NCBI RefSeq assembly: GCF_037039395.1
Contig: NZ_CP146242.1
Location: 1,911,001-1,975,000, forward strand
From: Agrobacterium vitis
Lineage (GTDB): Bacteria; Pseudomonadota; Alphaproteobacteria; Rhizobiales; Rhizobiaceae
Length of the DNA stretch: 64,000 nt
Direction: 5' to 3'
Shown: positions 1 to 64,000 of the stretch, in pieces
How positions within the stretch are numbered: position 1 is the stretch's first letter
Layout of the letters: every line of letters begins with the position of its first letter
Notes under the pieces: generated by a model
What the model saw: only the letters and a program-made list of their open reading frames with translations
What the model was told of the DNA's origin: nothing
Databases searched by the model: none
Program-made: the position numbers and the translations under genes

Positions 1-1113
1 TTGGTGGACCGGGGTTCCGGCCTGAAACATGCTTGGCTTGATGCCGTCTGTGACGATATCGCCGCTCTGCGCGCCAAAGGTGTCGAGGTGCTGGTCGTGT
101 CATCTGGCGCCATTGCGCTTGGCCGCACGGTGCTGAACCTGTCAGCGGGGGCCTTGAAGCTGGAAGAAAGCCAGGCGGCGGCAGCCGTGGGGCAAATCGC
201 TCTGGCGCGGCATTGGTCGGAAAGCCTGTCGCGGTCATCAATCGTTGCCGGGCAGATCCTGCTGACGCTGGGGGATACGGAGGAGCGCCGCCGCTATCTC
301 AATGCGCGCGCCACCATCAATCAGCTGTTGAAGCTAGGGGCGGTGCCGATCATCAACGAAAACGACACGGTGGCGACCACCGAAATCCGCTATGGCGACA
401 ATGATCGTCTGGCGGCCAGGGTGGCGACGATGACCGGTGCTGATCTGCTGATCCTGCTCTCCGATATCGACGGGCTCTATACCGCGCCGCCGCATCTCGA
501 TCCTGAGGCAAAACTTCTGCCTGTGATTGCCGAAATCACCCCGGAAATCGAGGCGATGGCAGGCGGTGCGGCCTCGGAATTTTCGCGCGGCGGCATGCGC
601 ACCAAGATTGATGCGGGCAAGATCGCCACAAGTGCGGGCTGCGCGATGATCATCACGTCGGGCAAGCTGCTCAATCCGCTGCGCGGCATTGATGAGGGTG
701 CGGCCCATTCCTGGTTTGCACCGTCTGCCATGCCAGTGACGGCCCGCAAGACCTGGATTGCCGGACAATTGCAGCCCGCCGGTATTTTGAGCGTCGATGC
801 GGGCGCTGAAACAGCCCTTCGGGCTGGCAAGAGCCTGTTGCCCGCAGGCGTGCGCGAGGTGTCCGGGCAATTTCATCGTGGCGACACGATTTCGGTGATC
901 GGGCTTGAGGGACGGGAAATTGCCCGTGGCCTGGCGGGTTACGATGCCGATGAGGCGCGCCGCATCGCCGGTCATAAATCGGCGGAGATCGAAGCGCTGC
1001 TCGGCTATGCCGGGCGCTCAGCAATGATCCACCGGGATGATCTGGTGATGACGGAACAGACCGGCAGGAAAACCGGCAAGAGTGCAAAGAAGAAGGACGA
1101 GGCCCATGCTTGA
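1..1113 (+). CDS. proB: Glutamate 5-kinase (5'-truncated by window)
   Basis: First step of proline synthesis: phosphorylates L-glutamate to glutamyl-5-phosphate in the cytoplasm. An amino-acid-kinase domain ([17 protein letters not shown] and the [12 protein letters not shown] segment) is followed by a C-terminal PUA domain over roughly the last 85 residues. The reading frame is open to the first base and the kinase's usual N-terminal VVKIGS-type strand is missing, so about 20-25 residues lie before the window. The TTG at base 1 is not the true start. It overlaps proA by 8 bp, so the two are translationally coupled. Confidence 0.95.
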
Positions 1114-2389
1114 CATAGTCGCCAAGGCGGATGGTATTGACGCGCTGATGCTGGACATCGGCGCCAAGGCCAAGGCCGCTGCGCGACCGTTGGCTATTGC
1201 CTCGGCTGACCAGAAGAATGCCGCGCTGGTGGCGATGAGTGAGGCGATCCTGACTAGAAAAAGCCAGATCATCGCCGCCAATGCCATCGATCTCAAGGCT
1301 GCGCAAACGGCAGGGCTGGCGGCTTCCTTCATCGACCGGCTCACGCTGAATGAAGAGCGGATCACCGCGATGGCCAAGGGCCTGCGCGAGGTGGCTGAGC
1401 TGAAGGACCCGGTCGGGGAAGTCATCGCGGCCTGGGAGCGTCCGAACGGTTTGCAGATCGAGCGGGTCCGCACGCCGCTCGGTGTGATCGGAGTGATTTA
1501 TGAGAGCCGCCCGAATGTGACGGCGGATGCGGGGGCGCTTTGCCTGAAATCCGGCAACGCCGTGATCCTGCGCGGCGGCTCGGATTCGGTCAATTCCTCG
1601 CGCGCCATTCATGCCTGCCTGGTGGCGGGGCTTGTGGCCGCCGGCCTGCCGGACCATGCCATCCAACTGGTGCCGGTCACGGATCGCGCCGCGGTTGGCG
1701 CGATGCTGACCGGGCTGAACGGCACGATTGACGTGATCGTGCCGCGGGGCGGCAAGAGCCTGGTGGCGCGAGTGCAATCGGATGCGCGCGTGCCGGTCTT
1801 TGCCCATCTGGAAGGGCTGTGCCACGTTTATGTCGATGGCTCCGCCAATCTCGACATGGCGAAAAACATCGTCGTCAATGCCAAGATGCGCCGGACCGGT
1901 ATTTGCGGCTCGGCGGAAACCCTATTGGTCGATAGCGCTGCCATCGGCAGCCATTTGATGCCACTTCTCGAAGCCCTGACCGAGGCGGGTTGCGAGATCC
2001 GAGCCTCGGCGACAGTACTGAAAGTCTTTCCCGGCCTGAAACCTGCCGTGGACGAGGACTGGCGCACCGAATATCTCGATGCGATCATCTCGGTTGCCGT
2101 TGTCGATGGCATCGGTGGGGCCATCGACCATATCGCCCGCTATTCTTCCAACCATACCGAGGCGGTGATTGCTGAAGATCCTGTTGTGGTCGAGCGGTTC
2201 TTCAACGAAGTGGATTCGGCCATCCTGCTGCACAATGCTTCAACCCAATTTGCCGATGGCGGCGAATTCGGCATGGGCGGGGAAATCGGCATTGCCACCG
2301 GCAAGATGCATGCGCGCGGGCCGGTTGGCGTCGAGCAATTGACCTCGTTCAAGTACCGGGTGCATGGCACCGGCCAGATTCGGCCCTGA
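1106..2389 (+). CDS. proA: Gamma-glutamyl phosphate reductase
   Basis: Second proline enzyme: NADPH-dependent reduction of glutamyl-5-phosphate to glutamate semialdehyde. The 427-residue length is normal for the family. The aldehyde-dehydrogenase-type catalytic cysteine is in [10 protein letters not shown] (about residue 267), and the substrate/NADP loop [12 protein letters not shown] is near 132-143. I chose the ATG inside the end of proB (8-bp overlap), because the frame upstream only adds residues that shadow the proB tail. ProB and ProA work as a complex that channels the labile acyl phosphate. Confidence 0.97.
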
Positions 2390-2390
2390 C

Positions 2391-3020
2391 GTGAGCCATC
2401 CCGGGGTCGCTGCACACTATCTGCGCATGCCGCATACCGAGCGTGGCATGGTGGTTGGCCTGTTCGGCGGATCGTTCAATCCGCCGCATCAGGGGCATGT
2501 GCTGGTGGCTGAGATTGCCCTTCGCAGGCTGGGCCTGGATCAGTTGTGGTGGATGGTGACACCCGGAAACCCGCTGAAAAACCACAGTCAGCTGGCCCCT
2601 CTGGCCGAGCGATTGGCGCTATGCGAGGACCTGGCGCAGGACCCCCGGCTGAAGATCACCGCCTTTGAGGCACAGCTGGGGACGAGCTATACCGCGCGCA
2701 CGCTGGACCATGTGAAGCGGTTGAACCCGCATGTGCATTTCATCTGGATCATGGGTGCGGATAATCTTCGCTCCTTTCACCATTGGCAGGATTGGCAGAA
2801 CATCGCCATGACCTTTCCAATCGCTGTTATCGACCGGCCCGGTGCGACTCTGTCTTATCTGTCATCGAAAATGGCGCAGCGCTTCGATTTTGCCCGGGTC
2901 GATGAAAGCGATGCCGGTGTGCTGTGGCGCAGGCAGGCGCCCGCCTGGACCTTCATTCACGGACCGCGTTCGATGCTCAGTTCTACAGCGCTTCGCACAG
3001 GGCCTGTCTTGAAAGATTAA
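2391..3020 (+). CDS. nadD: Nicotinate-nucleotide adenylyltransferase
   Basis: Adenylates nicotinate mononucleotide to deamido-NAD in NAD biosynthesis. The nucleotidyltransferase signature is plain: GLFGGSFNPPHQGH near the N-terminus, MGADNLRSFHHW in the middle, and the C-terminal SSTALR motif. Start is uncertain: GTG at 2391 lies just after the proA stop, ATG 2364 would overlap proA, and ATG 2427 gives the shortest conserved form. It is followed by rsfS and rlmH, the usual rhizobial order. Confidence 0.93.
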   Translation: MSHPGVAAHYLRMPHTERGMVVGLFGGSFNPPHQGHVLVAEIALRRLGLDQLWWMVTPGNPLKNHSQLAPLAERLALCEDLAQDPRLKITAFEAQLGTSYTARTLDHVKRLNPHVHFIWIMGADNLRSFHHWQDWQNIAMTFPIAVIDRPGATLSYLSSKMAQRFDFARVDESDAGVLWRRQAPAWTFIHGPRSMLSSTALRTGPVLKD

Positions 3021-3106
3021 CTATTCAGTGCCACCTTATTCTTGGCTCACTGGCAATGGGTGCCTCTGAGTCGTTTTCGTGCTGTTACCGACGGAAAGGA
3101 CAAACT

Positions 3107-3520
3107 CTGACAACAGTACACACCAAGGGCCGCGCCACTGTCGCGATCCCGCAAAGCCCGGAACGTGGCGTCGATGCCGCAGCCCGCGCGCTTGAGCTGG
3201 TCCTCACGAGCCTTGAGGACTCGAAAGCAGAAGATATCGTCTCTATCGACATTGCCGGAAAATCGGCGCTGGGCGACTACATGGTGGTCGTGTCCGGTCG
3301 CTCGTCCCGTCACGTCGTGGCGATCTGCGAACATCTCGTTTCCGATCTGAAGGATGAAGGCTTTGGCGCCCCGCGCGTCGAGGGTCTTGAGACCGGCGAT
3401 TGGGTACTGATCGACGCCGGAGACATTATCATACATGTCTTCCGCCCTGAAATCCGCGAGTTCTACAACATCGAAAAGATGTGGGCCGCTCCGGATATCG
3501 AGGAAAGCCGACTGCACTAA
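3107..3520 (+). CDS. rsfS: Ribosomal silencing factor RsfS
   Basis: Iojap-family protein that binds L14 (uL14) of the 50S subunit and blocks subunit joining in starvation. The core (ALELVLTSLEDSKAEDI, then GDYMVVVSGRSSRHV, and the C-terminal FRPEIREFYNIEKMWA) is complete. The start is odd. The family N-terminus (TTVHTKGR) begins right after a CTG at 3107, preceded by a GGAAAGGA-type ribosome binding site about 8 bases upstream. The nearest in-frame ATG is 3056 and would add 17 unconserved residues. I favour the CTG start, with ATG 3056 as the alternative. Confidence 0.9.
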   Translation: MTTVHTKGRATVAIPQSPERGVDAAARALELVLTSLEDSKAEDIVSIDIAGKSALGDYMVVVSGRSSRHVVAICEHLVSDLKDEGFGAPRVEGLETGDWVLIDAGDIIIHVFRPEIREFYNIEKMWAAPDIEESRLH

Positions 3521-3682
3521 CCCTCACAGGCCGTATATTTGACGGTCTGGAGATGGTATCGAGCCCGATAAGGCAATGATCGTCGCGTGTTTTCGACGGG
3601 ATGATCCTTGTCTGCCAGGAAAGCGAGCGGATCTCCGCTCGGTTGCTTCTGGTTTTGCGGATCGAACCCTCAAGAGGATGGG

Positions 3683-4165
3683 ATGCGGATAGGCATTGTT
3701 GCCGTTGGCCGGTTGAAAGCCGGGCCAGAGAAAGATCTTGTGTCACGCTATCTGGACCGTTTTGCCAAGGCCGGTCCGGCAAGCGGGCTGGAATTTTCCC
3801 GGGTCAGTGAGTTGCCGGAAAGCAGAGCCTCGAATTCCGCCACCCGCAAGCGGGAAGAGGCGGTGCAGATCGAAAAATCCCTGCCGGACAATCCTCTTGT
3901 CGTGGCGCTGGATGAACGCGGCAAAAGCTGGGACAGCCAGGAATTTGCGGCTTATATCGGCGACCATAAGGATCGCGGTCGCCGCGACATGGTCATCGTT
4001 ATCGGCGGGGCCGACGGGTTGGACCCGGATTTCCGCGATCGGGCCGATCTGGTGCTGAATCTGGGAAAGATGACCTGGCCGCATCAACTGGTGCGCATCA
4101 TGCTGGCCGAACAGCTTTACCGTGCCGTTACCATCCTCTCCGGTCATCCCTATCATCGGTCCTGA
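3683..4165 (+). CDS. rlmH: 23S rRNA pseudouridine-1915 N3-methyltransferase
   Basis: SPOUT-family SAM-dependent methyltransferase that modifies pseudouridine 1915 in 23S rRNA (helix 69). The 160-residue protein has the knot loops GGADGLDPDFRDRAD and the C-terminal RIMLAEQLYRA...GHPYHR typical of RlmH. ATG 3683 is preceded by AAGAGG; the longer open frame upstream is not conserved. About 160 bp without a recognisable feature separate it from rsfS. Confidence 0.95.
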   Translation: MRIGIVAVGRLKAGPEKDLVSRYLDRFAKAGPASGLEFSRVSELPESRASNSATRKREEAVQIEKSLPDNPLVVALDERGKSWDSQEFAAYIGDHKDRGRRDMVIVIGGADGLDPDFRDRADLVLNLGKMTWPHQLVRIMLAEQLYRAVTILSGHPYHRS

Positions 4166-4231
4166 CGCATTTCATGCGCGCAAAACAACATCCTTGTGAT
4201 TGCCAGGTTTTGTAGATCGTCATGTTTTTTC

Positions 4232-4261
4232 TTGACAGACAGCCTCTTGTTTAGCCATAAA
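4232..4261 (+). promoter_or_regulatory. Candidate promoter of the Bfd-like gene
   Basis: TTGACA at 4232-4237 and CATAAA at 4256-4261 are separated by 18 bases and lie about 45 bp before the Bfd-like gene start. This matches the housekeeping (RpoD) pattern. No clear iron-regulator box was recognised around it. Confidence 0.4.
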
Positions 4262-4303
4262 ACGAGAGAGTAGATGTCATGTTTGTTTAACGGGCTGAAG
4301 CCG

Positions 4304-4615
4304 ATGCTGGTGTGCAGTTGCAATTTCATTACTGAGAAAGAAATCCGCGACACGATCACGGAATTTCTCGAGCAGGACTGTTGGCAGTTGATCGTGCCTG
4401 CAAAGGTCTATCACGCCATGGAAAAGCGTGGTCGCTGTTGTGGGTGCTTCCCGAATGTCGTGGATATCATTGTCTCGACGACCCAGGCCTTTCACGCTCA
4501 GCGCAATAGCGATGGCGAAAACCTCGTGAATTTCATGGAGCGCCTGAAGCGTTTCCAGGAAGAACAGAAGAACGAACTCATCGAACGCCGCAATCGTGTC
4601 AGCCGGACCGCCTGA
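4304..4615 (+). CDS. Bacterioferritin-associated ferredoxin-like 2Fe-2S protein
   Basis: A 103-residue protein with Cys4, Cys6, Cys45 and Cys48 in a C-x-C ... C-x2-C pattern (an extra Cys46 is present), the ligand layout of Bfd/NirB-type [2Fe-2S] domains. Bfd reduces stored ferric iron in bacterioferritin so that it can be released. The bacterioferritin gene lies 300 bp downstream on the same strand, which supports that role. The C-terminal 35 residues are charged and helical. The start at ATG 4304 (MLVCSCNF) is chosen because the family begins just before the first cysteine pair. Confidence 0.8.
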   Translation: MLVCSCNFITEKEIRDTITEFLEQDCWQLIVPAKVYHAMEKRGRCCGCFPNVVDIIVSTTQAFHAQRNSDGENLVNFMERLKRFQEEQKNELIERRNRVSRTA

Positions 4616-4652
4616 TCACCTCCTGCGTTGAGATACTCAAAGCCACCCAGAG

Positions 4653-4675
4653 CCCCGCTTCACGCGGGGTTTTTT
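4653..4675 (+). terminator. Rho-independent terminator after the Bfd-like gene
   Basis: CCCCGC / GCGGGG hairpin with a 5-base loop followed by six T residues, 37 bp after the stop codon. Confidence 0.85.
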
Positions 4676-4736
4676 CGTTTAACTGTCTGTACGGGTGTCA
4701 CAAAGTGCCCGTGTCCATCTCATATCTTTTTCGTCT

Positions 4737-4755
4737 TTTTGGAATCATTCTAAAA
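4737..4755 (+). promoter_or_regulatory. ICE-type Irr box upstream of bfr
   Basis: TTTTGGAATCATTCTAAAA is a near-perfect palindrome (one mismatch in nine pairs) matching the rhizobial iron-control-element layout TTTAGAA-N3-TTCTAAA bound by the Fur-family regulator Irr. It lies 160 bp before bfr. In other rhizobia, Irr represses bfr when iron is scarce. A second short palindrome, GAGTGCACTC (4836-4845), lies between it and the gene. Confidence 0.6.
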
Positions 4756-4915
4756 TTAATGCTCGACTTGGCAATTCAATCCTGCTTTTATCGCGCATAT
4801 CGCTGGCATGTTATGCGAAGCGTTATAAAACATTGGAGTGCACTCATAATTCTGTCGGTTGTAGGCAATCGAAGTAATTATCCGTGCCGGTAACCGTTTA
4901 GATAGGGGTCCTGCG

Positions 4916-5401
4916 ATGAAGGGCGATGCAAAAGTTATTGAACGTTTGAACCAGGCGTTGTTTCTGGAACTGGGTGCTGTCAATCAATATTGGCTGCACT
5001 TCCGTCTTCTGGAAGATTGGGGCTATACCAAGCTTGCCAAGAAGGAGCGTGCGGAATCCATCGAAGAAATGCAACATGCCGACAAACTGGTCGAGCGGAT
5101 CATTTTTCTGGAAGGCCACCCCAACCTTCAGACCCTGGCGCCTTTGCGCATCGGCCAGACGGTCAAGGAAGTGCTGGAGGCCGATCTGGCTGGCGAATAC
5201 GAAGCCCGCACGGCTTACAAGGAATCCCGCGATATCTGTTATCAGGCTGGTGACTACGTCACCATGAAGCTGTTCGAACAGCTGCTGATGGATGAGGAAG
5301 GCCATATCGACTTCCTCGAAACCCAGCTCGAGCTGTTCTCCAAGCTTGGCGCCGAAAAATACGGCCAGCTCAACGCCGATTCCGCCGACGCCTCGGAATA
5401 A
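4916..5401 (+). CDS. bfr: Bacterioferritin
   Basis: 24-meric haem-containing iron-storage ferritin. All di-iron ligands are visible at their standard positions (Glu18, Glu51, His54, Glu94, Glu127, His130), and Met52 is the haem axial ligand. Length 161 is normal. ATG 4916 follows GGGGTC at poor spacing, but no other in-frame start fits. It is monocistronic, with a strong terminator after it. The ICE-type palindrome upstream suggests Irr control. Confidence 0.97.
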
Positions 5402-5415
5402 TCCTCCTTCATCGG

Positions 5416-5451
5416 AAAAGGCCCGGTTTGCAGATGCGAACCGGGCCTTTT
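5416..5451. terminator. Bidirectional terminator between bfr and htpG
   Basis: A 13-bp perfect stem (AAAAGGCCCGGTT / AACCGGGCCTTTT) with a 10-base loop sits between the convergent bfr and htpG stops. The A and T tracts at both ends serve both strands. Confidence 0.9.
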
Positions 5452-5467
5452 CGCTATTATGTATTTA

Positions 5468-7399
5468 TCAGGCGCGAAGCGCCTTTTCGAACAGCCGTCC
5501 CATGCGCTCCGCAAAGGCTCGGGCATCGGCTGGCTTTTCACCATCGAGAATACGGGCCTGGTCGTAAAGCAGGTGGATGGCATCATTTTGCAGGGCCGGT
5601 GCATGCTGGGCACCTGCCATCGCTTTTACTAGCGCGTGATCGGCATTCAGCTCCAACACCGGCTTGGAGGTCGAGGCAAGCTGGCCTGCTCCGGCCAATA
5701 TTTTCTCCAATTGACGGTCATAACCGCTTTCTGGTGCCACAAGGCAGACGGGGCTTTCGGTCAGCCGGTCTGAGGCGCGGACATCGGCAACCTGATCTTT
5801 CAACTGCTCCTTGGCGAGCGCCAGGAAGCCGGCAATATCGGCTTTTGCCTGGTCGTTGCTATCCTGGTCGCTATTAGCCCCGGTGTCGGCCTTGGCGAAT
5901 TTGGCAAGGTCTGCTGCACCCTGGCTGACGGATTTGAAGGTCTTGCCCTCGAATTCCGGCGCATTCATCACCCAGAAACTGTCGATCTGGTCGGAAAGCA
6001 GCAGAACCTCGATACCACGGGCGCGAAAACCTTCGAGCTGCGGCGAGGCTTTCAGCTGTTCGAGGTTGCTGCCGGTCAGATAATAGATGCTGTCCTGCTC
6101 CGGCTTGATGTCCTTGAGATAATCGGCAAGGCTTCGCTGGTCGTCGCCTGATGTCGTGGTGCGAAAACGGGTAAGTCCCAGCAATTGGCTGCGCCGTTCG
6201 AAATCCTCATAGAGCCCTTCCTTCAACACGGCGCCGAAATTTTCCCAGAGCGTCTTGTAGGTTTCCGGCTCATTCTCGGCCAGCTTTTCCACGGAGGTCA
6301 GGATGCGATTGGTCACGCCCTTGCGAATGGCCGACAGGATCGGGCTTTCCTGGATCATTTCACGCGATACGTTCAGCGGCAGGTCGGCGGTATCGACCAG
6401 ACCGCGCACGAAGCGCAGGTAACGCGGCAGAAGTTCGGCATCGTCGGTGATGAAGACCCGTTTCACGTAGAGCTTGATACGGCCTTTGCGGTCCGGATCG
6501 AACAGGTCGAAAGGAGGCATGCCGGGGACAAAGGCAAGGGCGGTATATTCATGCCGGCCTTCGGCGCGGAAATGCACAGTCAAGGCAGGTTCGTCATATT
6601 GTCCGGAAATACCGCGGTAGAAATCGGCATATTCCTCGCTGCTGATCTCGGATTTCGAGCGGGTCCAGAGTGCTGTGCCTTCGGTGATCCGGGTCGGTTC
6701 CTCGCCGGGCTTTTCAACCAGGGTGATCGCCACCGGGACATGGCCTGACTGCTGCTTGACGATCCGCTCCACCCGAGCGCGGGTGGCATAGTCCTTGGCA
6801 TCCTCCATCAGATGCAGGGTGATCCGGGTGCCACGGGCTGGCGCGTCATCGGCATCGATCTCGCTGATGGAATAGCTGCCCTTGCCATCGGAAGACCAGG
6901 CCCAGGCTTGCGCCTCACCGGCACGGCGCGTTGCCACATCCACCTTGTCCGCCACCATGAAGCAGGAATAGAAGCCGACGCCAAACTGGCCGATCAACTG
7001 GGCGTCCTCACCAGTCTTGCCGGCTTCAGCCTTGCTGGCCTCGATCCGTTCCATGAAGGCACGAGTGCCGGACCGGGCAATCGTCCCCAGCGCTTCGATC
7101 AACTCGGCCCGGCTCATGCCAATGCCATTGTCTTCGAGGATCAATTGCCTGTTATCCGCATCGAGCCGCAGCTGGATGCGGGGATCGGGATCGCTGGTGA
7201 GAAGGCCCGGCGTGGTAATCGCTTCATAACGCAGTTTCTCGCAGGCATCGGCGGCATTGGAGACCAGTTCCCGCAGGAACACATCCTTGTCCGAATAAAC
7301 CGAATGCACCATCATATGCAGAAGGCGCGCGACATCGGCTTCAAACACATGAGATTCTGGTGCGGCTTCGGCCAGCTTTTCGGCGGTTTCTGTCGACAT
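5468..7399 (-). CDS. htpG: Chaperone protein HtpG (Hsp90)
   Basis: ATP-dependent Hsp90 chaperone, cytoplasmic homodimer, 643 residues. The N-terminal GHKL ATPase shows the Glu/Asn helix (FLRELVSNAADACEKLR), the ADP-binding DNGIGMS loop and the GQFGVGFYS lid. Middle and C-terminal dimerisation domains follow. The start (MSTETAEKL) is preceded by GGGAG. It is divergent from rpoH2 across a gap of about 500 bp. Confidence 0.97.
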   Translation of the reverse strand: MSTETAEKLAEAAPESHVFEADVARLLHMMVHSVYSDKDVFLRELVSNAADACEKLRYEAITTPGLLTSDPDPRIQLRLDADNRQLILEDNGIGMSRAELIEALGTIARSGTRAFMERIEASKAEAGKTGEDAQLIGQFGVGFYSCFMVADKVDVATRRAGEAQAWAWSSDGKGSYSISEIDADDAPARGTRITLHLMEDAKDYATRARVERIVKQQSGHVPVAITLVEKPGEEPTRITEGTALWTRSKSEISSEEYADFYRGISGQYDEPALTVHFRAEGRHEYTALAFVPGMPPFDLFDPDRKGRIKLYVKRVFITDDAELLPRYLRFVRGLVDTADLPLNVSREMIQESPILSAIRKGVTNRILTSVEKLAENEPETYKTLWENFGAVLKEGLYEDFERRSQLLGLTRFRTTTSGDDQRSLADYLKDIKPEQDSIYYLTGSNLEQLKASPQLEGFRARGIEVLLLSDQIDSFWVMNAPEFEGKTFKSVSQGAADLAKFAKADTGANSDQDSNDQAKADIAGFLALAKEQLKDQVADVRASDRLTESPVCLVAPESGYDRQLEKILAGAGQLASTSKPVLELNADHALVKAMAGAQHAPALQNDAIHLLYDQARILDGEKPADARAFAERMGRLFEKALRA

Positions 7400-7682
7400 T
7401 GTAACTCCCGTATGACGTCAGGCAGCATGCCTGGACTGGTCCTGTGACCGGTCGCTCAGCATGCGGCAAAAAGAGCATTTTGCTGGCATCGCAAAGGGTG
7501 TCCCACCTGCGGCCCGCAACCGCCTTCAGGTGGCGAAAGATCAGGTGAAATTCAAGAGCTGAGATGTTGGCGGGATGATCGACATCCGCTTTTTTGAGCT
7601 GCGCTGAAGCATTGATGCGCCCGGACGTGGGGATGACGTCGGCACATTGGGCGCGCCACGGGATTTGTCCAGCCTGAAAGCT
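7400..7682. other. Gene-free interval between htpG and rpoH2
   Basis: Open frames on both strands here (for example minus 7552-7800) have no recognisable family, start site or codon pattern. I see only short palindromes such as CAGGCAGCATGCCTG (near 7421) and no heat-shock sigma consensus before htpG. The htpG promoter must lie here but I could not place it. Confidence 0.4.
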
Positions 7683-7707
7683 GGAACATTCCGCAGCTTT
7701 GAGCGTT
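7683..7707 (+). promoter_or_regulatory. Candidate EcfG (RpoE2) promoter of rpoH2
   Basis: GGAAC (7683-7687), 16 bases, then CGTT (7704-7707) matches the general-stress-response sigma consensus GGAAC-N16/17-CGTT of alphaproteobacteria. It is 189 bp upstream of the rpoH2 start on the same strand. In Sinorhizobium, rpoH2 is a known RpoE2 target, which supports the reading. Confidence 0.6.
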
Positions 7708-7895
7708 ACAGCGACGTTGGTACGGGCAAAACACCATCTCATCACTGGGCACATTAGCTAAATCTATAAAAGATATGTCGCGCAGTGATCCGTTTGGCAA
7801 GTCCCATCGTAAAAGAATGAAACATTCATTGCCGTGGTTTCAACCTTTAAATTGCTCTCGACGCGGCCCGTGGTGCCGCGCGAATGGAGGTCGTA

Positions 7896-8753
7896 ATGAA
7901 TTCCCTGCAAGCCGATAAGAAGCTCATCAGGATTGCAATGGCCGCCCCGTATCTGGAGCGCCAGGAGGAGCATGATCTGGCTGTACGCTGGAAACACGGC
8001 AACGATCAGGCTGCCCGCAACCAGATTGCGCATGCCCATATGCGGCTGGTGATTGCCATGGCTTCCAAGTTCCGTGGCTTCGGCCTGCCGCTCGGCGATC
8101 TCATTCAAGAAGGCTATATAGGGCTGCTGGAAGCCGCGGCAAGGTTTGAGCCGACCCGCGATGTGCGTTTTTCGACTTATGCCGGCTGGTGGATTCGCGC
8201 CTCCATGCAGGATTATATCCTACGCAACTGGTCCATCGTGCGCGGCGGTACCAGTTCCTCCCAGAAAGCGCTGTTTTTCAACCTGCGCCGGTTGCGGGCA
8301 AAGCTTGCCCAGGGCGATCAACGCCTGACCGATCAGGCCATTCACCAGGAAATCGCTACCGCGCTTGGCGTCAGCCTTGCCGATGTCCAGTCGATGGATG
8401 CCCGGCTCTCCTCCAATGACACCTCCCTGCAAGCACCGATTTCCAATAACGGCGAAGAGGGTGCGGAGCGGCTGGACATGCTGGCCAGCGATGAGCCGAC
8501 ACCGGACGAGCAGGTGACGGATATGATCGATACCGAGCGTCGCCTGGACTGGCTGCGCGGCGCCATGGCCCATCTGAATGAGCGTGAAATGCGCATCATT
8601 CGCGCCCGACGGCTTTCGGAGGATGGTGCGACGCTTGAAGAGCTGGGCTGTGAGCTTGGTATTTCCAAGGAGCGGGTGCGCCAGATCGAGACCCGGGCGA
8701 TGGAAAAGCTGAAGGTCGCGCTGGTTCAGGCCAATCCCCAGATGGTGGCCTGA
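7896..8753 (+). CDS. rpoH2: RNA polymerase sigma factor RpoH2-type (sigma-32 family)
   Basis: Alternative heat-shock-type sigma factor, 285 residues. Region 2 (GDLIQEGYIGLLEAAARFEP, then FSTYAGWWIRASMQDYILRN), the RpoH box QKALFFNLRRLRAKL and region 4 helix-turn-helix (LEELGCELGISKERVRQIE) are present. Rhizobia carry two RpoH proteins; the WSIVRGGTSSSQKALFF segment and short N-terminus resemble RpoH2. ATG 7896 is preceded by TGGAGGT with good spacing; an ATG at 7884 is too close to any ribosome binding site. Confidence 0.9.
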   Translation: MNSLQADKKLIRIAMAAPYLERQEEHDLAVRWKHGNDQAARNQIAHAHMRLVIAMASKFRGFGLPLGDLIQEGYIGLLEAAARFEPTRDVRFSTYAGWWIRASMQDYILRNWSIVRGGTSSSQKALFFNLRRLRAKLAQGDQRLTDQAIHQEIATALGVSLADVQSMDARLSSNDTSLQAPISNNGEEGAERLDMLASDEPTPDEQVTDMIDTERRLDWLRGAMAHLNEREMRIIRARRLSEDGATLEELGCELGISKERVRQIETRAMEKLKVALVQANPQMVA

Positions 8754-8796
8754 CCAGATCAAACAGGTCCAACCAAATCTCTACGGCCCAAATTTC

Positions 8797-8834
8797 TACA
8801 GCAGCATGCGTTTTATAAAACGCATGCTACTGTA
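8797..8834. repeat. 38-bp near-perfect palindrome after rpoH2
   Basis: A 26-bp perfect palindrome (8803-8828, centred on TTTTATAAAA) is extended by TACAG/CTGTA arms with one mismatch. It could act as a terminator-like hairpin for rpoH2 (+), although no T-run follows. It directly adjoins the dispersed repeat at 8851. Confidence 0.7.
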
Positions 8835-8850
8835 ACTGTTTAAATTTGCT

Positions 8851-8891
8851 GGATAATTCCTTAACTGGATTCCGATTTAAGGAATTATTCC
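8851..8891. repeat. Dispersed TTTAAGGAATTAT palindromic repeat, copy 1
   Basis: Inverted arms at 8851-8864 (ending AATTCCTTAA) and 8877-8891 (starting TTAAGGAATTA) flank a short CTGGATTCCGAT spacer. The same core occurs near 17518, 18199, 26047 and 44949. It lies just before the stop of the minus-strand protease. Confidence 0.7.
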
Positions 8892-8896
8892 GTAGG

Positions 8897-10363
8897 TTAT
8901 TCCGAGACGATTTTGACCCGGCTGCCCTGTGCCGGGCTTTGTCCGGCGGGAATGGCGTTCAACACCTTGAACAATTCCAGCTTTCGATCCGTTCCCATCA
9001 TCCTGGCCGACAGGCTGGCCAGTGTGTCGCCTTGTCCAACGGTGACGACCCGGACGCGCAATGGTTTCAGCGTTTTGGCTTCCTCGGGTGTGATGCGGCG
9101 GAAGGTTTGGCGCAGAAGATCGGCTGTTGGCGCCAGCTGGTCGCTGCCTTTTGGAACGGCGGTCAGGAAGCGGAAAATCTGATTGCCCAGCCGCACCACG
9201 GTGACGTCAAAATCCCAGCGATCCGCAGAGGCCCTGGCGGTCGCAGCCTCCATGCCATTGATCTTGGTTTCGTGAATGCTGTCCGGTAACAGGCCGGTGA
9301 CCCAGCCGCTGGAAATATAATTGGTCAGGCTGCGGTTCTGGGTATCGGCCACGCCGTCGAAGCGGATGGCGACATCGCCCGGCCCGGTGGCCATGACCGC
9401 CTCCACCTTGTTGTCGATCTGAAAACCGTCCGGCACGTCGAAGCGAATGCCGAGGCCGCCATGCAGGAACGTGTGGCCACGGACATAGCCCTCCTGCGGA
9501 CTGTCGCCATACAACATGCCATCGATGCCATCGAAAAAGTAATCGCGGCCCTTGTCGCCGGTCGATCCGTCAGGTCCGAAGGCGCGGGCATGGTCGCGCG
9601 CCAGCTCCACCCGCTGCGGTGTGCTGGGGTGGCTGGACAGGAAGTCCATGCTCTGGTCGGCATTCGGGTCGGATGAGCTGTAATGCTGGTAGGCGGCCAT
9701 GGAATCCAGGAAGCGCGCCGCCGCATAGGGATCGTAACCTGCTTCGCCCAGGGTGCGCACTCCAATCGTATCGGCCTGCAATTCCTGCTGGCGTGAGAAG
9801 GCGGCCAGCCGCAGCTTGCCACGCGCCAAGGCCTGCTTGCCGGCCAGATCGCTGGACAGGACCTCGGCCACCACGCGGCTGGCAATGACCTCGGCTTCCT
9901 CGCGCCGCTGGCGCTCGATACCGTGATTGGCGGTGACATGGGCCATTTCATGCGACAGCACGGCGGCGACTTCCGAAGCGTCATTGGCCAGCGCCAACAG
10001 GCCACGGGTGACGTAGAGATAGCCGCCGGGCAGGGCAAAGGCATTGATAGCAGGCGAATTCAGAATGGTGATGCGATAGGACTGCTGCGGGTTTTCAGAC
10101 ACCACCGTCAACGCACCGGCTATTTTCGCCACCAGCCGTTCGGTTTTCTCGTCGTGATATTCGCCGCCATAGCTTGCCACGATGCGGGGATGCTCACGCG
10201 CACCCATCTGGGCGCGGGGATCGTCCTTCTGCACTTCCTGAACGATCTGCGGTGAAGACGAGGGCGAGATGTTCGGCTGATAAGATTGCTCAACCATCGA
10301 CTGACAGCCGGCAAGCGACAGGGCCGCGATCAGGCCAAGGCTGGCTTTTAATCCAGGGCGCAT
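8897..10363 (-). CDS. M48-family metalloprotease lipoprotein with LysM-like C-terminus
   Basis: Zinc protease of the M48/BepA-YfgC group, predicted to act in the periplasm on outer-membrane or envelope proteins. A lipoprotein signal (RPGLKASLGLIAALSLAGC) is followed by the catalytic HEMAH motif in VLSHEMAHVTANHG, the third-ligand ELQADTIGV segment, a long middle domain, and a C-terminal segment (VTVGQGDTLASLSARM) that looks like a LysM peptidoglycan-binding motif. Start: ATG 10363 gives a compact lipoprotein signal; ATGs at 10378 and 10438 are in frame upstream. Confidence 0.88.
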   Translation of the reverse strand: MRPGLKASLGLIAALSLAGCQSMVEQSYQPNISPSSSPQIVQEVQKDDPRAQMGAREHPRIVASYGGEYHDEKTERLVAKIAGALTVVSENPQQSYRITILNSPAINAFALPGGYLYVTRGLLALANDASEVAAVLSHEMAHVTANHGIERQRREEAEVIASRVVAEVLSSDLAGKQALARGKLRLAAFSRQQELQADTIGVRTLGEAGYDPYAAARFLDSMAAYQHYSSSDPNADQSMDFLSSHPSTPQRVELARDHARAFGPDGSTGDKGRDYFFDGIDGMLYGDSPQEGYVRGHTFLHGGLGIRFDVPDGFQIDNKVEAVMATGPGDVAIRFDGVADTQNRSLTNYISSGWVTGLLPDSIHETKINGMEAATARASADRWDFDVTVVRLGNQIFRFLTAVPKGSDQLAPTADLLRQTFRRITPEEAKTLKPLRVRVVTVGQGDTLASLSARMMGTDRKLELFKVLNAIPAGQSPAQGSRVKIVSE

Positions 10364-10671
10364 TTTTCCCGCCACCATAAGCGTGGTCTGCCAGGTGCCT
10401 TGGTGTGCAGGGGCCATCAGGATCATATTGCAGCGCATCCTAGAAACGTCTTCGTCCCCTTACCTGTTCAGTCACACCCGCCATTTCGCTGGTATTGCGA
10501 TGCGGGACGTTTCACGATTTTCATCCAAATCCTTAACAGCATATTATTGATTTGGATAAAACTGCGCATCGCACAAGATCAGTCAATTGGATAAGAAAAT
10601 GTTAATGATCGCATTCATTTGTGCTTTGTATGCATCACGCCATGCCAGTTGGTCGCGTCGAAATCATGGCC

Positions 10672-11433
10672 TTAAAACCGGTCTCGATCATGAAAGGGGC
10701 CGAGAAAGGTCTTGAGTGCGGCTGGGCCTTCGCCGGAAAGGAAGGTTTTTGCATCGCAATGCAATGAAATCCGGCCTTGATCCAGAAACAGCACATCATC
10801 GGCCAGGCGCCGCACATCCTGGGGGTCGTGGCTGACGATCAACACGCTTTGGCCGGTTTCGCGGTGCAGGTCCAGCAGCAGGTCTGCCATGCTGGCGCGC
10901 AGGCCGGGATCAAGGGCGGCAAAGGGCTCGTCCAGCAACAGCACCGGCTTGCGCCGCACCAGCGCACGGGCAAAGGCGGCGCGCTGCTTTTCGCCGCCGG
11001 AAAGCGTGGCGGGTTTGCGTCGGTCATAGCCACCAAGCCCCACTCTTTTCAGCGCCTCGCTGACTGCCTGGCGATCCTCTGCGCCAAGCCGCAGGGACGG
11101 ATCAATGCCAAGGCCGATATTGGTAGCGAGATCCAGATGGGCAAACAGGTTATGGTCCTGGAACACCAGCGAGACCGGCCGTTTGGCGGGGGCCAGATCC
11201 GTGATGTCTTCCGACCCAATTCGGATACGGCCATGATCGGGGATCTCGAACCCGGCAATCAGGTTCAGCAGGGTGGATTTGCCTGAGCCGGACATGCCGG
11301 TGATCGCCGTGATCTTTCCGGACGCGATCTGATCGTTGAAAGCAAAACTCTGGTTTCCCAGACGCAGTTGCACAGCGTCGAGGACAATTGCGGCAACGGA
11401 TGCGGCATCCGGGATAATGGCCGTCTCGCTCAA
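10672..11433 (-). CDS. thiQ: Thiamine ABC transporter ATP-binding protein
   Basis: ATPase of the thiamine/TPP importer ThiBPQ. Walker A GMSGSGKST (about 47-55), signature LSGGEKQRAAFARAL and Walker B VLLLDEPFAALD are intact. The start appears to be TTG at 11431-11433, sharing bases with the TGA stop of thiP (TTGA), which implies coupled translation. Last gene of the thiB-thiP-thiQ operon. About 230 bp of unassigned sequence follow before the protease start. Confidence 0.9.
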   Translation of the reverse strand: MSETAIIPDAASVAAIVLDAVQLRLGNQSFAFNDQIASGKITAITGMSGSGKSTLLNLIAGFEIPDHGRIRIGSEDITDLAPAKRPVSLVFQDHNLFAHLDLATNIGLGIDPSLRLGAEDRQAVSEALKRVGLGGYDRRKPATLSGGEKQRAAFARALVRRKPVLLLDEPFAALDPGLRASMADLLLDLHRETGQSVLIVSHDPQDVRRLADDVLFLDQGRISLHCDAKTFLSGEGPAALKTFLGPFHDRDRF

Positions 11434-13223
11434 GGTCGATCCTCCGGTTTGGTGGCGCTTGAGCCGCCCGCTGTTCCAATCATGGTCAACACAAGGCAGA
11501 CAAGGCCGAGCAGCAGTGCCAGGCCATCGGCATCGGCGGTGCGGTAGCTGCCCATCCGGCTATAGATCAGCCAGGGCAAAGTCGCCAGATTATTGGCGCC
11601 GAACAGGGCCACCGCGCCAAGGTCTCCAAGTGATAGGGCCATGGCAAAGGACAGGGCCGTCAAGATCGGACGGCGCAGGCCCGGCCAGTCGATATGGCGG
11701 ATCTTGGCCAGTCCGCCAAGGCCAAGGCTTGCAGACAGGCGTGCCGTGCGGTGGTGATGGGTGGCGATGGCTGGCGCCAAGACCCGCATGGTAAAGGGCA
11801 GCGCCATGATCGCATTGATCGCCACCACCACCGGTCCGGCAAACCCTGCCGCATTGCCCATCTGGCGCAGCAACAGGAACCAGCCGGTGGCCAGCACGAT
11901 GACCGGCACCAGCAGAACCAGCGAGGATGTCGCGCCAATCAGCCGGGACAGGGTCACTGCGGCCAAGGTTTTTCGCCGCAGGCCTGCCAGTGCTGTCCTG
12001 GCATTGATGAAGACGAGGCTGAGACCCAGCGCCAGCACGGCGGCGGGAAAGGCAATCGCAAGGCTGAGACCGGCAGCCCGCCAGACCGAGGGATCGCCCA
12101 GCAGTTTCATGAGATCGGCTTTGATGCCGGCAAAAGCGATATTGGCAAGCGGCGTAACAAGGAAGAGCAGAGCGACCAACAGCAAGGCGCCATCCCAGGC
12201 CCGCGCTGCCAGCCCCTTGCCATCGAGCCGCAGCACAGGTCGTTCCTCTGGTATTGCCTGGTCGTCCGGTGCCGGAAACAGCGCCAAAAGGCCAAGCAGC
12301 AGGGCTGTGACGGCCAGTTGCAGGGTGGCCAGGGATACGGCCAAGGGCGGATCGAAATCAAAGCGCAGCGCCTGATAGATTGCCACTTCCAGCGTGGTGG
12401 CGCCCGGTCCGCCGCCCAGCGTCAACACCAGCGTGAAACTGGTGGCGCAGAGCATGAAGATCAGCCCGGCAATGCCGGGAAGCAAGGGGCTGAGGGCTGG
12501 CCATTCGATCATCCGGAAAATCGCAATCGGACCCATGCCAAGGCTGGCGGCCATGCGCCAATAATCGGGCGGCACCCGCTCCAGCCCGGCGAGCAGCAGG
12601 CGGGTGGCGAGCGGCATGTTGAAAAACACATGGGCGATGAGAATGCCGGTCAGGCCGTAAATGCTGACGGGTGTCTGACGGCCGAGCAGCGCCAGCAGGT
12701 CATTGGCAAGCCCGTTGCGACCCCAGATACCAATCAGGCCCAGCGCTCCGATCAGCACCGGCAGGCCCATGGGCAGCGCCATCAGTCGGATCAGCCAGCG
12801 ACGGCCCCAGAAATGCCGTTGCCGCGCCAGAGCCAGCGCCACCGGCAGGGCAAAGGCAAGGGACAGTACGGTCGATAGCCCGGCCTGCACCAGGGTAAAG
12901 CGCAGGATGGACAGGGTGTAACTGTCCAGCGCCAACGGCAGATGGCCACCAGTGGTGAGCAGCAGGGCGAAGACGGCCAATCCGATAAAGGCAAAAAGGC
13001 CGGCAAGGCCGATGACCCCACCGGCAATCGGCAGCAGGTTTTGCCGTGCCAGAGCATCGGACCGAAAAGTGGGAACCGGTTTTCGGAAAACTCCGATGCG
13101 CAAACAAAAACCTAGAGCATTTTCGTTTTTCGTCGAATCGCGAAAATGTTCTCGCTCTTTGTTTTTGCGCATTTCCGGACGCAAAACCGCTAAACACTTT
13201 TGCTGGAAATGCTTTAAAGCCAC
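11430..13223 (-). CDS. thiP: Thiamine ABC transporter permease with repeat-encoded N-terminus
   Basis: Inner-membrane permease of ThiBPQ with two fused six-helix halves, each carrying a binding-protein-dependent loop. The first in-frame start is GTG 13221-13223, 9 bp past the thiB stop and preceded by TAAGG. About the first 56 codons after it are encoded by a composite palindromic repeat (13053-13213), giving a charged, non-homologous N-terminus. Ordinary ThiP sequence begins only at LLPIAGGVIGLAGLF (about residue 63). No ATG, GTG or TTG lies between the repeat and that point, so the repeat is probably translated. Confidence 0.85.
   Translation of the reverse strand: MALKHFQQKCLAVLRPEMRKNKEREHFRDSTKNENALGFCLRIGVFRKPVPTFRSDALARQNLLPIAGGVIGLAGLFAFIGLAVFALLLTTGGHLPLALDSYTLSILRFTLVQAGLSTVLSLAFALPVALALARQRHFWGRRWLIRLMALPMGLPVLIGALGLIGIWGRNGLANDLLALLGRQTPVSIYGLTGILIAHVFFNMPLATRLLLAGLERVPPDYWRMAASLGMGPIAIFRMIEWPALSPLLPGIAGLIFMLCATSFTLVLTLGGGPGATTLEVAIYQALRFDFDPPLAVSLATLQLAVTALLLGLLALFPAPDDQAIPEERPVLRLDGKGLAARAWDGALLLVALLFLVTPLANIAFAGIKADLMKLLGDPSVWRAAGLSLAIAFPAAVLALGLSLVFINARTALAGLRRKTLAAVTLSRLIGATSSLVLLVPVIVLATGWFLLLRQMGNAAGFAGPVVVAINAIMALPFTMRVLAPAIATHHHRTARLSASLGLGGLAKIRHIDWPGLRRPILTALSFAMALSLGDLGAVALFGANNLATLPWLIYSRMGSYRTADADGLALLLGLVCLVLTMIGTAGGSSATKPEDRP
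13053..13213. repeat. Composite palindromic repeat inside the 5' end of thiP
   Basis: Three adjacent palindromes: GCATCGGA...TCCGATGC (13053-13098), AGAGCATTTTCG...CGAAAATGTTCT (about 13113-13152), and GCATTTCC...GGAAATGC (about 13170-13213). The linkers (GCGCAAACAAAAAC and GTTTTTGCGC) are also inverted, so the whole block is a large imperfect palindrome. Related copies lie in intergenic DNA at 18375, 44884, 49875 and 61518. Here it is open in the thiP frame. Confidence 0.8.
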
Positions 13224-13232
13224 GTCAGAGCC

Positions 13233-14234
13233 TTACTTCGCCGCCATTGCGGCCTGCCATTCCGCAATCCAGGCCTTGCGATTGGCGGCAACCTCCTGCG
13301 GGCTCATCAGGAAGGTCTTGGCTGGCTTGACCAGACGGTTGAAAGCCTCCGGCAGCGGGGTCGAGGTCTTGGTAACCGGCATCATCCAATTGTTGGTCGG
13401 GATCTCATCCTGGAAGCCTGTCGTCAGCATGAATTTCAGGAAATCCTCGGCCAATTGCTTGTGCTTGGCGCCTTTCAACAGTCCTGCCACTTCGATCTGG
13501 ATGTAATGCCCTTCCGAAAAGTCTGCGGCCTGATAACGGTCGGTGTTTTCTGAGACCATGTGATAGGCGGGTGAGGTCGTGTAGGAAAACACCATCGGCA
13601 CTTCGCCCTTGGTAAACAGGCCATAGGCCTCCGACCAACCGGGGGTGACGGTCAGCACCCGGTCCTTCAATTTTGCCCAGGCGGCGGGTGCGTCCTTGCC
13701 ATAGACCGACTTGACCCAGAGCAGCAGGCCGAGCCCCGGAGTTGAGGTGCGCGGGTCTTCGATGACGATCTTCTGGGCAGGGTCGCCTTCCACCAGTTCC
13801 TTCAGGCTTTTGGGCGGATTTTTTATGGTCTGGGTGTCGTATACGACGGCGAAATGTCCGTAATCATAGGGCACGAACATATCGTCCTTGAAGCCGCCAG
13901 GCACCTGGGCCGCCGACGCATCGATGCCGTGGGGGGCGAAAAGCCCGGTCTGTTTGGCTTCCTCGGTGAGATTGGTGTCCAGCCCCAGCGCCAGATCCGC
14001 CTCGCTGGAAGCGCCTTCCAGCTTCAGCCGGTTCAGCAGCGCCACGCCATCTTCCAGCCCGACGAACTTGACGGTGCAGCCGCAGGTCTTTTCAAACGTG
14101 GCTTTCACCTTCGGCCCCGGCCCCCATTCGGAAACGAAGCTTTCATAGGTGTAGATGGTCAGCACTTTGTCTTCGGCATTGGCGGCCGTCAGGCTGGCAA
14201 GAAGGGGAAGGGCTGCTAGCAGCAAACGGCGCAT
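13233..14234 (-). CDS. thiB: Thiamine-binding periplasmic protein
   Basis: Periplasmic solute-binding protein that delivers thiamine, TMP or TPP to ThiPQ. A Sec signal peptide ([20 protein letters not shown]) is followed by a type-2 periplasmic binding fold; [22 protein letters not shown] and the C-terminal [10 protein letters not shown] segment are typical of ThiB. Length 333. First gene of the thiBPQ operon. The ATG at 14232-14234 is preceded by AAGGAGA at 5-base spacing; that ribosome binding site lies inside a hairpin linked to the TPP riboswitch. Confidence 0.95.
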
Positions 14235-14235
14235 G

Positions 14236-14269
14236 GTCTCTCCTTGAGCAAAAACAATGAAGGAGAGAC
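14236..14269 (-). promoter_or_regulatory. RBS-sequestering hairpin of thiB (riboswitch expression platform)
   Basis: On the minus strand GTCTCTCCTT and AAGGAGAGAC form a perfect 10-bp stem with a 14-base loop. The 3' arm contains the thiB ribosome binding site. This is the expected off-state of a translational riboswitch; the 5' arm would have to pair elsewhere in the on-state. Confidence 0.75.
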
Positions 14270-14292
14270 GGGGAGCAGAAATGCACCTCTAA

Positions 14293-14373
14293 TCCCTCCG
14301 CCGGTGTTAACCGGATCAGGTTCCGCGGGTTGGCGTAAGCCTCTCAGCCCCGAACCAAATCGGAGCACCCCGT
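14293..14373 (-). ncRNA. TPP riboswitch (THI element) upstream of thiB
   Basis: The minus strand carries the conserved TPP-aptamer segments in order: GGGGTGC, GGCTGAGA, AACCTGATCCGGTTAACACC and CGGAGGGA. It lies 60-140 bp before thiB. With TPP bound, it should shut down thiBPQ, here most likely at translation, because a ribosome-binding-site hairpin rather than a T-run hairpin follows it. Confidence 0.95.
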
Positions 14374-14711
14374 TAGAGTATTATGTGCAGATGTAACTGG
14401 GCGGTCATGTGCTGGCAAGGGGTGGAAAAGAGGAATGGTACGATCCGCACGCCACTATGACAGATCATGTTTACGTCCAATTATGCCAAGGCCGATGTTT
14501 TCTTGGCATAGTTTGACGCGGCTATTTAACCCGTTCCATACACGCTGATTTTAGGTGTCGCGTATTATCAATGTTGTGGTGGGGCGTGCCACTTCTGTTT
14601 GAGGTTACAAGAGGTGTGATGGTCACATCACTTGCAATCATATCTTGATTGCGACATAATGTTAAAATTATTGTCGCATATTGGTTTTTAGCCGTTATCA
14701 CGGAGTTTGTC
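14374..14711. other. AT-rich gap between thiB leader and orphan gene
   Basis: It must hold the thiB promoter (minus) and the start region of the orphan gene (plus). AT content rises markedly from about 14450. I recognise no gene, repeat or regulator site. Confidence 0.4.
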
Positions 14712-15464
14712 ATGGCCGAGAAACTGCAAGGTGAAGCTCGAAACAAGGTTTTAAAAGGCGTCGTGGACACCGCCTGCGTCAGCATACACACAACGGGCAT
14801 GCTAAGTGGGCATACGGGAAGTTGGGGCGATAACGAGATTCTTGAGCAAGCGCGCATAAACACGATGAGGCCCGGCGGTCGGGCCGAAGCTTATCTCAAT
14901 CACTATCGTCAAGGGTCTGGCGCGGATGTTTATTTTTCAGTCAAGCAATTGATGGGTGAAGATCAATCGGTCAAAGCGCATATTACGCGTAAGATAAACG
15001 AGATGGTTGCATTCTTTGAAAATAGCGGCACGCCAACGTCCAGCATGATCGGTATTGTCGGATTGGCGCAGAAATATTTCAGTAATATTGATTGGCAATA
15101 CGCCACAGGTTCCCTGAACATAAAATGGAGCGTGGTCGATAAATTTGAAAGGCCAAATGGTAGATTTCTGCTCGTTGAACTAAGCTGCGTCAATGTTTAT
15201 CGATGGCACCCCGAGGCTGACCGCTATACACAATGTGTTCATCAGGCCGCTCAAAGCCTTCAGAAGCCAACTTCGGATTTCAATTTAAGCGCACCATTGA
15301 ATCCGATGGACATTGGTTCTTATGTCGGATTAAAGCCCGGAAAAACGCAAACATTTCCTGCTGCGCGAAATTTCAAAATGATATCTAAGCCGGAAAGAGT
15401 TATACTTCCTAAACTCTCTGGAATTCCAAATATTTCGGGGAGTGGAGCGGTTTCTTCTGTTTAG
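14712..15464 (+). CDS. Hypothetical protein, AT-rich orphan
   Basis: Not recognised. About 250 residues, soluble from ATG 14712 (CGGAG 9-11 bases upstream); an upstream ATG at 14649 would add a hydrophobic stretch (IIVAYWFLAVI) that could be a signal anchor. The middle contains GSGADVYFSVKQLMGED and a lysine-rich helix; the tail is Pro/Ser-rich. Base composition and codon use are clearly more AT-rich than the neighbours, and both flanking gaps are AT-rich, which suggests acquired DNA. I cannot assign a fold. Confidence 0.6.
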   Translation: MAEKLQGEARNKVLKGVVDTACVSIHTTGMLSGHTGSWGDNEILEQARINTMRPGGRAEAYLNHYRQGSGADVYFSVKQLMGEDQSVKAHITRKINEMVAFFENSGTPTSSMIGIVGLAQKYFSNIDWQYATGSLNIKWSVVDKFERPNGRFLLVELSCVNVYRWHPEADRYTQCVHQAAQSLQKPTSDFNLSAPLNPMDIGSYVGLKPGKTQTFPAARNFKMISKPERVILPKLSGIPNISGSGAVSSV

Positions 15465-15721
15465 ATTGGAGTGAGGCATACAAACAAGGTTTCTTGTTTT
15501 TCCTGTGTTATTTTGCAGGTCTTCAATATTCTATGGCTTAAAACATCTAGTCGCTTACGAATCCTCAATTCGTTTTAAAAAAGTGGCCAATTCGAAATCA
15601 TCCTTTGATTTGTGACCGGTAGAAGTGATTATTCAGTAGCCAAGCGGTGGTAACTAGAGCATTCTTGATGTCAAGACCGGCATTAGAGGCCGTGTCATCA
15701 ATGATGATTGTACCGCGACGA

Positions 15722-17473
15722 ATGTTTGACAACGAAACCGCCGCGCCGGACATGACATTTGCCGAACAGATGCGCATGGCTGGCCAATCCTTCTGGTCCA
15801 GCCATGTAAGAGGGCGCATTCTGCTGCTGGCGCTTTCGTTGCTGGGCGTCATCCTGCTTCTGACCTATGGCCAGATATTGCTCAATCGCTGGAACCAGCC
15901 GTTCTACAATGCCTTGGAAAATCGCGATCTATCCGCGTTTTGGCAGGAGTTGCGTAATTTCTTCTTCATTGCCGCCTTTCTGTTGGTCATCAATGTGGCG
16001 CAGACCTTTTTCAGCCAGATGACCGCGCTTTACATGCGCGAAGGCCTGGCGCGCGATATGGTCGATCAATGGCTGAAAGGCAGGCGTGCCTATCGGCTGT
16101 CGGTTTCCAGCCCGCTTGGCGTCAATCCGGACCAACGCCTGCATGAAGATGCGCGCAAGCTGGCGGAATCGACGACGTCGCTCACCGTTGGTCTGGTGCA
16201 ATCCACCATTCTGCTCGTCAGTTTCATCAGCGTGCTCTGGAAATTGTCCGGGGATTTCTCGTTGACACTGTTTGGCCATCAGATCGCCATTCCCGGCTAT
16301 ATGGTCTGGGCGGCGCTGATCTATGCCGGCGGTGCGGCGGTGGCCAGCAATCTGGTCGGAGCGACGCTGACCCGTCTCAATGCCACCCGCTATGCCCGCG
16401 AGGCCGAGCTTCGCGCTGCCTTGATGCGCAGCAACGAGCATCTGGAGCCGATTGCGCTCGCGCGCGGCGAGGATGTCGAGCGCGCCCAGATCCATGCCAC
16501 CATCGACCGGGTGCTGGCGATCATTTCCAAGCTGGCGCTGGCGCTGACCAATCTGACCTGGGTGTCGGCAGCCTTCGGCTGGCTGGCGCTGATCGTGCCG
16601 GTGCTGATTGCTTCGCCAGCCTATTTCAGCGGCACGATGACCTTCGGCGGCCTTATGATGGCGGCCTCCGCCTTCACGCAGGTCTATACGGCGCTGCGCT
16701 GGTATGTCGATAATTTCGGGGCGATTGCCGATTGGAAGGCAACACTGCTGCGGGTGATGGTGCTGCGCGCCGCCCTGATCGAACCGGCGCTGACCGAGAC
16801 GGTGGAAGGCCAGATCCGGGTTGAGGCCGGAAAGCCGGGCGAACTGGCTTTCGAGGATGTCTATATCCGCACCCCCGTCGAGGCGGAGGCCCATTGGGGC
16901 GGTTATCATCTGAAAGAGGACAATCCCACCATCCTTGCCGGCGAGCATGTGATGGTCAACGGCGATCCCGGCATCAACCGGCGACAGTTCTTCAACGCCA
17001 TCGCCGGCCTCTGGCCCTATGGCGAAGGCCTGATCCGTCTGCCGCAGGAAGATCATATCCTGTTCGTGCCACAGTCCCCCTATATGCCGGAGGGGCGGTT
17101 GCGCGACCTCCTGGCCTATCCCGAGGATGCCTCCACCTATAGCGAGGAAGCGATGACGCTGGCGCTGAAAACGGTCAAGCTCAGCCGCCTTGTCGCTGCG
17201 CTGGACGAGCGGCAGCGTTGGGACCGGGTGCTGGACAAGGATGAGCAGATGGCGCTGGCTTTTGCCCATATCCTGTTGCGCAAGCCCCGTTGGGTGGTAT
17301 TCAACGATGTGCTTGATGGTGTGGAGCCGGAAACGGCGACGATCCTGACCGGGGTGATGACGCAGTTAGAGGAGGCGACGCTGATCTATATCGGCCGCGC
17401 CCAGGGCTTTATCGATACGGTATCGCCGCGCATCCTGCATCTGGAGCGGATGGACGTGCCGGTGCCGGAATAG
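15722..17473 (+). CDS. SbmA/YddA-type ABC protein with degenerate ATPase domain
   Basis: Membrane domain of the ABC_membrane_2 / SbmA-BacA type (several transmembrane helices, LNRWNQPFYNALENRD near the N-terminus, WYVDNFGAIADWKATLLRV before the ATPase), fused to a C-terminal nucleotide-binding domain. That domain keeps the fold (AIAGLWPYGEG, FVPQSPYMPEGRLRDLLAYP) but lacks its catalytic motifs: Walker A is GDPGINRR (about 414-421), the signature is LDKDEQ (about 504) and Walker B is VVFND (about 525-529). ATP hydrolysis looks unlikely. Start uncertain: ATGs at 15668, 15701 and 15704 are also in frame. Confidence 0.8.
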   Translation: MFDNETAAPDMTFAEQMRMAGQSFWSSHVRGRILLLALSLLGVILLLTYGQILLNRWNQPFYNALENRDLSAFWQELRNFFFIAAFLLVINVAQTFFSQMTALYMREGLARDMVDQWLKGRRAYRLSVSSPLGVNPDQRLHEDARKLAESTTSLTVGLVQSTILLVSFISVLWKLSGDFSLTLFGHQIAIPGYMVWAALIYAGGAAVASNLVGATLTRLNATRYAREAELRAALMRSNEHLEPIALARGEDVERAQIHATIDRVLAIISKLALALTNLTWVSAAFGWLALIVPVLIASPAYFSGTMTFGGLMMAASAFTQVYTALRWYVDNFGAIADWKATLLRVMVLRAALIEPALTETVEGQIRVEAGKPGELAFEDVYIRTPVEAEAHWGGYHLKEDNPTILAGEHVMVNGDPGINRRQFFNAIAGLWPYGEGLIRLPQEDHILFVPQSPYMPEGRLRDLLAYPEDASTYSEEAMTLALKTVKLSRLVAALDERQRWDRVLDKDEQMALAFAHILLRKPRWVVFNDVLDGVEPETATILTGVMTQLEEATLIYIGRAQGFIDTVSPRILHLERMDVPVPE

Positions 17474-17516
17474 ACCTGCTCGACGGCATAACTCGTTAAA
17501 GCGAGCTTCATCTCGT

Positions 17517-17610
17517 CCGATTTAAGGAATTATCCAGTAGACTCTCTGCCCGCAGAAGCTTACTGCATAATCTTTAAACCAGATATGGATTAAAAAAGCG
17601 AAATTGCGCG
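17517..17610. repeat. Dispersed TTTAAGGAATTAT repeat, rearranged copy
   Basis: Half-elements CGATTTAAGGAATTATCCAG (17519) and TACTGCATAATCTTTAAACC (17562) belong to the same family as 8851 and 44949 but are out of register, so this looks decayed. About 120 bp with no recognisable feature follow before the structured element. Confidence 0.5.
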
Positions 17611-17729
17611 CCAAGCAGACTGTGACATTGCCCTTGGGGCCCTCTCCACAGGCGCTCGCAATATCAGAATTCATTGGGCCGTTTCCGCGTGCCACCGCAT
17701 CATGCCAATAGCCGTTAACAATGGCAGTC

Positions 17730-17826
17730 GGTATTCCGTTGCGACTATCTCAAGCCTTTAAGGCACTTGAGATGGTCGTTTTTTTTTCAAGGCAGGGACG
17801 CGTGAGCGTCTTCGGGCCTTGGTATA
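17730..17826 (+). repeat. Two-stem structured element, copy 1
   Basis: Starts with GTATTCC (17731). Stem 1: CGACTATCTCAAG (17742-17754) pairs with CTTGAGATGGTCG (17766-17778), one G-U pair, followed by nine T residues. Stem 2: CAAGGC (17788) pairs with GCCTTG (17816-17821) and encloses GACGC-GTGA-GCGTC. Ends CTTGGTAT. It points at the small gene at 17895. Related copies are at 23171 and 48605. It could be a RIME-like rhizobial mosaic element. Confidence 0.7.
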
Positions 17827-17894
17827 ACACACAAGAGACAGAGCATTTCCTTGAGCGTCCCTGGCGCTGGAAATGGTCCCACTAGAGGCTGGAT

Positions 17895-18182
17895 ATGATC
17901 GAATTGACACCCACACAGATCCGCGGATTGAAGCTTGCCAAGGAAGGCGATCTGTATCCCCAGCCGCTGAAGAAATGGACGCATCTGAACGCAGAAGTTA
18001 CGTATTCCCGGACCGACCGTTTCAAGGAACGGCCGCAGAAGATCAAGTTTCTCACCACCACGACCGTGACGGAACTGACGGACCTGGGCCTGCTGGAACG
18101 GTGCAATACTGCGGAAGAAGCCGAGCAAGATTCCCGCCGGATCACCATGGCCGGCAAGATGTGGCTGCTCAAAACCAAATAA
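17895..18182 (+). CDS. Small conserved protein, possible winged-helix
   Basis: 95 residues, no signal peptide or membrane segment. The pattern MIELTPTQIRGLKLAKEG ... TTTVTELTDLGLLERC ... DSRRITMAGKMWL resembles a winged-helix DNA-binding fold (a helix-turn-helix with a final beta wing), but I do not recognise a named family. ATG 17895 is preceded by GAGGCTGGA. It stands alone between two repeat-rich gaps, with the structured element about 70 bp upstream. Confidence 0.65.
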   Translation: MIELTPTQIRGLKLAKEGDLYPQPLKKWTHLNAEVTYSRTDRFKERPQKIKFLTTTTVTELTDLGLLERCNTAEEAEQDSRRITMAGKMWLLKTK

Positions 18183-18198
18183 TGGTTACTTCATCATT

Positions 18199-18295
18199 CT
18201 TTAAACCGGAATCGGTTTAAAGAGAAAATTATGCAGCCGCTATAAAGAGCGACTGCGAACCTTTGTGCGCCATATAGGGCGCATGGCGCTGTAGT
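18199..18295. repeat. Dispersed TTTAAGG-type repeat with GCGCCATA palindrome
   Basis: CTTTAAACCG-GAAT-CGGTTTAAAG (18199-18222) is a perfect 10-bp hairpin, followed by AAAATTATGCAGC and then GAACCTTTGTGCGCCATATA near 18257. The same two-part order occurs at 44949-45056. The first hairpin may also terminate the small gene ending at 18182. Confidence 0.7.
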
Positions 18296-18371
18296 GATGC
18301 CAATGCCTGGAGATGTCTTCGTGCCTCCAGGCATTGGGAATGCAAGGCTTCATCCCACACATGTAAAGCGC

Positions 18372-18460
18372 TAGAGCATCGGACCGAAAAGTGGGAACCG
18401 GTTTTCGGATAAATCCGATGCGTAAACAAAAACTTAGAGCATCGGTCCGATGCTCTAGAC
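18372..18460. repeat. GCATCGGACCGAAAAGTGGG repeat
   Basis: Same element as the outer palindrome in thiP: GCATCGGA...TCCGATGC arms around GTGGGAACCGGTTTTCGG, then GTAAACAAAAACTTAGAGC and a second short palindrome AGAGCATCGGTCCGATGCTCT. Intergenic, just downstream of the uup stop (uup is on the minus strand). Confidence 0.8.
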
Positions 18461-18495
18461 CGGACCTTTGCGCACGGTTCTATAGAGCGCTTGGG

Positions 18496-20316
18496 TTACC
18501 CCTCCAGTTCTTCGCGCAGCATTTCCAGTTCCAGCCATTCTTCTTCCATGCGGGCGATGGACTGACGTAGCACTTCCATTTCGGCGGCGAGCTTGTTGAA
18601 GGTGGCGGGGTCCTTCACGAACAGGTTGGGATCGGCCATTTTCGCCTCCCGCAGCGCGATCTCTTTCTCGGCCTTTTCCATTTCCTTCGGCAGGTTTTCC
18701 AGCGCGAATTTCTGCTTGAAGGACAATTTTCCTTTGTTCTTGGCTGTCGTATCGGCGCTTTTGCCGCCGCCCTCCTGCGTCTTGGCTTTTTCCACGCGCT
18801 TGCGCTCGTCTTCCACACCCCGGCGCTGCGCCAGCATGTCGGAATAGCCACCGGCATATTCGATCCAGCGGCCATCTGGGGCCTCCGGATTGGCGGGGGC
18901 GATGGTCGAGGTCACGGTGCGGTCGAGGAAATCACGGTCATGGCTGACGAGGATGACGGTGCCGGAATAGCCGGTAACGATTTCCTGAAGCAGGTCCAGG
19001 GTCTCGATGTCGAGGTCGTTGGTCGGCTCATCGAGGATCAGCAGGTTGGAGGGTTTCGCCATGATCCGGGCCAGCATCAGCCTGGCCCGCTCGCCGCCGG
19101 ACAGATTGCGGATCGGAGTGCGGGCCTGTTCCGGCTGAAACAGAAATTCCTTCATATAGCCGGTGACATGTTTCTGCTCGCCATTGACCAGCAGGTTCTC
19201 GCCGCGTCCGTCGGTCAGGTAGTTGGCCAGCGTGTCATCAGGGTTCAGGTCCTCGCGCTTCTGATCGAGCGTGGCAATTTCCAGATTGGTGCCGAGCTTG
19301 ATCGTGCCTTCGTCAGGCGAAAGTTGGCCGGTCAGCATTTTCAACAGCGTGGTTTTGCCAGCGCCATTCGGTCCGACCAGGCCGATACAGTCGCCGCGAT
19401 GCACCCGGATTGAAAACGGCGCAATAATTGTCCGCTCGCCATAGGCCTTGGTGATCTTGTCGGCCTCGATCACCAGCTTGCCGCTTTCCTTGCCCTCGGT
19501 GGCGCTGGCAAGGATTGTTCCCTGCGGACCTTTATGGCCGCGATAGTCGGCGCGCAGGGTCTGGAGGTTGCCAAGCCGGCGCATATTGCGCTTGCGCCGT
19601 GCCGTTACGCCGTAGCGCAGCCAATGTTCTTCACGCTCGATCGCCTTGCCCAGCTTGTGCTGTTCGATCTCTTCTTCTTCCAGCACCTTGTCGCGCCATT
19701 CCTCGAAATGTCCAAAGCCGCGCGCCAGACGGCGCGACAGGCCGCGATCCAGCCAGACGGTGGCGGTCGAGCATTTCTCCAGGAAGCGCCTGTCATGGGA
19801 GATCAGCACCAGGGCGCTGCGGGTCTTGCGCAATTCCTCTTCCAACCATTCAATGGTCGGCAGGTCGAGATGGTTGGTCGGCTCGTCCAGCATCAGGATG
19901 TCGGGTTCCGGGGCAAGAACGCGGGCGAGGGCTGCGCGGCGCGCTTCACCGCCCGACAGGCTTTTTGGATCCTCCTGGCCGCTCAGACCCAGATGTTCCA
20001 GCAGATACGTGACCCGGTACGGGTCGTCGCCGGGGCCAAGCCCTGCCTCGGCATAGGCCTGCACGGTGGCGTGGCTGCCGAAATCCGGGGCCTGTTCGAG
20101 ATAACGGATGGTGGCCGAGGGGTGGCGGAACACTTCGCCCGATTGGGCCTCGACCAGACCGGCAGCGATCTTCATCAGGGTGGACTTGCCCGAGCCGTTG
20201 CGGCCGACAAGGCAGATGCGGTCGCCCGGTTCGACTTGCAGGCCTGCGCCGTTGAGCAGCGGTGCGCCGCCGAAGGACAGGAAGATATTGTCAAGTTTCA
20301 GGATTGGCGGTGCCAA
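18496..20316 (-). CDS. uup: ABC-F family ATPase, Uup-like
   Basis: Soluble protein of 606 residues with two ABC ATPase domains and no membrane part. Walker A GRNGSGKST and GPNGAGKTT, signatures LSGGEARRA and LSGGERARL, Walker B LMLDEPTNHLD and LILDEPTNDLD. The basic linker (RRKRNMRRL) and the C-terminal charged coiled coil (KLSFKQKFALENLPKEMEKA onward) are those of Uup-type ABC-F proteins, which act on ribosomes or DNA. It starts 3 bp after the thiamine pyrophosphokinase stop, so the two are probably cotranscribed. Confidence 0.9.
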   Translation of the reverse strand: MAPPILKLDNIFLSFGGAPLLNGAGLQVEPGDRICLVGRNGSGKSTLMKIAAGLVEAQSGEVFRHPSATIRYLEQAPDFGSHATVQAYAEAGLGPGDDPYRVTYLLEHLGLSGQEDPKSLSGGEARRAALARVLAPEPDILMLDEPTNHLDLPTIEWLEEELRKTRSALVLISHDRRFLEKCSTATVWLDRGLSRRLARGFGHFEEWRDKVLEEEEIEQHKLGKAIEREEHWLRYGVTARRKRNMRRLGNLQTLRADYRGHKGPQGTILASATEGKESGKLVIEADKITKAYGERTIIAPFSIRVHRGDCIGLVGPNGAGKTTLLKMLTGQLSPDEGTIKLGTNLEIATLDQKREDLNPDDTLANYLTDGRGENLLVNGEQKHVTGYMKEFLFQPEQARTPIRNLSGGERARLMLARIMAKPSNLLILDEPTNDLDIETLDLLQEIVTGYSGTVILVSHDRDFLDRTVTSTIAPANPEAPDGRWIEYAGGYSDMLAQRRGVEDERKRVEKAKTQEGGGKSADTTAKNKGKLSFKQKFALENLPKEMEKAEKEIALREAKMADPNLFVKDPATFNKLAAEMEVLRQSIARMEEEWLELEMLREELEG

Positions 20317-20319
20317 GGG

Positions 20320-20973
20320 TCACGCTCCGGTCATGTCATAAGGGCGGGCAAGAATCACGGCGTCGCCGCTGCCAAGCGACAGCGTTACCGGACCTTCGGC
20401 CACATTGGAAATGGTGCGGGACGATCCGAATGGTAGATCGAAACCCTGCAATGGATAGCGGGCGCCAGCAATGGTCAGCCCGGCCAGCGCGGAAAAGCCG
20501 AGAATGGAAAACAGCGAACCCTGTGGCAGATCCAGGGTGATGGTCTTGCCTGCGGCAAGCGGCCACGCCTCTTCCTCCCCGGATGTAAGATGCAGATCAA
20601 GCCCCTGGGTCGCCAGTGCCACTGCCAGCAGCAGATGCATCATCGCGTGGTCGGATCGTTCTCCCCCAAGCGCGCCAGCCAGCAGCAGAGAGGTCGCGCC
20701 GCGCTTGCGGGCTTCCTCAATGGCGATTTCACCATCCGTGAGGTTCTTGCGGGCCGGATAGGGCAGGCGCGGGATATCCAGAAACCGGTCTGCGGGCAGA
20801 TCGTCGGAACTGTCGAAATCGCCCACCCATAGCTCGGGCGTCAGTCCCAGCGGTTCGGCATGGCGCATGCCGCCATCGGCGGCGATGGCGCGGGTTCCTG
20901 CAACAGTACCGAGCAGCCGGGGCGTGATGGCGAGGGGACCGCCGAGCAGAATGGTGAAGGTGCTTTCCGTCAT
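20320..20973 (-). CDS. thiN: Thiamine pyrophosphokinase
   Basis: Converts thiamine to thiamine pyrophosphate. The TPK catalytic domain shows AIAADGGMRHAEPLG, the VGDFDSSD metal-binding motif, and KNLTDGEIAIEEA. The C-terminal beta domain has FSILGFSALAGLTIAGARYP. Its product would complete the pathway fed by ThiBPQ 6 kb away, although no riboswitch precedes it. ATG 20973 is used; ATGs at 20979 and 20991 are in frame. Operon with uup. Confidence 0.9.
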   Translation of the reverse strand: MTESTFTILLGGPLAITPRLLGTVAGTRAIAADGGMRHAEPLGLTPELWVGDFDSSDDLPADRFLDIPRLPYPARKNLTDGEIAIEEARKRGATSLLLAGALGGERSDHAMMHLLLAVALATQGLDLHLTSGEEEAWPLAAGKTITLDLPQGSLFSILGFSALAGLTIAGARYPLQGFDLPFGSSRTISNVAEGPVTLSLGSGDAVILARPYDMTGA

Positions 20974-21008
20974 GGCCATGCCATAACGCATCTGAGGCCA
21001 AATGCAAA

Positions 21009-21035
21009 AGGCGTTCCGTGATCAACGGAACGCCT
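21009..21035 (-). terminator. Terminator of rpsU
   Basis: An 11-bp perfect stem (AGGCGTTCCGT / ACGGAACGCCT) with a 5-base loop, followed by TTTTGC on the minus strand. It lies 139 bp past the rpsU stop and just before the thiamine pyrophosphokinase gene. Confidence 0.75.
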
Positions 21036-21173
21036 GCGGCATTTTCCAGTCCGATTGCCCGAGGCACAGTAGGCTTGAGCCCAATGGCCTGAAACAAAGG
21101 ATTCGAGACCTGCACGGATTTGCCCGGTCTCGATTTTATGGCCAAGGGCGATGTGCCCCTTGCCCTTCCGCCC

Positions 21174-21422
21174 TTACCCTTGGGCGCGTGGTGCAAAAAC
21201 TTTTTTCTTCGGCGCAGGCAGAAGGCCCTCGCGCTGAAGCTTCTTGCGGGCCAGCTTGCGGGTGCGGCGCACGGCCTCGGCCTTTTCGCGGGTCTTCTTT
21301 TCCGACGGCTTTTCATAGGCCGAACGGGCCTTCATTTCACGAAACAGACCTTCGCGCTGCATTTTCTTCTTCAGCACGCGCAATGCCTGCTCAACATTGT
21401 TATCCCTGACGAGTACCTGCAC
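21174..21422 (-). CDS. rpsU: 30S ribosomal protein S21 (bS21)
   Basis: Basic 82-residue ribosomal protein: [40 protein letters not shown], then a lysine/arginine-rich tail. GTG at 21420-21422 is the start, preceded by AAGGAGAG at ideal spacing. A longer open frame upstream has no homology. It follows the small protein at 21458 on the same strand. Confidence 0.95.
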
Positions 21423-21457
21423 TGTCTCTCCTTTGATGGTTGAGGATGATAATCTGG

Positions 21458-21727
21458 TTATTTCGAATTGACTGGCGCCAGCCAGGCAGCGCCCGGCTTT
21501 TGTGTTTTTGAGGCCGTGCCTGACCGTGGCGAACGGCTGACATCGATCTCGTCCTCGGCAATCGACCGATCGAACGTTTCGCTTTCGAAGCGAACCCGAT
21601 ACCGCCGAGCGCCCTGGGATTCCGGCAGGGTGGCAAGTACCTTGCACACGCCGACCGACCGCGAAAGCCTGACGGGACCGTCTTTCAGCACGACCATGTC
21701 GCCTGTCTTGTATAAATGCGCCGTCAT
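21458..21727 (-). CDS. Small conserved hypothetical protein
   Basis: 89 residues, basic C-terminus. An SH3-like beta pattern is visible ([19 protein letters not shown], then [20 protein letters not shown]), reminiscent of small nucleic-acid- or ribosome-binding domains, but I do not recognise a family. Start MTAHLYK is preceded by AAGGAGAC. It lies 35 bp upstream of rpsU on the same strand, so the two may be cotranscribed. Confidence 0.7.
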
Positions 21728-21851
21728 GCCGGTCTCCTTGCAGGACTACTGCTCGCGGATCAAATGCCGAAACGAAAATGCGCCGGGAAACCGCTTTGGT
21801 TTCGCCGGGGCGAAAAGATGCGGACAACAGTGCGAACGGCGCGGTGCGGAT

Positions 21852-21899
21852 TTTTGCAGCGCTGTGCGCCGATACCGGCGCTCACGTGCCGCTGCAAAA
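21852..21899. other. Nested inverted repeat in the 480-bp gap upstream of moxR
   Basis: Outer arms TTTTGCAGCG (21852-21861) and CGCTGCAAAA (21890-21899) are perfect. Inside is GCGCCG-ATAC-CGGCGC (21866-21881). The gap 21728-22208 otherwise shows no gene. The structure could be part of a small RNA or a leader for the minus-strand protein at 21727; I cannot tell which. Confidence 0.5.
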
Positions 21900-22208
21900 C
21901 GGATAGTCCCTGCCCAATCCTGCCATCGAACCGCACCCGGTTCAGCGGCACAGACAAAAAACCGGAACGTCCGGCCTTGCAGTTCAGTCAGGCAGAGGAA
22001 AGTTTAACTCATGCCCATTCGGGGCCAAAACGCTTTCCTGCCGGAAAAGGTGACCCCATCCTGAATGGTCGAGCAGGATGTGGGGGCCAAAGTGGCAGAT
22101 TTCAAACAAAATACAAGCTTTATTTGTGAAGAGATTGGCCTGCACTGGCTTGTCGCTGGCTGTGCCGCTGATTACTTTCACCGAAATTCACGATGAATTG
22201 GAGAGATC

Positions 22209-23075
22209 ATGCCATTTGCCGGGCAATTCACCGGAAGCGCGGATTATATCGCCGACAAGGACCTGACGGTGGCCGTCAATGCGGCCATTGCGCTGGAACG
22301 GCCGCTGCTGGTCAAGGGGGAGCCAGGCACCGGCAAGACCGAGCTGGCCCGCCAGGTTGCCGCGGCTCTTGGTCTCGACATGATCGAATGGACGATCAAA
22401 TCCACCACCAAGGCGCAGCAGGGTCTTTACGAATATGATGCCGTGTCGCGCCTGCGCGATAGCCAGCTGGGCGATCCGCGCGTCAGCGATATCGGCAATT
22501 ATATAAGGCGTGGCAAGCTCTGGGAAGCCTTTGCCGCAGGCCGGAAAACCGTGCTGCTGATCGATGAGATCGACAAGGCCGATATCGAGTTTCCCAACGA
22601 TCTGTTGCAGGAACTGGATCGGATGGAGTTTCACGTCTATGAGACCGGCGAGCGGGTGAAGGCGCAGGTGCGCCCGATCGTCATCATCACCTCCAACAAT
22701 GAGAAAGAGCTGCCCGACGCTTTTCTGCGCCGTTGTTTCTTCCATTATATCCGCTTTCCAGATGCCGAGACGCTGGCGCGGATCGTCGAGGTTCACTATC
22801 CCGGCATCAAGCAGCGGCTGCTCGAGGCGGCCTTGACCCGGTTTTACGAGATCCGCGAAACGCCGGGCCTGAAAAAACGTCCGTCGACCTCCGAAGCTCT
22901 GGACTGGATCCGCCTGCTGGTGGCTGACGAGGTCGATCCCGCCGATTTGCGCAGCGATGCCGCCAATGCCCTGCCCAAACTGCACGGCGCGCTTTTGAAG
23001 AATGAGCAGGACGTGCATCTGTTCGAGCGGCTGGCCTTTATGGCCCGGCGTGACGGAGCGCGGGACGGACGCTGA
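22209..23075 (+). CDS. MoxR-type AAA+ ATPase
   Basis: AAA+ chaperone-like ATPase of the MoxR/CoxD group, which works with VWA-domain partners in metal insertion or complex maturation. Walker A GEPGTGKTE, Walker B VLLIDEIDKAD, sensor IIITSNNEKELPDAFLRRC. 288 residues. ATG 22209 is preceded by GGAGAG. The likely VWA partner is 1.7 kb downstream (24792), separated by metA and a GNAT gene. Confidence 0.88.
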   Translation: MPFAGQFTGSADYIADKDLTVAVNAAIALERPLLVKGEPGTGKTELARQVAAALGLDMIEWTIKSTTKAQQGLYEYDAVSRLRDSQLGDPRVSDIGNYIRRGKLWEAFAAGRKTVLLIDEIDKADIEFPNDLLQELDRMEFHVYETGERVKAQVRPIVIITSNNEKELPDAFLRRCFFHYIRFPDAETLARIVEVHYPGIKQRLLEAALTRFYEIRETPGLKKRPSTSEALDWIRLLVADEVDPADLRSDAANALPKLHGALLKNEQDVHLFERLAFMARRDGARDGR

Positions 23076-23170
23076 ACCTTGCTGCGGTGCAACTGATCTT
23101 TTCATTGATTCGTAACGGGTGAAGGCGTAAATAACCGTCTTATACGAAGATTCATTGAAAATGACTCTTC

Positions 23171-23268
23171 GTATTCCCTTTGAAAATATCTCAAGCCTTT
23201 GACGCATTTGAGATATTTTCAATTTTTCAAGTCGAGGATGCGTCAGCATGTCAGAGACTTGGTATTAT
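23171..23268 (+). repeat. Two-stem structured element, copy 2, before metA riboswitch
   Basis: GTATTCC (23171), then a perfect 15-bp stem 1, TTGAAAATATCTCAA (23180-23194) with TTGAGATATTTTCAA (23208-23222), and TTTTTC. Stem 2: CAAGTC (23228) with GACTTG (23256-23261), enclosing ATGC-GTCA-GCAT. Ends CTTGGTATTAT. The SAM-II aptamer begins at the next base (23269). Confidence 0.7.
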
Positions 23269-23321
23269 CGTGGTGATTTGGCCGGCCGGCTTGCAGCCAC
23301 GTAAAATAAGTCGCTAAAGGG
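23269..23321 (+). ncRNA. SAM-II riboswitch upstream of metA
   Basis: Pseudoknotted SAM aptamer. P1 CGTGG (23269-23273) pairs with CCACG (23297-23301). The conserved GATTT (23275), TTGCA (23291) and GCTAAAGGG (23313-23321) are in the right order and spacing. SAM-II is the standard alphaproteobacterial metA/metC regulator; binding SAM would hide the translation signal or otherwise lower metA expression. It ends 85 bp before metA. Confidence 0.92.
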
Positions 23322-23406
23322 CCGAGGCAAGTTATCCAAGACTTTCCGAGGCCGATGGCGATAGCAAAGCTGCCGTACCGTGCCGTGACAGGAAAGTTTA
23401 AAGCCG

Positions 23407-24336
23407 ATGCCGATCAAGATTCCCGATACGCTCCCCGCCTTCGACGCCCTCGTTCATGAGGGTGTGCGGGTCATGACGGAAACCGCAGCGATCCGTCAGG
23501 ATATTCGCCCGTTGCAGATCGCCCTGCTCAATCTTATGCCCAACAAGATCAAGACCGAGGTGCAGTTTGCCCGGCTGATCGGCGCATCGCCATTGCAGGT
23601 GGAGCTGACCCTGGTGCGGATCGGCGGGCATAAGGCCAAGAACACGCCCCAAGAGCATCTTCTGTCCTTCTACCAGACCTGGGAAGAGGTCAAGGATCGC
23701 AAGTTCGACGGACTGATCATTACCGGTGCGCCGGTGGAAACGCTGCCCTTTGAGGACGTCACCTATTGGAGCGAGATGCAGCAGATTCTCGACTGGACCG
23801 AAACCAATGTCCATACGACGATGAATGTCTGCTGGGGCGCGATGGCGGCGATCTATCACTTCCATAAGGTGCCGAAACACGGGCTGAAGGAAAAAGCCTT
23901 CGGCGTGTTCCGTCATCGCAATCTGGCGCCGTCGTCCATCTATCTCAATGGGTTCTCGGATGATTTCCAGGTGCCGGTGTCTCGTTGGACCGAGGTGCGC
24001 CGCGCCGATATCGAAAAAGTGCCGGACCTGAACATCCTGATGGAATCCGACGAAATGGGCGTCTGTCTGGTGCATGAGGACAGGGGAAACCGGCTCTACA
24101 TGTTCAATCATGTCGAATATGATTCCACCTCGCTGGCGGATGAATATTTCCGCGACGTCAGTGCTGGCATCCCGATTCGCCTGCCGTATGATTATTTTCC
24201 CCACAACGATGATACACTGACGCCGCTCAACCGCTGGCGCAGCCACGCGCATCTGCTGTTTGGAAACTGGATCAACGAGATGTATCAGACCACCAGCTAT
24301 GACTTGAACGATATCGGCAAGGGTCGCGGCAAATGA
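23407..24336 (+). CDS. metA: Homoserine O-acyltransferase (MetA family)
   Basis: First committed step of methionine synthesis: acylates homoserine. 309 residues; the catalytic triad Cys142, His235 and Glu237 is in place ([16 protein letters not shown]). Residue 111 is Glu ([10 protein letters not shown]). In MetA proteins Glu111 goes with acetyl-CoA and Gly111 with succinyl-CoA, so I predict O-acetylhomoserine as product. Preceded by a SAM-II riboswitch and an AGGAA ribosome binding site. Its stop overlaps the GNAT start (ATGA). Confidence 0.95.
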
Positions 24337-24785
24337 CAGGCGATCTTCTGGTCCGTCCCTTGACTGTCGATGATGAGGCAGACTGGCGCCGCCTGTGGAG
24401 CGCCTATCTCGCTTTCTACAAAACGGAACTGCCGGAAGAGGTCTATGCGACCACCTTTGCCAGGCTGACGGGGCAGGGAGCTGGCGAATTTCGCGGCTTC
24501 CTGGCTGTGGCTGAGGGTAAAGCTGTGGGCCTCAGCCATTATGTTTTTCACCGGTCCTGCTGGTATATTGCCGATGTCTGCTATCTTCAGGATCTCTATG
24601 TCGATCCTGAGGTGCGTGGGCTGGGTATTGGTCAGGCGCTGATTGCAGCGGTCAACGCTGCGGCGGTGGAAGCTGGCGCGGGCAAGGTCTATTGGATGAC
24701 CCAGGAGTTTAACAGCACGGCCCGGCGCCTCTATGATCAGGTGGCGGACAAGACCCCCTTCATCATCTATCAGCAACCGCTCTGA
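24333..24785 (+). CDS. GNAT family N-acetyltransferase
   Basis: 150 residues, a complete single GNAT domain: motif A is [19 protein letters not shown] (about 89-107), with the acetyl-CoA loop RGLGIG. The C-terminal [12 protein letters not shown] is the usual GNAT motif B. Substrate unknown. It overlaps metA by 4 bp (ATGA) and the VWA gene starts 7 bp after it, so all three are likely cotranscribed. Confidence 0.9.
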
Positions 24786-24791
24786 GCGCCG

Positions 24792-25979
24792 ATGTTCCTG
24801 CCCTTCTTCCTCAAGCTCAAACAACAGAAAGTCCCGGTCTCCCTCGGGGAATATCTGGCCCTGCTGGAAGGCATGGGGCGCGGCCTTGTCGATTTCGACA
24901 TTGAGGCTTTCTATTATCTGGCCCGCACCACGCTGATCAAGGATGAGCGGCATATCGATCGTTTCGATCTGGTCTTTGCCGAATGTTTCAAGGGTTTGGA
25001 AGCGACTGGTGGGCCGCAGGCGGGTGTGTCTGAGACCGCTCTGCCGGAAGAATGGCTGCGCAAGCTGACCGAAAAACACCTGTCCGAGGAAGACAAGAAG
25101 CTGATCGAGTCCATGGGTGGTTTCGACAGGCTGATGGAAACGCTGAAACAGCGGCTGGCCGAGCAGAAGGCGCGCCATCAGGGCGGCTCGAAATGGATCG
25201 GCACGGCGGGCACGTCGCCCTTCGGGGCCTATGGCTACAATCCGGAAGGGGTGAGGATCGGCCAGGACGGCTCGCGCCACCGGCGCGCCGTCAAGGTTTG
25301 GGACCAGCGGGAATTTCGCAATCTCGACGATTCCGTTGCGCTTGGGACCCGCAATATCAAAGTCGCCCTGCGCCGGTTGCGCCGGTTCGTGCGGCAAGGT
25401 GCCCCGGACGAATTTGATTTGGGTGGCACGATCCGTGCGACGGCAGAGCATGGCTATCTTGATATCAAGACCCAGGCGGAACGGCGCAATGCCGTCAAGC
25501 TGCTGATGTTCTTCGATATCGGCGGCTCCATGGACGATCACGTCAAAGGCGTGGAGGAGTTGTTTTCGGCGGCCCGGTCGGAATTTCGGCATATGGAGCA
25601 TTTCTACTTCCACAATTGCCTTTATGAGCGGGTATGGAAAGACAACCGCCGTCGCCGGACCGATGTCATCCCAACGGAAGAGATTATCCGAACCTATGGG
25701 CCGGATTACCGGGTGATCTTCGTCGGCGATGCGGCGATGAGCCCCTATGAGATCACCATGATCGGCGGATCGGTGGAACATTGGAATGGCGAGCCCGGTG
25801 CCCTCTGGCTTTCACGCATCACGGAGCATTTTCGCAAATGTTTGTGGCTCAATCCGATGCAGCAGGAGCATTGGGCCTATACCCATTCCATCGGTTTGAT
25901 TTCGCACCTCATGGGCGGGCGAATGCATCCCCTGACGCTTGGCGGGTTGGAAGATGCGGCACGCGAGCTGTCGCGCTAG
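24792..25979 (+). CDS. VWA-domain protein (CoxE-like)
   Basis: 395 residues. C-terminal von Willebrand A domain with a MIDAS-like start MFFDIGGSMDDHV; the canonical DxSxS is DIGGS here, a Gly replacing the first Ser, as often seen in CoxE-type proteins. N-terminal helical region (PVSLGEYLALLEGMGRGLVD). Such proteins pair with MoxR ATPases, and one is encoded at 22209. Function of the pair here unknown. Confidence 0.85.
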   Translation: MFLPFFLKLKQQKVPVSLGEYLALLEGMGRGLVDFDIEAFYYLARTTLIKDERHIDRFDLVFAECFKGLEATGGPQAGVSETALPEEWLRKLTEKHLSEEDKKLIESMGGFDRLMETLKQRLAEQKARHQGGSKWIGTAGTSPFGAYGYNPEGVRIGQDGSRHRRAVKVWDQREFRNLDDSVALGTRNIKVALRRLRRFVRQGAPDEFDLGGTIRATAEHGYLDIKTQAERRNAVKLLMFFDIGGSMDDHVKGVEELFSAARSEFRHMEHFYFHNCLYERVWKDNRRRRTDVIPTEEIIRTYGPDYRVIFVGDAAMSPYEITMIGGSVEHWNGEPGALWLSRITEHFRKCLWLNPMQQEHWAYTHSIGLISHLMGGRMHPLTLGGLEDAARELSR

Positions 25980-26039
25980 TCCGACCTGCATCGTCTATGG
26001 TGCGTTGATGCCTGCCGTAACGCTTTATGGTTGCTGGAT

Positions 26040-26090
26040 ATTTTATCTGTAAACGATTTCGGTTTGAGGAATTATGCAATAAACCTATGT
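26040..26090. repeat. Half copy of dispersed TTTAAGGAATTAT repeat
   Basis: CGATTTCGGTTTGAGGAATT and TATGCAATAAACC (from about 26048) correspond to the right half of the 44949 copy. It lies in the 177-bp gap between the VWA and epimerase genes. Confidence 0.5.
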
Positions 26091-26156
26091 GACACAGCAG
26101 AAACGATGACGCGCCCGCCTATGGCAGGCACCGTCGATGCAAGGGTGAGGAAGCAT

Positions 26157-27167
26157 ATGCAGCGTCTGGAATTTGGCACGACCACCAAGGGTGAAACGGT
26201 AGAGCAGGTCACGCTGCATGGCGGTGGCCTGAAGGCCAAGGTGCTGACCTGGGGAGCGGTGATCCAGGATCTCCGGATGGAAGGCCATGTGGCACCGCTG
26301 GTGCTGGGTTTCGAGCATTTCGAAGACTATGCCATCCACTCTCCCTATTTCGGGGCGACACCCGGGCGGTTGGCCAATCGTATTGCAAACGGACGTTTCA
26401 CCCTTGACGGTGAAGACTATCAGTTGGAATGCAACGAGCGCGGCCTCACCCATCTGCATGGTGGCAGCGACGGCATCGGCAGGCGCAATTGGACGATTGC
26501 CGATCTTGACCGTGACCGGGTGGTGCTTGAGATCACCGATCCGGCGGGCCGGGCGGGCTATCCCGGCAATGCCCACATCCGGGCGACCTATCATCTCCAG
26601 GATGACGGTGTGTTGTCGGTGGTCTATGAGACGACCACGGACGCGCCGACACTCGCCAATCTCTGCCAGCATTCCTATTTCAACCTGGATGATTCGCCTG
26701 ACATGCTGGATCATGAGTTGATGATTGCCGCCGACCACTATCTGCCTGTCGATGAGCGTCTGATTCCGACCGGAGAGCAGCGCCCGGTAATCGGCACGCC
26801 GTTTGATTTCCGGCAGATGGGCGTCATGCGTCGCACAGAAGACGGCGTTCAGGTGCCCTTTGACAACAATTTCTGTCTGTCGCAGACACGGGTGGCCAAG
26901 CGCAGCGTCGCCATGGCGCGCAGCCTGAAATCCGGCGTTTCCATGGAAGTGCGCACCACCGAACCCGGCGTTCAATTCTACGCGGGGGTCTACCTCAATA
27001 TACCGGTTTCCGGTCTTGAGGGCCGTCGCTACGGTGCTTATGCCGGTTTTTGTCTGGAAACCCAGATCTGGCCGGATGCCATCAATCAGGCCGGTTTCTC
27101 AAGTGCTGTCCTGCGGCCCGGTGAAACCCTACGTCAGGAAACCGACTACGTGTTTTCAGTGAGTTGA
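26157..27167 (+). CDS. Aldose 1-epimerase
   Basis: Mutarotase (GalM family) that interconverts alpha and beta anomers of hexoses. 336 residues; conserved ATPGRLANRIANGRF, LTHLHGG (catalytic His), CQHSYFNLD (second His) and the C-terminal CLETQIWPDAINQ with the catalytic Glu. ATG 26157 is chosen, preceded by GTGAGGA; the longer frame runs back through a repeat. An MFS carrier lies 119 bp downstream, which suggests sugar use. Confidence 0.93.
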   Translation: MQRLEFGTTTKGETVEQVTLHGGGLKAKVLTWGAVIQDLRMEGHVAPLVLGFEHFEDYAIHSPYFGATPGRLANRIANGRFTLDGEDYQLECNERGLTHLHGGSDGIGRRNWTIADLDRDRVVLEITDPAGRAGYPGNAHIRATYHLQDDGVLSVVYETTTDAPTLANLCQHSYFNLDDSPDMLDHELMIAADHYLPVDERLIPTGEQRPVIGTPFDFRQMGVMRRTEDGVQVPFDNNFCLSQTRVAKRSVAMARSLKSGVSMEVRTTEPGVQFYAGVYLNIPVSGLEGRRYGAYAGFCLETQIWPDAINQAGFSSAVLRPGETLRQETDYVFSVS

Positions 27168-27286
27168 TCCTCTTCTGAGCGCATTTACCCAAGGTTGTGA
27201 TTGGAACAATCAAGGCGTAATCATGTTTATATCACCCGTCCCCCGCAGCAGCTGGCGGGGAGGGGACGGTTGTGGGAGGACATGAC

Positions 27287-28567
27287 TTGGTTTCTGAAAA
27301 AGCACTGATTTCAAAAATCACCTGGCGGCTGATGCCGTTTCTGGGGCTTCTCTACCTGATTGCCTATATCGATCGGCAGAATGTCAGTTACGCTAAATTG
27401 CAGATGGTCGATGCGCTGGGCTTGAGCGAATATGCCTATGGGCTTGGGGCGTCGCTGTTCTTTATTGGCTATTTTCTATTTGAAGTGCCGAGCAATCTCT
27501 TTCTCGAACGGTTCGGCGCCAGCCGCTGGTTTGCCCGCATCCTGGTATCCTGGGGCGCGGTGACGATTGCGCTTGCATATACCCAGAACGCGACGATGTT
27601 CTACATTCTGCGCTTCCTGCTGGGTGTCTGCGAGGCGGGCTTCTTTCCGGGCGTGCTCTATCTGCTGACCCTGTGGTTTCCAAGGGATTATCGAGGCCGG
27701 ATGGTCGGGCTGTTCATGATTTTCAGCGCCCTTGCCAATGCCATCGGGGCGCCCTTGGGCGGCGTATTGCTCGATCTCGACGGTTTCCTCGGCTATCAGG
27801 GCTGGGAATGGGTGTTTCTGGCCACCGGTATTCCCGCGGTTCTGGCCGGTATCGTCACCTGGTTCCATCTTGCCGATACGCCTGCCAAGGCGAATTTTCT
27901 GACGGATGCTGAAAAAGCCTGGCTTCAGGCACGGCTGGATGCTGAAAATACCGGAATGGACAGCAATGCCGACAATGGCTTCAAGGCGCTGATCAATCCG
28001 CGCGTGCTGCTGATGTCGCTCTGCTATGTCGGCTTTCCGCTGGCCGCCTATGGTTTGAGCTATTGGCTGCCGACTATTGTCAAGGGGTTTGGCGTGTCCA
28101 ATACGGTGAATGGCCTGATCAACATCATACCCTGGGTTGCGGTTGCCATTGCCCTCTATGTCGTGCCGTCTGCGGCTGACCGGACGGAAAACAAGACGCC
28201 CTATATTGTCATCCCGGCCTTTGTGGGTGCCGTCAGTCTTGTGATGTCGGCTATACTGACAGATCAGGTGATGCAATTTGCGTTTCTGTGCCTTGCCGCC
28301 GCCGGGATTTTCGCGGGTCAGCCGGTGTTTTGGAGCCTTCCATCGCGCTTCCTGAAAGGGGCCGGTGCCGCAGCCGGTCTGGCAGCCATCAACTCGGTCG
28401 GCAATCTCGGCGGGTTTGTTGCCCAGAATGTCGTGCCCTTGATCCGCGACCAAACGGGCAGCACGATTGCTCCGATGTTCTTCCTGGCGGCCTGCCTCGC
28501 CATTGCTGGCGTGCTGGTCATCATCATTGGCAGGGTAATGGGACATAAGCCGATACGGGCGACCTGA
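27287..28567 (+). CDS. MFS transporter (anion:cation symporter type)
   Basis: Inner-membrane carrier with 12 predicted helices, about 426 residues. LIAYIDRQNVSYAKLQM near the first helix is the D-R-x-N signature of the ACS family (hexuronate, galactonate, tartrate, phthalate-like substrates), and WFPRDYRGRMVGLFM is the motif A-like loop. TTG 27287 is preceded by GGGAGGA at 7-base spacing and fits better than the open-frame GTG at 27272. Substrate not predictable. Confidence 0.88.
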   Translation: MVSEKALISKITWRLMPFLGLLYLIAYIDRQNVSYAKLQMVDALGLSEYAYGLGASLFFIGYFLFEVPSNLFLERFGASRWFARILVSWGAVTIALAYTQNATMFYILRFLLGVCEAGFFPGVLYLLTLWFPRDYRGRMVGLFMIFSALANAIGAPLGGVLLDLDGFLGYQGWEWVFLATGIPAVLAGIVTWFHLADTPAKANFLTDAEKAWLQARLDAENTGMDSNADNGFKALINPRVLLMSLCYVGFPLAAYGLSYWLPTIVKGFGVSNTVNGLINIIPWVAVAIALYVVPSAADRTENKTPYIVIPAFVGAVSLVMSAILTDQVMQFAFLCLAAAGIFAGQPVFWSLPSRFLKGAGAAAGLAAINSVGNLGGFVAQNVVPLIRDQTGSTIAPMFFLAACLAIAGVLVIIIGRVMGHKPIRAT

Positions 28568-28759
28568 CGCACTTCGCATTCCGGTGTCGCCATTCGGATC
28601 GCGTTTGGCGATGCCGCTTTTGCTAAAGGCAAGTTTTGATAGCTTATCAGGGAAGGGTTTTAGCGTCGTCAGTTGTAACGCCCAAACCGCTCGTTCAGAT
28701 ACGGAAAAGCGCAATCTCCCCTTCGGGAAATCATACGCTTGAATTTATCTTTGGAAAAT

Positions 28760-28834
28760 TGGAGCGGGCGAAGGGATTCGAACCCTCGACCCCAACCTTG
28801 GCAAGGTTGTGCTCTACCCCTGAGCTACACCCGC
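28760..28834 (-). tRNA. tRNA-Gly (GCC)
   Basis: Complete cloverleaf on the minus strand: acceptor GCGGGTG / CGCCCGC, D arm with TAGCTCAGGGGTAGAGC, anticodon arm CAACC-TTGCCAA-GGTTG with anticodon GCC, T arm GTTCGAATC, discriminator T and encoded CCA. 75 nt. Confidence 0.97.
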
Positions 28835-29140
28835 TCATTGTCCATCGGTCCGGGGTAGTAAGCTGAACCGTGGGTCGCTGTGTTGCGGCGACGGGCGGTA
28901 TATGGCCCAACTGCTTTTCGATTGCAACAGGGAAATGACGGCGTCTCCAAGATTTTTTCCAATCGGGGCCTAAGTTATTCTATGGCAATGAAAATTTTCA
29001 ACGTTTGGTGAGGGCTGGAAATAAGGGCTGTTCACGACCTGTTTGAATAGACGATTGGCGCATAAAACAGTTGAAGGAGATCGCTTGATATCGTTTAACC
29101 GCGGGGTGTCGCCAAGACTATCTTCTGAAGCAGGACCATC

Positions 29141-29650
29141 ATGACAGAGATTATGCCGAAATCGCCCGCAGACCTGTTTGCATTTCTCGACAGCCTCGGC
29201 ATCGAGCACCGGACAGTGTCACATCCGCCGGTCTTTACCGTGGCCGAATCGGTGTCCCTACGCGATGAGATCCCTGGCGGCCATACCAAGAACCTGTTCG
29301 TCAAGGACAAGAAGGATCAGTTCTTCCTGCTGGTGGTCGAGGAAAACGCTATTGTCGATCTGAAGACCGTCCATACGCTGATCGGTGCGGCCAGCAAGGT
29401 GTCCTTTGGCAAGCCGGAAAAGCTGATGGAGTATCTGGGTGTCGTCCCCGGCTCGGTGACGGCGTTCGGCGCAATAAACGACACGGGCAACAAGGTGACA
29501 TTCGTTCTGGATGCAGACCTGATGCAGCATGAGATCATCAATTGCCATCCGCTGTCGAATGACGCTACAACCTCGATTGGCCGCGACGACCTCCTGCGCT
29601 TTCTGATGGCGACTGGACATGAGGCAAACGTCTTGAAAGTCACGGCCTGA
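29141..29650 (+). CDS. Prolyl-tRNA deacylase-like editing protein (YbaK/ProX)
   Basis: Free-standing trans-editing domain that hydrolyses mischarged Ala-tRNA(Pro) (ProXp-ala/PrdX group). The single YbaK-type fold shows HPPVFTVAES, KNLFVKDKK with the conserved Lys, and FGAINDTGNKVTFVLD. 169 residues, normal. A ribosome binding site (AGCAGGA) precedes ATG 29141. Monocistronic by spacing; the 300 bp before it after the tRNA hold no recognisable feature. Confidence 0.9.
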   Translation: MTEIMPKSPADLFAFLDSLGIEHRTVSHPPVFTVAESVSLRDEIPGGHTKNLFVKDKKDQFFLLVVEENAIVDLKTVHTLIGAASKVSFGKPEKLMEYLGVVPGSVTAFGAINDTGNKVTFVLDADLMQHEIINCHPLSNDATTSIGRDDLLRFLMATGHEANVLKVTA

Positions 29651-29845
29651 GGCACGATTTAAACGCTTACACGGTTCATTGAAATTCAAGGAACCCTGCA
29701 AAGATCATGTGGCCGGGACAAGGGCTGCGACATGGTTCCCGATCTCTGTTGCGGTATGAAACGGAATCTGCGGACGGTGGAAATAAAACGGCACCTGGAA
29801 TGCGTTTCAAACGCCCGGGCTGTCAGGAACAGGCGGGAGATGGTG

Positions 29846-30844
29846 ATGAGTAATTCTGGTAATCCATACGGCGGCTCCTATGGCGGGCAGATGACGGCGA
29901 ATGCGCAATTCGGCACGGCGCCTGCTGCGGCAGCACCGGCTTCTGCAGGAGCGGCGCCCGCTGGTGGTCTGATCAAGGATACGACCACCCAGGGCTTTGC
30001 CAAGGATGTGCTGGAAGAATCCCGCCGCCAGCCGGTCCTGGTGGATTTCTGGGCGCCCTGGTGTGGCCCTTGCCGCCAGTTGACGCCGATCATCGAAAAG
30101 GCGGTCAATGAAGCCAGGGGCAAGGTCAAGCTGGTCAAGATGAATATCGACGACCATCCGGCCATTGCCGGTCAGCTTGGTATCCAGTCCATTCCTGCCG
30201 TCGTCGCCTTTGTCGATGGCCGTCCTGCCGATGGCTTCATGGGAGCGCTGCCGGAAAGCCAGGTCAAGCAGTTCATCGATAAGCTGGGTGGCCCGGACGG
30301 CGGTGCCGATCAGGCGGCGGAAATCGAAGCGGTGCTGGAAGAGGCCAAGGGGCTTTACGATGGCGGCGATTTCGACGGCGCGGCCCAGCTCTATGCGGCG
30401 GTCATGCAGGCCGATCCGGAAAATGCCAAGGCGGTTGCCGGCATTGCCGAATGCATGCTTGCCCTCAATCAGCATGAACGGGTGCGCCAGATTGTCGATG
30501 GCCTGCCCGAAGAACTGGCGAAAGCTGCGGAAATCCAGGCCGTGGCCAAAAAGCTGGAGCAAATCGAAGAGGCTCGCAAGCTGGGCGATCCGGTGGCGCT
30601 GGAGCAGCAGCTGTCGCTTAACCCTGACGATCACGAGGCACGGCTGAAGCTTGCCAAGATCCGCAATGTCGAGGGCAGGCGCGAAGACGCGGCTGATCAT
30701 CTGCTGTTGATCATGAAAAAAGACCGGACCTTCGATGACGATGGCGCCCGCCGCCAACTGGTTGAATTTTTCGAGGTCTGGGGCCCGAAGGACCCGGCCA
30801 CCATTCAGGCTCGGCGCAAGCTGTCTTCGATCTTGTTTTCGTAA
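29846..30844 (+). CDS. Thioredoxin-TPR chaperedoxin (CnoX/YbbN-like)
   Basis: Cytoplasmic protein of 332 residues combining a thioredoxin domain (active site WCGPC in FWAPWCGPCRQLTP, near residue 70) with C-terminal TPR-like helices (AAQLYAAVMQADPENAKAVAGIA onward). CnoX proteins protect folding substrates from overoxidation and hand them to GroEL. The CxxC site is complete, unlike E. coli YbbN (SxxC), so it should be redox-active. Start MSNSGNPYGG at 29846 follows GCGGGAGA. A Gly/Ala-rich tail of about 40 residues precedes the domain. Confidence 0.9.
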   Translation: MSNSGNPYGGSYGGQMTANAQFGTAPAAAAPASAGAAPAGGLIKDTTTQGFAKDVLEESRRQPVLVDFWAPWCGPCRQLTPIIEKAVNEARGKVKLVKMNIDDHPAIAGQLGIQSIPAVVAFVDGRPADGFMGALPESQVKQFIDKLGGPDGGADQAAEIEAVLEEAKGLYDGGDFDGAAQLYAAVMQADPENAKAVAGIAECMLALNQHERVRQIVDGLPEELAKAAEIQAVAKKLEQIEEARKLGDPVALEQQLSLNPDDHEARLKLAKIRNVEGRREDAADHLLLIMKKDRTFDDDGARRQLVEFFEVWGPKDPATIQARRKLSSILFS

Positions 30845-31019
30845 CGGGTTTGAAGGCAGAAAACAGGATGAGCCCTGGTCAAGGGCTGATCCCTACCTTC
30901 AGACGGGTGGAAGTTGTGTTCTGTGGCAGGCGCACCTTGAGATTTGCCGGGCGCATGCCACATTATAATGAATTAAAGAGCGGCTGGGCATTGGCTCGGT
31001 GCTCTTTCAGGAGGGTGGA

Positions 31020-31694
31020 ATGCAGGTCGGCAATGCGCGATATCTGACGGCGGCTGATTTTCCGGAAACATTGCCGGTTTTTCCGCTGGCAGGAGCTCTT
31101 CTGCTGCCCGGTGGGCAATTGCCACTGAACATATTCGAGCCGCGCTATCTGGAAATGTTCGATGCCGCATTGCGCAGCAATCGGCTGATCGGCATGATTC
31201 AGCCGGCATTGACCGAGCCCTATGAGATTGCCACCGGTATTCCGGCCCTGTGCAGCATGGGATGCATCGGACGGATCACCTCTTTCGCCGAGACGGGCGA
31301 TGGCCGCTATATTCTGTCATTGGGTGGAATCTGCCGTTTCCGGCTGAGTGAAGAGCTGAAAACCACCCATCCATTCCGCACGGTGCGAATTTCGCCGTTC
31401 ATGGCCGATCTGGCGGCTGAAGGCCAGGAAAACAGCGTGGATCGGGAGCGGTTGCTCGCGGTGTTCCGAGCCTATCTCGATGCCAACAAACTGGAGGCGG
31501 ATTGGGACAGCGTCCAGCGCGCCAGCAACCTGACCCTGGTCAATTCCTTGTCGATGATGTCGCCTTTCACACCTGCTGAAAAACAGGCCTTGCTGGAAGC
31601 AACCGATCTGCATAGCCGCACGGAAACCCTGATTGCCATTACCGAAATTTATCTGGCACGCGGTTTTGGCGACGTGGAGCCGGTTTTACAGTAA
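31020..31694 (+). CDS. Lon N-terminal (LonN) domain protein
   Basis: 224 residues, a free-standing Lon substrate-binding-type domain without ATPase or protease parts: LPVFPLAGALLLPGGQLPLNIFEPRYL, MGCIGRITSFAETGDGRYILSLGGICRF. Exact role unknown; possibly substrate recruitment or an adaptor. ATG 31020 follows AGGAGGGTGG. The Trm112-like gene begins 33 bp downstream, so the two are probably cotranscribed. Confidence 0.88.
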   Translation: MQVGNARYLTAADFPETLPVFPLAGALLLPGGQLPLNIFEPRYLEMFDAALRSNRLIGMIQPALTEPYEIATGIPALCSMGCIGRITSFAETGDGRYILSLGGICRFRLSEELKTTHPFRTVRISPFMADLAAEGQENSVDRERLLAVFRAYLDANKLEADWDSVQRASNLTLVNSLSMMSPFTPAEKQALLEATDLHSRTETLIAITEIYLARGFGDVEPVLQ

Positions 31695-31727
31695 CGGTGA
31701 ATGGACAGACAATGAGGGAGCGAAGCC

Positions 31728-31916
31728 ATGGACCAGCGGATGAACGGTGTCGATCCGAAAATGCTGGAATTGTTGGTCTGCCCGCTGACCAATGGCCGCT
31801 TGACCCTTAACCGGGAAAACAACGAGCTGGTCTCGGAAAAGGCAAGGCTTGCCTATCCCATCCGCGATGGCATTCCGATCATGCTGGTATCGGAAGCCCG
31901 CAAGATCGAAGACTGA
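31728..31916 (+). CDS. Trm112-family small protein (UPF0434)
   Basis: 62 residues. [19 protein letters not shown] is the family start and [13 protein letters not shown] the conserved second half. Only one of the zinc-ligand cysteines (in CPLT) remains, as in many proteobacterial members. Trm112 proteins in other organisms activate methyltransferases; the bacterial role is unclear. Confidence 0.88.
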
Positions 31917-31967
31917 AGGCGCTGTCTGGAGGCCGTTGGCCTCGCCAGTCACCTGTCACAGTCTGTG

Positions 31968-33185
31968 TCAGATCGCCTGACCGGTCAGAAGTTTCGGACC
32001 GCCCTTCACCGCTGTTCCTGCGGCCTCCGAAATAAAATAGCTTTTCAGTTTCGGCAGCCGTTCCACCAGACCCAGCCCGAAATCCCGGGCGATTCTTACC
32101 GGCGTAATATCGTTGGAAAACAGCCGGTTCAGCACGTCGGTGGTCACGCCCATGCGGAATGTGTCGAAGCGACGCCAGGTCTGGTAGCGTTCCAGAACCG
32201 TGAGGTCGCCGATATCGAGGCCGAGGCGATCGGCATCGACGATTGTTTCCGCCAGCGCCGCCACATCCTTGAAGCCAAGATTGAGGCCCTGGCCGGAAAT
32301 CGGATGAATACCATGGGCGGCATCCCCTGCGAGCGCCAGCCGTGGCCCGATGAAAGAGCGGGCAAGCGTCAGTCCCAGCGGAAAAGCACGCCGGTCGCCG
32401 GTGGCACGGATAGCGCCGAGTTTGTGGCCGAAACGGCGCTCCAGTTCGGTTTCGAACATCAGGTCGTCCTCGGCCACCAGCCGGTCCGCATCCTCGCTGC
32501 GCTCGGTCCAGACCAGCGACGAGCGATTGCCGGTCAAGGGCAGGATGGCAAAGGGGCCAGCGGGCAGGAAATGCTCCTCTGCCACCCCTCCATGCGGGCG
32601 CTCATGTTCGACCGTGGTGACAATCCCGGACTGGCCATAGGCCCAGGTGACGGTCTTGATCCCCGCCATGTCCCTGATGCGCGAGCGCACGCCGTCACAG
32701 GCGACAACCAAGCGGCAGTCAAGGGTTGTGCCGTCGGAAAGCGCGACTTCGGCCTTATGGCCGTTCACGGAAAAGCCTGCGGCTTTCACGCCATGGCGAA
32801 TGGAAATTCCCGCCTCACCGGCAGCATCGAGAAGCGCCCCGACCATGGCGACATTGGGCACCATATAGGCGAAGGGCTTGCCCTCCTCGACTTCGCCGTC
32901 AAAGGTCAGGTAGACGGGCCGAACCGGATCGCTGGTGCGCGAATCGGTGACGATCATCCGGTTGATCGGCTGAGACTGCGGTTCGATCGTGCTCCAGACG
33001 CCGAAAACCTCAAGCATTTTGGTGGCTGCCGCAATCACCGCCGAGGCCCGAGGGTCCTTGCGCCACTGGCCTTCGGGGGCTGCTTCGATTACCGTCACGT
33101 CCAGATGCGGCGCGGCGCGCTTGACGGCGAGCGCCGCCGAGAGACCGACATATCCGCCTCCGACTACAACCAGATCCGCCATCAT
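31968..33185 (-). CDS. UbiH/UbiF-type FAD-dependent hydroxylase
   Basis: Flavoprotein monooxygenase of ubiquinone ring hydroxylation, membrane-associated. 405 residues: N-terminal Rossmann VVGGGYVGLSAALAVKRAAP, the family motif CDGVRSRIRD, and GDAAHGIHPISGQGLNLGFKD, which is the UbiH/COQ6 signature. Which ring position it hydroxylates cannot be read from the sequence. Divergent from the thioesterase gene across about 85 bp, where both promoters should lie. Confidence 0.9.
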   Translation of the reverse strand: MMADLVVVGGGYVGLSAALAVKRAAPHLDVTVIEAAPEGQWRKDPRASAVIAAATKMLEVFGVWSTIEPQSQPINRMIVTDSRTSDPVRPVYLTFDGEVEEGKPFAYMVPNVAMVGALLDAAGEAGISIRHGVKAAGFSVNGHKAEVALSDGTTLDCRLVVACDGVRSRIRDMAGIKTVTWAYGQSGIVTTVEHERPHGGVAEEHFLPAGPFAILPLTGNRSSLVWTERSEDADRLVAEDDLMFETELERRFGHKLGAIRATGDRRAFPLGLTLARSFIGPRLALAGDAAHGIHPISGQGLNLGFKDVAALAETIVDADRLGLDIGDLTVLERYQTWRRFDTFRMGVTTDVLNRLFSNDITPVRIARDFGLGLVERLPKLKSYFISEAAGTAVKGGPKLLTGQAI

Positions 33186-33268
33186 CTACTCCCTTACAGC
33201 TTGTATCGTGCTTCTGGTCTTATATAGATCACTTGGACCCGACTTCCTACCGCCGGAGCTTTTCCAAA

Positions 33269-34153
33269 ATGCCGCAGACAGAAAATTCCGCCACACCGAT
33301 GGAAAAACTGATCGAAACGCTGAACCTGGAGGCATTGGAAGTCAATTTGTTCCGAGGCACCAGCCCGCAGGTCGGGTGGCAAAGGGTATTCGGCGGCCAG
33401 GTCATCGCCCAGGCCTTGATGGCAGCGCAGCGCTGTGTCGATAGCGAGCGTTACGTTCACTCCCTGCATGCCTATTTCCTGCGTCCCGGCGATCCGGCGG
33501 TGCCAATTCTTTATCAGGTCGAGCGGACCCGTGACGGCGCCAGCTTTTCGACCCGCCGGGTCGTTGCCATCCAGCACGGCCAGATGATATTTTCGATGTC
33601 GGCCTCTTTCCAGCAGGACGAAGACGGCTATTCCCACCAGCTCGTCATGCCCAATGTGACGCCGCCGGAAGGGTTGATGGGCGAGCGGGAATTTCGCGAA
33701 ATGTTTCTGTCGCAAGCGCCTGCCCATATCAGGGCCTATTGGGCAAGGGAACGGCCGGTGGAATTTCGCCCCACCTCCTTCCTGCATTATCTGACAAAGG
33801 ACAAGCTGGAACCAAAGGCCGATATCTGGGTGCGCATGACCGGTGCGGTGCCGGACGACCGCCGTTTGCAGGCAGCCGTGCTGGCCTATCTCTCCGACAT
33901 GACGCTCCTGGATGTCGCGCTCTATGCCCACGGCGCTTCGGTTTTCGACCAGCGCATCCAGGCCGCCAGCCTTGACCATGCGATGTGGTTTCACCAGCCC
34001 GACAAGCTCGATGACTGGCTGCTCTATTCCCAGGACAGCCCCAGCGCGTCGGGTGGCCGGGGAATGACCAGAGGCTCAATTTATACGCGGACAGGCCAGC
34101 TGGTTGTTTCCGTTGCCCAGGAAGGCTTGATTCGGAAAAAGGCAAATGATTAA
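33269..34153 (+). CDS. tesB: Acyl-CoA thioesterase II
   Basis: Hydrolyses medium- and long-chain acyl-CoA. 294 residues with two hot-dog domains; RVFGGQVIAQALMAAQRC and SLHAYFLRPGDP in the first, and AASLDHAMWFHQP with the catalytic Asp region in the second. ATG 33269 is used; ATG 33299 is a shorter alternative. Confidence 0.93.
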   Translation: MPQTENSATPMEKLIETLNLEALEVNLFRGTSPQVGWQRVFGGQVIAQALMAAQRCVDSERYVHSLHAYFLRPGDPAVPILYQVERTRDGASFSTRRVVAIQHGQMIFSMSASFQQDEDGYSHQLVMPNVTPPEGLMGEREFREMFLSQAPAHIRAYWARERPVEFRPTSFLHYLTKDKLEPKADIWVRMTGAVPDDRRLQAAVLAYLSDMTLLDVALYAHGASVFDQRIQAASLDHAMWFHQPDKLDDWLLYSQDSPSASGGRGMTRGSIYTRTGQLVVSVAQEGLIRKKAND

Positions 34154-34274
34154 ATTTTGTGCGATTTTTTGAATTTGCACAAAAAAAACCATATTTTCGC
34201 CCATTCCGGTGCCTTTTTTTTGGCGCTCTCCATTATGATCCTTGTATTTCAATAGCTTAGACGCCGCCTGAAAC

Positions 34275-34290
34275 TTGGCACACGGTTTGA
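34275..34290 (+). promoter_or_regulatory. Candidate sigma-54 promoter of glnK-amtB
   Basis: TTGGCACACGGTTTGA keeps the -24 GG and the correct 10-base spacing to the -12 dinucleotide, which reads GA rather than GC. It is about 94 bp before glnK. NtrC/sigma-54 control of glnK-amtB is standard in proteobacteria, which supports the assignment. Confidence 0.55.
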
Positions 34291-34323
34291 ATGTAGGATG
34301 ATAGTCGCTGCCCCCTGTCGTAG

Positions 34324-34722
<399 letters not shown>

Positions 34723-34750
34723 GACCGGCCGTCAAGGGGAGTTCATATAC

Positions 34751-36109
34751 ATGTCGTTTTCCACATTCAAATCTCAAGCCTTGCGCCTCGGGGCCGCATC
34801 GGTAGCCTTGATGGCGCCAGCGATCGCCTTTGCACAGGATGCAGCGCCAGCCGTTGCGGCGGCAGCTGCTCCGGTTCCCGATAAGGGCGATACCGCCTTC
34901 ATGTTCCTGTCCACCATCCTGGTTCTGTTCATGGCGGTTCCCGGTCTCGGCCTGTTCTACGGCGGCCTGGTGCGCGCCAAGAACATGCTGTCCGTGCTGA
35001 TGCAATGCACCGTCATTGCCGCCATGGTGATGATCGTCTGGGTCATCTATGGCTATTCCTTCGCCTTCGGCGGCGGCGAAAGCCCGTTCTTCGGTGGCTT
35101 TGCCAAGATGTTCCTGGCTGGCGTCGACACCACGACAACGGCTGCCACCTTCAGCAAGGGCGTTGTCATTCCTGAATACATCTTCATGCTGTTCCAGATG
35201 ACCTTCGCGGCCATCACGCCTGCCCTGATCATCGGTGCCTTCGCGGAACGCATCAAGTTCTCGGCTGCGATCCTGTTCTGCCTGCTTTGGGTTACCTTCG
35301 TCTATTTCCCGGTCGCCCATATGGTCTGGGATGCCAAGGGCTACCTTTTCGGCCTCGGCGCACTTGATTTTGCCGGCGGCACGGTCGTTCACATCAATGC
35401 CGGTGTTGCCGGTCTTGTTGGTGCGATCCTGGTCGGCAAGCGCACGGGCTATGGCAAGGACATGATGGCCCCGCATTCCATGACGCTCACCTATGTCGGT
35501 GCCGCCATGCTCTGGGTCGGCTGGTTCGGCTTCAACGCCGGTTCCAACCTCGAAGCCTCCGGTGGCGCGATGCTGGCAACTGTCAACACCTTCATTGCCA
35601 CGGCTGCGGCTATCCTGTCCTGGTGCGTGGTTGAATCCTTCACCCGCGGCAAGGCCTCGATGCTGGGCGCTGCCTCCGGCATGATTGCGGGCCTCGTTGC
35701 CATCACGCCCGCCGCCGGTATCGTCGGCCCGATGGGCGCCATCGTCATGGGCGTGATCGTTTCGCCGCTCTGCTACTTCTTCGTCTCTGTCGTGAAGAAC
35801 AAGTTCGGCTATGACGATACGGCTGACGTGTTCGGCGTCCACGGCATTGGCGGCATGTTCGGCGCTATTGCCACCGGCATTTTCGCCAGCGCCTCCCTGG
35901 GTGGCGTCGGCTATGCCGGCGAACAGACGATGGGCGGCCAGGTCATGGTACAGCTTCAGGCCGTGGTCATCACCGTCCTGTGGACCGGTATCGGCTCTGC
36001 GATCCTCTACAAGATCGTCGATGTCATCGTTGGTCTGCGTGTGCCGGTTGAAGCCGAGCGCGAAGGTCTCGACCTCGCCTCGCACGGTGAAGCTGCTTAT
36101 CACTCCTGA
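34751..36109 (+). CDS. amtB: Ammonium transporter AmtB
   Basis: Trimeric inner-membrane ammonium channel, about 452 residues with a cleavable signal (ends IAFAQDAAP) and 11 helices. Conserved LGLFYGGLVRAKNMLSVLMQ, HINAGVAGLVGAILVGKR (first twin His) and FGVHGIGGMFGAI (second twin His). ATG 34751 follows AAGGGGAG. Operon with glnK (28-bp gap). Confidence 0.96.
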   Translation: MSFSTFKSQALRLGAASVALMAPAIAFAQDAAPAVAAAAAPVPDKGDTAFMFLSTILVLFMAVPGLGLFYGGLVRAKNMLSVLMQCTVIAAMVMIVWVIYGYSFAFGGGESPFFGGFAKMFLAGVDTTTTAATFSKGVVIPEYIFMLFQMTFAAITPALIIGAFAERIKFSAAILFCLLWVTFVYFPVAHMVWDAKGYLFGLGALDFAGGTVVHINAGVAGLVGAILVGKRTGYGKDMMAPHSMTLTYVGAAMLWVGWFGFNAGSNLEASGGAMLATVNTFIATAAAILSWCVVESFTRGKASMLGAASGMIAGLVAITPAAGIVGPMGAIVMGVIVSPLCYFFVSVVKNKFGYDDTADVFGVHGIGGMFGAIATGIFASASLGGVGYAGEQTMGGQVMVQLQAVVITVLWTGIGSAILYKIVDVIVGLRVPVEAEREGLDLASHGEAAYHS

Positions 36110-36166
36110 TCCCTGTTGCTCCCCTTTCGGGGGGCCGATCAAGGTGCTTCGTTACCAGAAAACCAG

Positions 36167-36191
36167 CCCGGGCCTCGTGCCCGGGTTTTTT
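36167..36191 (+). terminator. Terminator after glnK-amtB
   Basis: CCCGGGC / GCCCGGG hairpin with loop CTCGT and six T residues, 57 bp after the amtB stop. Confidence 0.9.
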
Positions 36192-36402
36192 GATTCTGGA
36201 AAATCGCGCTCTATATACGCTCATAGCGAAAGACTGGTTGCGCCACGATGGCAAGGCGGGCTTTCGACCGGACGGGCTATCCATGGTTAAAGGAGCGTTA
36301 ACCCGTATTCTGGTAATCTCATGTTTCGCAAGCCGGTTCGGGTCCTGCCCGGCGCATCCGGTTTCCAAGTTTTGTTGAAATTGCACTGGCAGGCGAACAC
36401 CT

Positions 36403-39030
36403 ATGAGCAGAAGCACGCTGGCAATATTGGAAGAGCGGTCGCCTCGGATGATCGTGATGGGTTTCATCATGCGGCAATGCCTGGCTCTGCTTGGCTTTGC
36501 CCTGTTCCTTGGGCTGGTGGCGGCTATTGCCGCGCTGGCCACCTGGAATGTTGCTGATCCCAGCTTTTCCTATGCGACCAGTAGGGCGCCCACCAATATT
36601 CTCGGTTATCCCGGCGCCGTGTTCGCTGATCTTTCCATGCAGTTTTTCGGGCTTGCCTCGGTTGCGGCGCTGTTGCCTGTGCTGGCCTGGTCGCTTTCGC
36701 TGATTTCGGGCCGCAAGATTACCCGCCTGCCACGCCGGCTTGCCGCCTGGGGCACCGGGGCGGTCGCGGGCGCTGCCGTGTTCGGCTGTTTTCCGCCGCC
36801 CGGCACCTGGCCCATTCCCAACGGGATCGGTGGCGTGATCGGCGATATGATCCTGCGCTTTCCTGCACTGTTTGTCGGAGCCTATCCGACCGGAACCTTT
36901 GCCATGGTGCTGGGCGTGATCTTCATCGCCCCGATGCTGTGGCTGATGTTGTTTGCCGCTGGTATCATCGGCAATGAAGAGGATGATTTCGAAGCGGAAA
37001 TTATGGCTGCCCGCGCAAGCTCACAGGCAGGGTCGCGCAAGAGCAAGGCCGTGCCTATCGTCGATGAAGATGAAGACGATGATGACCGTACCGGGCCTTT
37101 CGCGCTGGCTGCCGGTGCGCTCGCCCATGTCTGGTATACCGGTCAGGCCCGGATGCGGCGTCTCGCCGGTCTGAAGCCACAAAGGCGCGAGCGGTCTAAT
37201 TTCGACCAGCCCTATGATTTCAACGATGATGAGGTTATGCCGGTTCAGGCTGGACGCCCGGACCACCGCGCCGATCCGTCTTTTGGGCCGGGTGAGCGGA
37301 GTGCGGGCCGCCGCCGTATCGCGCCGCCGCCGGTATCGCCGGACGATGCGCATGACGAGCCACCCTTTGACCTGCGCACCCGTGGTCGCTCGGCTGATGA
37401 CATCCTATTCGACGATGAAGACGAAGACCGCGCTGCAAAGCCTTCTGCCCGCCGCACGGCGGCTCCTGCTGAGCGTCCGCGCCCGGCTCCGGTCGCTGGC
37501 CCAAGGGGTGCGCGTGGCTTCCAATTGCCATCGGTTCAGCTTCTGGCCGAACCGCGTGCGGTTGCCAAGGATGCCAGCCTGTCGGCTGACCAGCTTGAAC
37601 ACAATGCCCGGACGCTGGAAGGTGTGCTGGAGGATTTCGGCGTCAAGGGTGACATTATCGAAGTGCGTCCCGGCCCGGTTGTCACGCTTTATGAGCTGGA
37701 GCCAGCGCCAGGCATCAAATCATCCCGCGTTATCGGTCTTGCCGATGATATTGCCCGCTCGATGAGCGCTATTGCCGCCCGTGTCGCCGTCGTGCCTGGC
37801 CGCAATGCGATTGGCATCGAATTGCCGAACAGAACCCGCGAAACCGTCTATCTGCGGGAAATGATCGGTAGCCGCGACTTCAATGGCTCGACCGCCAAGC
37901 TGCCGATGGCGCTGGGCAAGACTATTGGCGGTGAACCTGTGATTGCCGACCTCGCCAAGATGCCGCATCTGCTGGTGGCCGGTACGACCGGGTCGGGCAA
38001 GTCGGTGGCGATCAACACCATGATCCTGTCGCTGGTCTATCGTTTGCCGCCGGAAAAATGCCGGTTGATCATGATCGATCCGAAAATGCTGGAATTGTCG
38101 ATTTATGACGGCATTCCGCATCTGCTCTCGCCTGTCGTTACCGATCCGAAAAAGGCCGTCGTCGCCTTGAAATGGACGGTGCGTGAGATGGAAGAGCGCT
38201 ACAAGAAGATGTCAAAGATCGGCGTTCGCAATATCGACGGCTTTAATAGCCGCGTCGAGCAGGCCATTGAAAAGGGCGAAGTGCTGACCCGCACCGTGCA
38301 GACCGGCTTTGACCGGCAGACCGGCGAGGCCATGTACGAGACCGAGACCTTCGATTTGCAGCCCATGCCCTATATCGTTGTCATCATCGACGAGATGGCC
38401 GACCTTATGATGGTGGCGGGCAAGGATATCGAAGGCGCGGTGCAGCGCCTGGCGCAGATGGCGCGTGCGGCGGGCATCCACGTGATCATGGCGACGCAGC
38501 GTCCGTCCGTGGACGTGATCACCGGCACGATCAAGGCAAACTTCCCGACCCGGATTTCCTTCCAGGTCACTTCGAAGATCGACAGCCGCACCATTCTGGG
38601 CGAGCAGGGCGCCGAACAGCTGCTGGGCATGGGCGATATGCTCTACATGGCTGGCGGAGGACGCATCCAGCGTGTTCACGGACCTTTCGTCTCGGATAAT
38701 GAGGTGGAAGACATCGTTGCCTATCTGAAAACCCAGGGCGCACCGGATTATCTGGAAGCAGTCACCATTGATGAAGACGACGATGAAGGTGGCGGACCGG
38801 CAGGGACCGGCAATCTGGCCGAATCGGATGATCCTTACGACCAGGCCGTCGCCGTCGTGCTTCGGGATGGGAAAGCCTCGACCTCCTATGTTCAACGTCG
38901 GCTGGGCATCGGCTATAATCGCGCCGCATCGCTGATCGAACGCATGGAGCAGGAAGGCATTATCGGCCCGGCCAACCACGCGGGCAAACGCGAAATCCTC
39001 GTTCCGACGGAAGCTGACATCGAGCGGTGA
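36403..39030 (+). CDS. ftsK: DNA translocase FtsK
   Basis: Septum-anchored DNA pump that segregates chromosome termini and activates XerCD at dif. 875 residues: four N-terminal membrane helices (to about 185), a short acidic and Arg/Pro-rich linker (about 190-380), then the RecA-like motor with Walker [10 protein letters not shown] and Walker [12 protein letters not shown], and a C-terminal gamma winged helix ([20 protein letters not shown]) that reads KOPS sites. Confidence 0.96.
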
Positions 39031-39150
39031 TGGCGACAGGCTGGCGTGGAACGTCCGGGCGTCGAAAGACGTTTCGGCGTTCACGATCCGGTGTGTGTCA
39101 CCATGGCGCCCGGTTTGCGCTGTAGGGAACAAGGGCAAAAGGAGAAAAGA

Positions 39151-39813
39151 ATGCAGAAGAAGACGTTTGCCCCGGCAGGCATGGCAGGGATGATTGGCCG
39201 CCGGGGATTTATTGGCCTGGCGGCTGCGGGCATCGCTGTTGTGGCCACAGGCGCCACAGTGTCACCCGCATATGCTCAGGCCCAGGCCAGCGCCGCCCAG
39301 AGGATTGCCGATCATTTTGCCTCGGTGAAAACCATGATGGGTGAGTTCGTGCAGTTTGGCCCACGCGGTGAACAAACAGCCGGAAAATTCTATATCGAAC
39401 GGCCCGGCAAGCTGCGTTTCAACTATGAGCAGCCGTCGCCGATGCGGGTGATTTCCGATGGCCGCAATGTCGCGATCGGCAACCTGAAAATGAAGACCTG
39501 GGATGTCTATCCGCTGTCGAAAACGCCACTAAGCCTGCTTCTGTCCGACCGCATCGATCTCGGCCATCAGATGGTGCGGCAGGTCAAGGAAGAGCAGGAC
39601 CTGACCACCATCGTGCTGGGCGATAAGTCGATCTTTGGCGACCAGACGATCACCTTGATGTTCGATCCGAAGACCTTCGAGCTGCGGCAATGGACGGTGA
39701 CCGATGCCCAGGGCAAGGACACGTCGGTGATGATCTTCAACGTCCAGCAGGGCGTTAATTTCGATGAAAAAGTCTTTGAAGTTCCCTATGACGATATCCG
39801 CAATCGCGGCTGA
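39151..39813 (+). CDS. lolA: Outer-membrane lipoprotein carrier LolA-family protein
   Basis: Periplasmic carrier of lipoproteins from the inner to the outer membrane. 220 residues. The signal region reads MIGRRGFIGLAAAGIAVVAT...AYAQA, a twin-arginine (Tat-like) signal. The LolA fold follows: MMGEFVQFGPRGEQTAGKFY, RPGKLRFNYEQPSPMRVISDG, KTPLSLLLSDRIDL. ATG 39151 follows AAAGGAGA. It is 120 bp after ftsK, as in many alphaproteobacteria. Confidence 0.9.
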   Translation: MQKKTFAPAGMAGMIGRRGFIGLAAAGIAVVATGATVSPAYAQAQASAAQRIADHFASVKTMMGEFVQFGPRGEQTAGKFYIERPGKLRFNYEQPSPMRVISDGRNVAIGNLKMKTWDVYPLSKTPLSLLLSDRIDLGHQMVRQVKEEQDLTTIVLGDKSIFGDQTITLMFDPKTFELRQWTVTDAQGKDTSVMIFNVQQGVNFDEKVFEVPYDDIRNRG

Positions 39814-39843
39814 GCGACGGTTGATCGACCTCTACCCGATCGA

Positions 39844-39873
39844 GGCTCGAAATCTGGAGATTTCGGGCCTTTT
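39844..39873 (+). terminator. Terminator after lolA
   Basis: An 11-bp stem (GGCTCGAAATC / GATTTCGGGCC, one G-U pair), loop TGGA, then TTTT; 30 bp after the stop. Confidence 0.75.
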
Positions 39874-39947
39874 CACTGTCAAAATTCTACGAGTTTGCAT
39901 AAAGGGATGAGCAATGCCGGATCTGTTCGGCGCTGAAGGATCTCGAC

Positions 39948-40751
39948 ATGACTTTTTCCCTGACCACCTGGAATATCAATTCGGTGCGGCTGCGCATGCC
40001 GATTGTTGAGCATTTTCTCAAACTGCGCCAGCCGGATATTCTCTGCCTTCAGGAAATCAAGTGCCAGAACCATGAGTTTCCGTTGGAGGCGTTTCAGGCG
40101 CTGGGCTATCCCTATGCCATTCTGCATGGCCAGAAGGGCTATCATGGCGTTGCCACCGTTTCGAAATTTCCGTTGACCGAAGATCACCGGCAGGATTTCT
40201 GCGGCGTCGGTGACAGCCGCCATATTTCGGCGATTTTCGAGTGGAACGGGCGGCGTATTCGCCTGCATAATTTCTATGTTCCTGCCGGAGGTGATGAGCC
40301 CAACCGGGACATCAATCCAAAATTCGGCCACAAGCTGGATTTCGTCGAGGAAATGAAGGTGCTGTCGGCCAGTGCCGAGCCGAATACCTCCGCTATCCTG
40401 GTCGGCGACCTGAATATCGCGCCGCTGGAGCATGATGTCTGGTCGCACAAGCAGCTGCTAAAGATCGTGTCCCATACGCCGGTGGAAACCGCAGGCCTGC
40501 TTGACGTGATCGACCGGGGTGGCTGGGTAGACCTGATGCGGGAACTGGTCGATCCATCGCAAAAACTCTATACGTGGTGGAGCTACCGGGCCAAGGATTG
40601 GGACGCCGCCGACAAGGGCCGCCGCCTCGACCATATCTGGTCATCGCCGGATCTGTTACCGTCGCTTAAAACCATCGAGATCTTGCGCGAAGCGCGTGGC
40701 TGGGAAAAGCCGTCCGACCACGTGCCGGTGACAGCGCAGTTCGCGCTTTGA
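39948..40751 (+). CDS. xthA: Exodeoxyribonuclease III
   Basis: AP endonuclease / 3'-5' exonuclease of base-excision repair, 267 residues. TWNINSVRLRMP, the metal-binding LQEIKCQ (catalytic Glu), the YVPAGGDEPN loop, GDLNIAPLEHDV (Asp/Asn) and the final PSDHVPVTAQF with the catalytic His are all present. Confidence 0.95.
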   Translation: MTFSLTTWNINSVRLRMPIVEHFLKLRQPDILCLQEIKCQNHEFPLEAFQALGYPYAILHGQKGYHGVATVSKFPLTEDHRQDFCGVGDSRHISAIFEWNGRRIRLHNFYVPAGGDEPNRDINPKFGHKLDFVEEMKVLSASAEPNTSAILVGDLNIAPLEHDVWSHKQLLKIVSHTPVETAGLLDVIDRGGWVDLMRELVDPSQKLYTWWSYRAKDWDAADKGRRLDHIWSSPDLLPSLKTIEILREARGWEKPSDHVPVTAQFAL

Positions 40752-40779
40752 TATCCACAGCACGTCAAGGGAGGGGCAG

Positions 40780-41688
40780 ATGGATCAGGACCGGCTCAAT
40801 CATCTGCCCGCCCGCAAGCAGCGCGAGCTGGAGCGGGTGGTCCGCATTCTCTTCGATGAATTCGAAGCCGCGCAAAAGGGCAGGCTGTCCGATAAAAACA
40901 AGGGCGGCCGTATCCTCAAGCTGATCCTGTTCGGTTCCTATGCGCGTGGCGATTGGGTCGAGGACCATGCCAGCGGCTATTATTCGGATTATGATCTGCT
41001 GGTGGTGGTCAATACCGAGGTTTTTGCCGACGAGGATGAGTTCTGGCGCGGCGCGCAGGACTATCTGATCCGGGAGGAAATCGCCACCAAGCGCTTGAAA
41101 ACCCCTGTCAATTTTATCGTTCACTCCCTTGAGGATCTGAACAATCGACTGGCTCGTGGTCTGCCTTTCTTCATTGATATCGCCCGTGACGGCATCCCGC
41201 TTTATGAAGCGCCGGGCTTTCCGCTCACCACGGCCAAACCGCTGGCTCCAGAGGAGAGGCAGGCGCAGGCGAAGACTTATTTTGAGGATTGGTTTTCGAG
41301 TGCCGAGGCCTTTCAGGCCGCAGCCGGATTTTTGATTGAGCGTGGTAATTTTAATGAAGCCGCCTTCCAGCTTCATCAAACGGTTGAACGGCTTTACCAC
41401 TGCGTTCTGTTGGTGAGGACACTTTATAGCCCTCAGTTGCACAATTTAAGAAAATTACGGCCTCTGGCCGAAAGTTTTGATACTCGTCTGGTCGATGCGT
41501 GGCCGAGGAAAAACCGCCTTGCCCGCCGTTGTTTCGATCGCCTGCACCGCGCCTATGTCGAGGCTCGGTACTCGTCGAAATATGAGATTACCGCCGAGGA
41601 ATTGGCTTGGCTGGTAGAGCATATCAAACAGTTGCAGGGTGCTGTCGAACTGGTCTGCAAGGAGTGGTTGGAGAACCACGGTCTATAG
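40780..41688 (+). CDS. Nucleotidyltransferase-HEPN fusion protein
   Basis: 302 residues. N-terminal MNT-type nucleotidyltransferase: GSYARGDW (Gly52, Ser53) with catalytic Asp70 and Asp72 in SDYDLLVVV. C-terminal HEPN domain (about 165-300), all helical, with FNEAAFQLHQTVERLYHCVL and YVEARYSSKYEITAEELAWL. In separate-gene form, HEPN toxin and MNT antitoxin make a toxin-antitoxin pair in which MNT modifies HEPN; here they are one polypeptide. Immediately after xthA (28 bp), probably cotranscribed. Role unknown. Confidence 0.85.
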   Translation: MDQDRLNHLPARKQRELERVVRILFDEFEAAQKGRLSDKNKGGRILKLILFGSYARGDWVEDHASGYYSDYDLLVVVNTEVFADEDEFWRGAQDYLIREEIATKRLKTPVNFIVHSLEDLNNRLARGLPFFIDIARDGIPLYEAPGFPLTTAKPLAPEERQAQAKTYFEDWFSSAEAFQAAAGFLIERGNFNEAAFQLHQTVERLYHCVLLVRTLYSPQLHNLRKLRPLAESFDTRLVDAWPRKNRLARRCFDRLHRAYVEARYSSKYEITAEELAWLVEHIKQLQGAVELVCKEWLENHGL

Positions 41689-41756
41689 CAGTGTCAGTAA
41701 ACCGCTGTGATTGATTGGCGACGGTACATGATATTGTCGTTTCGATATGCCGTTTA

Positions 41757-41935
41757 CCCCCCTCTGCCTTGCCAGGCATCTCCCCCTCAAGGAGGGAGAT
41801 CGACCCGGAGTTGGCCGCTCGCTTCACGTCATCTGTACACAGCGACGAAAGTCGCCAACCTATCCGAAGAATGAGCGGCCACGTCTATCCGATCTCCCCC
41901 CTTGAGGGGGAGATGTCCGGCAGGACAGAGGGGGG
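41757..41935. mobile_element. MITE-like inverted-repeat element
   Basis: Two 46-bp inverted arms (41757-41802 and 41890-41935; 5 mismatches) begin CCCCCCTCTG and each hold their own hairpin (CTCCCCCTCAAGG...). About 87 bp lie between, and they too contain inverted TGGCCGCTC / GAGCGGCCA segments. No coding capacity. The arms resemble a short CT-rich repeat common in rhizobial intergenic DNA. The whole sits in the 307-bp gap between the HEPN fusion and the cNMP-binding gene. Confidence 0.65.
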
Positions 41936-41995
41936 TGAGCTTCACGGTAAAACGATGATGCAATCTTGCCGCCCAACCGGACAACGCGGTAAGCG

Positions 41996-42451
41996 TTACC
42001 GAAAACGCTCTTCCATCCCCTTTGCACCGGTCGCCAGTGCCATGAGGTTTTGCCGGATGCGCTCCTGCATGACCAGGCCGAGCTTTGGATATTCCTCCAG
42101 CAGCCGGTGGAACAGCGGGCGGGGAATGCGCAGCACTTCGGAATCTTCCAGGGCGATGGCGGTGTATTTGCGCTCCACCATGGTGGCCAGCGCCAGTTCC
42201 GACAGCATGGTGCCAGGACCGGCAACGGCGGCGACTTGCGGCTTGCCATCGCGGCCTGTGTTGGAAAGCTCGAACCGACCGCGCACCACCACATAGGCAC
42301 ATTCAGCCGGGGAGTGTTCCCGAAACAGCGGCTGGCCCTGGGCGATGGGCCTGTGTTCGGCACCAAAGGCAATCAGCCGCAGCTGGTCAGGCTCCAGCCC
42401 CTGAAACAGCGCCAGGGATGAGAGCAGTTGCATGTCATCGCTCAGCGCCAT
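41996..42451 (-). CDS. Stand-alone cyclic nucleotide-binding domain protein
   Basis: 151 residues forming one CRP-type cNMP-binding beta-barrel (LFREHSPAECAYVVVRGRFEL, GPGTMLSELALATMVERKYTAIAL) with a C-terminal helix but no helix-turn-helix, so not a DNA-binding CRP. Whether it binds a nucleotide is unclear: the usual phosphate cassette is only partly kept. It follows the response regulator on the same strand with a 37-bp gap. Confidence 0.85.
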   Translation of the reverse strand: MALSDDMQLLSSLALFQGLEPDQLRLIAFGAEHRPIAQGQPLFREHSPAECAYVVVRGRFELSNTGRDGKPQVAAVAGPGTMLSELALATMVERKYTAIALEDSEVLRIPRPLFHRLLEEYPKLGLVMQERIRQNLMALATGAKGMEERFR

Positions 42452-42488
42452 CGAGAATGCTCCGGTTCAGGGTCCGTTCAATGTCCGT

Positions 42489-43172
42489 TTAGGGAATAAT
42501 CTTGTAACCGCCGTTTTCGGTGACCAGAATTTCGGCGTTGGACGGGTCTCGTTCTATCTTCTGGCGCAGGCGATAGACATGGGTTTCCAGCGTATGGGTG
42601 GTGACACCGGAGTTGTATCCCCAGACTTCTTCCAGCAGCACATCGCGGGTGACGACTTTCTGCCCGGCGCGGTAGAGATAGCGGATGATGGCCGCTTCCT
42701 TTTCCGTCAGCCGGATTTTCTTGCCGTCCTCGGTGGTCAGCAGCTTCTGGCTTGGCTTGAACAGATAGGGACCGACAGTAAAAGTCGCGTCCTCGCTCTG
42801 CTCGTGCTGGCGCAACTGCGCACGGATGCGGGCCAGCAGAACCGCAAAGCGGAATGGTTTGGTGACGTAGTCGTTGGCACCGGCTTCAAGTCCCAGAATG
42901 GTGTCAGAATCGGTGTCGTGGCCGGTCAGCATGATGACAGGGGCCTTGAAGCCGCCCTTGCGCAGCAGTTTCACGGCTTCGCGGCCATCCATGTCGGGCA
43001 GGCCGACATCCATGATCATCAGGTCCACCTGGCCGTTGCGGGCGGCCTGCACGCCCTTGGTGGCGTTGGATTCCTGCTGGATCGAAAACTCCTCGTAGAG
43101 GGAAAGTTGTTCCACCAGCGTTTCGCGCAGGTCATCGTCGTCATCGACCAGAAGGATCGTCCGAGCAGCCAT
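42489..43172 (-). CDS. OmpR-family response regulator (CenR-like)
   Basis: 227 residues: receiver domain with acidic pocket DDDDD, phospho-acceptor Asp in MDVGLPDMDG, Thr in MLTGHDT and Lys in VTKPF; C-terminal OmpR/PhoB winged helix (LTEKEAAIIRYLYRAGQKVV, THTLETHVYRLRQKIE). Sequence and solitary setting resemble the rhizobial cell-envelope regulator CenR; this is from memory and not verified. No sensor kinase is adjacent. An L,D-transpeptidase gene is divergent from it, which fits an envelope link. Confidence 0.88.
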   Translation of the reverse strand: MAARTILLVDDDDDLRETLVEQLSLYEEFSIQQESNATKGVQAARNGQVDLMIMDVGLPDMDGREAVKLLRKGGFKAPVIMLTGHDTDSDTILGLEAGANDYVTKPFRFAVLLARIRAQLRQHEQSEDATFTVGPYLFKPSQKLLTTEDGKKIRLTEKEAAIIRYLYRAGQKVVTRDVLLEEVWGYNSGVTTHTLETHVYRLRQKIERDPSNAEILVTENGGYKIIP

Positions 43173-43282
43173 ACCTGATATACTCCCAAGCAGCGAACAG
43201 GCCAGATTGCACTGTTCTTGAAATCATTGTCTTATCTAGCCAACTCACTCTACAAGAAAAGTGTTCGACAAAGCAAAACTCC

Positions 43283-43852
43283 GTGAGCGAAATGCCAAAC
43301 CCAGTTTCCAGAGCCGGGGCTCAACCGCGCCAAGGTCTTCGCAGTATTGTGGTGCGGCGCAAGCCCGGTTGCAAGAGCCAGGCCATCGTTCAGGCCGGAC
43401 CGCTGCGGTTTCCCGCTGCCATCGGACGGTCGGGCATCACGGCTTTCAAGAGCGAGGGCGATGGCGCAACCCCACGGGCATCGATGCGGTTGCTTTACGG
43501 CTACTTTCGGGCGGAGCCTCGTGGGGCCATACGCTCACGCCTGCCCTTGAGGTCGATTCGTGCCGATATGCTGTGGTGCGATGCGCCGGGCCATCCAGCC
43601 TATAACCGCCCGGTTAAGGCGCCTTTCACCCCCAGTCATGAGCGGTTGCAGCGACAGGACCGGCTCTATGATATCTGCCTGGTGATGGATTGGAACATCA
43701 CCTGCCGCAAACAAGGCGGTGGTTCGGCGATCTTTTTCCATATTGCCCGGCCTGATTATGCCCCGACGGAAGGGTGTGTGGCGATCAACCCCGCCGACAT
43801 GCGTCGTCTGGTTGCGCTCGTTTCGCCAACGACCGTCGTCACGGTTCTGTGA
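43283..43852 (+). CDS. L,D-transpeptidase (YkuD family)
   Basis: Peptidoglycan cross-linking or protein-anchoring cysteine transpeptidase, 189 residues. The catalytic segment FFHIARPDYAPTEGCVAINPADM has the His and the nucleophilic Cys in EGCVA, and LRFPAAIGRSGI matches the domain start. No classical signal peptide is visible from this start (GTG 43283; ATG 43292 also in frame), so export would need another route or a mis-called N-terminus. Confidence 0.82.
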   Translation: MSEMPNPVSRAGAQPRQGLRSIVVRRKPGCKSQAIVQAGPLRFPAAIGRSGITAFKSEGDGATPRASMRLLYGYFRAEPRGAIRSRLPLRSIRADMLWCDAPGHPAYNRPVKAPFTPSHERLQRQDRLYDICLVMDWNITCRKQGGGSAIFFHIARPDYAPTEGCVAINPADMRRLVALVSPTTVVTVL

Positions 43853-44033
43853 CATGTCTCTTCCCGGCATAAACAGGCGTCTGCCGGGGTGGGAAAGCGG
43901 TTGGCCCTGCCTATCTAAGGGATCGGCATCATTGGATGCGTAGTTCCAAACGTGCCGTGGCCTTAAGTTACGGCTCCGTCTTTTCCCTGGACCATCTCGG
44001 TCCTTGGCCCGATTTCGAATGGGAGACTCTCAC

Positions 44034-44864
44034 GTGGTAGACCAATCCTACATTTCCTTTTCCGACAGCAACAGCATCCCGCAGGTGGGTCTCGGCGTCT
44101 GGCAAACACCCAATAGCGAAGCGGCACCTGCGGTGCGTTCGGCGCTGTCATCGGGTTATCGCCATATCGATACGGCTGCCGTCTATGAAAACGAGGAGGG
44201 TGTTGGCGAAGGCATCCGCTCGTCAGGCATCGATCGCGGCGATATTTTCCTGACCACCAAGCTGTGGAACAATGAGCAGGGCTTCGACAACACCCTCAGG
44301 GCCTTCGATGCCAGCCTGAAACGGCTCGGCACCGATTATGTCGATCTCTACCTGATCCATTGGCCATCACCGCATCGTGGCCTGTTTGTCGAGACCTGGA
44401 AGGCTTTTATCCGTTTGAAGGAAGAGGGTCGGGCCCGCTCCATCGGCGTGTCGAATTTCTATCCGGAGCATCTAAAGAAGATCATCGATGAAACCGGCGT
44501 GGTGCCTGTCATCAACCAGATCGAATTGCATCCCGATTTCCAGCAGAAGCAAGCCCGTGAATTCCACCAGGCTCACGGTATCATCACCCAGTCCTGGAGC
44601 CCTCTGGGCCAGGGCAAACTTCTGGACAATCCGGTGATTGGCAAGATCGCGGCCAAGCATGGGCGCACGGCGGCCCAGATCATCATCCGCTGGCATATCG
44701 AAAGCGGGCTGGTGGTGATCCCGAAATCCGTCACGCCGGCGCGCATTGAGGAGAATTTCAAGGTGTTCGATTTCAGTCTCGATCCTGAGGATATGACTGA
44801 GATCGCTGTGCTGGATAGCTCATCCACCCGCATTGGACCTGATCCGATGACGGCGAGCTTCTGA
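44034..44864 (+). CDS. Aldo/keto reductase
   Basis: NADPH-dependent (beta/alpha)8-barrel oxidoreductase, about 276 residues. Catalytic tetrad visible in DTAAVYENEEGVG (Asp, Tyr), TTKLWN (Lys) and LYLIHWPSP (His); NADP-binding IPKSVTPARIEENFKVFDF near the C-terminus. Resembles the 2,5-diketo-D-gluconate reductase/AKR5 type, but the substrate is not certain. GTG 44034 follows GGGAGA at 7-base spacing. Confidence 0.92.
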   Translation: MVDQSYISFSDSNSIPQVGLGVWQTPNSEAAPAVRSALSSGYRHIDTAAVYENEEGVGEGIRSSGIDRGDIFLTTKLWNNEQGFDNTLRAFDASLKRLGTDYVDLYLIHWPSPHRGLFVETWKAFIRLKEEGRARSIGVSNFYPEHLKKIIDETGVVPVINQIELHPDFQQKQAREFHQAHGIITQSWSPLGQGKLLDNPVIGKIAAKHGRTAAQIIIRWHIESGLVVIPKSVTPARIEENFKVFDFSLDPEDMTEIAVLDSSSTRIGPDPMTASF

Positions 44865-44883
44865 TTTCACGTGAATCATTGAC

Positions 44884-44940
44884 TAAAGCATTTCCAGGAA
44901 AAGTGTGAAGCGGTTTTATGTCCGGAAATGCGTAAGAACA
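44884..44940. repeat. GCATTTCC...GGAAATGC palindromic repeat
   Basis: GCATTTCC (44885) and GGAAATGC (about 44924) bracket AGGAAAAGTGTGAAGCGG. It is the same unit as the inner palindrome of the thiP insertion (13170-13213). It directly precedes the TTTAAGG repeat. Confidence 0.7.
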
Positions 44941-44948
44941 AAGGCCTA

Positions 44949-45056
44949 CTGCATAATTCCTTAAATCGGAATCGATTTAAGGAGAAAATTATGCAGCAGA
45001 TATAAAGCGCTACAGCGAACCTTTGTGCGCCATATATGGCGCACGGCGCTGTAGAG
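44949..45056. repeat. Full copy of dispersed TTTAAGG repeat with TGCGCCATATATGGCGCA
   Basis: CTGCATAATT (44949) and AATTATGCAG (44987-44996) are outer arms around CCTTAAATCG-GAAT-CGATTTAAGG, giving a near-continuous hairpin. It is followed by CTACAGCG...CGCTGTAG arms enclosing the 18-bp perfect palindrome TGCGCCATATATGGCGCA (45027-45044). Confidence 0.8.
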
Positions 45057-45092
45057 CATGTCAGCGCTTCGTTGAAGCGCTGACATGCTCTA
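45052..45092. repeat. 19-bp perfect hairpin
   Basis: TAGAGCATGTCAGCGCTTC and GAAGCGCTGACATGCTCTA are perfectly inverted around GTT. No T-run follows. It sits between the dispersed repeat and the leuC terminator and could terminate the reductase gene. Confidence 0.8.
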
Positions 45093-45098
45093 GAAACA

Positions 45099-45126
45099 AG
45101 AAAGGCGGCTTGTGAGCCGCCTTTCT
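45099..45126 (-). terminator. Terminator of leuC
   Basis: 12-bp perfect stem AGAAAGGCGGCT / AGCCGCCTTTCT around TGTG, 22 bp past the leuC stop. Only a short T tract is present on each side. Confidence 0.75.
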
Positions 45127-45147
45127 GATGAAAAGTTTGAGACTATC

Positions 45148-46557
45148 TCACTTCCACTCGCGAATATCGACGAAATGGCCGGCAATGGCGGCGGCAGCGG
45201 CCATGGCGGGGGAAACGAGGTGGGTGCGGCCCTTATAGCCCTGGCGGCCTTCGAAATTGCGGTTCGAGGTCGAGGCGCAGCGTTCCTCCGGCTTCAGGCG
45301 GTCGTCGTTCATGGCCAGGCACATGGAACAGCCCGGCTCACGCCATTCGCAACCGGCATCGAGGAAGATCTTGTCGAGACCTTCGGCTTCCGCCTGTTCC
45401 TTGACGAGGCCAGACCCCGGAACCACCATGGCAGAAACGGTCGAAGCTACCTTGCGGTCCTTCAGCACGGCGGCTGCGGCACGCAGGTCTTCGATGCGGC
45501 CATTGGTGCAGGAGCCGATGAACACCCGGTCGATGGCGATATCGGTGATCTTGGTGCCGGGTTTCAGGCCCATATAGTCGAGCGCGCGCCACTTCGACGT
45601 CCGCTTGTTTTCGTCAGCAATATCGTCCGGGTTCGGCACGACGCCCTGAACCGAAATCACATCTTCCGGGGAAGAGCCCCAGGAGACGATGGGCGGCAGG
45701 TTGGCAGCATCCAGCACGACAGTGCGATCAAAATGCGCACCTTCATCGGTATGCAGCGTCTTCCAGTATTGAAGCGCCATGTCCAGCTCTTCACCCTTCG
45801 GCGCGCGGGGCTTGCCCTTGATATATTCGAAGGTCTTTTCATCAGGCGCGATCAGGCCAGCACGGGCGCCGCCTTCGATCGTCATGTTGCAGACGGTCAT
45901 GCGGCCTTCCATCGACAGGGCCTCGATAGCCTCACCGGCAAATTCGATGACATGGCCGGTGCCGCCAGCCGTGCCGATTTCACCGATGATAGCCAGAATG
46001 ATGTCCTTGGCGGTGACGCCGGCAGGCAGCTTGCCATCGACACGCACCAGCATGTTCTTGGCTTTCTTCTGGATCAAGGTCTGGGTGGCCAGAACATGTT
46101 CCACTTCCGACGTGCCGATGCCATGCGCCAGGGCGCCGAAGGCTCCGTGGGTCGAGGTATGGCTGTCGCCGCAGACAATGGTCATGCCGGGCAGGGTGAA
46201 GCCCTGTTCAGGGCCGACAATGTGCACGATGCCCTGGCGCTTGTCCTTTTCGGAATAATATTCGACGCCGAAGTCAGCGGCGTTCTTGGCCAAGGCCTCG
46301 ACCTGAATGCGGCTTTCCTCGTTCTTGATGCCCTCGGCCCGATCCGGTGTGGTCGGTACGTTATGGTCGACGACGGCCAGCGTGCGGGTTGGTGCATGCA
46401 CCTTGCGGCCAGCCATGCGCAGACCTTCAAAAGCCTGTGGGCTCGTCACTTCGTGCACGAGGTGGCGGTCGATATAGAGAAGACAGGTGCCGTCATCCTG
46501 GCGATCCACCAGATGGTCATCGAAAATCTTGTCGTAGAGGGTACGAGGTGCGCTCAT
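45148..46557 (-). CDS. leuC: 3-isopropylmalate dehydratase large subunit
   Basis: Leucine pathway: isomerises 2- to 3-isopropylmalate with LeuD, using a [4Fe-4S] cluster. 469 residues; cluster cysteines in FIGSCTNGR and in [12 protein letters not shown], plus the aconitase-type [12 protein letters not shown]. Start [10 protein letters not shown]. leuD is not adjacent within the window, which is usual in rhizobia. Confidence 0.96.
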
Positions 46558-46883
46558 GGCTGTTCATCCGTCGAAGGGTTGAAAAGGGATTGGGTCATAT
46601 GACCGCGTCAAAGTTTGTTTGCAAGATCGGGGAGTGTTTGCAAGACTATCGCAGTTGCAGGCCGCACCGCGAGGAGCGACTTAAGCCAACTGATTGCCAA
46701 GCGCTCCGGCAACGCGCGCGAAGAAACGTGCCGGCAGACGCTTGTGGTCTTGCAGCACGAATATGTCAGGCGCGAGACATCCAAATTTAGATCCCATGGC
46801 GGTCTGATACCAGTTTTCAAGCGAAACGGCAATTCAAAGATTGAAGGCTTCGCCTCGGGTTTCATGAAGGGCGCCAGCAACGT
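46558..46883. other. Gap between leuC and the glycosyltransferase
   Basis: No gene, RNA or clear repeat recognised. A minus-strand open frame (46608-46880) has no conserved family or ribosome binding site. The leuC promoter should lie here; no leader peptide rich in Leu codons was seen. Confidence 0.4.
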
Positions 46884-48596
46884 TTACGGGACTGGAACTG
46901 AAAAATCCTCCGGCTCAAGGCCCTTTGCAGCCTGTGCCGCCATGGTGCGATAGGCCGTTTCCAGATGACTGGTAAAGCGAGCCACATCGAAAAGTGGGGA
47001 GATCGCGTTTTGTGCAAGAATCTTCTGCTTCAGGGCCGCCCGCGTATCCTTGTCCCGGGCCAGGGCGGCACAGAGGGCCACATAGGCATCGGCATCGCGA
47101 GCGATCAATTCACCCAGGCCATGGGCATGCAGCAGGCTCGCGGTCATGCGGCTGGCAAAATTTCCGCCCGGAAATGTTGGAACCGGCAGTCCGGCCTGAA
47201 GCGCGGCGAGTGTTGAGGATTGATTGTTGCGCGGGAAGCAATCGAGCGCGATATCGGCCAGTTGCATCCAGCTCGCATACTCTGTCGCTCGGGCTGGCGT
47301 GCAGAAGAGCAGCCGGTTTTCATCAATGCCCTGGCGCTTCATCCAGGCGCTGAAATTGCTGCGGGCATAATTGTTGTCGCAGGCGATCCAGAGCACGCTA
47401 CCATCGGCCTGAAGTAGAATATCGCGCCAGAGATCGGCAGTGCGCGGTGATATGCTATCTATAGGGTGGAAAGCTGCCAGGATTATCCGGTTTTCAGGCA
47501 GGTCGAGTTGTTGGCGCGACAGGGCTGGCAGATTTAGGGTGGGTGGGGTGACGGTGAAAGTCTCTGGAAGACAGCAGATTGCCGGACTATAGGGAGCCTC
47601 GGGTTTGGCTGTCGCTGCGCTTGCTGTCGCTGGTTGGGGCAAAACCACCGTATCGGCGAGAAGGTAATCGCAGACGAGGCCGGTTCTGGCGCCGGGATGG
47701 CTGGCCATCGCCAGATGCAGCGGCGCGATCCGCTGCCGCAGCAGGTTCGGGCGGCCTTGTTCGCCATGGCCCAGCGGATCGACCAGGATATCGATCCCGG
47801 CAGCCCGCAGCGATGCTACGGCATCGTCTTCGCACAGATCGCTGATGCTGAGCGACGGGATCTCCTTGCTTGCTTCATCGGCTGTTTGTAGCGTGGAGCC
47901 AATAAGCAGAACCTCGAAATCCGCTTGGTCATGGGCCGCGGCAAGAGACAGAACCAGACGGCGTCGCGGATCGTCCTCCGGTCCATCGGCAAGCAGGTAG
48001 GCAATTTTCAGCTTTGAGCCAACACGCTTTTTCCAGGTTTGCGAGACCGGCTCCGCTGCCGGTAAACCGCTGCGCCAGAGGTCATTCAATTTCTCGTCAT
48101 CGCACCAGCTCAGATGAACAGTCTGGCTATCGACCGAATAATAGGCCTCCTGCCGCCGGTTCAGACGGTCGAGGATCGCCTGATCACTGACGCGCATTTC
48201 CTCGATATTCAAGATGCGCCGGAGCGCGGCTCGGTAGGTCTGCCAGGAGTGAAGATCAAAAGGGCTGGACCGCGTGGCGCGTCTTGATGCTGTAAGCGCC
48301 TCGATTTCCAGCGCGCTTGCCTTTTCGACCCCGGACCGTTCCATCTTGTCCGCGAGGGGGATCAGGACAGAGGCTTGAGCGGGTAGTAGTTTGCCAGCGC
48401 GTCGGTAAAATGTGGCAGCCTCGGTGAATTGTTCAAGTTTCGCGCAGCACTGGGCCATGACCAGCAAGGATTGCGGTCCGGCATCTTGGTTTTTCGCCAG
48501 GAAAGGCTGTAATGTGGCGTAGGTTCCCTGAAAGTCACCAGAGACGTAAAGCGCCAATGCTGCGGCAATATTGTCGGACATCGCGTTTTCTGCCAT
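46884..48596 (-). CDS. TPR-SPINDLY-type (GT41) O-glycosyltransferase-like protein
   Basis: 570 residues. N-terminal TPR-like helices (about 10-95), then a GT-B fold similar to O-GlcNAc transferases: KIAYLLADG, ILVDPLGHGEQGRPNLLRQRIAPLHLAMASHPGARTG, and RLLFCTPARATEYASWMQLADIALDCFPRNNQSSTLAALQAGLPV with the sugar-nucleotide-binding end. Bacterial members often glycosylate surface proteins, but the target here is unknown. Start 48596 or the in-frame ATG 48581. The third structured element lies immediately upstream. Confidence 0.8.
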   Translation of the reverse strand: MAENAMSDNIAAALALYVSGDFQGTYATLQPFLAKNQDAGPQSLLVMAQCCAKLEQFTEAATFYRRAGKLLPAQASVLIPLADKMERSGVEKASALEIEALTASRRATRSSPFDLHSWQTYRAALRRILNIEEMRVSDQAILDRLNRRQEAYYSVDSQTVHLSWCDDEKLNDLWRSGLPAAEPVSQTWKKRVGSKLKIAYLLADGPEDDPRRRLVLSLAAAHDQADFEVLLIGSTLQTADEASKEIPSLSISDLCEDDAVASLRAAGIDILVDPLGHGEQGRPNLLRQRIAPLHLAMASHPGARTGLVCDYLLADTVVLPQPATASAATAKPEAPYSPAICCLPETFTVTPPTLNLPALSRQQLDLPENRIILAAFHPIDSISPRTADLWRDILLQADGSVLWIACDNNYARSNFSAWMKRQGIDENRLLFCTPARATEYASWMQLADIALDCFPRNNQSSTLAALQAGLPVPTFPGGNFASRMTASLLHAHGLGELIARDADAYVALCAALARDKDTRAALKQKILAQNAISPLFDVARFTSHLETAYRTMAAQAAKGLEPEDFSVPVP

Positions 48597-48604
48597 TCCT
48601 GTTC

Positions 48605-48699
48605 TACCAAGGCACCGAAATGTTTATATATTCACGCCTTGAAGGCATTGCAAAACTCTCATACGCATCAGTTGGTCGACAGTTTTGCAAAAGGAATAC
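48605..48699 (-). repeat. Two-stem structured element, copy 3
   Basis: Read on the minus strand: GTATTCC (48699-48693), stem 1 TTGCAAAACT / AGTTTTGCAA (10 bp, arms 48690-48681 and 48657-48648) with a longer 23-base loop, then stem 2 CAAGGC (48641-48636) with GCCTTG (48613-48608) and final CTTGGTA. Its 3' end is only 8 bp before the glycosyltransferase start. The inner hairpin seen in copies 1 and 2 is weak here. Confidence 0.65.
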
Positions 48700-48853
48700 G
48701 AACGGTCATGTTCGATGACTGTTGGTATTCTTCGCCCGGGAATATACGGCTGGTCTGGTGCAGGGCTTGTCATGCATCCAGCTTGAGGAAACATTGCCTC
48801 TCTATGGGTTTGCCCTTGCACAACCCTGTTGCATTTGTTTCGGAAAACCCTGC

Positions 48854-49873
48854 ATGTCCCAGCTTTCCATAGTCGTTCCAAGCCGTCGATCGCTGGTTCA
48901 GAGCCGGTTTTCACTGGAAACTGCGGTGATCTGTGCGGAAAAACTGGATGCCGTGTTGATCGTGTCTGACAATTCCGGCGATCCGGCCAAGGCGGAATGG
49001 TTGCAAGGCCTGGGCGGGCGGGTACGCTACCTGCATTCCAGCGCCGAGGACGCTGTTGCCAATCTGGTCAATGCACTCGACCAAGTGGAAACACCGTTTC
49101 TAATGCCCTTTGCGGATGACGACGCGGTCTATGTTCTCGACGGTCTGCCGGTGGGCGATCTATCCTCCCTGCCGCAGGATGTCATTGGCGTGCGACCGCG
49201 CACGATGATCTGGCGTGACGATGCGGGCGTGGCTGATGTCGTTACCGCCAGTCTGGATGCAGACGGGCCTTCGGCGCGGATACAGCAGTATGTCGATACG
49301 ACCGGCGGCAATAACGCGCTTTATTACAGCATTTTTCGCAGTCAGCTATTTGCAGGGGTCCTAAAGACTTTCAACGCGCATCATCCGACGCGGGGCGCCT
49401 ATTGCGATTGGAGTTTCGTTGCCGCTTTCCTGTGTTGTGGCAAGGTCTTGCATGATCCGGCGCTGATCTATTGCTATGATCTCGGGCAATGGAACTCTGT
49501 GGCGACTTTGGAGACCTCGTTTGACACGCTGCTGCTTCAAGTCGGCTTGCCGGAAAGAGCACGCCATTATCATGAATTTCTGTTGTTTCTGGATTTGCAT
49601 AGCCTGCTTGGCTGGCGCGGCTTGCCTTTTGCGCCCCATGACCGCGGTGACGGGCTGCAGGCCAATATCCGGTTCAATCTGCGGGTATTCTGCAATCGGG
49701 TGGCGCGCCAGCCAGATCTTTATCCGCAGGAGGTCAAGGATGCGGTGGTGGCGCTTGGCACTAGTACCGATCCGGAAACGCTTTTTGCGACAATCCTGCC
49801 GGTGGCCGACAGCCTGAGACCTGGTCTTGCCGAGGAGTATCGCCGGTATCGAGCCGTGCTTGATGACGCTTAG
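48854..49873 (+). CDS. Glycosyltransferase family 2-like protein (TIGR00180-type)
   Basis: 339 residues, GT-A-type: SIVVPSRRSLVQSRFSLETA at the N-terminus and the metal-binding PFADDDAVYVLDGLP (D-x-D-like). Cysteine-rich middle (RGAYCDWSFVAAFLCCGKVLHD). ATG 48854 (MSQLSIVVP) is used because the open frame upstream is not conserved. Divergent from the GT41-like gene, which suggests a shared surface-glycosylation function. Confidence 0.78.
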   Translation: MSQLSIVVPSRRSLVQSRFSLETAVICAEKLDAVLIVSDNSGDPAKAEWLQGLGGRVRYLHSSAEDAVANLVNALDQVETPFLMPFADDDAVYVLDGLPVGDLSSLPQDVIGVRPRTMIWRDDAGVADVVTASLDADGPSARIQQYVDTTGGNNALYYSIFRSQLFAGVLKTFNAHHPTRGAYCDWSFVAAFLCCGKVLHDPALIYCYDLGQWNSVATLETSFDTLLLQVGLPERARHYHEFLLFLDLHSLLGWRGLPFAPHDRGDGLQANIRFNLRVFCNRVARQPDLYPQEVKDAVVALGTSTDPETLFATILPVADSLRPGLAEEYRRYRAVLDDA

Positions 49874-49874
49874 A

Positions 49875-49919
49875 GTTTGTCTTAGGCAAAGTGGAACCCG
49901 GCTTCCCGAAAAGACAAAC
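49875..49919. repeat. Degenerate GTGGGAACCGG-type palindromic repeat
   Basis: GTTTGTCTT / AAGACAAAC arms around GGCAAAGTGGAACCCGGCTT, the layout of the element in thiP with different arms. Directly after the glycosyltransferase stop; the convergent permease ends nearby. Confidence 0.65.
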
Positions 49920-49927
49920 GAAAAAAC

Positions 49928-50752
49928 CTAGGTTCGCTGGGTCTCACGGGCGCGCATCCGCTTTTCCACCCGCCGCAGGATGAGCGACAGGCCGATGGTG
50001 AGGATCAGGTAAATATAGGCGACGATGGAATAGGTCTCGAAAAACCGGAAGGACCCGGAGGCATAGATCTTTCCCGCCTGGCTGATATCGGCGACGCCCA
50101 GTACGGAGACCAGCGACGAATCCTTGACCATGGCAACGAAATCATTGGAGAGCGGCGGGAAAATAACCCGGATGGCCTGGGGCAGAACCACCAGGCAAAA
50201 TCGCTGCGCGCGGTTCAATCCCAGCGATTTGGCCGCCTCGATCTGTCCCTTGTCGATGGATTCGATACCCGCCCTGAAGATTTCGGCGATAAAGGCCGAA
50301 TAGCCGATGCAAAGCGCAAAAATCGCCCGCCACATCAGCGAGACATCGCGCACCTGAAGCGGTTCCAGCCAACCGGTGGAAACAAGCGGGGCGGTGAGGG
50401 TATTATAGAGGGCAACGAAGCCGGGCGCGCCGACGAAGGCCACGTAAAACAACAGCACCAGGACCGGAATGCCCCTGACGATCTCGATATAGAACCGGGC
50501 GGCCTGGCGCAGCACGATGCTGTCAGCCATGCCCGCCAGCGCGATCAGCAGGCCAAGCATGGAGGCGAGTGCAAAACCGGTCAGCGTGACGAAAACAGTG
50601 ACGCCGATACCGCGGGAGACTGTTTCGAACGCCTGGGTATAGAGATCGTTGACGGCGATGGTGATGGCCAGCGCCAGCGCCAGAAGGCCAAGCGCCACCA
50701 GCCACCAGGGAAAATCCTGCTTGCTACCGTTCGGAAGGGTCTGGAAGGCCAT
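49928..50752 (-). CDS. Polar amino acid ABC transporter permease
   Basis: Inner-membrane permease of the His/Glu/Gln/Arg family, 274 residues with five or more helices. FVTLTGFALASMLGLLIALAG and the EAA loop EAAKSLGLNRAQRFCLVVLPQA are typical. Downstream of its binding-protein gene (17-bp gap). No ATPase gene in the cluster, so it must borrow one or the gene is elsewhere. Confidence 0.92.
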   Translation of the reverse strand: MAFQTLPNGSKQDFPWWLVALGLLALALAITIAVNDLYTQAFETVSRGIGVTVFVTLTGFALASMLGLLIALAGMADSIVLRQAARFYIEIVRGIPVLVLLFYVAFVGAPGFVALYNTLTAPLVSTGWLEPLQVRDVSLMWRAIFALCIGYSAFIAEIFRAGIESIDKGQIEAAKSLGLNRAQRFCLVVLPQAIRVIFPPLSNDFVAMVKDSSLVSVLGVADISQAGKIYASGSFRFFETYSIVAYIYLILTIGLSLILRRVEKRMRARETQRT

Positions 50753-50769
50753 GGAAAACTGCCTGGCCG

Positions 50770-51567
50770 TCAGTTACCCAGCTTGTAATCGAGGAACCAC
50801 TTCTTGTTCAGGGCGTCGAACGTGCCATCGGCCTTCAGGGCGGCGATGGCGGCATTGATCGGCTTGACCAGATCCGAACCCTTTTGAAAGATGAAGCCGA
50901 AATCCTCGGTGCCCAGCGGTTCGCCGATGATTTTCAATGCTCCACCGGAGGCATCGACATAGCCTTTGCCCGCCGTGCTGTCGGTGAGCACCAGATCGAC
51001 ATCGCCGGTTTTCAGGGCCTGCACGGTCGCGCCAAAGGTTTCAAACAGTTTGATACGCGGGTTCTGTTCGTTGCCATCAAGCACTTCGTAGACAGCGGTG
51101 TAGAACGGGCTTGTGCCTGGCTGCGCGGCGATCAGGCCCTTGTCGAAGGCCTTGAAGCTCTTGGCGTCGGTAAAACGGGCCTCATCGCTGCGCACCAGCA
51201 TCAATTGCTGCGAGCGCATATAGGGATCGGAGAAATCGATCTTTTCCTTGCGGTCTTCCTTGATGGTGATGCCGGTCATGCCAATGTTGTATTGTCCGTC
51301 GGCAACCGCCTGGATCATCGCGTCCCAGGAGGTGTTCTGATATTCGACCTTGAAATTCAGCCGCTTGGCGATCTCGTTCATGGCGTCATATTCCCAGCCT
51401 ATCGCCTTGCCGCTCTTCGGATCGACAAATTGCAATGGCGGATAGGCGTTTTCGGTCACGACGATCACCGTCTTGCCGCCGAGATCCGGCAGATCCGCAG
51501 CAAAGGCGGCGAAGGGGGCGAGCAAAAGGGCCGAAAGACCAGCGAGAACGGCGCGGCGCAAAGACAT
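50770..51567 (-). CDS. Amino acid ABC transporter substrate-binding protein
   Basis: Periplasmic family-3 solute-binding protein, 265 residues, signal peptide ending PFAAFAADLP. Conserved KIDFSDPYMRSQQLMLVRSD and GKTVIVVTENAYPPLQFVD. ATG 51567 (MSLRRAVLAG) follows AGGAG; the open frame extends upstream without homology. Ligand probably a polar amino acid. Confidence 0.92.
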   Translation of the reverse strand: MSLRRAVLAGLSALLLAPFAAFAADLPDLGGKTVIVVTENAYPPLQFVDPKSGKAIGWEYDAMNEIAKRLNFKVEYQNTSWDAMIQAVADGQYNIGMTGITIKEDRKEKIDFSDPYMRSQQLMLVRSDEARFTDAKSFKAFDKGLIAAQPGTSPFYTAVYEVLDGNEQNPRIKLFETFGATVQALKTGDVDLVLTDSTAGKGYVDASGGALKIIGEPLGTEDFGFIFQKGSDLVKPINAAIAALKADGTFDALNKKWFLDYKLGN

Positions 51568-51652
51568 GAAAATAACTCCTGGACCATGTGGCGAGCGAAC
51601 ACTGTCACACATGATCCCTCCATTTCAAGGGACTTGAGGCCCGAACAGCCGT

Positions 51653-52534
51653 TCATCCCGGCTGCATCGTGCCGAAGGCGGCGACCATTGCGACAGCGGC
51701 AAGACCCAGCCCACATTCCGCCAGCGTTCCGATACGGATGGCGCGGATTGCGCCTGCCGGGCTGTGATGCATGCGCGGTACGAAGACGTAGCGGTTGATG
51801 ATGGCGATCATCACCATGGCGGCAACAGCAGCGATCTTGACGAGCAGCAATTTCTGATAGGGCATGCTGATATCGACAGCATGCGCCCCGACGATCAGCC
51901 AGGCGTTGAGTGCGCCACTCATCAGGGTCAGGGCGACGGCGATATGGCCTATGGTGGAAAATCGCATCAGTGCCACCAGTGCTGGCGGCCGTGCGTGCTC
52001 ATCCTGCATGGCCTTTAACAACAGCACGACGGGCGGCAAGGCTCCGAGCCAGAGGCCAGCAGCCAGAAGATGCAGGCTGTGATTGGCGCGATGCAGAAGG
52101 CCGGTCGCACCCGTCTCGGCAATCGCATGACCATTGAGGCTGAGGCTGATCAAGAACAAGGCGCCAAACAGCGTTACGACGATGCCGCGATGATGGCGAA
52201 AGATGCAATAGGCCAGCAGGAGCGCGCCGGTGAGCCCTGCCTGTAGCCCGAGCGCTGCTCCGCTTTGCGTGGCCTGGAGCAGGTCGGCGACCAGGGTCGG
52301 CGTCACCGTTTGCCAGCCATCACCGAGCAAGGCTGCCTGGGCGGCGATCTTGCCGATACCGGCAATTATCATGAGCACGAGCGCGAGATGGTAAAATCTG
52401 GCCAGGCGGTGCTCGATATGCTCGGCAAGATCCTTGGCGACGGCAAGCAACAGAAAGCCATGCGCGCCCCAGAGGAAGAGCGCGCAGGCGTCGAACACCA
52501 GGCGGCAGAGAATGTTGGCCTGTTCGGGTGTCAC
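51653..52534 (-). CDS. copD: CopD-family copper resistance membrane protein
   Basis: Inner-membrane protein, 293 residues, about eight helices. His-containing helices (LNGHAIAETG, HRANHSLHLLAAGLWLGALPPV) are the CopD signature. Overlaps copC by 4 bp (ATGA), so CopC in the periplasm probably passes copper to it for import or tolerance. Confidence 0.88.
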   Translation of the reverse strand: MTPEQANILCRLVFDACALFLWGAHGFLLLAVAKDLAEHIEHRLARFYHLALVLMIIAGIGKIAAQAALLGDGWQTVTPTLVADLLQATQSGAALGLQAGLTGALLLAYCIFRHHRGIVVTLFGALFLISLSLNGHAIAETGATGLLHRANHSLHLLAAGLWLGALPPVVLLLKAMQDEHARPPALVALMRFSTIGHIAVALTLMSGALNAWLIVGAHAVDISMPYQKLLLVKIAAVAAMVMIAIINRYVFVPRMHHSPAGAIRAIRIGTLAECGLGLAAVAMVAAFGTMQPG

Positions 52535-52902
52535 GGCTTGACGGTAAAGCTGGTCGTACCGTTCGACTTATGACCATCGACCGACAGAACATGCCATTCG
52601 ACACTATAGGCACCAGGGGCAAGCGGCTCGCTGAGCGGAACGCTCAGGCCCTTGCCGTCCTTGCTGACCACCGCTTCACCGGTTTTGATCTTCTGCTGTT
52701 GCGGGCCGGTGATATCGACACCGGAAAATTTCGGCTCAAGCCCTTCGGTAAAGCTGAGGTCGATGGTTTTCGGGGCGCTGACAATGGTCGCCTTGTCCGC
52801 CGGGGCGACGGTGGCCAGGTGAGCATGGGCGAAGGCTTGGCCTGCCATGGCCAGGGCGCCGAAGAGCGCGAATGTGGCCAGTGTTCTCGATGTGACAGTC
52901 AT
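52531..52902 (-). CDS. copC: Periplasmic copper-binding protein CopC
   Basis: 123 residues. The signal peptide ends AGQAFA, leaving HAHL at the mature N-terminus: the first His supplies the amine and imidazole for the Cu(II) site. WHVLSVDGHKSNGTTSF provides the other ligands. The Met-rich Cu(I) site of classical CopC is absent. Operon with copD; the PepSY protein precedes it by 72 bp. Confidence 0.92.
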   Translation of the reverse strand: MTVTSRTLATFALFGALAMAGQAFAHAHLATVAPADKATIVSAPKTIDLSFTEGLEPKFSGVDITGPQQQKIKTGEAVVSKDGKGLSVPLSEPLAPGAYSVEWHVLSVDGHKSNGTTSFTVKP

Positions 52903-52974
52903 GATCGTGTCCTTTGGTTTCGGATGAGATGGATTGCAGGCGGCTTTCGATGTGCCGCCCTTTTGCGTGTCGGT

Positions 52975-54387
52975 TTAGCTCAATGCTCTTTTCAATGGTT
53001 TGATCCGGCGGATCAGCACCATATCGATCAGGAGTACAGCCAGCAGCGCCGCGCCGGTCAGGGGGAACAGCAGGGAGGTGAGCAGCATGACGATGGCACC
53101 AGTTTTCCAAAGGCGCATGTCGGCGGGATAGGCGGGCGCCATCAGCCGTGATGCGCCTTTCGGTCGGCGTATCCACCACATGGCGATGCCGCTGACGCTG
53201 AGAAAGATCACGGCCAGGCAATAGACGGTGACGAGGATCAGGTTCCACAGACCGATTGTGCCCATGTGAAAGGATACGCCGATCGCCATCGTCTTGCCGG
53301 CGAGACCGTAGTTTTCATATTTGATATCGGCCAGGACCTTGCCGCTGTAGCGATCGATATGCACGGTCCGGTCGGAGCGGGGATCGGTGCTGTCTTTGCT
53401 CATCGTGTCCCGGGAAATACTCCAGACGCCGCTTTCGTCCTTGGGAAAATTCAACTGAAAGCGATTGTCGAAGCCGATGGCCCGGGCATAGGCAATGACA
53501 TTGTCAAGGGTGACGGCCTCCCCATCCGGCAGTCCGGCGTGACCGGCAGCGGAGCCGGACATCGGCATGGGGGCCTGCTCCAATGTCCAGGGCACATCCT
53601 TGATGCTGCCATGGTTCATGGCGGCATGGGTCGCGTCGGACAGTGGGGCATCGCTCCATTTGCCGATCGGGAACGTGCTCCAGGCCTGGGTGAATTTTTC
53701 ACCCCAGACGCCTGTCCAGCTCAAGCCCGACACCAGAAAGACCAGAAGCAGGATCGAAGCGTAAAAGCCGATGGTGCGGTGCAGGGATTTCCAGAGCTGG
53801 CGACCCTTTTCGGCAAAGCTCGGAATGAGCAGTCGCAAATAGCTCTCGCCCTGGCGCGGCCACCACATGTAAAGCCCGGTGATGATCAGCACCACGCCGA
53901 AACCGGCGGCGATTTCGATCAGCCGGTCGCCCAGGGTGCCGATCAAAAGGTCGCTGTGAATGCTGTCGGCCAGGTCGTAGAGCGCGCTACGGTGGTTCCA
54001 TTGGCCCAGCACCTGCGCATCATAGGGATTGACGGCGACCATCATCGACTCTTGGCCCCGGTTGACCCGGAAAGCCGCGACACTCTGCGGTGTGGCTGGC
54101 GCGATATATTGAGCGATAACCCCGCCTGGAACGGCGGACAGTGCGGCGTCTGCCTGTTGCGACACAAGCGTCTGGGCAGTCGTGGGGGTGACGGTGAAAG
54201 CCTTTTCTCCGTCGCGTCCGACCAGGGTGGCGCTCCACATCATGATCAGTCCGGTGACGGCCAGCACGATCAGGAAAGGGGCGACATAGAGCCCGGCATA
54301 GAAATGCCAGCGCCAGGCGGCAAAATAAAATCCTCTGGTTGAGGCTGCTACCGGCTTTTCGACCGGCAGCGATGTAATGGTGGACAT
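52975..54387 (-). CDS. PepSY-associated membrane protein (PiuB-like)
   Basis: 470 residues, about four helices with two periplasmic PepSY-type domains (FTVTPTTAQTLVSQQADAAL... and EAVTLDNVIAYARAIGFDN). Helix histidines (WRWHFYAGLYVAPFL, LHRTIGFYASILLLVFLVSG) suggest haem or metal-reductase function, as in siderophore/iron reductases. Upstream of copC-copD on the same strand. ATG 54387 (MSTITSLPV) chosen; the open frame upstream is unconserved. Confidence 0.82.
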   Translation of the reverse strand: MSTITSLPVEKPVAASTRGFYFAAWRWHFYAGLYVAPFLIVLAVTGLIMMWSATLVGRDGEKAFTVTPTTAQTLVSQQADAALSAVPGGVIAQYIAPATPQSVAAFRVNRGQESMMVAVNPYDAQVLGQWNHRSALYDLADSIHSDLLIGTLGDRLIEIAAGFGVVLIITGLYMWWPRQGESYLRLLIPSFAEKGRQLWKSLHRTIGFYASILLLVFLVSGLSWTGVWGEKFTQAWSTFPIGKWSDAPLSDATHAAMNHGSIKDVPWTLEQAPMPMSGSAAGHAGLPDGEAVTLDNVIAYARAIGFDNRFQLNFPKDESGVWSISRDTMSKDSTDPRSDRTVHIDRYSGKVLADIKYENYGLAGKTMAIGVSFHMGTIGLWNLILVTVYCLAVIFLSVSGIAMWWIRRPKGASRLMAPAYPADMRLWKTGAIVMLLTSLLFPLTGAALLAVLLIDMVLIRRIKPLKRALS

Positions 54388-54617
54388 GGATGAAACCTTG
54401 GAAGGGTGCCTGATGGCTGGCTTGCTGGACATGCAACGGGCGGACATGCAAACGCATGTGATCCGGCAAAGTCCGCAAGGCCATAGGCATGCATCTGATG
54501 GGAGCGGAGCGTCAGTCGAAGGAAAAAACCTGTTCGACCAAGCCCTGCTGCCGGTGATGGTCATGCGTTCCTCGCCCTGCTGCAAGAGAGGCAGGGCGCA
54601 AGAGCGGCATGGCCGGA

Positions 54618-55013
54618 TCAGATGTCAGCCAAGGGTGGAGCGCGGGGGGCGCTATTGGGGGGGAAGATCCTGAAGATGACGGGCGCTTGAAAAGGCGGAC
54701 TTGCCGTTTCAAGACTGGCTCTGGCCGCCACGCCAATCGTATCCGCAGGCATGGGCAAGAGGATGGAGGCGCCGATACGGCAGGCTTCGCAGCCGTTTTG
54801 GGATAGATGCCCGTGGGCTTTGCCGTGATCTTCAGGCGCAAAGGAGGTTTGGCTGGAGATGCACAGGACCGGCAGCGAACCATCCGGCAGGGTATAGGAG
54901 GCAAATTCCGTCGGGATTTGCGGTGCTGCCAAGGCCTGAGGGGTTTTATGGGCAAAGCCGATGGCGACAACAGCGATCATGCACAAGGCATGCACCACTA
55001 TGCGCCATGTCAT
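54618..55013 (-). CDS. DUF2946-like small secreted protein
   Basis: 131 residues from ATG 55013: signal anchor (RIVVHALCMIAVVAIGFA), then LPVLCISSQ and HLSQNGCEACRIGASILLP with a C-x2-C motif and several histidines, the pattern of DUF2946 proteins found next to copper or TonB genes. It probably binds a metal, and heads the PepSY-copC-copD cluster. The next 230 bp to the PepSY gene hold nothing recognisable. Confidence 0.7.
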   Translation of the reverse strand: MTWRIVVHALCMIAVVAIGFAHKTPQALAAPQIPTEFASYTLPDGSLPVLCISSQTSFAPEDHGKAHGHLSQNGCEACRIGASILLPMPADTIGVAARASLETASPPFQAPVIFRIFPPNSAPRAPPLADI

Positions 55014-55232
55014 GAAGACATTCCACTTTTTCTGGAAATGGTCTTGCCCTGCCCGCATCGCTTTCCCTTGATCATGGCGGTTTTGTCGAAACGCCACTGT
55101 TCAATCAGCAGTAAGGGGGAGACCGCGATGTTTCAAGATCAATGTCTGGCAACGGCCCTGCGTCGCGTGGCCGCAGGGTTGTTCCTGTGCTGTCCCTGTG
55201 TTGCCAATGTGCTGAATGAGCGGGCGGCAACA

Positions 55233-55260
55233 AAAAAGGCGGCCCGAAGACCGCCTTTTT
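55233..55260 (-). terminator. Terminator of the ribosomal/SRP operon (rplS end)
   Basis: AAAAAGGCGG / CCGCCTTTTT, 10-bp stem and 8-base loop. On the minus strand it is preceded by A-rich and followed by T-rich tracts, 20 bp past the rplS stop; it can work in both directions. Confidence 0.85.
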
Positions 55261-55279
55261 CAGAAAGATTATGCCAGAC

Positions 55280-55822
55280 TTATTCAGCCGAACCTTCGGC
55301 TGCCTTTGCAGCTTCGGCTTCAGCAGCGGCAGCCTTTTCGGCGGCTTCTGCTGCGGCCTTTTCAGCGGCCAGAGCCTGTGCTGCTGCAACCTTTTCGGCT
55401 TCCAGGCGGGCCTTTTCCTCGGCAAGTGCGGCGCGCTCGGCGTCGTTCAGCTTGCGGGCGCGGGTGCCGGTGTTTTCAACGATACGAGCGGATTTGCCGC
55501 GACGGTCGCGCAGGTAGTAGAGCTTGGCGCGACGGACCTTACCGCGACGAACCACTTCGACGCTTTCAACCAGCGGCGAATAGACCGGGAAAACGCGCTC
55601 GACGCCTTCGCCATAGGAAATCTTGCGAACGGTGAAGCTTTCGTTGATGCTGCCGCCGGAGCGGGCAATGCATACGCCTTCATAGGCCTGTACGCGGGTA
55701 CGGTTGCCTTCCGTGACGCGGACGTTGACGCGCAGCGTATCGCCAGGAGAAAATTCCGGCAGGGTGCGCTTGGCTTCGATCTTGGCGGCCTGTTCGGCTT
55801 CTAGCTGCTGAATGATGTTCAT
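55280..55822 (-). CDS. rplS: 50S ribosomal protein L19 (bL19) with extended tail
   Basis: The core L19 ([58 protein letters not shown]) is about 115 residues. A further 60-residue Ala/Glu/Lys-rich helix ([20 protein letters not shown]) follows, so the protein is 180 residues. Start ATG 55822. In the usual operon it follows trmD directly; here a TSUP gene on the other strand separates them. Confidence 0.96.
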
Positions 55823-56095
55823 CGGTTTAACCTTTTCAAGTTCTTCTGAAACAGCCAGAGCGCTCATCCCTCATCCCTGGGTCATAGCCTCGGGATGACG
55901 CCTTGCGGCGGGAGCGGTTTCGCAGTTCTTTGTTTTCGGTCTTTTCAGTCTCGTTAACGGGATAACACCCGTTTCCGCGCCTGCCCTTATACCAATCGGT
56001 CCTGCTTGTCATCCCTTGGCCCCAAGAATTTTGCTCGGGTTGCCGACTTGCGCAGGCGGCGGGCTGTTGCAATAACGGCGCGGGGGGAGCCATTC

Positions 56096-56839
56096 ATGTC
56101 GATAGAAATCATCAGTCTGATGTTTGCCGCCGGGTTTTTCTCGGCGGTTGTCAATGCCATTGCCGGCGGCGGAACCTTCCTGACTTTCGGGGTGCTGACC
56201 CTGGCAGGCCTGCCCTCGGTCACGGCCAATGCGACCTCGTCCATCATTCAGTTTCCCGGTTATATCACCTCGACGCTCGCCTATCGGCGCGAAATCGCTG
56301 CCCATTGGAAAAGTGCTGCGCTGCTGTCGATAATTTCAGCCGTGGGTTCGGTGGTCGGTGCGTTGATCCTGATTTCCCTTTCCAATCCCACCTTCAGCCG
56401 CCTGGTGCCATGGCTGTTGCTGATGGCAACGCTGGTGTTTGCGCTTGGCCCCCGGCTGAGGCGCAAGGCCGATAAGCAGCACCCCGCCAACGTGCTCGGA
56501 TTGCTGCTGCAAGGCATCACCTCCGTCTATGGCGGATTTTTCGGAGCGGGCATGGGCATTATGATGCTGGCCTCGCTGCAATTTGCCAGCGGCGGTGACT
56601 ACCACCATCTGAACGCGCTGAAAAATCTGTTGGCCATCGTTATCGCCGCGATTGCCATCCTGGTGTTTGCAACGGCTGGCGCGGTGTCGTGGCTGCATGC
56701 GGGCATCATGCTGCCGGCGGCGGCACTGGGCGGCTATGCCGGTGTGCACATGGCCAAACGCGCGCCGCAGACATTGCTGCGCTGGTTGGTGATCGCCGCT
56801 GGCCTGTCGCTGGCGATCTACTACTTTTTTAAAGGCTGA
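56096..56839 (+). CDS. TSUP (TauE/SafE) family membrane permease
   Basis: Sulfite-exporter-type permease, 247 residues, about eight helices; [23 protein letters not shown] and [19 protein letters not shown] are the paired repeats of the family. Substrate unknown (sulfur compound or organic acid). It overlaps the end of trmD by 19 bp on the opposite strand and interrupts the trmD-rplS operon. ATG 56096 follows GGGGGGAG. Confidence 0.9.
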
Positions 56840-57555
56840 TTGGCCTGGGGGTGATTGGTGGAGGGCTGAGAGAGCAAATCGGGCCGCCGCTCGCGGGTCA
56901 GTGTCTCGGATTGCTCCTGGCGCCAGGCCTCGATGGCACCGTGATTGCCCGAGGTCAGCACTGCCGGGATCTCCCGGCCCTCAAAGACTTGCGGACGGGT
57001 ATAATGCGGATGTTCCAGCAACCCGCCCTCGAAGCTTTCATGCAGGCCAGACAGGTCATTGCCCATCACGCCGGGGATGATGCGCACCACGGCGTCCAGA
57101 AGTGTCAGGGCCGCAGGCTCTCCGCCTGAGAGAATATAATCGCCGATGGAGACTTCCTCCAGATTGCGGGCCTCGATGACCCGCTGGTCGACACCTTCGA
57201 ACCGTCCGCAGACGATCACCACGCCGGTACCTCCAGCGATTTCGCGGACCCGTTTCTGGGTGAGGGGCCTGCCCCGCGGGCTCATCAATAGACGGGGGCG
57301 CCTCTCACTGCCAAGGGTGTCATCTCCCAGACTGTCGATGGCTCTGGCCAGCACATCCGGTTTCAGCACCATGCCTGCACCGCCACCGGCGGGCGTGTCA
57401 TCAACGCTGCGGTGCTTGTCACTGGCAAAATCGCGGATCTGCACCGCCTCCATGGCCCATTGGCCGCGCTCCAGCGCCCGGCCCGCCAGCGACACGCCGA
57501 GATGCCCCGGAAACATCTCCGGATAGAGCGTCAGCACAGTTGCCTGAAATGTCAT
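56821..57555 (-). CDS. trmD: tRNA (guanine-N1)-methyltransferase
   Basis: SPOUT methyltransferase making m1G37 in tRNA, 244 residues. [20 protein letters not shown] start; knot and SAM-binding segment [26 protein letters not shown]; catalytic [15 protein letters not shown]. The C-terminal [11 protein letters not shown] overlaps the end of the convergent TSUP gene. 1 bp after the rimM stop region. Confidence 0.95.
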
Positions 57556-57556
57556 A

Positions 57557-58129
57557 TCAGCGACCGCCGCTCTTCGGCTTGCCATCGGCGCTGAACGGTT
57601 CCTCGCTCCCGTCGTCCTTCAGGCCTGCTGCCTCGGGATCGATCAACAGCTTGCCTTCCTCCAGATCGATTTCCAGCACGGCAGCCTCGGAAAACGGCAC
57701 AAGAACGGGGCGCTTGCCCGGTCCTTTTACTTCCAGCAGATCGCCTGCGCCGAAATCGAACACTGCCGTTACGGTGCCGTAGCTATTGCCTTCGGCATCC
57801 ACCACCGCCAGACCCTCCAGGTCGGCATAGTAGAATTCATCGTCATCAAGTTCTTCATCGGGCAGCGCGCTGCGCTCGATAAACAATTCCAACCCGTTCA
57901 AGGCTTCGGCGGCATTGCGGTCATTGACGCCGCGAAAGCGCACCACGACAACGGTTTTGGCCTCACGAATATCCAGCACCTCGAAGATCCGGCCATCTGC
58001 GGCATGCAGTTTGCCGTAGTCGCCCAGCGCCATCGGGTAGGCAGTGAAGGATTTCACCCGCACTTCGCCACGGAGGCCTTGGGCGGCACCGATAACGGCC
58101 ATCAGCACGGGATTTTCAAGCTTGGTCAT
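57557..58129 (-). CDS. rimM: Ribosome maturation factor RimM
   Basis: 30S assembly factor that binds S19, 190 residues. [21 protein letters not shown] and [21 protein letters not shown] (PRC barrel) are typical; the C-terminal 25 residues are disordered ([20 protein letters not shown]). ATG 58129 (MTKLENP) chosen. In operon with rpsP and trmD. Confidence 0.94.
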
Positions 58130-58254
58130 GGCGGATGAAGGTCCTTGGCGACAGTCGGGGGGCTGTTTGAAATTGGGTAGAAGCGGACGAAGGATAAACG
58201 ACAAACGGGCGACATGAAACCATGCCGCCCGTCGGTCAAATCATTTCAAACCGA

Positions 58255-58626
58255 TTATTCAGCGGCTTCGGCAGTAGCAGCAGCCAGGGCATCAGCCTTC
58301 TGCTTCTTTTCAGCCAGACGCTCAACAGCGCGCTTGCCGGGCTTTGCCTTTTCAGGGTTGCTGCGTGCAGCGCGTTCAGCCAGGCCAGCTTCTGCAAGGA
58401 ACTTCAGAACGCGGTCGGTCGGCTGTGCGCCCTTGGCAATCCATTCCTTGATACGGTCAGCGTTCAGTTCAACGCGCTTTTCATTGTCCTTGCCGAGCAT
58501 TGGGTTCCAGGAACCAACCTTTTCCAGGAAACGGCCATCGCGTGGCGAACGGGCGTCGGCGATAACGATCTGGTAGTAAGGACGCTTCTTGGAGCCGCCG
58601 CGGGCGAGACGAATCTTGAGGGACAT
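58255..58626 (-). CDS. rpsP: 30S ribosomal protein S16 (bS16) with extended tail
   Basis: [35 protein letters not shown] start; 123 residues, versus about 80 in E. coli. The extra C-terminal part is Lys/Ala/Glu-rich ([25 protein letters not shown]), parallel to the L19 tail in the same operon. ATG 58626 is preceded by AAGGAG. Confidence 0.96.
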
Positions 58627-58690
58627 GGGTATACTCCTTGGTTTTTAACCGGCGCGGTCTGTTGCGTCCGGTATGTTGTTGAGGCCGCCG

Positions 58691-59023
58691 TCAGGCGGTC
58701 TGTTCCGTTTGACTGCTATGTTCAGCCGCAATGGCTTCATGATGCCGGATAACTTCCTTGATAATGAAATTCAGGAAAGTCTCGGCAAAATCCGGGTCGA
58801 GTTGGGCGTCCTTGGCAAGCTGCCGCAAACGTTCGATCTGGTATTCCTCCCGCGCCGGATCGGCGGCCGGAAGGTCGTATTTGGCTTTCAGCACGCCCAC
58901 TGCCTGTGTGCAGCGGAAGCGTTCGGCCAGCATATGCACCAGTGCCGCGTCGATATTGTCAATCGACTGGCGGTAACCGGCAAGTTCCTGTCTGATGGCA
59001 GTATCAAACACGGGAAGGGACAT
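58691..59023 (-). CDS. Chorismate mutase (AroQ class)
   Basis: 110 residues, the AroQ helical fold: IDNIDAALVHMLAERFRCTQAVGVLKAKYDLP with the active-site Arg/Lys/Gln pattern, then REEYQIERLRQLAKDAQLDPDFAETFLNFII. Catalyses chorismate to prephenate for Phe/Tyr. Typical rhizobial position between ffh and rpsP. Confidence 0.92.
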   Translation of the reverse strand: MSLPVFDTAIRQELAGYRQSIDNIDAALVHMLAERFRCTQAVGVLKAKYDLPAADPAREEYQIERLRQLAKDAQLDPDFAETFLNFIIKEVIRHHEAIAAEHSSQTEQTA

Positions 59024-59035
59024 CGGCAGCTATCC

Positions 59036-60619
59036 TCACTTCTTCTTTGGGAGGCCGGGAAGGCCTGGGAAGCCTCCACCAAGACCGGGCAATTTTCCAC
59101 CACCCAGGCCGGGAAGTCCGCCACCCATTCCACCTGCCAAGCCACCAAGGCCCGGTGGTGGCTTGATACCGGCGGCTTCAGCCTGGCGCGCCAGCGCTTC
59201 CAGCTGCTTGGGGTCCATGGAACTGAGATCCGGCATGCCGCCCATTCCACCCCCCATTCCGCCCATGCCCATCTTTCCGGCCAGGCCGCCCATCAGCTGC
59301 TTCATCATGCCGCCGCCCTTCTTGCCGCCCATCATTTTCATCATGTCGGCCATCTGGCGATGCATTTTCAAAAGCTTGTTGATCTCCGACGCATCGGTGC
59401 CGGAGCCCTTGGCAATGCGCTTCTTGCGGGAATGCTTGAGAATATCGGGATTGGTACGCTCGGCCTTGGTCATTGAGGAAATGATGGCGATCTGGCGGCC
59501 GAACATCTTGTCGTCCATGCCTGACGCCGCCATCTTGTCCTTCATTCCGGCCATGCCGGGCATCAGGCCCATAATGCCGCCCATGCCGCCCATTTTCTGC
59601 ATCTGGCGCAGCTGGTCGGCCAGGTCGTCGAGATCGAACTTGCCCTTGGCCATCTTGGCGGCCATGGCGGCTGCCTTTTCGGCGTCGATATTTTCAGCGG
59701 CCTTTTCGACCAGCGAAACGATGTCGCCCATGCCGAGAATACGGTCGGCGATCCGGCGCGGATGGAATTCATCCAGCTCCGTCATTTTTTCGCCGACGCC
59801 GATCAGCTTGATCGGCTTGCCGGTGACAGCACGCATGGAAAGGGCCGCGCCGCCACGGCCATCGCCGTCCATACGGGTCAGCACCAGGCCGGTAATGCCG
59901 ACGCGCTCATCGAAATTGCGGGCCAGATTGACGGCGTCCTGGCCAGTCAGCGCATCGGCGACCAGCAGAATTTCGTGCGGCCTCGCATTTTTCTTGATGT
60001 CGGCCATTTCGACCATCAAGGGCTCATCGATATGCGTACGGCCAGCGGTGTCGAGAATGACCACGTCATGGCCGCCCAGCTTGGCTGCCTGCACGGCACG
60101 GCTGGCAATATCGGTCGGTGACTGGCCGGCAATGATGGGCAGTGTATCGACGCCGGTCTGCACGCCCAATTGCCGCAATTGTTCCTGGGCGGCGGGACGG
60201 CGGGTGTCCAGCGAGGCCATCAAGACCTTCTTGCGGTCGCGGTCGGTCAACCGCTTGGCGATCTTGCCGGTCGTCGTGGTTTTGCCCGAGCCCTGAAGGC
60301 CGACCATCATGATCACAACAGGGGCCGGTGCGTGCAGGTCGATAGACACGCCCTCGGCGCCGAGCATGTCGACCAATTCGTCATGGACGATCTTGACGAC
60401 CATCTGGCCGGGCTTGATGGCTTTCAAAACAGCGGCGCCAACCGCCTTTTCCCGCACCTTGTCGGTGAAGCTGCGCACCACTTCCAGGGCGACGTCGGCT
60501 TCCAGCAGGGCGCGGCGAACCTCCCGCAGGGCGGCGGAAACATCGGCTTCCGACAACGCGCCACGGCCGGTCAGTCCATTCAAGATGGAGCCAAGACGGT
60601 CCTGCAGGTTCTCAAACAT
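59036..60619 (-). CDS. ffh: Signal recognition particle protein Ffh
   Basis: SRP54 GTPase that delivers nascent membrane proteins to FtsY. 527 residues: N domain, G domain with GLQGSGKTTTTGKIA, DTAGRTHIDEPL and TRMDGDGRGGAAL, and a methionine-rich M domain ending in a long Gly/Met/Pro-rich repeat tail (GGLPGLGGGKLPGLGGGFPG). ATG 60619 (MFENLQDRLG) chosen; a longer open frame upstream is not conserved. Confidence 0.96.
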   Translation of the reverse strand: MFENLQDRLGSILNGLTGRGALSEADVSAALREVRRALLEADVALEVVRSFTDKVREKAVGAAVLKAIKPGQMVVKIVHDELVDMLGAEGVSIDLHAPAPVVIMMVGLQGSGKTTTTGKIAKRLTDRDRKKVLMASLDTRRPAAQEQLRQLGVQTGVDTLPIIAGQSPTDIASRAVQAAKLGGHDVVILDTAGRTHIDEPLMVEMADIKKNARPHEILLVADALTGQDAVNLARNFDERVGITGLVLTRMDGDGRGGAALSMRAVTGKPIKLIGVGEKMTELDEFHPRRIADRILGMGDIVSLVEKAAENIDAEKAAAMAAKMAKGKFDLDDLADQLRQMQKMGGMGGIMGLMPGMAGMKDKMAASGMDDKMFGRQIAIISSMTKAERTNPDILKHSRKKRIAKGSGTDASEINKLLKMHRQMADMMKMMGGKKGGGMMKQLMGGLAGKMGMGGMGGGMGGMPDLSSMDPKQLEALARQAEAAGIKPPPGLGGLAGGMGGGLPGLGGGKLPGLGGGFPGLPGLPKKK

Positions 60620-60803
60620 CGCATCATCCTCATGGGTTGGGTTGCCCCAAACCTCGGGTTTTCCTGTGCCAAAAACAAGACGCAAAGCCAAAAATCACCC
60701 GAGGGCGCATCGCGCTGTCGGGTGTTGACCTCCGGGAACTCTTTATACCTTTACGGGTCCCGGTCGGCGGCTCGGAGTCATGTCTCGTCGCAGATTTGGG
60801 AGG

Positions 60804-60832
60804 GGTAAACAGCAAAATGCCGCAGGAGTCAA
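60804..60832 (-). promoter_or_regulatory. Candidate promoter of ffh operon
   Basis: Minus strand: CTTGACTCC-type -35 (TTGACT, 60832-60827), 17 bases, then TTTACC (60809-60804). Weak -10, placed about 185 bp before the ffh ATG. Other weak matches are possible. Confidence 0.35.
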
Positions 60833-60881
60833 GAATGCTTTGCCTTGAGCGGCGCGGGTGAGGGCCTCAGACGCGGATGTC

Positions 60882-61475
60882 TTACTGTTTTGCGTAGCGC
60901 TTGCTGTACTCGGCTTCATAGAAGGCCAGCCTGTCATGCCATTGCATGATCGATTGGCCGTCTCCTCCGGCATTTGCCTGGGCCGCGAGTTTTTGAACCC
61001 ATTGTCCGGCCTCCTGCGAGAATTCGTAGACGGTAAGGCCGTGTTCCTCGAGAACCTTCTGTGGGTCGATGCCGAATTTGACAGCTGCTTGCAGATGACC
61101 TTGAACTCTCGCATAGTCTTCAAAGGTCGCAAGCTTGCCTTTCTGTGCCACCTGCATCGGGGCTTGGGCAAAGCGACCGCTGTTGGGATTGGCAAAGGCC
61201 TCGCCATAGAGACGGGAGAATTCGCGTTGCGGATCGGGCGATTCTTTCCATGCCTTGGTAAAGCCGGCATCGACGTCCTGAAATTGGGTTTCGGTCACGC
61301 CCAGTATTTTCTCAACCTCGCTTCTGTCCATATTGTTGGCGATACGGGCGTTGGCGGCGGCCCATTCTTCAAAGGTTACGCCGTGAATGGGGGCGGGGAT
61401 ATTTTGCGCCCATGCCGGCAGGGCGAACGCAAAAGCCAAGGACGTGATCAGAACAGCTATTTTTATCAAATACAT
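60882..61475 (-). CDS. Hypothetical secreted protein
   Basis: 197 residues with a Sec signal peptide ending ALPAWAQN, so periplasmic or secreted. The mature part is helical and hydrophilic (FEEWAAANARIANNMDRSEVE, FEDYARVQGHLQAAVKFGID). No family recognised. It stands alone; no ribosome binding site was identified with confidence. Confidence 0.7.
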   Translation of the reverse strand: MYLIKIAVLITSLAFAFALPAWAQNIPAPIHGVTFEEWAAANARIANNMDRSEVEKILGVTETQFQDVDAGFTKAWKESPDPQREFSRLYGEAFANPNSGRFAQAPMQVAQKGKLATFEDYARVQGHLQAAVKFGIDPQKVLEEHGLTVYEFSQEAGQWVQKLAAQANAGGDGQSIMQWHDRLAFYEAEYSKRYAKQ

Positions 61476-61517
61476 ACATATGTCCTATTTGCCAAAAAAC
61501 GGTTGTAATCCATATCT

Positions 61518-61577
61518 AGAGTTTATCAGGGAAAAGTGGAGACCGATTTTCTCGAAAAAACAAATGAAAACAAGAGA
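61518..61577. repeat. Degenerate GTTTATC...GTGGAGACCG-type palindromic repeat
   Basis: TAGAGTTTATCAGGGAAAAG at 61518, then GTGGAGACCGATTTTCTCGA and AAACAAATGAAAAC: the layout of the elements at 13053, 18375 and 49875 with substitutions. Located between the secreted protein and the hydrolase gene. Confidence 0.55.
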
Positions 61578-61669
61578 GCCGAGAGCCTGGCCGGTTCAAT
61601 CTGAACCAGCCGGACGCTCGGTTATTATGACTTCCAGGGAAGTCATCGATTTTAACAATTGAAGATGTC

Positions 61670-62665
61670 ATGACAAAAAATCCCTATTATCGCGGTCCGG
61701 TTTCCGACCATTTCGATGGAACCCGTTTTTTCAATCCTGGCGGTATCGTGCCCTTCGGCTTTAACTCCGTGATGCGCTGGAAGCTCAATGGGCAGCGCGC
61801 TCGCTGGCCCAAGCAGGTCGAGTTGCCGGAAGGGCAGGCTCGGCCCGTGCCGCGTGTCGAGGGCAAAGACCTGCGGGTGACCATGATCGGCCATGCCTCG
61901 ATGCTGATCCAGGTTGGCGGACTCAATATTCTGACCGATCCTGTCTGGTCCGACCGGGCCAGCCCGGTTGCATTTGCCGGACCGAAGCGAGCGATCGCGC
62001 CAGGAATCCGGCTGAATGACCTGCCGCCCATCGATGTGGTGCTGATCACCCATAATCATTACGATCATCTGGACGGAAAGACGCTGGCGCGCCTGCATCA
62101 CGCATTTGCGCCGCATTTCGTCACGCCGTTGGGCAATGATGTCACTATTCGCCGCGCCGTGCCTCTGGCCCATGTCAGCGTGCTGGATTGGGGGCAGCAT
62201 TTAGCGGTCAGTATCGATACCCGTGTGACCGCAGAACCCTGCCATCACTGGTCGGCGCGCGGCGCAAGGGATCGGCGCATGGCGCTGTGGGCGGCCTTTG
62301 TGCTCGAAACGCCTGCCGGCAAGATTTACCATATCGGCGATACCGGCTTTCACGATGGCATCAATTACCGGGCAGCGGCCCGGAAATATGGCGGTTTCCG
62401 GTTGGCTATCCTGCCGATTGGCGCCTATGAGCCGCGCTGGTTCATGCGCGGCCAGCATCAGAACCCTCAGGAGGCGGTGGAGGGCTTCATGCTCTGCAAT
62501 GCCTCTTTTGCCATCGGCCATCATTTCGGAACGTTCCAGCTGACCGATGAGCCGATCACGGAGCCGGCGGACCATCTGGCCGTTGCGTTGGAAGCGGCGG
62601 GCATTGCGCCCGAACGGTTCCGGCCTTTGCAGGCTGGCCAGGTGTTTGATGTGCCTGCCGGTTGA
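61670..62665 (+). CDS. MBL-fold hydrolase, NAPE-PLD/UlaG-like
   Basis: 331 residues; metallo-beta-lactamase fold with [10 protein letters not shown] (the HxHxDH zinc motif) and downstream Asp/His ([18 protein letters not shown]). The N-terminal [20 protein letters not shown] resembles the N-acyl-phosphatidylethanolamine phospholipase D-like branch, so phospholipid hydrolysis is possible but not proven. ATG 61670 has no strong ribosome binding site. Confidence 0.87.
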
Positions 62666-62736
62666 GCCCTGCTGCCACTGGTAATTCCAGTGAAATTGCG
62701 CCATATAGCGCTCAACAACCGCAGGACAGGAAGGCT

Positions 62737-63648
62737 ATGGGCAATCGGGTCGAATTCGCGAAGATGAACGGGCTTGGCAACAAGATCCTGGTCGTCGACA
62801 TGCGTGGCCGCACCGACCGGGTCACGCCGCAGGCGGCCATTGCGCTGGCGGGCGACGCTGAAACCCATTTCGACCAGATCATGGCGATCCACGATCCCAA
62901 GCTGGCGGGTACTTTTGCCTATATCGACATTATCAATTGCGATGGCACGCTGGCGCAGGCCTGCGGCAATGGTACGCGCTGCGTGGTGCAGGCATTGTCG
63001 GCGGAAACCGGTCTGAAGGCTTTCACCTTCCAGACGCTGGCTGGCATTCTCAATGCTACCGAGCATGAAGACGGCTCGGTGTCCGTGGATATGGGTGTTC
63101 CGGTGTTCGACTGGAACCGCATCCCGCTGTCGGAAGAGTTTCACGATACCAGCCGGATCGAATTGCAGATCGGGCCGATCGATGCGCCGGTGCTGCATTC
63201 GCCTGCCGTGATGTCGATGGGCAATCCGCATGCGGTGTTCTGGGTGGACCGCGACCCGATGTCCTATGATCTGGAACGGTTCGGGCCGCTGCTCGAAAAC
63301 CATCCGCTGTTTCCCGAAAAGGCCAATATTACCCTGGCGCAAGTGACATCAAGGACCACGATGACCACCCGCACCTGGGAGCGCGGGGCGGGTCTGACGC
63401 TGGCCTGCGGTTCCGCCGCTTGTGCTGCGGGCGTTTCCGCTGCGCGCACCGGACGTACGGAGCGCAAAGTGACGATCACCGTCGCCTCCAGCCCCAACCG
63501 CCAAGCCCTCGACATCGAATGGCGCGAGCGTGACGGGCATGTGATCATGACCGGTGCGGCAGAATGGGAATGGGCTGGACAGCTCGATCCGCAAACCGGC
63601 GCCTGGCAGCGTGAACAGCAGGTAGGCCACGAGGCCTCGGTCTCGTGA
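62737..63648 (+). CDS. dapF: Diaminopimelate epimerase
   Basis: Epimerises L,L- to meso-diaminopimelate for lysine and peptidoglycan. 303 residues; the two catalytic cysteines are in [12 protein letters not shown] and [15 protein letters not shown] 62737 follows AGGACAGGAAGG. The TGA stop overlaps the GTG start of mtaB (GTGA), so the two are coupled. Confidence 0.96.
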
Positions 63649-64000
63649 GCGGCGTAAACGTCATCACCTTCGGCTGCCGCCTCAATACCTACGAATCGGA
63701 AGTGATGAAGGCGGAGGCCGAAAAGGCGGGCCTTGACCAGGCCATTCTGGTCAATACCTGTGCGGTGACGGGCGAGGCGGTGCGTCAGGCCCGCCAGGCC
63801 ATCCGCCGGGCTCGGCGTGAAAACCCGCAGGCGCGGATTATCGTTACCGGCTGTGCCGCCCAGACCGATGCCGCAGGCTTTGCCGCCATGCCGGAAGTGG
63901 ATCTGGTGCTGGGCAATGAGGAAAAGCTGAAGGCCGAACATTACCGGGCCTTGCCCGACTTCGGCGTGGCTGCGGCGGAAAAGCTGCGCGTCAACGACAT
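63645..64000 (+). CDS. mtaB: tRNA ms2t6A methylthiotransferase MtaB (3'-truncated by window)
   Basis: Radical-SAM methylthiotransferase that makes 2-methylthio-t6A37 in tRNA. Starts GTG 63645 ([20 protein letters not shown]) and continues past base 64000 without a stop. The UPF0004 domain cysteines are in [16 protein letters not shown] and VTGCAAQ. The radical-SAM part lies beyond the window. Confidence 0.93.

Follow-up and report, generated by a model that had tools for sequence, protein, structure and literature searches.

A repeat of 122–123 bp, present three times in the window (the whole 64,000-nucleotide stretch analysed here, G000:C2:1911001-1975000 of a 6.04-Mb genome), is very probably a non-autonomous, MITE-like transposable element of ~122 bp, bounded by TACSAAG/CTTGGTA ends and built of three palindromes. 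Its copies are accompanied by a 3-bp target duplication, vary in presence between related genomes, lie between genes and keep their palindromes paired; it is the TNA-type duplication, together with the empty sites in relatives, that leads us to classify it as mobile. The copies belong to a family of small mobile repeats that has been active recently; a search of titles and abstracts yielded no description of it.

An earlier note on this DNA had reported a three-copy, two-stem element, and alignment confirms related sequences at all three places, in the orientations given and with the stems as written. The outline of the element changes on closer inspection. Every copy begins 27–28 bp further 5′ than had been drawn, and the GTATTCC that the note took as the shared start is the 3′ arm of an overlooked first palindrome (TACSAAGRGTCATT-GAA-AATGACYCTTCGTA, extending upstream), so that each element carries three hairpins and not two (Table 1). 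Three copies are likewise the window's share only. The covariance model that the note had proposed, here built from 35 copies (R1), gives 96 matches in its own genome at E ≤ 0.01 (150 of 1,293 first-look candidates scored; a few reverse-strand hits on palindromes and some partial matches included), with further matches in some relatives. Six of the short matches were inspected, and four of them, 83–93 bp long with triplets, are without hairpin 2. A BLAST search with copy 2 returns 51 matches in the same genome (40 of 81 candidates scored), ~10 of these being reverse-strand matches to the palindrome. The three window copies and 32 more from the same genome align over 121–124 bp plus flanking triplets, a length too short to encode a transposase, as in MITEs.

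Table 1. Features of the repeat and its surroundings. Positions are those of the window unless a genome is named; bounds of the copies exclude the flanking triplets.
Feature	Position	Strand	Basis and remarks
Copy 1	17703..17824	+	122 bp; alignment A1; older, degraded; flanks TCA (17700-17702) and TAA (17825-17827)
Copy 1, hairpin 1	17703..17733	+	Fold; the earlier note had its 3′ end only
Copy 1, hairpin 2 (stem 1 of the earlier note)	17741..17779	+	Fold and sequence; T run after it
Copy 1, hairpin 3 (stem 2 of the earlier note)	17787..17822	+	Fold
Copy 2	23143..23264	+	122 bp; recent insertion; filled in G000 and G064
Copy 2, hairpin 1	23143..23173	+	Fold; bears the left terminal inverted repeat TACGAAG
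Copy 2, hairpin 2	23180..23222	+	Fold
Copy 2, hairpin 3	23227..23262	+	Fold; right terminal inverted repeat CTTGGTA at 23258-23264
Copy 2, left target-site duplicate TTA	23140..23142	+	Triplet test, empty-site alignment
Copy 2, right target-site duplicate TTA	23265..23267	+	Triplet test, empty-site alignment
Copy 3	48605..48727	-	123 bp; recent insertion; filled in G000 and G012
Copy 3, hairpin 1	48697..48727	-	Alignment A1; missing when copy 3 is folded by itself at minimum energy
Copy 3, hairpin 2 (TTGCAAAACT/AGTTTTGCAA)	48648..48690	-	Sequence and alignment A1
Copy 3, hairpin 3 (CAAGGC/GCCTTG)	48608..48641	-	Sequence and alignment A1; missing when copy 3 is folded by itself at minimum energy
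Copy 3, left (5′) target-site duplicate GAA	48728..48730	-	Triplet test, empty-site alignment
Copy 3, right (3′) target-site duplicate GAA	48602..48604	-	Triplet test, empty-site alignment
SAM-II (SAM_alpha) riboswitch	23260..23337	+	Rfam RF00521, 80 bits; neighbour of copy 2 that does not belong to the element
TPP riboswitch	14276-14382	-	71.6 bits
Match to Rfam family ffh sRNA	60689-60739	-	63.9 bits
L040, copy with RIME-like repeat in hairpin 2 loop	G000:C2:490184-490416
L037, copy with RIME-like repeat in hairpin 3	G000:C2:3032128-3032250

The element ends in short, MITE-like terminal inverted repeats of 7–8 bp (TACSAAG...CTTGGTA), most of the distant relatives shown have TACC/GGTA-type ends, and the three bases beyond each end mostly read TNA. 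Identical triplets flank 19 of 36 copies at the right register, against 0–1 of 36 for every one of 16 further shifts, and the middle base of the triplet agrees in 26 (10.9 on average after shuffling, with none of 20,000 shuffles reaching the observed count). This set excludes six of 42 copies whose ends were poor, and it has copy 1 with a misplaced left end, which counts against agreement. In an enlarged set, from which 20 of 62 copies were dropped, the middle base agrees in 30 of 42 (mean 12.4). The GAA on either side of copy 3 means that the first base of the triplet is duplicated as well. TNA amounts to a stop codon when read on one strand, and the start of several copies does coincide with such a codon; we therefore tested for enrichment at stops and found none (7 of 49 copies, 7.28 expected; 13 of the 62 copies uncounted), so stop-codon targeting was rejected.

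Comparison of sites across 63 genomes of the genus (own included; best loci aligned, with distant, partly matching flanks unscored) reveals that two of the three window copies are polymorphic. Copy 2, filled in two genomes (Table 1), is absent at the same place in seven relatives: judged by eye, the gap is exactly three bases in G085, G012 and G015, where it reads TTC, one base longer in G033, G086 and G063, and two longer in G011, whose flank is more diverged. Copy 3 is absent from G033, G064, G063, G086, G085 and G015, all six having an empty site that is, judged by eye, of exactly the expected length and reads CAA instead of GAA. With such triplets or a longer gap at the empty sites, the exact original target is not visible. 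Copy 1 occupies the same place in all eight genomes aligned there, own included, and mobility, seen as MITE-like insertion polymorphism with empty sites, is therefore demonstrated for copies 2 and 3 only. The SAM-II sequence adjoining copy 2 is kept in relatives with and without the element.

The palindromes are maintained as pairs. Copies 1 and 2 fold into three hairpins with z scores of −5.8 and −6.0; copy 3 alone has a best fold other than the three hairpins (z −3.07, with 3 of 200 shuffles as good). RNAalifold on the 35 copies gives 31 pairs, 17 of which have both sides changed in at least one copy (6.5 in shuffles), and 95.0% of cells are paired against 87.4% when shuffled. None of 500 shuffles reaches the observed value for any of five covariation measures, and sliding the partner columns lowers pairing from 95.0% to at most 38.6%. 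Fitch parsimony, using trees built without the tested columns (from a short alignment, and carrying no support values), places 31 double changes on branches, spread over the 17 pairs, which makes one single inherited event unlikely. The observation that both sides of a stem change together thus holds well beyond the three copies on which it was made. Maintenance of structure is supported; covariation does not tell RNA-level selection, DNA-level selection and arm-to-arm copying apart. Strand switching that copies one palindrome arm onto the other is known from the quasipalindrome literature, and the pattern here may have come about by any of the three.

Hairpin 1 also occurs alone, as a ~30-bp palindrome, at seven loci of the same genome (L156, where it has a short tail, L157, L159, L160, L163, L167 and L168). 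By eye, its flanking triplets match at L156 (TAA/TAA) and L159 (TCA/TCA) and mismatch at the other five; the solo form may be the smallest unit able to move, or else the product of an internal deletion. At L159, the matches of relatives are of nearly equal length (lengths being compared, not aligned bases), which lends no support to the solo hairpin as a deletion scar of the full element. Directly before this hairpin (L159:2893-2999; G000:C4, ~226890-227000) lies another repeat of ~105 bp, with numerous matches across more than twelve genomes of the genus; coordinates suggest that it is absent at the L159 site in seven relatives, so it looks mobile too.

We examined gene context for 62 copies (3 from the window, 39 from BLAST and 20 further model matches) with a rough codon-usage ORF caller. 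All are intergenic, none reaching more than 30 bp into a called gene, and their contexts are tandem along the genes (22), tandem against them (13), divergent (14) and convergent (13). The earlier impression that the element is always aimed at the downstream gene was a small-sample effect, since the downstream gene is co-directional for 36 of the 62. This bears directly on the suggestion, made in the same note, that the repeat is a structured leader RNA acting in cis on the gene behind it. Strong hairpins in copies 1 and 2 and the covariation would suit a leader, as would the positions of two copies: copy 3 lies just before a gene, and copy 2 does abut the SAM-II riboswitch, as had been stated, the Rfam match beginning in its last five bases (the gene behind the aptamer is a homoserine O-succinyltransferase, PF04204). 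We nevertheless find a leader RNA hardly credible. Orientation is near even, with 13 of the 62 copies between convergent genes; copies 2 and 3 are missing from seven and six relatives, most of the close ones, in which the downstream gene remains (at copy 2 the aptamer also), conservation beside orthologous genes being confined to copy 1 (8 of 8); and a covarying structure of RNA type is equally possible for DNA palindromes. Neighbours of the window copies have no common function by Pfam (an SbmA/BacA-type ABC transporter, an AAA ATPase, the homoserine O-succinyltransferase and a glycosyltransferase; two of the six proteins scanned are without a Pfam match), and no Rfam family other than SAM_alpha exceeds threshold on the window copies (a looser scan covered copy 2 only). 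The start codon said to lie 8 bp beyond copy 3 fares no better: that ATG is kept in G012, which has the same insertion, and is absent in the six relatives without it (GTG in five, GCG in one), whereas all eight genomes have another ATG lying further on, in ATGTCC.

More plausible than a leader, though still rather unlikely, is that an old mobile repeat has had its present copies recruited as RNA structures (terminators, mRNA stabilisers or attenuators), the covariation then reflecting RNA-level selection by the host. The strong hairpins and the intergenic position of the fetched copies agree with this, as does the retention of copy 1, the oldest in the window, in 8 of 8 genomes with a T run after hairpin 2; a terminator-like site is called along copy 3, where 0.2 of any kind are expected in shuffles. 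Against recruitment, the terminator scan calls nothing at copies 1 and 2, so that copy 1 was rejected as a terminator, orientation bias is slight among tandem copies (22 along, 13 against), and copies 2 and 3, polymorphic between species, already have their own paired stems. Upstream of copy 2, positions 23100-23142 (TTGATT-17-TAAATA) are largely conserved in the aligned relatives and promoter-like by eye, and were not called by the promoter scan. If this is a promoter, copy 2 looks to have inserted at the transcript start, between promoter and SAM-II aptamer.

Membership of RIME1 or RIME2, the rhizobium-specific intergenic mosaic elements, had also been raised, and this was right in kind: the repeat is, like RIME, a palindromic intergenic repeat in Rhizobiaceae, and RIME is reportedly of similar size, with two palindromes. 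Identity with RIME itself is very improbable. By its title, the original description places RIME in a two-component system (Osteras, Stanley and Finan 1995). In the plasmid collection, the 122-bp element is absent from Rhizobium and Sinorhizobium records at E ≤ 1e-5. We take the two-component type locus to be chvI-chvG; across the 80 chvI loci listed from titled records (one Sinorhizobium, no S. meliloti) R1 gives two matches that are not credible (E 0.87 and 2.3), and 20 pckA loci yield nothing at E < 0.5. The chvI-chvG locus of Rhizobium sp. CCGE 510 does hold an insertion that R. aethiopicum, R. vallis and R. phaseoli lack, with two palindromes around CTGCATAATT and GCGCGTC and different in sequence from the 122-bp element. 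It matches 260 plasmid records at E ≤ 1e-3, with a Rhizobium/Sinorhizobium distribution (183 and 71 records, respectively); one of the 260 covers 80% of the query, and most of the 30 listed cover 54–67%. This repeat may be RIME1 itself. Repeats of this RIME-like kind (CTGCATAATT...TTATGCAGCAG...GCGCTGTA) are found close to several copies of our element, and two copies have one within them (Table 1). The different sequence and these nested positions reveal two distinct families, the RIME-like one having inserted into the 122-bp element, which, as far as can be tested through the chvI-chvG repeat in place of the published RIME letters, is not RIME.

Other palindromic repeats offer partial likenesses. 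Bru-RS1 and Bru-RS2 of Brucella are reportedly similar to the element in size. Palindromes of the REP type, mobilised by Y1 (RAYT) transposases, would share its palindromic, intergenic and high-copy character, as well as the occurrence of hairpin 1 alone, but Y1 transposition is not known to make a target duplication and the element has one. The unit, at 122 bp, also departs from the 20–40 bp given for REP sequences (PMC3733652), and a REP origin is very improbable. Br-REP1 of Bradyrhizobium and Rhodopseudomonas is closer in layout, being intergenic and having three palindromes, each of which folds as a stem-loop; its central palindrome is CCGGAATCTCGAGATTCCGG, unlike that of our element, and a target duplication goes unmentioned in the relevant passages of its description (PMC5082802). 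Bru-RS1 and Bru-RS2 are palindromic repeats too, going by the title of their report (Halling and Bricker 1994). Bacterial MITEs (for example, ERIC, RUP and CIR of Caulobacter) are short, MITEs and CIR are intergenic by rule, and terminal inverted repeats with a target duplication are the features by which MITEs are searched, as far as one account goes (PMC10969869). The 122-bp element shares all of these traits, and is set apart by its three separate hairpins, covarying stems, 3-bp TNA-like duplication and the lack of a parent insertion sequence among those scanned here.

The family is patchily distributed. Among 36 genomes of the genus (own included), a search of relatives gives matches in 9 and none in the other 27, five of the nine having at least 54 matches each, close to the 57 candidates scored per genome; outside the genus, 1 of 24 genomes has matches. 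In the wider family, at least 8 of 297 genomes (own included) match at E ≤ 1e-5, with 11 candidates scored per genome. Fifteen named plasmid records match at the same threshold (11 A. vitis, 1 A. salinitolerans, 1 Allorhizobium ampelinum and 2 Asticcacaulis), the closest being from Agrobacterium vitis and Allorhizobium ampelinum. Elements that keep the plan but have mostly dissimilar stems are present in G113 and G379 (three hairpins; one copy each folded), as well as in G368 and G315 (two large hairpins, 101 bp between triplets; one G368 copy folded), and the G368 type matches two Pannonibacter plasmids, at 12 and 9 places. By eye, matching triplets flank 4 of 4 such copies in G368, 1 of 1 in G315, 4 of 6 in G113, 1 of 3 in G379 and 0 of 1 in G272; in the further genera that have elements of this plan, flanks read TTA/TTA in Asticcacaulis excentricus and in Pannonibacter, and GGA/TGA in a second Asticcacaulis.

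A strongly covarying hairpin plan shared by elements otherwise diverged in sequence is odd. It could reflect a superfamily of hairpin-built mobile elements, spanning Hyphomicrobiales and Caulobacterales, whose transposition machinery reads the fold and not the sequence; we offer this as a speculation that probably does not hold. On this view, a common plan would persist despite wide divergence of the stems from genus to genus: a left-end palindrome, an optional middle palindrome, a right-end palindrome with a GATGC/GCATC-type core, and a TNA-like duplication, with at least one instance of a lone ~30-bp palindrome that has its own matching triplets. Such a superfamily would require a type of transposase not yet described, one using folded single strands or cruciforms and yet duplicating its target.

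No partner transposase emerged from 30 of 42 PF01609 and 15 of 15 PF00665 loci of the genome: none of these 45 has TNA-flanked ends matching the element in a strict scan, which wanted longer matching ends than the element's own. A scan of the fetched loci and of a 98-kb A. vitis plasmid for a partner insertion sequence likewise gave nothing. Two aligned multi-copy insertion sequence families were rejected as parents, their ends being TGGACACC... and TAAGAGGC/TCAGAGGC... and not TACC. Some IS5-type transposases are known to prefer TNA targets. One PF01609 insertion sequence, ~1.3 kb long and ending in TGGACACCTC, has at least 20 copies (G000, L201-L220 and further) that are 99.8–100% identical to the reference copy, from which it follows that other transposons have been recently active in this genome.

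For the non-autonomous, MITE-like element that we favour, these features suggest the following course of events. A transposase supplied from elsewhere would recognize the ends of the element and insert it at a TNA-like triplet by what is probably a staggered cut, with a stagger of 3 bp matching the observed duplication. The copies lie between genes and in all orientations, insertions elsewhere having presumably been lost. Pairing within the palindromes might be kept if transposition depends on the folded strand, or if the fold makes the element harmless on transcription; alternatively, strand switching during replication may copy one arm onto the other.

An apparent regulatory RNA thus turns out to be a mobile element, and the case serves as a warning that, for a palindromic mobile repeat, covariation and adjacency to a riboswitch or start codon are not evidence of a leader RNA. 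It raises the testable question of why the stems of a mobile element covary, and which transposase moves it. The finding adds a recently active repeat family to what, judging from the plasmid matches, is probably the Agrobacterium vitis/Allorhizobium clade.
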